Positions 1 to 28,587 of a DNA stretch of 28,587 bases are shown one piece after another. Position numbers and translations under genes: made by a program. The stretch lies in IMG/VR virus record IMGVR_UViG_3300044695_004512, positions 1-28,587 of that record. The stretch is one strand, 5' to 3'. Below the pieces are notes generated by a model that saw nothing but the letters and a program-made list of their open reading frames with translations, was not told where the DNA came from and did not search any database. This DNA is from a virus. Within the stretch, counting starts at the first letter, position 1. Each line of letters begins with the position of its first letter.

Positions 1-801
1 CATGGCCTGCATCTGCCGGTCTTCGGGCTCACCTTCCTGCAGCGTGACGTTGCCCGGGTACAGGTTGAGCTTGACGCGCTTGTACTCGACGCAGAAGTAC
101 TCCGCAATCCGCACCGTGTTCTGCGTCACCCACTGCGCGGTGGCCGAGTCGCCAGTGCCCTGATCCATCAGCGCGGTGATCGGCGTGGCGTCGGGGAACA
201 GGCGCTCGTACTCGTCGCGCGTCATGTCCTGCGTGATGAAGCACCACTTGGCATCCGACCCGCAGGGGTCTTGGATGGTCGGGTCCATGTACACGCTGAA
301 CGAGTTGCGGATGCGCTCGATCTTGATGTCCTGATCAAACGTGTTCTCGTCGCAATACTCCGTCAGCAGGCGCCAGTAGCCCTCGCCAAACGTCACCTGG
401 TTCTCGCAGGCGGTGTCGTACGCGACGTCCGCGTCGGACATGTACTCGATGTGCCGCACCACGCCGTCGTAAATTTCGGCAACCTGCGGGTCAGCGCGGT
501 CGTCCGCAGGGATGACCTTGCCGCTGGGCCGATTCTGGCGCTGGTCATTGGTGACTTGGCGAACGTGCTGCGGCAGTTTGTTGATCGTCAGGCAGGGCCT
601 GGCGTTGATCGTCTGCCCCTGCACGTTGCCGCGGGTGGCCAGCACGTTGCTCGGCCACTGCCAGTTGTTGTCCGGGCTGCCGGCCATGAACCGCAAATCG
701 TCCAGCTCGTCATTGCGCGACGAACTCAGTGCGCCGAGCGCCATCTGCAGGCGCTCCCGCATGGTGGCTAGGACGTCGTTTTTGGCTGATTTACGGGCCA
801 T
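1..801 (-). CDS. P22-type portal protein, C-terminus cut by window edge
   Basis: This is the N-terminal 267 codons of a portal protein, the dodecameric ring at the unique vertex through which DNA is packaged and ejected. The frame is open from an ATG at 799-801 to the window edge. Early in the protein are a charged helix, then the stretch RPCLTINKLPQHVRQVTNDQ near residues 68-87, followed by NRPSGKVIP and later FGEGYWRL. This N-terminal pattern is typical of the P22 portal family as I know it. Family members are usually about 600-750 residues, so more than half lies outside the window. It follows TerL and three small genes in the same orientation, the usual terminase-portal order. Confidence 0.93.
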   Translation of the reverse strand, partial: MARKSAKNDVLATMRERLQMALGALSSSRNDELDDLRFMAGSPDNNWQWPSNVLATRGNVQGQTINARPCLTINKLPQHVRQVTNDQRQNRPSGKVIPADDRADPQVAEIYDGVVRHIEYMSDADVAYDTACENQVTFGEGYWRLLTEYCDENTFDQDIKIERIRNSFSVYMDPTIQDPCGSDAKWCFITQDMTRDEYERLFPDATPITALMDQGTGDSATAQWVTQNTVRIAEYFCVEYKRVKLNLYPGNVTLQEGEPEDRQMQAM

Positions 802-824
802 GGCAGGGTAGGGTCACCGATGCG

Positions 825-971
825 TTACTTTTTGCCCTTGGCGGGCGCCTTGGCGGCTCGCTGCGTGCTGTACGCAATCGCCACCGCCTGCTTCTGCGGC
901 TTGCCGTGGGCCATTTCGGTCTTGACGTTCTTGCGGAACGCCTCTTTAAACGACGATTTCACCAGCGGCAT
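825..971 (-). CDS. small basic phage protein (48 aa, DUF6496-like)
   Basis: A 48-residue Lys-rich protein. I chose the internal ATG at 971 over the longer open frame because it follows an AAGGGGAAG ribosome-binding stretch and starts right after the stop of the upstream gene. The N-terminal region (MPLVKSSFKEAFRKNV, then GKPQKQAVAIAYS) resembles a small protein recurrent in phage terminase-portal neighbourhoods, assigned I believe to DUF6496; the family name is from memory. The tail is Ala/Lys rich (AAKAPAKGKK). Function is unknown; the charge would suit nucleic-acid binding, which is inference. It lies 23 nt upstream of the portal gene. Confidence 0.8.
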   Translation of the reverse strand: MPLVKSSFKEAFRKNVKTEMAHGKPQKQAVAIAYSTQRAAKAPAKGKK

Positions 972-972
972 G

Positions 973-1140
973 TCACTTCCCCTTCGGTTTGGCCGTCTTG
1001 GCCGACGCGCGAAACGCCTTGGCGGTGGGTGCGCCCGCCGCGCCGGGCTTGCGCATTTTCTCACCGCTGCCGGCAGCAATGCGCTCGCGTTTGGCGTGAA
1101 TGTTGGCGTAGAGGCCGGGTTTTGTGGGTTTCGTGGCCAT
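973..1140 (-). CDS. small basic phage protein (55 aa)
   Basis: A 55-residue protein starting at ATG 1140, preceded by AGGAG at a good distance; the in-frame ATG seven codons upstream lacks such a site. It has the conserved-looking block GLYANIHAKRERIAAGSGE and a Lys/Ala-rich C-terminus ending KTAKPKGK. I recognise this as a small protein commonly found beside phage portal and terminase genes, without known function. It has no membrane segment or cysteine. It overlaps nothing but is tightly packed: 1 nt separates it from the next gene, and its start lies 14 nt beyond the previous stop. Confidence 0.8.
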   Translation of the reverse strand: MATKPTKPGLYANIHAKRERIAAGSGEKMRKPGAAGAPTAKAFRASAKTAKPKGK

Positions 1141-1154
1141 TTTCCGCTCCTGCG

Positions 1155-1409
1155 TCAGCACTTCCAGCGTTTCAGCGCGGCTTTGGCTCGCTCGCCGTTC
1201 TCGGCCTTCGCGGCCACGCCACCCATGCGGGCGCAGAAACTGGCCTTCCGCCCCTTATCCGCCTCAGTCTTCGGATTCGGCGCCGGCGCCTTCAGATTAC
1301 TGCCGGTCTCGCGGTTATACCGCTCCCGGCCCTTGGCCGTCAGGCCAGCGCCCTGCTTCGTGGGCAGCTTTTCGCCCCGACCAACGCTCAGAGACACCGA
1401 TTTCGCCAT
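1155..1409 (-). CDS. DUF6321-like small basic phage protein (84 aa)
   Basis: An 84-residue basic protein with segments GEKLPTKQGAGLTAKGRERY, NRETGSNLKAPAPNP and KASFCARMGGV, ending in AALKRWKC. This arrangement is that of a small family I know as DUF6321, widespread in phages and some bacteria, with unknown function; the name is from memory. Two cysteines are present (in SFCARM and the terminal WKC). It is the third of three consecutive Lys/Arg-rich small proteins between TerL and portal, and its start lies 9 nt from the TerL stop, so it is cotranscribed with the packaging genes. Confidence 0.82.
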   Translation of the reverse strand: MAKSVSLSVGRGEKLPTKQGAGLTAKGRERYNRETGSNLKAPAPNPKTEADKGRKASFCARMGGVAAKAENGERAKAALKRWKC

Positions 1410-1418
1410 GTTCAGCCC

Positions 1419-2948
1419 TCAGTGAGCCATCCAACCTGCCGTCTGCGAACCGGCGTGAGCCGTCACCACCCGGTGCTGGCTGCGGGGATTGTACTCCCTG
1501 TGAGCCACCGGGAACGCAAACGTCACCGCCAGTGCGTCGGCGGCGTCAGGCGAGGCCAAACCGCGGGCCTTCATCTGCTCCTTCGTCTCCAGCGCAATCG
1601 CGCCCGACGAGTTCGGCTTTGTGCGCGGGCCGCACAGGTCTTTCTTCAGGTTCCTGTCGTCCTTCAGAGACGCCGTGCGCAGCCACTGCTTCATCGCGCC
1701 CCATATCTCTGCCCGCTTGTTCTGGTACGCCTTCTGATCCTTGGCCTTCCAGCCGAAATTCACGCCGCGCACCTTATACCGCTGCTCCAGCAGTCTGTCC
1801 AGCACGCCCGCGCCGAGCCCGCCCTCGTCAATCACCGTCAGCGCCGGCTGAAAATCCTCGATGGCCTCGATCACGTGCCCGACCACGGTCATCGTGTCGT
1901 CGCCACGGAACCGCCGCACTTCCAGCAGGTCACGGCCCTTCCTGATCACGATGATTGTCGCGTCCGCCCCAAACCGCGCCGGGTCCACGCCGATCACCAC
2001 AGGCGCGTCCGGGTCGCGCATCGGGGGCCGCTTCGCGGCTTCTTCCACCAGCCCCAGCGGGATGAACTGATATTCGTCCGCGCCGGGGAACTCGCCGTAC
2101 ACCTCAACCATCGCCTGCGGCGAGTCTTCGCCGTATTCGTCGATGATCGTCTGGTACACGCCCTTGTCGGTGTCCTCCACCGTTCTGGCGTCAATGTTCT
2201 GCGTGTTCCAGAACGCCCGCTTGGCATTAAAACACTCGAAAAAATACCCCGAATTCCGGCGCGGGTTACTGAACGCACACCAGAATCGGTGTGGGGTGTT
2301 CTCGGTAAAAAATCCGGCTGCCACAGACCAAATCGAGTCCGGGATACCGCTGGCTTCGTCAAACACCACCATCATGCCGTCGTCGTTGTGCGCGCCAGCG
2401 TACGCATCGGGGTTTTCTTCGCTCCAGAGCTTCCCCTCCGCGCCCCAGTAACGCGTGCCCTTCTTCAGGTCGCGCTCCACCAGTTCGGTGAGCCACTTCG
2501 CCGGCACGATGCGCGTGGCGCTGATCTCGAACCAGTGCGAGTTCATCAGCATCGCCAGCCACTTCGTGATCTCGGCCCAAGTCACGCTTCTGAGCTGCGC
2601 CTCGGAGTTCGCTGACACGATCACGCTCGCCCCGATCCGCGTCGAGAGCATCCACAGCACCAGCCAACTGACCAGCGCCGACTTCCCGATCCCGCGCCCC
2701 GAGGCCACCGCTAGGCGGAATACCTCGTACATATCCCGCGTGCCGTTCGCCTCGATGTGGGTTTTTATCTTCCGCAGAATATCCCGCTGCCATTTACGCG
2801 GGCCAGTGCGCTTTTCCAGCGGCGTGCCTTTTTCCCCCCAGGGAAACACAAACATTACAAACGCCTCGGGGTCGTCGCGGAGCTTCGCGCTCCACAGGCG
2901 ACTCATCAGGGCGGTTTCCTCCTGCGGGGTGTATTTCGTCGTCTGCAC
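1419..2948 (-). CDS. terminase large subunit (ATPase-nuclease)
   Basis: The DNA-packaging motor, 509 residues. ATPase half: Walker A GRGIGKSA at about 84-91, Walker B VVFDEAS at about 194-200, coupling motif SNPRR near 227. Nuclease half (RNase H fold): first acidic residue in VIGVDPARFG (D322), second in TVIDEGG (D374), third in SPDAADAL (D468/D471). All key residues are present, so it should be active. The start appears to be GTG at 2946-2948, placed 5-6 nt after a GAGGA site and 12 nt after the small-subunit stop; an ATG 14 codons in has an AGGAGG about 11 nt upstream and remains an alternative. It acts with TerS and the portal. Confidence 0.96.
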   Translation of the reverse strand: MQTTKYTPQEETALMSRLWSAKLRDDPEAFVMFVFPWGEKGTPLEKRTGPRKWQRDILRKIKTHIEANGTRDMYEVFRLAVASGRGIGKSALVSWLVLWMLSTRIGASVIVSANSEAQLRSVTWAEITKWLAMLMNSHWFEISATRIVPAKWLTELVERDLKKGTRYWGAEGKLWSEENPDAYAGAHNDDGMMVVFDEASGIPDSIWSVAAGFFTENTPHRFWCAFSNPRRNSGYFFECFNAKRAFWNTQNIDARTVEDTDKGVYQTIIDEYGEDSPQAMVEVYGEFPGADEYQFIPLGLVEEAAKRPPMRDPDAPVVIGVDPARFGADATIIVIRKGRDLLEVRRFRGDDTMTVVGHVIEAIEDFQPALTVIDEGGLGAGVLDRLLEQRYKVRGVNFGWKAKDQKAYQNKRAEIWGAMKQWLRTASLKDDRNLKKDLCGPRTKPNSSGAIALETKEQMKARGLASPDAADALAVTFAFPVAHREYNPRSQHRVVTAHAGSQTAGWMAH

Positions 2949-2960
2949 GCAGTTCCTCGG

Positions 2961-3446
2961 TTATACCGGGCCGTCGACCATTTCCGGCAGCGCCGTTACC
3001 GGCAAACCACGCGCCAGCGGCTTCACAATCTCCACCGCATCCTCAATCGCCTCCGCGGCTTTCACGCGCTTCTCGGCCATTTCCAGCGCCGCGGTAATCG
3101 AAATCGATTGCGTTACGTCTACCTGGACCTGCTGCTTCGCAAACCACTCATGTCTGTGCCGCAGGAACTCCAGCGCCGCCTTCGAATCCCCGCCCTCGGC
3201 CGCCTCGTACAGCGTCCTCGACATCGTCATCTCGCTGTCGGCACGACCCTTCATTTCCGCCAGTTCCGCAATCGGGTCCATCAGCTTCAGGCGGGCCAAT
3301 TCCACCGGCAACATACCTGCCGCCAGCGCAAGCGCATCGCCGCGTAATCCCAGCTTCGCATTCTCGTAAATGCGCTCCAGGGCGTCAGGCGTGGCTTTCA
3401 GCTCTCTGGCAGTGACGGGTAGGTCGCGGAAGACGGAGAGGTGCAT
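2961..3446 (-). CDS. terminase small subunit-like protein
   Basis: A 161-residue protein directly upstream of TerL, the normal position of the DNA-recognising small terminase subunit. An N-terminal helical region (PVTARELKATPDALERIYEN, then LRGDALALAAGM) would suit a helix-turn-helix; a central helical segment (KAALEFLRHRHEWFAKQ) and a region VDVTQSISITAALEMAEKRV follow, as in many phage TerS proteins. I chose ATG 3446 over the longer frame starting at 3602, because the extra N-terminus looks unlike protein and a -10-like TATCAT lies 8 nt before this ATG. No ribosome-binding site precedes it, so it may be translated from a leaderless mRNA. Confidence 0.85.
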   Translation of the reverse strand: MHLSVFRDLPVTARELKATPDALERIYENAKLGLRGDALALAAGMLPVELARLKLMDPIAELAEMKGRADSEMTMSRTLYEAAEGGDSKAALEFLRHRHEWFAKQQVQVDVTQSISITAALEMAEKRVKAAEAIEDAVEIVKPLARGLPVTALPEMVDGPV

Positions 3447-3483
3447 GGGGCGCGATGATAGCCGATTGCCAGCAGGAATGAAA
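3447..3483 (-). promoter_or_regulatory. candidate leaderless-type promoter of the TerS gene
   Basis: On the minus strand the sequence GGCTATCATCGCGCCCC ends immediately before the TerS ATG. TATCAT (3455-3460) is a good -10 box, and a start about 7-8 nt downstream would fall on the ATG itself. No Shine-Dalgarno is present. The -35 is weak (TTTCAT or TTCATT about 16-17 nt upstream). Nearly the same arrangement precedes the leftward early gene at 10907. Confidence 0.5.
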
Positions 3484-3739
3484 CCGAGCAACGCTCGCCT
3501 CTGCGATTGCCGGCAGCGTGAACAGCGCCAGCCGTCAGCGGCGGCGAACTTGGTGGCGTTTGGCGCCAAGGCCAAATTTGGGGCGTGGGAAAGTTTATGC
3601 AAAAAAAATTGGCTGTGGGGCAGGGGCTTAACGCTGCGAACAATAAAAATTTGGTCTGGGGGGTCCGTACCATTTCACTCCAAGCCAAGGCCCTACCCGG
3701 GGCCTCGATTCTCCGCACCCTCATCATCCACCCCCCAAT

Positions 3740-3810
3740 GATCAGCACACTGACGATCTTGATGCTGACGATCCTCGAGCTGACGATCAGCACGCACCTG
3801 GTCAGCACGC
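3740..3810. repeat. 15-bp iterated repeat cluster (TGACGATC)
   Basis: TGACGATC occurs at 3751-3758, 3766-3773 and 3781-3788, exactly 15 bp apart; the preceding base is C each time. Interleaved is GRTCAGCACRC at 3740-3750, 3785-3795 and 3800-3810. The 15-bp spacing is not a whole number of helical turns but is typical of short direct-repeat arrays. Such iterons are known protein-binding sites in origins; no initiator is identified here. Confidence 0.6.
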
Positions 3811-3865
3811 GCATGATCCTCGGGATAGGTACGCTTGCGTCGCCTATCGTTCGGTAGTCGGCAAA

Positions 3866-4228
3866 CCTCGCGCCCCAATGGGGCAAAGGGGACCAGCGCC
3901 GAGCTGCCCGGCAGGGCTCTGCAGCGCGAGGGGACCACGTGAGGGGACCAAGATCAGCGCGACACCCGGACGAACCCCGATAGCGCGCGGAAACCCTCGA
4001 TGGCATGCGAGCCCCAATGGGGCATAGGGGACCAGTACCGATAGAGGGGCCTATCGACCCTCGCGCCCCAATGGGGCATAGGGGACCAGCGGCAGGCGGG
4101 AGGAGGGGTGCCCCACCCGTGCCCCACCGTGCCCCACTCGTGCCCCCCTGGTCCCCTCGTGATTACTACTGGACTCCAAACAGACATCCCCTACTAGGTC
4201 AGCTATATGTATGGGGCATAGGGGACCA
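3866..4228. repeat. dispersed GGGGACCA repeat family with GCCCCAATGGGGC hairpins
   Basis: GGGGACCA occurs at 3888-3895, 3930-3937, 3943-3950, 4027-4034, 4081-4088 and 4221-4228, with an inverted copy TGGTCCCC at 4149-4156. Three copies are preceded by GCCCCAATGGGGCA, a 5-bp stem with AAT loop (around 3872, 4011 and 4065); the copy near 4211 keeps only ATGGGGCATA. The longest shared unit runs about 30 bp from CCTCGCG to GGACCAGC. The copies are not in register with any reading frame. Confidence 0.7.
4181..4209 (+). promoter_or_regulatory. candidate sigma70-like promoter for the 4364-6701 operon
   Basis: CAGACA (4181-4186), a 17-nt spacer and TATATG (4204-4209). Four of six -35 positions and at least four of six -10 positions match the consensus. 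It points rightward and is the best match between the last inverted repeat and the gene at 4364. It would give a leader of about 150 nt that includes one GGGGACCA copy. Confidence 0.35.
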
Positions 4229-4363
4229 CAGAGGGAAACCCGCGTTTTCCTAGTGGGTCACCCCGAAAGACCCCACACTGCGGTAGGTTGTAAGTTTCGC
4301 GTCAGGTTGCGGCGCGAGACTGCGGGCACGGCCGGCGATAGACCGGCTGACGGAGTAGAGAGA

Positions 4364-5104
4364 ATGGCAAAGAACCCGTACCGCGCGCAGCTGCGCGCTG
4401 CAGGCCTGCAGTACCGTCCCATCTTGGGTGAGGCTAGCGCAAAGACCGTCAAGGGTCAAAAGATAGGCTATCTGACGGGGATCTGTTACCTGGTGCCTGA
4501 TGACGGGCTCTGCCCAATGGCGCGCCTGGCTGGGTGCATGGCTGGTTGCCTGCGCACTGCCGGCCGTGGTGCTTTCGATAGCGTGCAAGCTGCGCGCGCA
4601 GCGAAGACCGCGTTTTTCCGCGAGCATCGGCAGGCTTTCATGCTTTCGCTTGCTGCCGATGTTTGGTCGTTGGCTCGGCGCGCCGAGCGCATGGGGATGC
4701 TGCCGTTGGTGCGGCCGAACGGCACCAGCGATATCCCGTTCGAGAATATCCCGGTCGTTGACGGGAAAACGATATTTCAGTTGTTCCCTGATGTACAGTT
4801 TTACGATTACACGAAGCATCCTAGCCGGAATTTGTCCGGAAAGACTGCGGATAACTACGATCTGACATACTCGTTTTCTGCCGTGACGCCGAAGCCTATC
4901 AGCATTAAGGGCCTGCAGAATCCCGCGAATCGGCGCACGGCTGTCGTGTTCGATCGTCGCGAGAATATCCCCGAGTCATTCCGGGGCTGGCCTGTCGTTG
5001 ACGGGGACGATACCGATGTTCGGCACATCGAACCCGCGCGTGTCGTTGTTGCGCTCTATGCGAAGGGTCGCGCGCTCCGATATGTCCGGGTTCGTTCAGC
5101 GTAA
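4364..5104 (+). CDS. conserved phage protein with Cys cluster (Gp88/DUF7227-like)
   Basis: A 246-residue protein. ATG 4364 is preceded by GGAG and AGAGA; the longer open frame upstream runs through repeats and is not used. Visible features are CPMARLAGCMAGCLRTAGRG at about 50-69 (three Cys in a C-x7-C-x3-C pattern), the block VRPNGTSDIPFENIPVV in the middle, and DVQFYDYTKHPSR followed by a GWPVVDGDDTD block near the C-terminus. I recognise this as a family in many phages sometimes called Gp88-like or DUF7227; I know no proven function, and the name is from memory. The Cys cluster followed by a basic helix could hold a metal or iron-sulfur centre, which is inference. It heads the rightward operon. 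Confidence 0.75.
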   Translation: MAKNPYRAQLRAAGLQYRPILGEASAKTVKGQKIGYLTGICYLVPDDGLCPMARLAGCMAGCLRTAGRGAFDSVQAARAAKTAFFREHRQAFMLSLAADVWSLARRAERMGMLPLVRPNGTSDIPFENIPVVDGKTIFQLFPDVQFYDYTKHPSRNLSGKTADNYDLTYSFSAVTPKPISIKGLQNPANRRTAVVFDRRENIPESFRGWPVVDGDDTDVRHIEPARVVVALYAKGRALRYVRVRSA

Positions 5105-5245
5105 GGGACGGGACTATTAATCGTAGGTTTACGGGTCGCGTGCCGGCCCGTATGCGTGCGATTCTCGCGCGACGAAAGCCCTGCGTAAGCCAGCCCACCG
5201 ACACTCAACACGCCCGGATTCCCTGGGCTCACTGGAGACCCTGCG

Positions 5246-5338
5246 ATGCACGACATCCCCCTCACCGTTGCCGACGTGTTCGGCGCCCTGGCCATCGGCG
5301 CCGCGTTCGGCGTGCTGCTCTGGGCTTTCCCGTGGTGA
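5246..5338 (+). CDS. 30-residue single-pass membrane peptide
   Basis: A 30-codon frame from ATG 5246, preceded by GGAG at 8 nt. The first ten residues are mixed polar; the rest is a hydrophobic helix (VFGALAIGAAFGVLLWAFPW) ending at the stop. The stop TGA overlaps a GTG start of the following frame. The preceding 140 nt (5105-5245) show no gene I can support. Function is unknown; position in an early operon and size suit a small membrane-active regulator, but nothing in the sequence specifies one. Confidence 0.5.
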   Translation: MHDIPLTVADVFGALAIGAAFGVLLWAFPW

Positions 5339-5511
5339 CGCTCCCCGGCCACGCGCCCGACGGCCAGCGGCGCGCCACAGCGCCCGCGTGCTGGCCTTTC
5401 GGCACCGTGACACCACCCGACCCCCGGTCGGCGCCTGTAGCGCCGATTGCGGGGCTCCCCGAGACCCTGACGCCTGCCGAGCTGCGCGAGCTGCCGGCGG
5501 GGTTGTTTTGA
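5335..5511 (+). CDS. small hypothetical protein (58 aa)
   Basis: A 58-residue frame starting at GTG 5335, which overlaps the stop of the membrane peptide (GTGA), so it may be translated by coupling. The sequence is Pro/Ala rich (for example TPPDPRSAPVAPIAG) with a better-formed C-terminal helix LTPAELRELPAGLF. A longer open frame runs upstream to 5140, but its N-terminus is Arg/His rich and overlaps the membrane peptide, so I did not use it. I do not recognise the family. Confidence 0.45.
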   Translation: MTLPGHAPDGQRRATAPACWPFGTVTPPDPRSAPVAPIAGLPETLTPAELRELPAGLF

Positions 5512-5528
5512 AACGAGAGGAAACGACG

Positions 5529-5825
5529 ATGCATAGCACCGGACCCTGGGCCGCGATAGTCACCGACACGATGGGCGACACGCCCGCACTGTGGGAAATA
5601 GTGCAGCGCAGCAGCGGCGGCACTGTTGCCGAGATTCAATCTCACAATTCCGACGATGCTGCGCTGGTGGCGGCTGCGCCCGAGCTGCTGGCGGCTTTGC
5701 TCGAGGTGGTCGGCGAATGGGACTCTAGCCACGCCGACGAAGATCACCGCAGTGGATACACGCTCGACACTGGCGGCATCTCGCAAGCCCGCGCCGCCAT
5801 CGCCCGCGCCACCGGAGGCCAATAA
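5529..5825 (+). CDS. small conserved phage protein of the AAPELLAAL type (98 aa)
   Basis: A 98-residue protein; ATG 5529 follows GAGAGGAAA. The N-terminus MHSTGPW and the block DDAALVAAAPELLAALLEVV are those of a very common small phage and prophage protein family with unknown function, where a short beta-rich region precedes an Ala/Leu helix. The C-terminus (GGISQARAAIARATGG) is a second helix, also usual in the family. The stop TAA overlaps the next start by one base (TAATG), so the two genes are coupled. Confidence 0.75.
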   Translation: MHSTGPWAAIVTDTMGDTPALWEIVQRSSGGTVAEIQSHNSDDAALVAAAPELLAALLEVVGEWDSSHADEDHRSGYTLDTGGISQARAAIARATGGQ

Positions 5826-6103
5826 TGCCCCTCGTGTTACGTAACTGCAACCCGCCCCCCGAGGCACTGGCCCGGGGCCTAGAAGCCGCTCACGCAGTCC
5901 TGTCGGCTGCCGGCGTCACCCCCGAATCCGCCTGGCTGCAGTCGGGCTATCACGTGGCCTGGACCGATGCTGTGGCCATGGCGGCCTGGTATCGAGCCGA
6001 GGATGCCGCGGTGCGGGCCGCTTTCGGCTCCTGGCGCGGAGCGCCGATGGCGGTGGCGATGGAGTGGGAACCCGACACGGAGGCCGAGCGATGCGAGTCC
6101 TGA
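5825..6103 (+). CDS. hypothetical protein (92 aa)
   Basis: A 92-residue protein starting in the TAATG overlap with the preceding gene. It is Ala and Trp rich (AWLQSGYHVAWTDAVAMAAW), mainly helical in appearance, with no membrane segment or cluster of cysteines. Its end overlaps the start of the methylase-like gene by 13 nt. I do not recognise the family. Confidence 0.6.
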   Translation: MPLVLRNCNPPPEALARGLEAAHAVLSAAGVTPESAWLQSGYHVAWTDAVAMAAWYRAEDAAVRAAFGSWRGAPMAVAMEWEPDTEAERCES

Positions 6104-6642
6104 TAGCCTGCGAGTACAGCGGCGCCGTGCGCGATGCATTCCGCGCTGCCGGCCACGATGCCATGTCCTGCGACCTGCTGCCGAGCGATGCGCCCGGTCC
6201 GCACTATCAAGGTGACGTGCGCGAAGTGCTGGGTGATGGGTGGGATTTGATGATCGCGCACCCGCCATGCACGCATCTAGCCGTTTCTGGCGCACGGTGG
6301 TTTCATCTGAAACAGGCCGAACAGGCCGAAGCGCTGGACTTCGTGCGGTTGTTGTTGGCTGCGCCAATCCCGCGCATTGCACTGGAGAACCCGGTAAGCA
6401 TCATCAGCAGCCGGATACGAAAGCCAGACCAAGTGATCCAACCTTGGCAGCACGGACACGGCGAGACAAAGGCTACTTGCCTGTGGCTCAAAAACTTGCC
6501 CGCATTAAGGCCAAGCCATATCGTTGACGGCCGCGAGGCTCGTATCCATCGAATGCCGCCAAGCCCCGACCGATGGAAGATCCGCAGCGCTACCTTCCCG
6601 GGCATCGCCGCCGCCATGGCCGCGCAATGGGGGCGCCTATGA
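6091..6642 (+). CDS. short cytosine-C5 DNA methylase-like protein
   Basis: A 183-residue protein from ATG 6091. It has a SAM-binding-type motif I (ACEYSGAVRDAF at 6-17, followed by SCDL), PPC at 58-60 in AHPPCTHL (the catalytic-Cys motif IV of C5 methyltransferases) and ENP at 99-101 in ALENPVS (motif VI). Full C5 enzymes exceed 300 residues and carry a target-recognition domain and motifs IX-X, which I cannot find here. It may be a compact methylase or a family with the same fold and another role. It sits at the end of the rightward operon, overlapping the gene before by 13 nt and the tiny gene after by 4 nt. Confidence 0.75.
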   Translation: MRVLIACEYSGAVRDAFRAAGHDAMSCDLLPSDAPGPHYQGDVREVLGDGWDLMIAHPPCTHLAVSGARWFHLKQAEQAEALDFVRLLLAAPIPRIALENPVSIISSRIRKPDQVIQPWQHGHGETKATCLWLKNLPALRPSHIVDGREARIHRMPPSPDRWKIRSATFPGIAAAMAAQWGRL

Positions 6643-6701
6643 TCTGGGCCGCCCTAGCCCTCCTACTGGCGCTTGCGCTGGCGCTCCTGCTGGATCTATA
6701 A
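6639..6701 (+). CDS. 20-residue hydrophobic peptide
   Basis: ATG 6639 overlaps the methylase stop (ATGA) and is preceded by GGGGG at 5 nt, a good ribosome-binding arrangement. The whole product (MIWAALALLLALALALLLDL) is one transmembrane-type helix followed by TAA. It is the last frame before the terminator at 6769-6807. Being so short, it could be chance, but start context and uniform hydrophobicity argue for a real peptide. Confidence 0.45.
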   Translation: MIWAALALLLALALALLLDL

Positions 6702-6768
6702 TCAGCGCGCCCGCTCGCGGCGGGCCTTCGCTGTTGTCTCCTCCCTGCCGGGCACCCTGCCGGCTTCC

Positions 6769-6807
6769 ATCCCCGGGTCGATGCTCAGGCTCCCCGGGGA
6801 TTTTTTT
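6769..6807 (+). terminator. intrinsic terminator of the rightward 4364-6701 operon
   Basis: A 9-bp stem ATCCCCGGG (6769-6777) with CCCGGGGAT (6793-6801), a 15-nt loop, then seven T (6801-6807). Stem strength and T-run are typical of rho-independent terminators reading rightward. It abuts the stop codon of the convergent primase-helicase gene; the opposite strand has no T-run after the stem, so leftward readthrough is expected. Confidence 0.85.
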
Positions 6808-9155
6808 CAGTCCGGCGCCGCTCGTCGGAACTCGTGGACTGACGCTGACGGCGGAGTGTGAATCATCGACTCCAGCATGCGCCGTATTTCGGCCCGGTTG
6901 TTGTCGTATTTCTCCAGCGTCTCCGGGCTGCAGAGAATGTGTTTTTTCGTCGCGTGCTCCCCGCGCGCTCTGATTTTCCCGAGATCCAGCCAGCCGGCAT
7001 GCTGCGCCGCAACGTAAAGAGACTGGATCGACAGTTTGTGCTGCTGCTGATCCTGCTGCAGGCTATCCACCAGTCCCTGCCACGGCCCCATGACGGCCCC
7101 GGGGCGGAACGGCCCGACCCGATCCCGCAGCATCTGCGCGAGCAGCGCCTCGCCTGGCGATAGACCGCCCTCAAGCATGATCGATTTCGCGTCCGTCATC
7201 ATCGGCCGGTCGCCTGGACTGAATGCGCTCACGTCACGCTGTCGCAGCCAGTACGCCACGTGATCCAGTCCGCCGGCCTCGTACCACGTCCAGAGCCTGG
7301 CGGCTTCACTCTGCGGCAGGATTCCGGCTTCTGACCATAATACCATCCATCGGCGGTCATCTGCTGACAACGATAGGGAAACCCGTTCGTTCGAGAATCC
7401 CAGCACCGACAGGCGGTTGAGCGCCGGGTACGGGTGCCGGCCCTTTTCGTTGATCGAAAAAACGTCCGGTGGCGCCGCCAGCAGGGGCTTGAGCTTGTTT
7501 TCCAGCGCTCGCCTGTCGGCTAATGCCGGCTCGCGTAGCTCGTTGAGCACGCACACCTCGCTGAGGAGGTGATAGTGGAAATTCGACTGGATCTCCTCCG
7601 TCGTCACCGTCTTGACGTTCTGCCATCCCCTGCCGCCCACGCTGTACAGGAACGGCAGCCAAAGAGTATCCTTGCCGCTGCCCTGCCGGCCACCGTGCAG
7701 GATGCCGTGGTTGATTTTCTTGGATGGATGCTGGACTTTCCAGGCCATCCAATCCAAGCAATGCTCGCGCTCCTGCTGGTCCGGGATCATGCGCTCGCAG
7801 TGCTCCAGCCACAGATCCACCGATCCCGGCACCCCTGCCGGCCTGCCGTCGCGCCAAGTGTTGCCGAAGACTTCGCCTTCGTGCTCCACTAGCACCGAAT
7901 GGCCAGGCGCGTAGATCAGTCCCGCCAAAGTTTTCCCGCCCATCGCGAGGCGGTTTTCGTCGAACGAAACGCTGGCGGTCACGCGCGAATGCGCCCCGCT
8001 GGCGTTCTGATGGATGCTGTAGATCCGATGGTGCCGAAACGCCGCATCGAATGATTTGCGCTCGATCAGCTTGCGCTTTTCGATGTCGAAAAAATCCGCG
8101 CTCGAAAGCAAGAATGCGAAACGCCTATACCACTGCAGGGGCTCTAACGTTTCCATGTCGGGCGCTTCTGCTGCTGGCGGCGCTGGCGACTCGGGCGCTG
8201 TCGGCTCTGGTTTCGTCGGTTTCGGCGGCTCGGGTTCTGGCGCCTGTGCGTAGACGCTGGTGCGCGGCGCGATCCACGCCCGCGCCTCCTGCCACGACGC
8301 GAACCCGCTGTCCGCAGCGTCCCACCCGTCTGGCATCCCTGCCGGGTCAATGATCTTGACCTCGGCGCAGTGCGGCGCCAGCATCGCTGCCAGGCGCTGC
8401 ATCGTCTGAACGCCGGGCTCGTCGGCGTCGGGCCAGAGCAGCACCTTGCGCCCGTGCACGTGCCTCCAGTTCGCTCTGCTGACGGCCTGCCCGCCACCGG
8501 GCCAGGTGCAGACGACGTACGGCCCCGAGATCGCTGCCGCAGCGTCTGCGGCTTTCTCGCCCTCGACGATGAGCGCCGGGTCGGCGGCGCGGGCCTCCAG
8601 TTCCTGCAGCCGGTAAAGCGGGCGCGGGACGGGCCACTGGCCCATGCCCCACTGGGTGCCGTCCCAGGTCCACGGCACGATCTGCTTGCGCTGCCCGGGC
8701 GGGTCGTATCTGGCGACGTAGCCGAGCACCTCCCCGTTGCCGTCCCAGTATGTCCAGCGGGCCGTCGGTGTGCCATATAGCGGGTGTGCGCACTCGCAGT
8801 CCGCTGCCGCCTCGGGAACGGGCGTGACCACGGTGCGCGCAGGTTTCGCCGGTTTCGCTGGCCGCGCTGGCGCTGCCGCCGTGCTGCCGTCGTCGAGTTC
8901 GCGGTACGCCTCGGCCATCGTCAGTTCGTGGATCGCAGCGTAGAGGCTGATGAGATCCCCGCCGCGGTCGCTGGTGGCGAAATCGGCCCACCGGCCGCTC
9001 AGCAGGTTGACCGACAGCGAGGCGCCCTCGCCGCCTGCCAGGTCGCCGCAGACCCACTCGTGGCCCCTGCGGCGCCCGCCGGGTAGCCACTGAGGGACGA
9101 GGGTTTCGCTGCTGACGAGCAGGCGCTGCGCGAGCGCACGGAAATCCATTGTCAT
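6807..9155 (-). CDS. primase-helicase (TOPRIM primase fused to P-loop helicase)
   Basis: A 782-residue replication protein. Residues 30-75 resemble a CHC2-type primase N-terminus (LSVNLLSGRWADFATSDRGG) but keep only one cysteine, so the zinc site looks lost. Residues 193-290 form a TOPRIM domain: ALIVEGEKAAD with E198, and LLWPDADEPG with D243 and D245. A Pro-rich linker (about 303-335) follows. The C-terminal half has Walker A GGRQGSGKDT at 488-497 and the acidic VCVLNELRE further on, like phage helicases annotated DUF5906/D5-type. ATG 9155 is preceded by GGAGG at 7 nt. It ends the leftward early operon and should open and prime DNA at the fork. Fusion of both activities is common in phages. 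Confidence 0.88.
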   Translation of the reverse strand: MTMDFRALAQRLLVSSETLVPQWLPGGRRRGHEWVCGDLAGGEGASLSVNLLSGRWADFATSDRGGDLISLYAAIHELTMAEAYRELDDGSTAAAPARPAKPAKPARTVVTPVPEAAADCECAHPLYGTPTARWTYWDGNGEVLGYVARYDPPGQRKQIVPWTWDGTQWGMGQWPVPRPLYRLQELEARAADPALIVEGEKAADAAAAISGPYVVCTWPGGGQAVSRANWRHVHGRKVLLWPDADEPGVQTMQRLAAMLAPHCAEVKIIDPAGMPDGWDAADSGFASWQEARAWIAPRTSVYAQAPEPEPPKPTKPEPTAPESPAPPAAEAPDMETLEPLQWYRRFAFLLSSADFFDIEKRKLIERKSFDAAFRHHRIYSIHQNASGAHSRVTASVSFDENRLAMGGKTLAGLIYAPGHSVLVEHEGEVFGNTWRDGRPAGVPGSVDLWLEHCERMIPDQQEREHCLDWMAWKVQHPSKKINHGILHGGRQGSGKDTLWLPFLYSVGGRGWQNVKTVTTEEIQSNFHYHLLSEVCVLNELREPALADRRALENKLKPLLAAPPDVFSINEKGRHPYPALNRLSVLGFSNERVSLSLSADDRRWMVLWSEAGILPQSEAARLWTWYEAGGLDHVAYWLRQRDVSAFSPGDRPMMTDAKSIMLEGGLSPGEALLAQMLRDRVGPFRPGAVMGPWQGLVDSLQQDQQQHKLSIQSLYVAAQHAGWLDLGKIRARGEHATKKHILCSPETLEKYDNNRAEIRRMLESMIHTPPSASVHEFRRAAPD

Positions 9156-9167
9156 CGCTTGTCCTCC

Positions 9168-9192
9168 GGGGCGTGGATGATGCCCCTTTTTT
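9168..9192 (+). terminator. rightward terminator-like hairpin, antisense to the early operon
   Basis: GGGGC (9168-9172), a 9-nt loop, GCCCC (9182-9186), then six T (9187-9192) on the plus strand, between the VRR-NUC and primase genes. Read rightward it has the form of a weak intrinsic terminator; read leftward the same hairpin sits beside the GGAGG of the primase gene. No rightward gene precedes it, so any role would be in limiting antisense transcription or primase translation. Confidence 0.4.
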
Positions 9193-9209
9193 GATGCTGA
9201 CGGAAGGCG

Positions 9210-9686
9210 TCAGGCGAGCAGCGCCACCGCGTCCTCGACCGAGCGGCAAACCCCAGCCACGCCCCCAGCCTGCCGGATCGTGGCTAGGAATTCCTCCTGC
9301 CCGGGCCTCATCCTGCCGGTGCGCGACTTGACCTCGATGGCCAGCGTGCGCCCGTCGCGCAGGACGCCCATGATGTCCGACATGCCGCGCTGCGTGTTGG
9401 CGCGGATATATCGCGTCGTGCCGTCGCGGTTCCGTTCCTGAAACGTGCCGCTGTTCTGCCTCCACACTTGCGCCACGCGAGGGTGGCGCTTGAGCAGTGA
9501 CATGATGGCCCGCAGGATCTCGCTTTCGCTCGGCTCTGCGCTGGGCTTACGCGGCCCGCGCTTCACGGGCTCCGGCGGTATCGGCAACTCCCTCGCCGGC
9601 CTGCCGCTGAGCGCGGCGTATAGCGCCTCGGTCTGCTGGTTGCGGAGCATCTGCTCGCGCAGGGTGCGTCTTCCACGCTCGGTCAT
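9210..9686 (-). CDS. VRR-NUC domain nuclease
   Basis: A 158-residue nuclease of the PD-(D/E)XK-type VRR-NUC family, known from phage and from the repair enzyme FAN1; it cuts branched or junction DNA. The C-terminal half has the full signature: GMSDIMGVL (D104), LAIEVKSRTG (E118, K120), Q130 in RPGQEEF and the closing helix GVCRSVEDA. The N-terminal 50 residues are a basic, Pro-rich extension not needed for the fold. ATG 9686 follows GGAGG at 8 nt and overlaps the stop of the winged-helix gene by 4 nt (ATGA). Beside a primase-helicase it probably acts in replication or recombination intermediates. Confidence 0.88.
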   Translation of the reverse strand: MTERGRRTLREQMLRNQQTEALYAALSGRPARELPIPPEPVKRGPRKPSAEPSESEILRAIMSLLKRHPRVAQVWRQNSGTFQERNRDGTTRYIRANTQRGMSDIMGVLRDGRTLAIEVKSRTGRMRPGQEEFLATIRQAGGVAGVCRSVEDAVALLA

Positions 9687-9991
9687 GCTCCGCACCTCCG
9701 CGCGTAATCCCACACTGACGAAACCTGCTCATGCGCCTGCAGCTTGTGCTGCGCCAGCGGCCTGATGGCCACAACAGGCGGCGGCGCGCCGGCAATCATC
9801 CACACCCATGTGTGCTCATCAATGCGGCGTTTCTGCAGCCTGCCCTGCACGCGCAACTTTCTCAGATGCTGCGCCGCCGTATCCTGCTGGCAGCCAAGGT
9901 GCGCGGCAACCTGCTCACGCCGCACTGGCTGATGCTCCTGCACGTAGGCCAAGACGGCGAGTTTTTCGTTGCTGAGTCTGTGGGTTTTCAT
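9683..9991 (-). CDS. winged-helix DNA-binding protein with C-terminal SVWDYA tail
   Basis: A 102-residue protein. Residues about 5-65 form a winged helix: helices around KLAVLAYVQEH, REQVAAHLGC and the likely recognition helix DTAAQHLRKLRVQG, then a wing with RRIDEHTWVWMI. A Pro-rich linker leads to the C-terminal EQVSSVWDYARRCGA. The gene at 10632-10907 has the same order of parts, including TAxQHL and SVWDYAxR, so the two are paralogues or share a module. ATG 9991 is preceded by AAGGGG. It overlaps both neighbours by 4 nt (ATGA). Function is unknown; a transcription or replication regulator is plausible. Confidence 0.8.
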   Translation of the reverse strand: MKTHRLSNEKLAVLAYVQEHQPVRREQVAAHLGCQQDTAAQHLRKLRVQGRLQKRRIDEHTWVWMIAGAPPPVVAIRPLAQHKLQAHEQVSSVWDYARRCGA

Positions 9992-10209
9992 TTGTTGCCC
10001 CTTGCGCGGATGGCTCCCGCAATACCGCCGCCTGTTTGAAACGTTTTATCAAAAACCCCCACCACCCTCGCGCAAGCCTCCCGCTCCCGCCGCTCAGCCT
10101 CGCGCACCACGGCGCGGATTCGGGGCAGCAAGCCCTCCGAGTCTGCGGCCAACACCTCCGCAGCGCGCCGTGACCATCCCAGCGCGTCGCAAATCTCTTC
10201 GTCGTTCAT
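9988..10209 (-). CDS. small hypothetical protein (73 aa)
   Basis: A 73-residue protein from ATG 10209, preceded by GGAGG at 8 nt; the upstream TTG at 10224 would overlap that site and is not preferred. The N-terminus NDEEICDALGWSRRAAEVL could be a short helix-turn-helix; a charged helix (REAERREREACARVV) follows and the end is GAIRARGNK. The RExEREACA helix with an IRARG end is frequent in small phage early proteins of unknown function. It overlaps both neighbours by 4 nt. Confidence 0.65.
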   Translation of the reverse strand: MNDEEICDALGWSRRAAEVLAADSEGLLPRIRAVVREAERREREACARVVGVFDKTFQTGGGIAGAIRARGNK

Positions 10210-10412
10210 TCCGCCGGCCTCCAAGGCACCATCTTCGTGCGCAGCTTCGCCTCTGCGGCGCGGATCAGCCGCCGACCGTCAGCCTCCATCAGGCCCGGGA
10301 TTGCGGCGGCGAACCAGATGCGCCCGATTTCGTCGTCCGTCAGGCTGATGTGCCGGCACTTGTCCAGCAGGGCGAGCGTGCCCGCGGGGGCTACTTCCCA
10401 GTCTGAGGTCAT
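10206..10412 (-). CDS. small hypothetical protein (68 aa)
   Basis: A 68-residue protein from ATG 10412, which follows a GAGGGGGGCGAAG stretch and overlaps the stop of the gene before it (ATGA). The frame stays open further upstream, but that part is antisense-like Arg-rich sequence. It contains LTDDEIGRIWFAAA, a segment that recurs in small phage early proteins, and a C-terminal RRLIRAAEAKLR helix. No function is known to me. Confidence 0.62.
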   Translation of the reverse strand: MTSDWEVAPAGTLALLDKCRHISLTDDEIGRIWFAAAIPGLMEADGRRLIRAAEAKLRTKMVPWRPAE

Positions 10413-10642
10413 TTCTTCGCCCCCCTCTTGGCTTCCGGCCAAGCCCACCAAATCCTGCGCTGCACATCGGCAGGCGCCGCCATCGCAGCCATCTCGGCAG
10501 CTTCCTCGGCGGAAAACCACGGGGTCGCGACGAGAGACCACTTTGAGCCGTCCCACCAGCGGTGAAACCGACCCGTGCGGGCCACGCTGGCGCGATACCA
10601 CCCAACTGCGGGCGGCGGGCCGGGGTTCCATTCAACGTCCAT
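10409..10642 (-). CDS. small Trp-rich phage protein (77 aa)
   Basis: A 77-residue protein with seven or more tryptophans. The N-terminal half has the pattern PAVGWYRASVARTG then HRWWDGSKWS, typical of small phage domains built on G-W/V-Y and a W-x-G-x-W hairpin; the gene at 15055 has a comparable pattern. The C-terminal half is a helix (AEEAAEMAAMAAPADVQ) and ends Lys-rich. ATG 10642 is preceded by GAGG, inside the end of the upstream gene (11-nt overlap). Function is unknown. Confidence 0.65.
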   Translation of the reverse strand: MDVEWNPGPPPAVGWYRASVARTGRFHRWWDGSKWSLVATPWFSAEEAAEMAAMAAPADVQRRIWWAWPEAKRGAKK

Positions 10643-10907
10643 GCTGCAACCTCATTGCATAGTCCCACACTGACGGGCACTGCTCAATCGCCCGCATAAC
10701 GGGCGCCGAAGGGCGCTGCACCGGCACCCAGCGAGCGTGCCGCCCCAAGCCCACGGCCTGGATGAGCCCGTGATTTTTGAGCGCCCACAAGTGCTGCTGC
10801 GCCGTGGCTGGCTTGCATCGCATGATGCTACGAATCGTTGCCAAGGCGGCTGGCTTGTGGGCGCAGACGGCATCGTATGCCTCCTGCTGGCGTGGGGTTA
10901 GGTTCAT
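10632..10907 (-). CDS. winged-helix protein, first gene of the leftward early operon
   Basis: A 91-residue protein with a LexA/MarR-like start (LTPRQQEAYDAV), helix IRSIMRC and recognition-type helix ATAQQHLWALKNHG, a wing (GRHARWVPV), and the tail SVWDYAMRLQHGR. The same TAxQHL and SVWDYA elements occur in the protein at 9683-9991. It is the first gene of the leftward operon, where a regulator of the divergent promoters is often found; that role is inference. ATG 10907 lies 8 nt after a TATGAT box with no ribosome-binding site, as for TerS, so its mRNA may be leaderless. Confidence 0.8.
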   Translation of the reverse strand: MNLTPRQQEAYDAVCAHKPAALATIRSIMRCKPATAQQHLWALKNHGLIQAVGLGRHARWVPVQRPSAPVMRAIEQCPSVWDYAMRLQHGR

Positions 10908-10945
10908 GGGCCGCGATCATAGGCCCGCACCGCCCGACGCGTCCA
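10908..10945 (-). promoter_or_regulatory. leftward early promoter, leaderless type
   Basis: On the minus strand: TGGACG (10940-10945), an 18-nt spacer, TATGAT (10916-10921), 8 nt, then ATG 10907. The -35 matches four of six and the -10 five of six consensus bases. Initiation at the usual distance would be at or within 1-2 nt of the A of ATG. From the -10 to the ATG it matches the TerS promoter at all but two positions. Confidence 0.6.
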
Positions 10946-10980
10946 TATCCCGACTAATCCGCACGGGTATACGATGCTGC

Positions 10981-11008
10981 TTGACGTTCCCCGATGCTCG
11001 GCTATGAT
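10981..11008 (+). promoter_or_regulatory. rightward early promoter
   Basis: TTGACG (10981-10986), 16-nt spacer, TATGAT (11003-11008): the best sigma70 match in the window. It would start transcription near 11015 and give a leader of about 36 nt before GTG 11051, which has an AGGAG site. Between it and the leftward promoter is a partial dyad, CCCG-N11-CGGG (about 10950-10968), that could be an operator. Confidence 0.75.
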
Positions 11009-11050
11009 GCCCTTGCGTTGCGGCGCATCCCGCAGATAACAGGAGCGACA

Positions 11051-11446
11051 GTGAACATCAGCAACATCCCCGGCCCCGGCGACACCGCCACCTGGCCATC
11101 GTACCCCGCCGGCTTCGACGGCGACAACCCGTGGCTCGCGGACGCCCGCGACCATCTGCTGGCCTGCGTGGACGATTGGGCGCTCTGGCTGGCCGATTGC
11201 GAGGGCTGGCCCGGTGAGAGCCTGGCCGCGAACGTAGACCACTGCGGCGAGGACATGACCCGCGTCAACACCGTGACCCTGTTCGCCGTCGTGCTTGCCG
11301 GCACCAGCGAGCAGTGCCTGCGGGCGCGGCATGAGCTGCGCGAGCGGTTCGTCAAGGCGAAGCAGGCCCGCATCGCGGAACTGGCCGAGGACATGATCCG
11401 GGCCGAGGCGGATTCGTGGGAATCGCGGAATGCGGGGGAGTTCTGA
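11051..11446 (+). CDS. hypothetical early protein (131 aa)
   Basis: A 131-residue protein, first gene of the rightward early operon. GTG 11051 is chosen because AGGAG lies 5 nt upstream; an ATG at 10994 would sit inside the promoter. The N-terminus is Gly/Pro rich (IPGPGDTATWPSYPAGFDGD), the rest is helical with a charged C-terminal helix (ARHELRERFVKAKQARIAE). No motif or family is recognised. One base separates its stop from the next start. Confidence 0.7.
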   Translation: MNISNIPGPGDTATWPSYPAGFDGDNPWLADARDHLLACVDDWALWLADCEGWPGESLAANVDHCGEDMTRVNTVTLFAVVLAGTSEQCLRARHELRERFVKAKQARIAELAEDMIRAEADSWESRNAGEF

Positions 11447-11447
11447 C

Positions 11448-11654
11448 ATGAAGACCACCGCAATCAGCACCCTGACCGCTGCCGACGTCGCATTCGTGCT
11501 GGAGGTGCTGCAGCAGGCGCAAGACATGTCGCCCACTGCCGACGCTTACGACATCGGCATTCTTCGCGCCCGCGCCTTCGCCGCCGCCTCTAGGCTGCGC
11601 ATCCACAGCGGCATTGAGAGTGTCATTGTGCCAATCAAGGAGGAAGCATCGTGA
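11448..11654 (+). CDS. small hypothetical protein (68 aa)
   Basis: A 68-residue helical protein from ATG 11448, preceded by GGGGGAG at 8 nt. It begins MKTTAISTLTAADVAFVLEV and ends with a beta-like IESVIVPIKEEAS. Its stop overlaps the GTG start of the exonuclease gene (GTGA), and the AGGAGG that serves the exonuclease lies inside its last codons, so translation of the two is linked. I do not recognise the family. Confidence 0.65.
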   Translation: MKTTAISTLTAADVAFVLEVLQQAQDMSPTADAYDIGILRARAFAAASRLRIHSGIESVIVPIKEEAS

Positions 11655-12286
11655 TCCTCGAAACCGCAACCCAACGCTCCGACGACTGGCACGCCGCCCG
11701 TTGCGGCAAGGCCACCGCGTCCCGGTTCAAGGACGTCATGGCCCGCCTCAAAAACGGCAACCCCGCCGCCGACCGCCAGCGTTACCTGACGGAACTGGTG
11801 GTCGAGCGCCTCACCGGCCAGCCGGCGACCGGCTACGAGAACGCGGCTATGCGCTGGGGCACGGAGCAGGAAGCCGCTGCGCGGGTCGCCTACGAGCAGC
11901 GCACGGGCGTGGCGGTGGAGGAGACGGGCTTCGTCGCCCACGACACCCTGTACGCAGGCTGCAGCCCGGACGGCCTGGTGGACTGGGACGGGCTGATCGA
12001 GATCAAGTGCCCGTTCAACAGCGCCGTCCACATCGACACGCTGCTCAACGGCATGCCGGCAGAGCACGTGCCGCAGGTGCAGGGTCAGATGTGGATTACC
12101 GGCCGGCAGTGGTGCGATTTCGTGAGCTTCGATCCCCGCATGCCTGAGCCGCTGCAACTGCACGTCCAGCGCATCAACCGTGACCCGGCGTATGTTGCCG
12201 ACCTCGAGCGCCAGGTCACGGAGTTCCTTGCCGAGGTCGGCGCACAAGTCGAGGCGCTGCGGCGCCTTGCGGAAAGCAGGAAATGA
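11651..12286 (+). CDS. YqaJ/lambda-Exo-type recombination exonuclease
   Basis: A 211-residue exonuclease of the YqaJ family, to which lambda Exo belongs. These enzymes degrade one strand of duplex ends so that a partner annealing protein can load on the other. Visible motifs: GKATASRFKDVMA at about 19-31, RWGTEQEAAARVAYE at 68-82, the catalytic block SPDGLVDWDGLIEIKC (D107, E117, K119) and QVQGQMWITGRQWCDF at about 143-158. Length is as usual for the family. The start is GTG 11651, after AGGAGG at 7 nt, overlapping the previous stop. The annealing protein follows two genes on, giving a Red-like pair. Confidence 0.93.
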   Translation: MILETATQRSDDWHAARCGKATASRFKDVMARLKNGNPAADRQRYLTELVVERLTGQPATGYENAAMRWGTEQEAAARVAYEQRTGVAVEETGFVAHDTLYAGCSPDGLVDWDGLIEIKCPFNSAVHIDTLLNGMPAEHVPQVQGQMWITGRQWCDFVSFDPRMPEPLQLHVQRINRDPAYVADLERQVTEFLAEVGAQVEALRRLAESRK

Positions 12287-12540
12287 CTCAGGAAAAGCAG
12301 AAGCGCCCCTACACGCGCAAGATGAAGGTCTACATCGTCACGGATCGTGACGGAAACGAGCGTCTGGTGCGGGCCTACACCTCGGCCGATGCGCTGCGCC
12401 ATGTCACGCCCACGTTCAACGTGACGCCCGCCGATCAGGACGACATCATCTCGCTGATGGCCTCGGGCGTGGCGGTGGAAACCGCGGGCATCCAGGAGCA
12501 GGAACTGCCGGCAGGTGAAGCCGCGGGCCTGAGCGACTAA
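12283..12540 (+). CDS. small hypothetical protein between exonuclease and annealing protein (85 aa)
   Basis: An 85-residue protein starting in an ATGA overlap with the exonuclease. After a basic N-terminus (QEKQKRPYTRKMKVYIVT) it has a compact region with RLVRAYTSADALRHV, DQDDIISLMASGVAVETAG and an acidic tail. Phage proteins of this form are common in recombination operons; function unknown. By position it may assist the Red-like pair, which is inference. A strong hairpin follows its stop. Confidence 0.68.
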   Translation: MTQEKQKRPYTRKMKVYIVTDRDGNERLVRAYTSADALRHVTPTFNVTPADQDDIISLMASGVAVETAGIQEQELPAGEAAGLSD

Positions 12541-12546
12541 ACCACA

Positions 12547-12564
12547 GGGGCGGTACGCCGCCCC
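12547..12564 (+). promoter_or_regulatory. perfect 7-bp RNA hairpin abutting the annealing-protein RBS
   Basis: GGGGCGG-TACG-CCGCCCC, a perfect 7-bp GC stem with a four-base loop, is followed directly by GGAG (12565-12568), 7 nt and ATG 12576. There is no T-run, so it is not an intrinsic terminator. A stem this close to the ribosome-binding site could tune translation or protect or process the mRNA; the sequence does not decide which. Confidence 0.55.
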
Positions 12565-12575
12565 GGAGAACAACC

Positions 12576-13301
12576 ATGACAGCACTTGTCCCCGTAGACC
12601 AGATCGAGCGCATGGCGCTCGCGGTCGCCAAATCCGGCCTGTTCGGCGTCAAGACGCCCGACCAAGCGATGGCCCTCATGCTGGTGGCGCAGGCGGAAGG
12701 CATGCACCCCGCGATTGCCGCCCGCGATTACCACGTTATCAATGGCCGCCCAACGCTGCGCGCCGACGCCATGCTGGCCCGTTTCCAGCAGGCCGGCGGC
12801 AAAGTGGAGTGGGGCGAGTACACCGACCGCAAGGTCGTCGGCACGTTCACCCACCCGCAGGGCGGCAGTGTCCGCATTGAGTGGACGACGGACATGGCCG
12901 TCAGCGCCGGCCTGACGCGCAACCCGACGTGGAAGTCCTACCCCCGGCAGATGCTGCGGGCGCGGTGCATCAGCGAAGGCATCCGCACCATCTACCCCGG
13001 CGTGGCCATCGGCACCTACACGCCAGAGGAGGCCGAGGACATGGCCCCGCGCCCAGCCCGCGACATGGGCGCTGTCGAAGAGGTGGCCCCGCCGCCGCCG
13101 CCGGCAGTGGACGTGGAAGCTCTGGTGCGCGACATTGACGGCGCCGCCACGCTGGAGTTTCTGGAACTGCTGCGCCCGCAGATGCGCCAGGTGCCGAAAG
13201 GCCCCGACCGCGACCGCGTGGTGGCCGCAGTGCAGCGCCGTGCAGAGGAGATCCGCGCTGAGCAGGCGCCCGCGCCCGAGGCGGAAGGGGGTGCGTTGTG
13301 A
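12576..13301 (+). CDS. RecT-like single-strand annealing protein
   Basis: A 241-residue protein. The N-terminal 150 residues have the order of blocks I associate with phage RecT-like annealing proteins: a start helix (PVDQIERMALAVAKSGLFG), DQAMALMLVAQAEGMHPAIA, VINGRPTLRADAMLARFQ, VVGTFTHPQGGSVRIEW, and SYPRQMLRARCISEGIRTIY followed by TPEEAEDM. The C-terminal third is a Pro-rich linker (PPPPPAVD) and a helical domain. Such proteins coat and pair single strands produced by the exonuclease. ATG 12576 has GGAG at 7 nt. Pairing with the YqaJ exonuclease supports the call, although the family assignment is from memory rather than a search. Confidence 0.8.
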   Translation: MTALVPVDQIERMALAVAKSGLFGVKTPDQAMALMLVAQAEGMHPAIAARDYHVINGRPTLRADAMLARFQQAGGKVEWGEYTDRKVVGTFTHPQGGSVRIEWTTDMAVSAGLTRNPTWKSYPRQMLRARCISEGIRTIYPGVAIGTYTPEEAEDMAPRPARDMGAVEEVAPPPPPAVDVEALVRDIDGAATLEFLELLRPQMRQVPKGPDRDRVVAAVQRRAEEIRAEQAPAPEAEGGAL

Positions 13302-13513
13302 GTGCCGCCAGCCAACCCCCCGATCAGCACCTGATCACCCCCGCCCAATTGGGCATCCGCTGGGGCCTGAGCCTGCACACGCTCAGTCAGTGGCGGGCCA
13401 ATAACAGCGGGCCGGCTTACCTGCGCCTCGGTGACGGCGAGCGGCCGCGCATCAGGTATCGGCTGGTGGACGTGCAGGAATACGAGCGCCGGCAACTGGA
13501 GAACCGGCAGTAA
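13298..13513 (+). CDS. excisionase/AlpA-like MerR-type HTH protein (71 aa)
   Basis: A 71-residue DNA-binding protein of the HTH_17 type. It shows LITPAQLGIRWGLSLHTLSQW (helix-turn-helix), a short turn NNSGPAYLRLGDG and the wing-like IRYRLVDVQEYERRQ, the standard plan of phage Xis and AlpA regulators. Start is GTG 13298, overlapping the annealing-protein stop (GTGA). No integrase is present in the window, so it may be a transcriptional regulator rather than an excisionase. The pentanucleotide repeat follows it by about 10 nt and is a candidate binding region, which is inference. Confidence 0.82.
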   Translation: MSAASQPPDQHLITPAQLGIRWGLSLHTLSQWRANNSGPAYLRLGDGERPRIRYRLVDVQEYERRQLENRQ

Positions 13514-13523
13514 TACGTAATAC

Positions 13524-13775
13524 ACGGCACGGCGAGGCAGGGCACGGCACGGCCAGGCGAGGCAGGGCATGGCACGGCTCGGCAACGCACGGCATGGCAG
13601 GGCGAGGTACATGGCACGGCGTGGCGTGGCCAGGCATGGCGCAGCCAGGCACGGCGAGGCAAGGTACGCGGCTTGGCAAGGCCCGGCGTGGCGTGGCAAG
13701 GCACGGCAAGGCAAGGTACATGGCTTGGCAGGGCAAGGCTCGGCAGGGCAAGGCTTGGCGCGGCAAGGCAGGGCA
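13524..13775 (+). repeat. 250-bp degenerate pentanucleotide array (NNGGC)
   Basis: About 50 units of five bases ending GGC, with the first two bases varying (AC, AG, GA, AA, AT, GT, CA, TT). Three interruptions carry GGTAC (13606-13610, 13663-13667, 13715-13719), two as GGTACATGG, spaced 57 and 52 bp, so there is a weak higher-order period. The plus strand is GG-rich and CC-poor, so it has little scope for self-pairing. Because the unit lacks stops, long frames cross it on both strands; I regard none as real. It fills the gap between the HTH gene and 13821. Confidence 0.85.
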
Positions 13776-13820
13776 ATTTCTGCCCGAATTTGAGTGTTTT
13801 TCAACCAATGGAGTACAGTG

Positions 13821-14399
13821 ATGAAACTGATCGACATCGAAATTCGCGGCATTCAACCGCTTCTCATGCACCGTTTTGCGGAGGACGCGGAGACGGCCAG
13901 CAGCAGCAAGGCGCGCGGCATCGTGCAGGACAGGGGCACGCCCCGCGAACAGGCCGAGAAGGTTGCCTACCGGCATCCTGACGGCACGTTCTACATCTCG
14001 GCGTTCGCCATTCCCAACGCTATCGGCGCGGCCGGCGCGAGCTACAAGATGCCCGGTTCGCGCAAAAGCATGCGGTTCATTGTGCCCAGCGCAATCCGCA
14101 TCTTTGAGCCCACCATCACGGTGATGAACGGCGCAGGCCCTGCCAAGGATTTCGAGGTGGACTCGCGCCCGGTGACGATCCCCGCCACCAAAGGCCGCGT
14201 CATGCGCCACCGCCCGCGCTTTGACTGCTGGGGCCTGCAGTTCAGCATCGGTGTGGACGACACGTTGATGAAAGTCAGCGACGCGCAGATGCTGCTGGAG
14301 CAGGCCGGCCTGAGCATTGGCATCGGGGATTTTCGTCCTGAGAAGCGCGGCCCGTTTGGCACGTTCCGCGTGACCCGTTTTGAGGAGCTCGCAGAATGA
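13821..14399 (+). CDS. conserved phage protein with RAMP-like Gly-rich C-terminus (192 aa)
   Basis: A 192-residue protein. ATG 13821 is preceded by GGAG at 7 nt; an upstream ATG at 13794 has no such site. It begins KLIDIEIRGIQPLLMHRF, has a predicted beta-alpha middle (YISAFAIPNAIGAAGASYK; then FIVPSAIRIF) and VMRHRPRFDCWGL, and ends with GLSIGIGDFRPEKRGPFG, TFRVTRFEEL (163-190). The pattern of an N-terminal strand, helix A with GxPLLMHRF and a C-terminal Gly-rich loop before a last strand resembles RAMP/Cas7-type RRM folds; this is my inference from pattern only. The family is common in phage recombination operons and its function is unknown to me. Confidence 0.75.
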   Translation: MKLIDIEIRGIQPLLMHRFAEDAETASSSKARGIVQDRGTPREQAEKVAYRHPDGTFYISAFAIPNAIGAAGASYKMPGSRKSMRFIVPSAIRIFEPTITVMNGAGPAKDFEVDSRPVTIPATKGRVMRHRPRFDCWGLQFSIGVDDTLMKVSDAQMLLEQAGLSIGIGDFRPEKRGPFGTFRVTRFEELAE

Positions 14400-14593
14400 G
14401 CGCCGCCCGCGAATTCCTCGCGGGCCTGTTCCGCCCCGCGTCGCCCGAGGTTCTGGCAGCGCGTGAGCTGGACGAGGCCCGCCGGCAGTTGCTGGCCGCA
14501 GAGTCCGCTGCGGAATACGCGGACGCGATGTGCGCTTACCACCGTTCGCGGATTGAGCGGTTGCAGCGGTATTTGAAAGGAGAGCAGGAATGA
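14396..14593 (+). CDS. small helical protein (65 aa)
   Basis: A 65-residue protein starting in an ATGA overlap. Apart from an N-terminal AAREFLAGLFRP it is one long charged helix (ARELDEARRQLLAAESAAEY, then CAYHRSRIERLQRYLK), suited to a coiled coil. This form is common among small phage early proteins in this kind of operon. Function unknown. Its end overlaps the next start (ATGA), with GGAG upstream of it. Confidence 0.7.
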   Translation: MSAAREFLAGLFRPASPEVLAARELDEARRQLLAAESAAEYADAMCAYHRSRIERLQRYLKGEQE

Positions 14594-14811
14594 AAGACAC
14601 CGGAGGACCGGCGTTTCCCGTGAAGACGGCGATGCTCGATTGCACGCAGACCGGCATGACCCTGCGCGACTACTTTGCGGCGAAGGTGATGGAAGGGATT
14701 TGGACAAACAGTGAGATTCTTGCGACTTTGAAACGCGGGCAAGAGTCGAAAGAAATTGCTATGTTAGCCTATGAGCAGGCCGACGCCATGCTGAAAGCGA
14801 GGCAACCATGA
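14590..14811 (+). CDS. small conserved phage protein of the GGPAFP/GMTLRDYFA type (73 aa)
   Basis: A 73-residue protein I recognise as a very common phage and prophage family: KDTGGPAFPV at the start, TGMTLRDYFAAKVMEG in the middle and AYEQADAMLKAR at the end. Family members often have an aromatic or Trp-rich insertion where this one has EGIWTNSEILATL. No function has been assigned as far as I know. Both ends are ATGA overlaps, so translation is coupled on both sides. Confidence 0.85.
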   Translation: MKDTGGPAFPVKTAMLDCTQTGMTLRDYFAAKVMEGIWTNSEILATLKRGQESKEIAMLAYEQADAMLKARQP

Positions 14812-15053
14812 CCACCGAAGACAAAATCCGCCGAGTGCTGCACCCCGAGGCGCACGAACCCATGCCGTACAACCCGCGCCTGGGGGTGGGCTGGGACCAG
14901 CAGGGCAGGCATCCGCAGGCTGCGGAGCCGTGCGTCGATCTTGATGAACTGGGCGTGCGGTTGCCCGAGCCCGATCCGTGGTGGCCCTACATCCTGGGCG
15001 CAGTGGCGGGACTGCTGGCGCTGGTGCTGGTGTTTGCGCCGTTGGGGAGGTGA
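14808..15053 (+). CDS. small protein with C-terminal membrane anchor (81 aa)
   Basis: An 81-residue protein. The first 55 residues are soluble, with LHPEAHEPMPYNPR and DLDELGVRLPEPDP. The rest is a single transmembrane helix (YILGAVAGLLALVLVFAPLG) ending close to the C-terminus, so the soluble part should face the cytoplasm like a tail-anchored protein. It starts in an ATGA overlap. Function unknown; family not recognised. Confidence 0.7.
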   Translation: MTTEDKIRRVLHPEAHEPMPYNPRLGVGWDQQGRHPQAAEPCVDLDELGVRLPEPDPWWPYILGAVAGLLALVLVFAPLGR

Positions 15054-15054
15054 G

Positions 15055-15261
15055 ATGAAACTCACACCATGGTTCCCCGGCAGCGTCAAGCCGGTGCGGG
15101 TTGGCGTGTACGAGCGAGAGTACGGAAACGGCTGGCATAGCTACAACTACTGGAACGGCAAGGCATGGTCCAGCCCAAGCCCGGTTCCCAAAGGAGCTGA
15201 GATTTTCAAATCCTTTCGCAGTGCGTACCAAAACGTCCGTTGGCGCGGGGTGATGAAATGA
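15055..15261 (+). CDS. small conserved phage protein (68 aa, GVYER/YWNGKAW type)
   Basis: A 68-residue protein with LTPWFPGSVKPVRVGVYERE, YNYWNGKAWSS and C-terminal QNVRWRGVMK. This compact Trp/Tyr-rich pattern recurs in small phage proteins, often annotated hypothetical; the first half also resembles the GWYRAS/WDGSKW pattern of the leftward gene at 10409-10642. ATG 15055 follows GGGGAGG. It ends in an ATGA overlap. Confidence 0.75.
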   Translation: MKLTPWFPGSVKPVRVGVYEREYGNGWHSYNYWNGKAWSSPSPVPKGAEIFKSFRSAYQNVRWRGVMK

Positions 15262-15305
15262 ACGACCTACGAACCGCCGCCGCCATCCGCGCCCGCACCC
15301 CATGA
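15258..15305 (+). CDS. 15-codon relay ORF
   Basis: ATG 15258 overlaps the previous stop (ATGA) and its own TGA (15303-15305) overlaps the next ATG (15302). The product would be NDLRTAAAIRARTP after Met, basic and helical. It exactly bridges the 40-nt gap between two coupled genes, so it may serve to carry ribosomes to the zinc-ribbon gene rather than to make a functional peptide. GGGG lies about 7 nt upstream. Too short to judge from composition. Confidence 0.35.
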   Translation: MNDLRTAAAIRARTP

Positions 15306-15523
15306 AATGCCCCATCTGCAGCACCTGGGCCATCAGGCTGGAAACGCGCAGCAATGCTACGCACAACACCGTTCGCCGCCGCTACGAATGCGGCTACACG
15401 CACCGATTCAGCAGCGTCGAGCGCGTGGTGGCGTCCGTCAGTACGACCAGATCGTCGGCTCCTGCCGCAGATCAAGGTGCAGAAACCGACCCGCACCCTT
15501 CTGCTGGACGCCGATCCCCGTGA
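15302..15523 (+). CDS. small zinc-ribbon protein (73 aa)
   Basis: A 73-residue protein, last gene of the rightward operon. The first 42 residues carry KCPICSTW, LETRSNATHN, then VRRRYECGYTHRFSSVERV. Cys-x2-Cys and Cys-x3-His could bind zinc; the arrangement resembles NrdR/Ogr-type ribbons and small phage proteins with the ECxxxHRF end. The rest (residues 43-73) is Ser/Ala rich and overlaps the endolysin gene on the other strand by 86 nt. Probably a nucleic-acid-binding regulator; the target is unknown. Confidence 0.72.
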   Translation: MKCPICSTWAIRLETRSNATHNTVRRRYECGYTHRFSSVERVVASVSTTRSSAPAADQGAETDPHPSAGRRSP

Positions 15524-15800
15524 ACCCGAGCCCGAGCGCCAGGCGCAGCAGATCGACGGCATCGCCGTCCTGCACCCCGAGGTCTGCCGCCAGGCCTGTG
15601 GCGTGCATCCCGGGGTGCGCCTTGGCCTTCTCGATGGGGTGGTCGGGGCACCGATAGCCGCTGCTCACGCGCAAGGGCTTGCCGTACTGGTGACGCAGCG
15701 CCTGCAGCTTCTCCATGAACTCGGGCTGCATCTGCTGCCGGCCGCAGTGGCGGCAGCGGAATTCGGCCTCGGTGAAGTTGGGGTAGCGCGACCAGTCCAT
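15438..15800 (-). CDS. peptidase M15-type endolysin
   Basis: A 120-residue metallopeptidase of the M15 (D-Ala-D-Ala carboxypeptidase-like) family that cleaves peptide cross-links of peptidoglycan at lysis. Zinc and catalytic residues are visible: SSGYRCPDHP at 46-55, MHATGLAAD with H66 and D73, and FLHLD with H108 and D110. An N-terminal pair RCRHCG is usual in phage M15 enzymes of this length. There is no signal peptide, so it needs a holin. ATG 15800 has only weak AAGG upstream. It is the last late gene and its end overlaps the convergent zinc-ribbon gene. Confidence 0.9.
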   Translation of the reverse strand: MDWSRYPNFTEAEFRCRHCGRQQMQPEFMEKLQALRHQYGKPLRVSSGYRCPDHPIEKAKAHPGMHATGLAADLGVQDGDAVDLLRLALGLGFTGIGVQQKGAGRFLHLDLRQEPTIWSY

Positions 15801-15813
15801 GCCGCTCAGCCTT

Positions 15814-15984
15814 TTACTGCTGCTTGCGCTTATCCCACACCGACCAGCCCACGCCCGCCGCGGCCGCAGCGCCGCCCACGATGGCGTTCACGGTGTCGCC
15901 GTCCACGCCCCACTTGACGGCAAAGCCGCCGGCAATCGCCGTCAGGATGTGACGCACCAGCGCCTGAATGATCATCGCGTTCAT
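15814..15984 (-). CDS. Pam3-gp28-type putative holin (56 aa)
   Basis: A 56-residue protein too short for most gene finders but well supported: ATG 15984 has AGGAG at 6 nt and the gene lies between two lysis genes. The sequence runs NAMIIQALVRHILTAIAGGF, then VKWGVDGDTVNAIVGGAAAA, then VGWSVWDKRK, giving an amphipathic start, one or two short hydrophobic segments and a basic tail. I recognise this as the family named after phage Pam3 gp28, considered a holin; the name is from memory. It would permeabilise the inner membrane for the M15 endolysin. Confidence 0.82.
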   Translation of the reverse strand: MNAMIIQALVRHILTAIAGGFAVKWGVDGDTVNAIVGGAAAAAGVGWSVWDKRKQQ

Positions 15985-15993
15985 TGGGTACTC

Positions 15994-16266
15994 CTACAGG
16001 GGTCGTGGTTCCTTGAAGGCCGACGCGGGCACGGCCCAACAGCCCCCGTCAAACCACGCTATCGTAACCCGGCCGTCAGGGCGCAGCGTCCAGCAGCCAG
16101 ACAGGCGCTCGCGGCCCTTGTACAGCAACGCCCACAGCGCACCCCGCTGGCACGGGCCAGCCTCGTCGTGCAGTTCAAGGCGCTCGTCATTTGCCACGAT
16201 TTCCGCCACCACAGCGGCCTGCGCCGGCAGCGCCAGCAGCAGAGCCAGTGTGGCGGCTCGGGTCAC
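15994..16266 (-). CDS. small secreted protein of the lysis cassette (90 aa)
   Basis: A 90-residue protein. GTG 16266 is chosen because it overlaps the upstream stop (GTGA) and starts a clear signal peptide: TRAATLALLLALPAQAA with a likely cut after AQA. The mature part has three Cys (GPCQRG, SGCWTL, GGCWAV) and beta-like segments, as in small secreted phage proteins of lysis cassettes. It lacks the lipobox and Pro-rich region of Rz1 spanins and has no coiled coil like Rz. Its role at the envelope is unknown. Confidence 0.72.
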   Translation of the reverse strand: MTRAATLALLLALPAQAAVVAEIVANDERLELHDEAGPCQRGALWALLYKGRERLSGCWTLRPDGRVTIAWFDGGCWAVPASAFKEPRPL

Positions 16267-16469
16267 TTGCTGCCCCAGTGCGTAGCCACCCACGACACGG
16301 CACCGCCCAGCATGGATGCCATGGTCATGCCGGCCCACAGGCCGCCCTTGGACTTGTTGGCCATCTCCAGCAGCGTGCGAATGTCAGTCTGCATGGCCGT
16401 CACTTGGTTGCGTAGCGACGTGACCTCGGCTTCCAAGCGGCCGAATTCTCGGGGGTCGATCTCGGTCAT
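16263..16469 (-). CDS. XhlA-like lysis protein: coiled coil plus membrane segment (68 aa)
   Basis: A 68-residue protein from ATG 16469, in an ATGA overlap with the large ejection-type gene. Residues 5-48 are a heptad-patterned coiled coil (FGRLEAEVTSLRNQVTAMQT), followed by one hydrophobic segment (LWAGMTMASMLGGAVSWVAT) near the C-terminus. This is the layout of haemolysin XhlA-type phage proteins that support holins. With the 56-aa holin, the secreted protein and the M15 endolysin it makes a four-gene lysis cassette. Confidence 0.75.
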   Translation of the reverse strand: MTEIDPREFGRLEAEVTSLRNQVTAMQTDIRTLLEMANKSKGGLWAGMTMASMLGGAVSWVATHWGSK

Positions 16470-18565
16470 GGTACTGCAAGGGCGTTGGTGGATTCTGGGG
16501 CTAGGGCATTTGCGCCCTGCCGGGAGATTTCGCCGATGGCGGGGGCAATAGCCGCGCGAGCGGGAGCCGACCAAGTGTTGGGACTGGTGACGATGTTCAG
16601 CAACTTCTGTCGCTCCGCTGCCGGCAGGCCGTTGAGCAGGTCAAGCATGCTCTGGTTGGACTCGGCGGCTTTGCGCACCATGTCAATGGTTTTCTTGTTG
16701 ACGCGCTTTTCAACGTCAGCAAGGCGCATGTTGGTTGCTGTGATTGCCGGGCTAAACCAGTTTGGCAAGCGCAACTTGGCGCGATTGGCCTCCATGATTT
16801 GCGCAAGCTCTGCCGCGCCGCCGCCTGCCTTTTCTGCCGCCAGCTTGTCCATTTCCACGCGCTTGGCGATTTTGTCAAGCGTCGGCATCTCTGCCGCCAT
16901 CTCCTTGAAGATGCTGTAGCGTCCGGGGCCGAAGATTGCTTCAACGGCCTCCTCTTTGTCGCCGCGCACAAGTTTGACGTAATCCTGCGGATCGCCCTTG
17001 AACATGGCCAGCGCCTGCGCCGCCATCTGCTTGCGAGCGATGACGTCCATGCCTTTGCTGTACGTGTCAAGATATTGCCGCCAGCCGGTGCCGCCAGCCT
17101 TTTCAATGGCGTCGTCAATCAGCGGCCTCAGGCGCTCCAGCACGGCTGCGGTGACTTTGGCGCCGGCCTTGGGGTCGTCCTGTTTGACCACATCCCGCAC
17201 GCGCTGGGCAATGCCTTCTTTGCGGATGGTGTACAAATCATGCGCGTCAATCGTGCCGCCGCCCTTTTGCGCAAGATCGGCCAAATCCTGCTTCAGCAAC
17301 GTCATTACCCGCGTCACGTCATTGCTGGCCCGCAGGCCAGGCGTCGTAAGCGCGGAGTCAATAGAATTGACAAGCGGAGAAACATCCAGCGGACGCAGGC
17401 CGTAGGACTCCAAGCTGCCAATCTGGCGATTGATGAAATCTTGCTCGGCGCGGCGCTGACGTGCAATATCGGCAAAAAGGTTGGACGCTTCTTGCTGCTG
17501 AGACGCTGCCGCAGCCTGAGTGCGCGCCGTTTGACGCGCGCTGATGGCAGGAATTTGGCCTGGGGCAACGCGCTGCAGTTGCTGCACGGCCGCCTCCGTA
17601 CGTTGCGCCGCCTCGGTGCCGGTGCGGCCCGCATCCTGCAGCGCCGACACCATTGACGCCTGCTTCTGCGTCGCCCTCGGAACCAGCGCATTCATCACTC
17701 GCTGCGCCTCGTTGGCAGCAGCAAGCTCTGTTTGCATCATCGGCATTGTGCGGGCCGTCAGCTCCGCTCTGCCAGCCTCCGCCGTTTCCCTTGCCGCGGT
17801 CGCTGACGTTCCGCCGGCCAGTTGCCCCAGTTGCGCCTGAGACAGTGCCTTTTGCCGGCGGGCAACGTCGGCGGCAAAGTCCGTGGGCTCAAAGGCCAAC
17901 AACGCCTGCCACGCCTGCCGGGGCGATTCTGCCGTGACTTGGGCCGGCGTCATGTCTGGCGCAGCGGCACCAAGAGCGGCGCGGATGTTCTGGATTTCGG
18001 GGCCGGCGGCTTGCTGGGCAATGCCTACCGCCTTGCGTTCTGGAATGGATCGCAGCAAATCAAGGCCGCGAGCGCCGGCACGCACAACGGAGCCCAATCC
18101 GCGGCCGATGATTTCGCCTTTGGCGGCCTCTTCCGTTGCGCCCAAAACATCCGGGCGTTGGCCTTGCAACAACTCGGCCCCAGTGCGGGCGCCCGTGAAG
18201 CCCGTAATGCCGCCAATAAGAGCGCCTGCCGCAGCGGGCACAGGCCCCGCCGGGGCCAAAGACGAGGCCCCGCGCAAAGCGCCGCCAGCGCCCGCAACCA
18301 TCTCTGCTGACGGCTGAGCCACCCGCGCTATGGTCTGGAGGTTTTGTTGCGCCCCCCGCAGAAGCTGCCGGCCCAACGGCACCTCCGCGACCGGCGGAGC
18401 GGGATACGGCCCCGCGCCAGGGATTTGCCCCGGGGGCGCTGCGGGCGCGGTTTGCTGGGGCGCCACAATCTGGCGGGCATAGGTTGCCAAGTCGGAATCC
18501 GACAACGGACGTGCGGATTCAATGTCGTAGGTCTTGCCGCCGATTTCGAGCGTGTACTTGGGCAT
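16466..18565 (-). CDS. large virion/ejection-type protein (699 aa)
   Basis: A 699-residue protein in the position of the last P22 ejection protein (gp16). It begins PKYTLEIGGKTYDIESA and LSDSDLATYARQ, a short N-terminal module seen in several phage internal proteins, then a Pro-rich stretch, a Gly/Ala-rich hydrophobic region (about 85-170, with AAAGALIGGITGFTGAR) that could insert in or cross membranes, and a long Ala/Gln-rich helical body (about 220-620). ATG 18565 is preferred over GTG 18568 because GAGAGG lies 5 nt before it. The start overlaps the previous stop. Role in DNA ejection is inferred from position and composition. Confidence 0.62.
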   Translation of the reverse strand: MPKYTLEIGGKTYDIESARPLSDSDLATYARQIVAPQQTAPAAPPGQIPGAGPYPAPPVAEVPLGRQLLRGAQQNLQTIARVAQPSAEMVAGAGGALRGASSLAPAGPVPAAAGALIGGITGFTGARTGAELLQGQRPDVLGATEEAAKGEIIGRGLGSVVRAGARGLDLLRSIPERKAVGIAQQAAGPEIQNIRAALGAAAPDMTPAQVTAESPRQAWQALLAFEPTDFAADVARRQKALSQAQLGQLAGGTSATAARETAEAGRAELTARTMPMMQTELAAANEAQRVMNALVPRATQKQASMVSALQDAGRTGTEAAQRTEAAVQQLQRVAPGQIPAISARQTARTQAAAASQQQEASNLFADIARQRRAEQDFINRQIGSLESYGLRPLDVSPLVNSIDSALTTPGLRASNDVTRVMTLLKQDLADLAQKGGGTIDAHDLYTIRKEGIAQRVRDVVKQDDPKAGAKVTAAVLERLRPLIDDAIEKAGGTGWRQYLDTYSKGMDVIARKQMAAQALAMFKGDPQDYVKLVRGDKEEAVEAIFGPGRYSIFKEMAAEMPTLDKIAKRVEMDKLAAEKAGGGAAELAQIMEANRAKLRLPNWFSPAITATNMRLADVEKRVNKKTIDMVRKAAESNQSMLDLLNGLPAAERQKLLNIVTSPNTWSAPARAAIAPAIGEISRQGANALAPESTNALAVP

Positions 18566-19881
18566 CACGGCCTCTCGGTCACAAAGACTCCGGGGGCGAT
18601 TTCTCGGCGAGCGCCGCCAGTGCGGGCTGGCGCAGGCGCTGCGGCTCCCGGGCGCGTTGCGGTCGCCGGTGCCGGCGCCGGTGCTGGTGCTGGCGCCTCA
18701 GAGCCAGACAACACAAACTGATCTTTGCGCGCCCTCATAATCCGCACAATTTCCATTGCGGCGTCGCGCCTGATTTTGTTCGGGATGTTGGGGTTGGCAA
18801 TTTGACCTGCGGCGTCTTTATAAGACTGTGTGTCCTTGTCGGATTGCGGGCCCTCAAACCGAGGAACCATTTTGAGAACCATGTCAGCAATCGGCTGCAG
18901 GCGACCAATGGCCACGGCTCCTGGCGTCGCAACACCAACAAATCCCGCGGCGACATCAGTTGCCGCTCCAACGCCGCTTCCAGTTGACTTGTCGATCAGG
19001 CCGCCAGGTTTTGCGGCATTTTCCAATTCGCGGATGGTGCGATCAAGTTCGATGATTGTTTGCCCGCGCTGAAATTCCGTTTTTTCGGCAAAAGCTGACG
19101 GCCTTGGCGGGGGCTGCCTTGCTTCTGCCTGCCGACGCAACGTTTCCGGATCGGCCCGGCCGCCGGGAATTGGCTCAAGCGTGCCGTCTGGACGGCGCCT
19201 GTAGCCCTGTTGCGTAAGAATGCGGTCGGTTTGGTCCGTGGTCAGCCTTGCGGGCACAGCAGGTACAGGCGCCTCTGCCGCAGCAGGCATATCAACGTAC
19301 GCCCCGGTTTGTGTGTCAAACATGCGCCCTTGGCCCGCAGAAATGTACCTCTGGGCGCCAGTGCGCTCTTTGAACCGCTCCGCAGGCGCCAGCACCTGAG
19401 TCCGCAGCCATTCGCCAAACTGCGCGGGATCATCCGGCACGCCGGCCATGGCCTGCTCGGGAGTAGTGAAGCGCCCAATGGCCTTGGACACCAACGGATC
19501 TTGGAACCCCAGCGCCAACACGCCGCGGGCCTGTTGCGCATTTTGAGTGCGGCCGAGGGCGCTCATAAATTGCCCCATGGCGGCCTCAACTTCTTTTTGC
19601 TGCACGCCCCGCGTTTGCGCCGCAACCTGCTGGCCGTATTGGATCTGCTGCATTGCCCGCGCACCGGGTGCGCCAAACTGAGCCAGCCCTTCAGGGGCTC
19701 CACCGCCGCGCACGTACTCAGCAAGCGCGTTCTCCTGCTCGCGGGACGCCCGCGCTGCCTGCAGCGCCTCCATCTGATTCGCCGCCTGCGCCGCCTGCAG
19801 CAGCATATTCACCCTGTCGGGCGACTTGAACTGGATGGGCTGGAACGTAGCCTGGCGGATGATGCTGGTGTCGAGTGGCAT
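18565..19881 (-). CDS. virion/ejection-type protein (438 aa)
   Basis: A 438-residue protein from ATG 19881 with GGAGG at 5 nt; the open frame extends further upstream but is implausible there. The first 130 residues are Ala/Gln-rich helix (RVNMLLQAAQAANQMEALQA), then FGEWLRTQVLAPAERFKE and QRYISAGQGRMFDTQTG, a segment I have seen in podovirus structural proteins. The C-terminus is low-complexity Ala/Pro (SEAPAPAPAPAPATA), ending REIAPGVFVTERP. It lies between two other ejection-type genes. No enzymatic motif is visible. Confidence 0.6.
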   Translation of the reverse strand: MPLDTSIIRQATFQPIQFKSPDRVNMLLQAAQAANQMEALQAARASREQENALAEYVRGGGAPEGLAQFGAPGARAMQQIQYGQQVAAQTRGVQQKEVEAAMGQFMSALGRTQNAQQARGVLALGFQDPLVSKAIGRFTTPEQAMAGVPDDPAQFGEWLRTQVLAPAERFKERTGAQRYISAGQGRMFDTQTGAYVDMPAAAEAPVPAVPARLTTDQTDRILTQQGYRRRPDGTLEPIPGGRADPETLRRQAEARQPPPRPSAFAEKTEFQRGQTIIELDRTIRELENAAKPGGLIDKSTGSGVGAATDVAAGFVGVATPGAVAIGRLQPIADMVLKMVPRFEGPQSDKDTQSYKDAAGQIANPNIPNKIRRDAAMEIVRIMRARKDQFVLSGSEAPAPAPAPAPATATRPGAAAPAPARTGGARREIAPGVFVTERP

Positions 19882-19882
19882 A

Positions 19883-21628
19883 TCAGCCTCCAACGCGGCC
19901 GAAGATGTCGCGGAACAGTTGCTCTTGCTGCCTGCCGCGAGTGTAATCGCCAACGGCGCCCGCGACGCCTGCCAGCGCGTTCCCGTAGGACGACATGCGC
20001 CCGATGCGCCCTTGCGCCAACGCGTTCGCCTGCTGCAGCCCCAGTTCGCCCGCCTGTGAGGCATAGTTCTGCCCCGCAGTGCCCGCTTGCGTCGTGGCCG
20101 TCTGCCCCAGCCCTGCGATGTTCGCCAGCCGGTTGTAGGCGTTCCCGTACTCCTGCGAGGCCAGATCCTGCGCGTACCGCTGGCCCGCCTTCAGCGCCCC
20201 GCCAGACAGCATGTTGCCCCGGGCGGCCTGCACGCGCTCCAGCGCCTTCATGCCCTCCCCCAGACGGAATGCGTAGCCAGGCTCGGGGAGGACTTCACCG
20301 CGGGTGAGCTTGCCGAGGGCGTTGACGCCGGCCTCGTAGTAGGGCTTGCCAAGCTCCAGCGACTTCTCGTACATCTCCCGCTGAAGCTGCAGAGCCCTAT
20401 CCGCCGCCGCCGCCTGCGTCTCTGCGGCTTTTTCTGCGGCGTTTGCCCCGGCGATCCCGCCCACCACGTTGCTCACGCCGCTGACGATGGCCGCGCCTGC
20501 GGGGCTGGCCACGAAGTCGATGGCTTTGTCGAGGAATGGGATGCCGGTCATGGCAGCGCCCGCGCCCGTAGCCAGAGCCGCCGTAGTTGAGCCCATGGCC
20601 GAGCCGAGGGCGCCTGGTGTCGTGCCGGCTTGCAGGGAGCCGCCAAGGGCCTGCAATGCTGCACCGCCACCAGTTGCTCCGGCAGCCGCAGGGGCCAGCG
20701 CAGCCATGCCCGCGTCCACACCCATGCCGGCAGCAAACGCCGGGTCAACCGGCACGCCAGCCAACGCTTCAATGCCCGTCAGCGCGTTCAAGCCGCCGCC
20801 CGCGCCCGCGCCCGCAGTCAAATACGGCTCGCCGGCAAACGTGATGGGCTGCAACTGCGTCATGGGACTCAGTTGCATGGCGTTTGCCGCATCGGTCAAC
20901 TGCGCGGCGGGGGTTGTCACGGAGGCCACCGGTTCCGCAAGCGTGTTGAGCGTTACGTCGGAATACGGGTAGTTTTTGATTGGGTGAAATTGCTCTCCAA
21001 ACAGGCCCGTCTCTGTCCCGGGCGCCATTGAAACGTCCGTGTACATTGCGCCCGCGCCTTCGGCACCAAGCGCCGGTGGCTGGCTGACCTGCCCCATCGT
21101 CCCCGTAGGAATGTTCGCCAGCTCGGCCGCACTCAACTGCCCGCCGCCAGACAGTGCGTTGGTCAGCCCCTCCAGACGAGGCCCAAGGAAGTTCACCGCG
21201 CCATAGGCGGCAAACGACGGCAAGACAAACTCTTTGAAAAACTCCCCGAACCCCGCGGCCTTTACTGGGCGCTGGGCAACAACTTCACCTGTCGGAGTTT
21301 TCAGGCCAACGGTTTGGCTGTCTTTGTCAATCTGGTCGCCCTTGGTGACAAAGTCGTAGCCCTCAGCCTTCTTTTGAGCAATGAACTGCTCAAATTCAGG
21401 AGCCGGCACGTTGACAAGGCCGCCGCCGCCTTCGCCAGGGTCGGACGAAATGACTTGTGTTTCAAACGGGCCGCTGTAGCCAAGCGAGCGAGCCACGCTC
21501 TGCCAAAGCTCAGGCGTCTGCAGGCCGCGAATGGTGCTGGTGTACGGGTTTTCTTCGCCAAATTCACCTTGGTAGGTGAACTGATTGAAGTACGGGTCAG
21601 ACGCCGAAATCCACTGAGGCTTTGCCAT
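19883..21628 (-). CDS. DNA-transfer/ejection-type protein (581 aa)
   Basis: A 581-residue protein from ATG 21628, 4 nt after the preceding stop. The N-terminus (KPQWISASDPYFNQFTYQGE) is soluble; the middle (about 280-440) is very Gly/Ala rich with several weakly hydrophobic stretches; the last 120 residues carry the repeated pattern RGNMLSGGALKAGQRYAQD, LASQEYGNAYNRLANIAGLG, typical of podovirus DNA-transfer proteins related to those of P22 (gp7/gp20 position). Such proteins leave the capsid first and form a conduit across the envelope. Assignment rests on the C-terminal pattern and location. Confidence 0.72.
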   Translation of the reverse strand: MAKPQWISASDPYFNQFTYQGEFGEENPYTSTIRGLQTPELWQSVARSLGYSGPFETQVISSDPGEGGGGLVNVPAPEFEQFIAQKKAEGYDFVTKGDQIDKDSQTVGLKTPTGEVVAQRPVKAAGFGEFFKEFVLPSFAAYGAVNFLGPRLEGLTNALSGGGQLSAAELANIPTGTMGQVSQPPALGAEGAGAMYTDVSMAPGTETGLFGEQFHPIKNYPYSDVTLNTLAEPVASVTTPAAQLTDAANAMQLSPMTQLQPITFAGEPYLTAGAGAGGGLNALTGIEALAGVPVDPAFAAGMGVDAGMAALAPAAAGATGGGAALQALGGSLQAGTTPGALGSAMGSTTAALATGAGAAMTGIPFLDKAIDFVASPAGAAIVSGVSNVVGGIAGANAAEKAAETQAAAADRALQLQREMYEKSLELGKPYYEAGVNALGKLTRGEVLPEPGYAFRLGEGMKALERVQAARGNMLSGGALKAGQRYAQDLASQEYGNAYNRLANIAGLGQTATTQAGTAGQNYASQAGELGLQQANALAQGRIGRMSSYGNALAGVAGAVGDYTRGRQQEQLFRDIFGRVGG

Positions 21629-21632
21629 GTTC

Positions 21633-22886
21633 TTACCCAATCCGCCAGTTGGTGCCGTCACTGAACACGGGCACGACGTTCGCCCCGCCGCCGGCCACAA
21701 TCGAATGGAACGTCGTCGCGTTGGCGTCCGTCACCACGGCCCGGGCGCCTGCGCCGGCAGTGGCTGCGGCAACCAGTGCGGCCACCGTCTGCGTGCCGTT
21801 GTTGATCCACTTCAGGCCGGCAGTCAGCGTCAGGCCAGGCACGCGCATCAAGGTGACGCTCGCGTTGCCCAGCGTAATCTCGTTGCTGACGCCTGCCGCA
21901 GAGACGTCGGCATCGTAGCCCAGCACTAGGTTGTTGCTGCCAGTGGTCAGCGCATCACCAGCCTGAAAGCCCAGGGCCACGTTGTTTGCGCCAGAGGTCA
22001 ACGCCCCCAGCGCCGATGCGCCCACCGCCGTGTTGTTGCTGGTGGTGGCCGCATCCAGCGCAGTCCACCCGACGGCAACGTTGTACGCACCCGTGACCAC
22101 CAGCAGCGCCGCATCCTTGCCAACCGCAGTGTTGCCGGTGCCACTGGTGTTTGCCCCCAGTGCTGAGCGGCCTACGGCCACGGCATCGTTGCCGGTGTAG
22201 GCGTCCAGAGCGTTTGCACCCACGGCCGTGTTGTCGGAGCCGCTGGAGCTGGCGAACAGCGCGTCGTATCCAACGGCCACGTTGTATTGGCCGGCGTCGT
22301 TGTAGGCGGCTCTATACCCGATTGCCGTTCCATAAGCGTTGGAGCCGGCGTACATCGCTTGGCTGCCGATTGCTGTTGCGTAGCCAGCGCCGGACCCACT
22401 GTAAAGAGCAAGCGCGCCTACAGCAGTGTTGTTTGGTGCGGCGCTCAGGCCGTACGCCGCGTCATATCCAACTGCAGTGTTGTTGATTGCGCTGCCGCTG
22501 CTCAAATTTGCCAGCGCAGAGTCCCCGACTGCAATGTTGGATGTAAGGCCGCCAAAACCCTTGCCAACAGCAACGGCAACTTCTTTTGCTAGCTCATAGC
22601 TGGCAAAAATGTTGTCGTCGGTCTTGATCGTGACGCCAAGAGCCGTTTCCAACACGAACTTGTACGACGATCCTTCTGTCAGCCAGATCTGCGCGGGCGT
22701 GCGGCCGGCGCTGTCCAGCACGATGGGGTTGGCGTTGGCCGTGCCGCCGCTGCTGCTGGTGTACGTGGCAATCGGCGTCGTCGTGCCGGCAGAGTACGTG
22801 TAGATCAAGCCCCCGGCCAGCGGATTGCCGTTGTTGTCGAAGAACTGCGCTCCAGCGCCAGCGTAGGGGGAAAGCGAAACGCTCAT
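21633..22886 (-). CDS. tail fibre with 13 YadA-like AVG repeats
   Basis: A 417-residue tail fibre. N-terminal domain (about 1-95): FFDNNGNPLAGGLIYTYSAG and DSAGRTPAQIWL, a head- or tail-binding module shared by many podovirus fibres. Middle (about 112-335): 13 repeats of the type xAVGxxAL, as in IAVGDSAL, TAVGYDAA, TAIGSQAM and LVLGYDAD, about 16-17 residues each, the left-handed beta-roll of trimeric adhesins such as YadA. C-terminus: TFHSIVAGGGANVVPVFSDG, TNWRIG, a common fibre end. It should trimerise and bind the host surface. The repeat is at protein level and diverged at DNA level. Start ATG 22886 follows GAGAG. Confidence 0.85.
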   Translation of the reverse strand: MSVSLSPYAGAGAQFFDNNGNPLAGGLIYTYSAGTTTPIATYTSSSGGTANANPIVLDSAGRTPAQIWLTEGSSYKFVLETALGVTIKTDDNIFASYELAKEVAVAVGKGFGGLTSNIAVGDSALANLSSGSAINNTAVGYDAAYGLSAAPNNTAVGALALYSGSGAGYATAIGSQAMYAGSNAYGTAIGYRAAYNDAGQYNVAVGYDALFASSSGSDNTAVGANALDAYTGNDAVAVGRSALGANTSGTGNTAVGKDAALLVVTGAYNVAVGWTALDAATTSNNTAVGASALGALTSGANNVALGFQAGDALTTGSNNLVLGYDADVSAAGVSNEITLGNASVTLMRVPGLTLTAGLKWINNGTQTVAALVAAATAGAGARAVVTDANATTFHSIVAGGGANVVPVFSDGTNWRIG

Positions 22887-22893
22887 GGTGCTC

Positions 22894-23856
22894 TCACTGT
22901 TGAATCTGGCTCACCGCCAGCACGACGGCAGGGGCTGCTGGGGCAAACGCAGTGGCAGCGACATTATCCACCGTGATGGCCGTATCGTCTGCGGCAAACA
23001 TGATCTCGATGCGATCATTAGCCGCCAGCGAGAAAAACTCGCTCATGGACACGGCGGTGTACCCGTTGTTGATGTTGATCGTCACCAGCCTGGCAGAGTT
23101 GGCGACGTCCGTGCCGTTCTTACGGAACCACAGCCAAACCGTCTTGGCGTTGCTGTTGCTGCTGCTGATCTGGACGGTGGCGTCAAACTGGTACAGGCCC
23201 GACTGCACCACCACAATGCGCGACGCAGGCGAGCCGATGCTGATGCCCTCGGCAACCTCGGTGTTGTCAAACGTCAGCGCGTAGGCCGTGTTTGTCAGCG
23301 CGGGAGTCTGATCCGTCGTCTTGGTGAACTCGCCGTAATACTTCTGCTGTTCAATTGTCGGCCGCACGAAGATCACGCCGTCAGTGGCGCTTTTGATCAG
23401 CACTGCCGCCAGCGGGATCACGTTGTCAGGCGCCGTGGGCTTGACGTTGGTAAACGCGCCCGCCACCGTGGGGTTGGCGTACAGAATGTCGCCCACGTTG
23501 AACGCACTGGTGTCGATGCCCGTTACCGGCCCCCAGACGCTGCACAGGCCCGTGGCGCCGCCGTCGGGAATGGTTTCGTCCAGCACGCCAAGGATGTACA
23601 ACGAAGGCGTGGAGCCGTTCGCCAAGTACGCAGCCACAGACAGTAGGTTCGCCGCGCCGACGCCGGCAAAGCCCACCACAGTGCCTTTGGGCAGGGTTGC
23701 GCCAGTGGAGTTCTGCACCAGCGTGAACGTCTCTCTGCTGGCCTGGCCGATGCTGTCTTGCAGCAGCGAGAAGAACCGGAACCACGCGCGGGTGGTCAGC
23801 GCCTCGCGGTCCACCAGTGGGTCGCGGCTGGCAGGGACGCGGGGCAGCGTTTGCAT
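22894..23856 (-). CDS. tail fibre/spike-like protein with C-terminal C1q-like domain (320 aa)
   Basis: A 320-residue protein. The N-terminus DPLVDREALTTRAWFRFFSL is a known phage tail-attachment motif. A middle domain (about 55-165) follows with repeated Gly/Ala-rich strands. The last 130 residues look like a C1q/TNF-type jelly roll: SGLYQFDATVQISSS, KTVWLWFRKNGTDV and MSEFFSLAANDRIEIMF are the usual strand segments. Such domains trimerise at fibre tips. It begins 1 nt after the gp10-like stop (TGACATG) and precedes the repeat fibre, so the two may be parts of one adhesion apparatus. Confidence 0.75.
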   Translation of the reverse strand: MQTLPRVPASRDPLVDREALTTRAWFRFFSLLQDSIGQASRETFTLVQNSTGATLPKGTVVGFAGVGAANLLSVAAYLANGSTPSLYILGVLDETIPDGGATGLCSVWGPVTGIDTSAFNVGDILYANPTVAGAFTNVKPTAPDNVIPLAAVLIKSATDGVIFVRPTIEQQKYYGEFTKTTDQTPALTNTAYALTFDNTEVAEGISIGSPASRIVVVQSGLYQFDATVQISSSNSNAKTVWLWFRKNGTDVANSARLVTININNGYTAVSMSEFFSLAANDRIEIMFAADDTAITVDNVAATAFAPAAPAVVLAVSQIQQ

Positions 23857-23857
23857 G

Positions 23858-25591
23858 TCAGGCGCTCGTCGGCGTCGCCGTCAGTTCAGCGCCCATGATG
23901 GCAATCTTCACCGGGTCGCTGCCGCTGACCTCGTACACGCGATCCCGCAGCTTGGTGGTCATGCCCAAACGCCGCCAGATCACGCGCTTGCCGTACTCAC
24001 CAATATTGCCCATGCTAGCCCAGTGCTCGTTGCTCCACGTATGGCCGCCGTCGTCAGACCAGCGCAGCATGACCTGAGCCTCAAGAGACGTTTGTTTGAG
24101 ATATGCAGAGTACAGTTGAAAATTCTCAACCATCGTGTACAGCATAGAATTTTCTATGTACTGTACCCACTCTTGCCACAAATCTTCTGGATATGGTTGG
24201 TAGGCAGGAAGAGTTTCGTTGATTAAATAATCGTCAGCAATTAGGTAGTCTCTAAAATTGATTATTCCGTCATTGTTAATGTCACCAAGCATTCTTCCGT
24301 TAAACACGGTTTTAAACAAGGTGTTGCCCGGCTCTGTGTCTGAACTGGCTTGAAAAATTCCGTTGTATAGATTGGTGCGCTGGATAACGTACAGATTCTT
24401 TTGATTGCTCGGTCCCGTTTCGCAATCAAGTTGCAATGAATGTTGCGCTGTTCGTTTGAGGCTATTTTGGCCCGTGGGCAACGCCCTCCAAGAGCGCAGC
24501 CATCGTTGTGGGTTTGAGAAATCTTTGTACCAATTTAGGTCAAAAGTAAATAGGCAATTTTCTGTATTGTCTCCAAGCACAATTTGGCCGGCAAAGTTGG
24601 CTTGCGTTCCCGCTCTGTGTTTGGTAAATTGTCCGTTTTCCCAAAATGCCCTTTCGTGCCACGCTCCAGTTGACGCGTCAAAAACCCACGTTGCGTTGGC
24701 CCCGGGAAAAGTCAACGCATAAAACGAGTGCCCGTCCTGCTGATAGGTAAACGCAATCGCATCGTCAACAAAATTGTACGTTTGAATTTGCCATTCAACG
24801 GCATGTGTGCTAACGCGAACAGCGTTGTACCCGTTATTGCGATAAACAATTCCGTTGCCGCGAGCGTCCGAGCCAAGCCAAAAAACGCTGTTGTCCAGCT
24901 TGGCCACGCTGTACGGGGCAAGGCAGCCCGTTTCCATGAACGCGCCCTGAATGCGCTCCAGCGGAAAGTCTGCGGCGCCAGCGTTGTACCAGACCTCGAT
25001 GGTGTTGTTACCGAACAGCCAGACCTCGCGGTGGTCGACCATCAGCGAGACGATGTTGTCCGGGTTGCCTTCGGCGCTGGCAAAGTCCAGCGGGTCTACC
25101 GCGCTTCCGTCATTGAGCGACGTCACCCAGAACCTCTGGCTGTTGGGCTCGTTGAACACAAAGTACCCGTCCAGATAGCCCACCGTCACCGCGCCCGGAA
25201 AGTCGGGGTCTGTGACCTGCGCAAACACGCCCGTGCTGGAGTTGTAGATGAAGGCATCCGGGTTGCAGGCCACGAACAGTTGCGTGCCGTTGTCTGACAT
25301 GCTTACTTGGCCGCTGCCAGTAATTGCCCCCAAGTACGTTGTGTTAAAAAGCTCGTCCGACTTGTACAGACTTCCGCCAGAAGCAATGTACAAATTTGTT
25401 CCGAACTTCCAAAGCCCGCGTATTGGCCCACTTCCAACCGTGCGAATAAGCCTTGATCCAGGGCACCGCTGGAGAAAAGCGGGCTCCTTGCCGCCGTCGG
25501 GCACAACCTCGGGAAACAGGTTGACCATGCGGCTGTCCGCAGCATTGACGCTGCGAGCCACATACGACGAGCCAAGAATTGGCGTCTTCAC
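23858..25591 (-). CDS. P22 gp10-like tail accessory (packaged-DNA stabilisation) protein
   Basis: A 577-residue protein like P22 gp10, which with gp4 closes the portal after packaging. The N-terminal 330 residues are beta-propeller-like (GLWKFGTNLYIASGGSLYK; VWLFGNNTIEVWYNAG). The C-terminus has MLRWSDDGGHTWSNEHW, GEYGKRVIWRRLG and RDRVYEVSGSDPV, typical of the family. Between them, residues 437-448 (DINNDGIINFRD) form a dockerin/EF-hand-type calcium loop, in a stretch of much lower G+C than the rest of the window. GTG 25591 starts 2 nt after the gp4-like stop, with GGGGAA about 11 nt upstream. Confidence 0.86.
   Translation of the reverse strand: MKTPILGSSYVARSVNAADSRMVNLFPEVVPDGGKEPAFLQRCPGSRLIRTVGSGPIRGLWKFGTNLYIASGGSLYKSDELFNTTYLGAITGSGQVSMSDNGTQLFVACNPDAFIYNSSTGVFAQVTDPDFPGAVTVGYLDGYFVFNEPNSQRFWVTSLNDGSAVDPLDFASAEGNPDNIVSLMVDHREVWLFGNNTIEVWYNAGAADFPLERIQGAFMETGCLAPYSVAKLDNSVFWLGSDARGNGIVYRNNGYNAVRVSTHAVEWQIQTYNFVDDAIAFTYQQDGHSFYALTFPGANATWVFDASTGAWHERAFWENGQFTKHRAGTQANFAGQIVLGDNTENCLFTFDLNWYKDFSNPQRWLRSWRALPTGQNSLKRTAQHSLQLDCETGPSNQKNLYVIQRTNLYNGIFQASSDTEPGNTLFKTVFNGRMLGDINNDGIINFRDYLIADDYLINETLPAYQPYPEDLWQEWVQYIENSMLYTMVENFQLYSAYLKQTSLEAQVMLRWSDDGGHTWSNEHWASMGNIGEYGKRVIWRRLGMTTKLRDRVYEVSGSDPVKIAIMGAELTATPTSA
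24080..24900. other. AT-rich patch inside the gp10-like gene
   Basis: By hand count G+C is about 40% over 24121-24420, against clearly above 60% in most of the window. The patch starts and ends within the reading frame without breaking it and contains the calcium-loop segment. This suggests that the middle of the gene came from a different source, or is under different codon pressure. Confidence 0.7.
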
Positions 25592-25593
25592 GA

Positions 25594-26310
25594 TCAGTAA
25601 TTCCCCGTGAAGATATTGAACCGCTGATTGCGCCGACCCATGATGTTGTACGGCATGGCCAGCAGGTCATCGGGGTTGTTGATGCGCTTCAGATCGCGCT
25701 TGGACGACATGGCGATGCGCTGCACCGTGGGCGGGGCCTCGACGCCGAACTCGGCAGCGATCTCGCACGCAAGGTTGTACTTGAAGCACCGCAGGTAGCC
25801 CGGGGGGAACGCGAGCGTGGTGTTCAGCAGCGCGGGCTGCGCCAGTTCCTGCACGCTGACCAAGTGCCATTCCAGCGGCTTGGTAGGCACCGGGTACAGC
25901 GCCATGGTGATGTCGGGGTGCGTGTTGTTCACCCACATCATCTGCGGGTAGGTGGACGTCACCGTTTTCAGCGCGATGTTGTTGTACTGGTCCTGGTTGA
26001 TGAAGTACACCCCGAACGACACGCCGCTTTCGGTGTCGCGGAAGTACGACGAGGTGTCCAGTTGCACCGGCCGCGTGCCGACGAAATTACCAGTCGGCCC
26101 CAGTGTGCGGATGGCGTCGCCTGCGGGCCAAGTGAACACTTGATCCTGCGTGGAGTACACGGCCAGGCGCTCAGTGCTCCATGAGTCGAGCATCTGGTTC
26201 AGAGCCGCCAGCGCGTCCTGCGAGGTGGCGGCAGAGGGCGTTTCGCCCTCGGCAAGCTGGCCGATCAGCCGCAGTGCGGCGTTGATCTGGTCACCGGCTG
26301 TGGTGGACAT
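25594..26310 (-). CDS. P22 gp4-like tail accessory protein
   Basis: A 238-residue protein of the P22 gp4 type, which binds under the portal ring and starts tail assembly. Visible features: helical N-terminus (DQINAALRLIGQLAEGETPS), then DALAALNQMLDSWSTERL, VYSTQDQVFTWPAG and TLGPTGNFVGTRPVQL, a strongly conserved block. The C-terminal helix (FKYNLACEIAAEFG) and SSKRDLKRIN complete the family pattern. ATG 26310 has GGGAG at 7 nt and lies 20 nt inside the previous gene. Upstream of the gp10 homologue, it keeps the P22 order gp4-gp10. Confidence 0.92.
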   Translation of the reverse strand: MSTTAGDQINAALRLIGQLAEGETPSAATSQDALAALNQMLDSWSTERLAVYSTQDQVFTWPAGDAIRTLGPTGNFVGTRPVQLDTSSYFRDTESGVSFGVYFINQDQYNNIALKTVTSTYPQMMWVNNTHPDITMALYPVPTKPLEWHLVSVQELAQPALLNTTLAFPPGYLRCFKYNLACEIAAEFGVEAPPTVQRIAMSSKRDLKRINNPDDLLAMPYNIMGRRNQRFNIFTGNY

Positions 26311-26482
26311 CGGCAGACTCCCGTCGCCGCCTGCGCACGATCAGATCATTGACGGCAACAGGTAGCGTATCTTGCCCCGGAGTATACCTCTCCCACCCGT
26401 TTTGTTCGTCATGCTCGGCCTCCAGATCCATCGTGGCGATCTTGGTGCCGTGAACTTCGTGTCTCAGGTAGATGACGGGCAC
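26291..26482 (-). CDS. small conserved virion-cluster protein (63 aa)
   Basis: A 63-residue protein from GTG 26482, chosen because GGAGG lies 6 nt upstream; the longer frame from 26683 is a shadow of the glycosyltransferase gene. It reads PVIYLRHEVHGTKIATMDLE, then DEQNGWERYTPGQDTL, and ends with a run of arginines (IVRRRRRES). The YLRHxVHGTKIA and NGWERYTP blocks are a pattern I recognise from small proteins next to gp4 in podoviruses. It overlaps the neighbouring genes by 19 nt before and 20 nt after. Confidence 0.78.
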   Translation of the reverse strand: MPVIYLRHEVHGTKIATMDLEAEHDEQNGWERYTPGQDTLPVAVNDLIVRRRRRESADVHHSR

Positions 26483-27153
26483 AGGTCGCCTCCGGGCTGC
26501 TTGCGCATGTAAATGTGGAAGTTGCCCGGGTACACCTGATCCGCGCTGTGGTGATCCAGCTGCAAGTCTGGCACCAGCCAGATGTCGCCGCCCAACGCAA
26601 GCCAGTTGCGGCTGAACGCATAGTCCTCGCCATACCACACGCCTTCGTGGGCGCCGTGGTTGAACAGATCGACCGTGTAGCAATCAGGGTGCCCGTACAG
26701 CAGTTTCGGGTATGCCCGCATGAACCTGCGGATGCCATCGCGGGTGATCTTCAGAAACCCCGCAGGAATGCAGTGGGCGCGCATGGCGCCGTCGCTGGAC
26801 CGCAACTGCGGATACCCCGCAGCGTCGGTGAACAGCGCGCCCATGTAATCCTCCTCGTCCTTCTTGAAGCGATACGTGCCCGACACGACATCGCCATCGG
26901 TCTGGATGAGCTTGACTATGTCCTGCGGCCGCCACGACACATCATGGTCAATGTACACCACAACGTCAGCGCCCGCGTCCAGCGCCTTGCGCGTCAGCGT
27001 GGCCCTGGCGGCGCTGATGTACGGACACCCGACCTCAAACACCACCTGGTGCTCAATGCCGGCAGCGTCCAGCGCGGGGATGCTTTCCTCCAGCGCCTTC
27101 ACGTAGGCGGGGTGCGGGCGCGTGTAGGTGGGGGTGCAGAAGACGACTTTCAC
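26464..27153 (-). CDS. GT-A-type glycosyltransferase
   Basis: A 229-residue glycosyltransferase-like protein. The N-terminus VVFCTPTYTRPHPAYVKAL is the nucleotide-sugar binding start of a GT-A fold; ARATLTRKAL follows; YIDHDVSW at 68-74 contains the metal-binding DxD (D69, D71); GTYRFKK and GEDYAFSRNW (acid-base region) follow, and the end is VPDLQLDHHS. The start is GTG 27153, overlapping the methyltransferase stop (GTGA). Acceptor unknown: a virion protein or a surface glycan is possible. It is translationally coupled to the methyltransferase. Confidence 0.82.
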   Translation of the reverse strand: MKVVFCTPTYTRPHPAYVKALEESIPALDAAGIEHQVVFEVGCPYISAARATLTRKALDAGADVVVYIDHDVSWRPQDIVKLIQTDGDVVSGTYRFKKDEEDYMGALFTDAAGYPQLRSSDGAMRAHCIPAGFLKITRDGIRRFMRAYPKLLYGHPDCYTVDLFNHGAHEGVWYGEDYAFSRNWLALGGDIWLVPDLQLDHHSADQVYPGNFHIYMRKQPGGDLCPSST

Positions 27154-27674
27154 TTCAAGCCGGCGCCCATGAGGTTGTAGCAGTCCAGACGCTTGGTGGT
27201 AACGCTGCGGAAGCCCGCAGCCTCAAGCTCTGCCTGCAGTGTGGTGGCAACGAAGCCCGTCTTGTGCGCCATGTACGGGTTGCACTCAAGCTCTGAGCGA
27301 AAGCCGTAGTACAGGTCTGCGCCGCGTATCGGGCCTGCAGGCGACTCGTACAGCACCGCGTCGTCGCACGGCACGTCTTCCAAGTCGGGAACCATGATCA
27401 CGACGCCGCCGTTGGGCTTCAGCACGCGCTTGAACTCGCCCAGCGCAGTCTGTACTTCGTGCGGCAGCAGGTGCTCCAGCGCGTGGCTGCAGTACACCAT
27501 GTCGTATTGACCGATGTCGCCAAGGCATGTCATGCTGGCAACGATGTGCGGGCTATGAGAGGCGTCGATGTCTAATCGAACCTCGTCATAGCCCGCAAGC
27601 CACGCAGGCGCGGGATCGGCCCCGCAGCCCACGTGCAATGCCGTCGGAGCAGTGCTCAGGCAGCGCCCTTCCAC
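27150..27674 (-). CDS. class I SAM-dependent methyltransferase
   Basis: A 174-residue methyltransferase of the Methyltransf_11-like kind. Motif I LHVGCGADPAP, the acidic end of strand 2 in VRLDIDAS, motif II region YDMVYCSHALEHL, and motif III-IV region RVLKPNGGVVIMVPDLED are all visible. Substrate unknown; pairing with a glycosyltransferase suggests methylation of a sugar, as in glycan capping. The exact start is uncertain: GTG 27674 lies inside the end of the preceding decoration gene and has no clear ribosome-binding site; a downstream non-ATG start is possible. Confidence 0.82.
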   Translation of the reverse strand: MEGRCLSTAPTALHVGCGADPAPAWLAGYDEVRLDIDASHSPHIVASMTCLGDIGQYDMVYCSHALEHLLPHEVQTALGEFKRVLKPNGGVVIMVPDLEDVPCDDAVLYESPAGPIRGADLYYGFRSELECNPYMAHKTGFVATTLQAELEAAGFRSVTTKRLDCYNLMGAGLK

Positions 27675-27955
27675 AGGCCCAGGCCCGACAAGGTGTTCAT
27701 CACCTCGATCAGCGCGGCCTTCATGTTGGTGTCAACCGCCGTGGAACTGGCGGTGCCGACCAGCGAGGTCGCCTGGGCCGCGGCGGCGCGGCGGGCCACA
27801 GGGGCCGTGCCGTAGAAGCCGAGGTTGCCCGAGGTCGAGCCCTGCACCAGAACGGGTTGGCCAGAGCGGCCTACGTTCAGGCGTTCGTCGACGTTGCCGT
27901 CACCGATTTGCTCGCCGTCACCGATCTTCGGCGCTTCGAAAGATGCGTTGGACAT
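27656..27955 (-). CDS. head-decoration/fibre-like protein, copy 2 (99 aa)
   Basis: A 99-residue protein. The N-terminal 40 residues are polar (KIGDGEQIGDGNVDERLN), the C-terminal 57 residues match the neighbouring gene at 27974 closely: GFYGTAPVARRAAAxQ, TSLVGTASSTAVDTN and MNTLxxxGLWKGAA. The FYGTxPV start and a C-terminal helix of the MNTLxxxGLW type are known from phage head-fibre or decoration proteins attached to coat hexamers. ATG 27955 has AGGAA close upstream. It probably decorates the capsid; the call rests on location after coat and on this pattern. Confidence 0.72.
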   Translation of the reverse strand: MSNASFEAPKIGDGEQIGDGNVDERLNVGRSGQPVLVQGSTSGNLGFYGTAPVARRAAAAQATSLVGTASSTAVDTNMKAALIEVMNTLSGLGLWKGAA

Positions 27956-27973
27956 GATGTTCCTTTCTGCCGC

Positions 27974-28222
27974 TTACGCGGCACCCTTCCACAGGCCGAT
28001 GGCCTGCAGCGTGTTCATAATCTCGATCACAGCGGCCTTGAGGTTGGTGTCCACTGCGGTCGAGGATGCCGTGCCCACAAGCGAGGTGGCTTGCGAGGCA
28101 GCGGCGCGACGTGCGACAGGCGCGGTTCCGTAGAACCCGGCGGTGCCACCGGACTTGCCGATGATTGCACCGTCGAGTTCAGGGTCCTCGAATGCCACAC
28201 CAATTGCTTTGGTGTTCGGCAT
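27974..28222 (-). CDS. head-decoration/fibre-like protein, copy 1 (82 aa)
   Basis: An 82-residue protein right after the coat gene. ATG 28222 follows GGGGGTGAT; the longer frame upstream is antisense-like. The N-terminal 25 residues (PNTKAIGVAFEDPELDGAII) differ from copy 2, while the last 57 residues match it at most positions (GFYGTAPVARRAAASQ; DTNLKAAVIEIMNTL; GLWKGAA). The nucleotide match between the two is clear but imperfect, so the duplication is not recent. Different N-termini with a common C-terminus suggest a shared attachment or trimer domain with different exposed parts. Confidence 0.75.
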   Translation of the reverse strand: MPNTKAIGVAFEDPELDGAIIGKSGGTAGFYGTAPVARRAAASQATSLVGTASSTAVDTNLKAAVIEIMNTLQAIGLWKGAA

Positions 28223-28226
28223 GGCA

Positions 28227-28587
28227 TCACCCCCAGATCCGGCAGCCCATCTGCGGGCGGATGACGCTGTACCCGTACAGAACGTCAATCCGGCAGGGCA
28301 TCCGGTCGTTGTTGATGTCGTACTGGCGCACGATCCGCATCGAGATGCCGTTGTGCACCTTGCGGGAGGCCATGTCCACGCCTTGCGGCAGGAGCAGGTC
28401 CGCCGTGGCGAAGGTGATGGCATCCTTGTGGTACACCAGGTTCTGCGGGTAGCCCGTCGAAGCCGCACCCAGGTAGGTGACGACATCGCTGGCGGTCGGC
28501 AGCTTGCTGACCGTGGCCAGGGCCTGCGTGGGCGCGTACACGGCCGGCAGGAACTCCACGTCCACGAACTCGGTGGAGGCCGAGGTG
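28227..28587 (-). CDS. P22-type major coat protein, N-terminus cut by window edge
   Basis: The last 119 residues of a coat protein, open to the right edge. Visible segments are VDVEFLPAVYAPTQALATVS, NLVYHKDAITFATADL, LPQGVDMASRKVHNGISM and RIVRQYDINNDRMPCRIDVL, ending YGYSVIRPQMGCRIWG. The YHKDA...TADLxLP, IRIVRQYD and RPxxxCRI pattern is that of the P22 coat family C-terminus. The full protein should be about 400 residues, with the start and the scaffold gene outside the window on this side. Confidence 0.9.
   Translation of the reverse strand, partial: TSASTEFVDVEFLPAVYAPTQALATVSKLPTASDVVTYLGAASTGYPQNLVYHKDAITFATADLLLPQGVDMASRKVHNGISMRIVRQYDINNDRMPCRIDVLYGYSVIRPQMGCRIWG

Follow-up and report, generated by a model that had tools for sequence, protein, structure and literature searches.

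A repeat array between divergently transcribed genes

The DNA analyzed here (the window), 28,587 bases long, comes as a virus record that is classed as linear, a class that is often a fragment. A short repeat array separates two groups of divergently transcribed genes. To its left, a putative TerS, TerL, and the portal protein are all encoded on the minus strand, and to its right a plus-strand GP88-family gene is followed by a DNA methyltransferase gene (6070-6642). The features discussed below are listed in Table 1.

Table 1. Positions of the genes, repeat sites, and codons discussed in the text, numbered along the window.
Feature	Position	Strand	Remarks
Putative TerS	2961..3446	-	Named by position only
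Distal unit 1	3872..3895	+	Inverted GCCCC arm, GGGGCA (3880), GGGGACCA (3888)
Distal sites 2 and 3	3930..3950	+	GGGGACCA at 3930 and 3943
Distal unit 4	4011..4034	+	GCCCC arm, GGGGCA (4019), GGGGACCA (4027)
Distal unit 5	4065..4088	+	GCCCC arm, GGGGCA (4073), GGGGACCA (4081)
Core left cluster	4109..4156	-	Five half-sites: four GGGGCAC and one GGGGACCA
AT-rich spacer between opposed clusters	4157..4212	no strand	Candidate unwinding element, 56 bp
Core right cluster	4213..4228	+	GGGGCATA-GGGGACCA pair, directed away from the spacer
GGGGACCA sites	3888, 3930, 3943, 4027, 4081, 4221; 4149-4156	+; -	Exact match
GP88-family gene	4364..5104	+	First recognised gene right of the array
Primase-helicase, 782 aa	6807..9155	-	Primase-like N half, helicase core (PF19263/DUF5906), predicted C-terminal winged helix; proposed word-reading initiator
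Codons of residues 729-737	6945..6971	-	Predicted wing loop and its edges; word-tracking columns

The putative TerS was taken to start at residue 53 of a long ORF, the point from which divergent relatives can be aligned to it; it has no match in PHROGs or Pfam, and its only NCBIfam match is unrelated and far below the cut-off. The primase-helicase matches a PHROG of DNA primase/helicase. Its N half reaches 12.4 bits against Toprim_2 in the window (cut-off 22.1) and 22.7 bits in the relative L126, while its core matches DUF5906 with 38 bits (cut-off 27.6); no family named SF3 is among the matches. The helicase profile also matches the solved chain 6k9c, named Primase (E 1.9e-10). When bacterial genomes were scanned with the helicase, 15 loci were found, all matching within the first 317 residues only.

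Farther along the window, two small minus-strand ORFs (9683-9991 and 10632-10907) have a common SVWDYA motif near the C-terminal end; the former matches MarR-like regulators and the latter, weakly, a DNA helicase family. At 13523-13776, two small ORFs are separated by a degenerate tandem repeat with units of 5, 10, and 52 bp (GGCACGGCAA), whose 10-mer is present about 25 times with a match of 63%. GC content, about 60-68% in most of the window, falls to 48% at 24001-25000 inside the gene at 23858-25591, which is perhaps a recent import.

Exact search confirmed the six direct copies and one inverted copy of GGGGACCA that a preliminary description had placed within about 340 nt; all lie between 3888 and 4228, and the window has none elsewhere. 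When the whole window was shuffled 100 times with its dinucleotides preserved, no shuffle contained seven copies (mean 0.94, largest 4), and in 1000 shuffles of 3601-4360 GGGGACCA never exceeded two copies and no 8-mer exceeded four. The same description had joined three copies to an identical GCCCC-AAT-GGGGC hairpin, and exactly three do carry it (3872-3884, 4011-4023, and 4065-4077). A fourth tandem unit, which it had not included, lies at 4211-4228 and lacks the GCCCC arm. Besides GGGGACCA there are eight GGGGCA half-sites, four on the plus strand (3880, 4019, 4073, 4213) and four on the minus strand (4109-4114, 4120-4125, 4130-4135, 4141-4146), giving 15 half-sites (GGGGAC/GGGGCA) between 3880 and 4228. 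The short half-site alone is not special, since it occurs 47 times in the window, 15 times in the 349 bases of the array and 32 times across the other 28 kb.

The three hairpin-bearing units read GCCCC-AAT-GGGGCAxA-GGGGACCA, that is, one inverted half-site and two direct half-sites 8 bp apart. As a DNA single strand, the array folds no better than its shuffles (z -0.44), and the "hairpins" are therefore better read as opposed half-sites, back to back. In the core left cluster, successive half-sites are 11, 10, 11, and 10 bp apart, i.e., one helical turn. The spacer that separates this cluster from the oppositely directed right cluster has an AT content of 57%, whereas that of the window as a whole is 36% and that of 3866-4156 is 29%. 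Searches of the window with Rfam and for tRNAs gave no match, and the DNA of 3400-5300, compared with named phages, gave a single 42-base match and nothing more.

Related phages carry arrays of other words in the same place

Relatives were gathered from IMG/VR by searches with TerL, TerS, and the helicase. Many have an array in the same place, upstream of TerS, but built from another short word. Our first list comprised the words A (GGGGACC, the window), B (GGGGTAC), C (GGGGACA), D (GGGGTAT), E (GGGGGCTA), F (TGCCAC), and G (TTGTCA). Further phages have GCCAACA (H), GTCCACA, TGACCCAT, TGGCCCAT, GACTTAC, TRCCCCA, TGACYCAC, CTACCAA, and CACTAAC, and 16 words were listed in all, three of which (F, M, and N) are pooled from closely similar variants.

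The share of arrays in the first set is uninformative on prevalence because 45 of its 46 loci were picked for having an array (at least four copies) and a helicase sequence. Among the 80 loci from the helicase search, 36 span the full 1500 bases upstream of TerS; at least four copies of one listed word are present in 35 of these, and the remaining locus (L125) has GGGGCA/GGGGAC sites. Arrays are not universal: a relative with an 80% identical TerS (L107) has no 7-mer above three copies, and distant TerS relatives (50-63%) range from one with a clear GACCCAC array (L078) to several with weak or plain tandem repeats.

Across 27 arrays the layout is often kept: opposed sites are separated by an AT-rich gap that measures about 55-60 bp, tandem sites follow each other at about 9-10 bp, and distal units are directed back. 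Under a gap rule of our own, opposed sites lie 38-110 bp apart in 74 of 108 arrays; in 57 of these, AT content is higher in the gap than in the remainder, and in 17 it is not. The rule finds no opposed gap in 34 of the 108, including all five J arrays, the single K and O arrays, 11 of 19 N arrays, and 7 of 15 F arrays.

A spreading mobile or REP-like repeat, or a folded RNA or DNA, would account for the 13-nt inverted repeat common to three units of the window, and a small mobile or recombinogenic unit had been suggested in the preliminary description. Yet in none of the 11 near-complete genomes examined does the word form another cluster (more than two copies in 500 bp), the word is replaced wholesale between relatives, and neither the folding nor the Rfam result described above points to a structured element. 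We find the mobile unit unsupported and regard this whole group of readings as the least probable considered here, with next to no weight.

Of 11 genomes, 5 have their maximum of keto skew, which is one of six extremes inspected, no more than 200 bp from the array, and 10 no more than 3.2 kb from it, but gene direction also flips at the array; GC or strand skew is not clean support for an origin.

MW202483.1, the record of a podovirus from Manatee Spring, is complete and circular, has portal and coat annotated as P22-like, and encodes a helicase whose C half is 44% identical to that of the window and is joined to a different N half. Its CTACCAA array lies between the terminase and the early genes and has, by eye, an AT-rich middle, which the gap rule left unscored. 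MW202496 (28%) carries a CTGTTACG array.

Some loci show further repeats or unusual contigs. A second array of 10-12 GTTTACA/ATGTAAA copies adjoins the CTACCAA array of MW202483 (L251, 28220-28590) and is also found in L253-L256; it could consist of sites for a second reader. In L211/L258 (about 14364-14460) and in L262, an origin-like array is adjoined by a tandem repeat of the CGGCGGTCGG type, whose 7-mers are present in 13-18 copies. One contig of 95,467 bases (L006/L218), perhaps an assembly chimera or a multimer, has a near-identical copy of the L126 locus, its relatives being 36-40 kb long.

The word tracks the C-terminal part of the primase-helicase

Direct adjacency to the putative terS gene speaks for a packaging (pac) site bound by TerS, one of the possibilities raised in the preliminary description. 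TerS proteins that are 93-97% identical nevertheless occur with word A, D, or F: relative to the window, TerS is 95% identical in L085/L086, which have GGGGTAT, and 97% identical (residues 52-213) in L043, which has TGCCAC. L126 represents a natural swap. Identity to the window is 96-100% for portal, TerL, GP88, and five early genes, 93% for TerS, and 83% for the VRR nuclease and one small ORF, but only 72% for the helicase and 63% for the methyltransferase, and the word is D.

To compare candidate readers, we counted word changes on each gene tree and on the tree of helicase residues 641-782 for the same loci, the minimum being six in each comparison and identical helicase C halves being counted repeatedly. 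The TerS tree required 15 changes and the helicase segment 7 (39 loci, 7 words). The corresponding counts were 12 and 6 for TerL (26 loci), 14 and 7 for the VRR nuclease (36 loci), 11 and 6 for Exo (24 loci), and 9 and 6 for RecT (15 loci); GP88, with three loci only, was left out. A packaging site read by TerS is thus very unlikely given the near-identical TerS proteins with three different words and the 15 versus 7 changes. The VRR nuclease and the recombination genes were likewise rejected as readers, both requiring more changes than the helicase segment on the same loci.

A transcription regulator acting on an operator field would be an alternative reader, for example one of the two winged-helix-like small ORFs described above. 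Repeats between divergent genes would suit such a field, and the ORF at 9683-9991 is MarR-like. L126, on the other hand, keeps both ORFs (83% and 100% identical) while its word has gone from GGGGACC to GGGGTAT. The ORF trees required 7 (18 loci) and 9 (20 loci) changes, close to the shuffled means of 7.7 and 9.3, whereas helicase residues 641-782 required 4 and 4 on the same loci, which is the minimum, and both ORFs were rejected as readers. Moreover, we found no sigma-70-like promoter at 3400-4500. We rate an operator field slightly below even the TerS-bound site. A protein-binding array is thus supported, and the regulator-binding array envisaged in the preliminary description comes close to it, but the protein that co-varies with the array is the replication primase-helicase.

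The methyltransferase, which also differs in L126, was matched in 12 of 46 loci and required 7 changes compared with 6 for the helicase segment (shuffled mean 8.4); as a reader it is poorly tested by these counts alone, and the wing columns described below argue for the helicase.

Within the helicase itself, the word signal lies toward the C-terminus. Over all loci, residues 641-782 required 7 changes (46 loci), residues 310-440 and 441-640 12 each (46 loci), and residues 1-290 20 (45 loci). When 42 full helicases were cut into slices of 80 residues, those that end no later than residue 300 gave 15-18 changes, those in the core 10-13, and those from residue 661 onward 6-7. In L156 the N half is nearest to phages with word C or D (93-94%), the C half is 93-99% identical to that of word-E phages, and the word is E. 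By these comparisons, the word follows what is predicted to be a C-terminal winged-helix domain of the primase-helicase.

The primase-like N half and the C half of the helicase recombine as separate modules, as seen in L145, L156, and L251; the last (MW202483) has a homologous C half on an unrelated-looking N half.

A predicted wing loop varies with the word

An AlphaFold2 model of the C-terminal domain built with 37 sequences has helices at 692-702 and 710-720 and strands at 723-729 and 737-742 with a loop between them, predicting a winged helix with its wing tip at 730-736. The blocks of the domain have pLDDT values of 82-89 and the wing block 65; a model of the full-length helicase was poor (pLDDT 54.8) and left unused. 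RTP, PadR, and Fur, which we take to be winged-helix proteins, are frequent among the structure matches of the domain, the best of which has a low Z of 5.4. A search by sequence gave no convincing solved structure for the domain. The solved DNA-binding domain of P4 alpha is not among the 50 structure matches listed, which excludes nothing.

Two pairs of words converge on the same nine residues, 729-737. Between helicases with word C (six) and word D (five), the only perfectly separating positions in the whole protein are 729, 730, 731, 734, and 736; between all those with word F (17) and word G (4), they are 729, 735, 736, and 737. Words A and B are confounded, with 136 differing columns. Of seven classes compared by eye, all but P (F, G, H, I, L, and N) have K at residue 729 where the base before AC is C, and A where that base is A or T.

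As sole determinant, the recognition helix was rejected, requiring 21 word changes compared with 16-17 for segments of the wing (minimum 15). The N half of L145 is nearest to the window (89%), and its C half shows comparable identity to those of E (72%) and F (68%) phages; the wing, KSR-NNQSA, nevertheless resembles that of F phages, and the array is built from word F. The wing of L125, KTP-EHxTK, is common to phages that are 47-53% identical elsewhere and have a different recognition helix, and all of these fall into the lumped word class M. Because the F-like wing and word F of L145 come with a C half that resembles F phages no more than E phages, and because L125 shares wing and word class despite another recognition helix, we lean toward the view that the wing loop, and not the recognition helix, writes the origin word; exchange of about 5-8 residues in a beta-hairpin would then re-target the whole origin.

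Word and wing in a second set of phages

A second set of loci was obtained by scanning with the distant helicase of L212, which gave 80 loci including the query's own, and with the helicase of MW202483, which gave five. Before words were assigned, we removed L257, which is truncated, and L211, which is on the contig of L258; 8 of 132 loci stayed unlabelled (L253-L256, with GTTTACA arrays, L267, L280, L312, and L328). In this and the gap analysis, identical C halves were counted once.

For 108 distinct helicase C halves, we compared all pairs whose identity outside the wing was 75% or more. When the two wings differed at 0-2 places, the word was the same in 523 pairs and different in 5; the corresponding numbers were 24 and 128 for 3-4 differences and 1 and 157 for at least 5. 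These counts are not independent trials because the pairs share ancestry. All five exceptions involve L302, whose wing is two places off that of word-H phages and whose word is GACTTAC instead of GCCAACA. The 25 pairs with a common word despite at least three wing differences belong to words F (13), D (11), and P (1).

First-set words had come from clustered 7-mers and were fixed before the wing was known. In the 68 second-set helicases, whose words were listed by eye from output that paired wing and k-mers and three of which (L125, L212, and L251) had been inspected earlier, segments within 724-737 separated same-word from different-word pairs with an AUC of 0.998-1.000 (724-733, 1.000; the nine-column segments 726-735, 727-736, and 728-737, 0.999, 0.999, and 0.998). 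The median nine-column segment reached 0.565 and the whole C half 0.642. With an AUC of 0.992 for 748-759, the wing is not the sole word-tracking segment.

Since the second-set words had been listed with the wing in view, we also ran a label-free test, in which the k-mer likeness of arrays was compared with segment differences. For all 108 helicases, rho was -0.64 to -0.66 in the best segments, 724-733 to 731-740, and -0.20 in the median segment. With the second set alone, 749-760 was best (rho -0.570), followed by 733-741 (-0.566). The label-free test is weaker but points in the same direction as the labelled tests.

In the second set, residues 748-760 (codons at about 6876-6914) thus come close to the wing in how well they follow the word and are perhaps a second DNA contact or a hitch-hiker. 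The wing appears to be the best candidate reader, with 748-760 as a possible second contact.

A candidate replication origin

Taken from the sequences themselves, the picture is one of an array with a kept place, an opposed layout, and different words that co-vary with helicase residues 729-737. Such a joint change of word and loop is expected if the loop reads the word, and we therefore propose the loop as reader. Our main reading, to which we assign a probability of roughly 85%, is that the array is a replication origin whose half-sites would be read by the primase-helicase through its C-terminal winged helix, with helicase rings opening the AT-rich stretch. The primase-helicase would bind the GGGGACCA/GGGGCA half-sites. 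Two rings could load facing each other, one on either side of the AT-rich stretch, because opposed clusters flank it; they would open it, and primase action would follow. Direct binding, ring loading, unwinding and priming, and origin activity are proposed by analogy with P4 alpha, SaPI Rep, and Cch2. Since word and wing loop change together in the lineage, each phage type may have a private origin word.

The helicase could instead bind the array as an accessory site for copy control, enhancement of replication, or regulation, like P4 crr, with initiation elsewhere. Consistent with this, the array lies between divergent genes and 2.6 kb from the helicase gene, its distal units are outside the opposed core, and MW202483 has the different GTTTACA array beside its first one. 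We nevertheless consider an accessory role unlikely, given that a second cluster of the same word is lacking from all 11 near-complete genomes and that the opposed layout surrounds an AT-rich gap in 57 of the 74 gap-scored arrays (of 108).

The scheme of array and helicase occurs in many tailed-phage contigs, in which words turn over while neighboring genes hardly change, and provides a natural set of matched protein-DNA pairs with a resolution down to single residues. If the wing indeed reads an origin, the at least 16 wing-word pairs would form a natural code book in which each pair is an orthogonal replicon, and origins of uncultured phages would be predictable from the helicase sequence. 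It would also become testable how initiators shift origin specificity without loss of function and why private origins are needed, one idea being that satellites or rivals exploit or cut the origin.

Comparison with known systems

Self-loading primase-helicases with iteron origins are already known from satellites and islands. New within the literature searched are the private words across a tailed-phage lineage and their link to a wing loop; among the papers listed from open-licence PubMed Central, none deals with iteron words co-varying with the wing loop of phage primase-helicases.

PICIs are satellites that lack a full set of virion genes of their own. PICI and SaPI origins consist of two sets of short iterons that flank an AT-rich stretch, and the iterons are recognized by the C-terminal domain of a self-loading initiator helicase (PMC6092414, PMC7581432). 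The window has the same layout, with two opposed sets of iterons on either side of an AT-rich stretch, and the C-terminal reader proposed here adds to the likeness to Rep (Pri-Rep). It differs in coming from a tailed phage that encodes packaging and structural proteins itself, the window having matches for TerL, portal, head-tail adaptor, and endolysin, unlike a satellite. Furthermore, the array is at the terS junction and not directly 3' of the proposed initiator gene: it ends at 4228 and the helicase gene at 6807, with GP88 and the methyltransferase between them.

P4 alpha unites primase, helicase, and a winged-helix domain that binds origin repeats in one protein (PMC4234260). The helicase studied here resembles P4 alpha with its ori/crr in having a primase-like N half, a helicase core, and a predicted C-terminal winged helix in one protein, a likeness by domain plan; here, in addition, the words diversify within one lineage. 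For the SCCmec helicase Cch2 and its putative origin, the C-terminal domain by itself is reported to bind direct repeats that lie downstream of the operon (PMC7581432). That system has separate primase and polymerase proteins and three iterons only, and it is not a phage.

In the PLE of Vibrio cholerae, iterons of RepA are needed for replication, relatives exchange replication modules, and antagonists may select for iteron change, according to two reports (PMC8263062, PMC7145576). RepA is a RepA_N-type initiator for which neither primase nor helicase activity is predicted, in contrast to the protein studied here. Private iterons paired with specificity determinants in the initiator are also a feature of geminivirus Rep. 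Geminiviruses, however, are single-stranded DNA viruses of plants that replicate by rolling circle, and their Rep has an unrelated DNA-binding domain.
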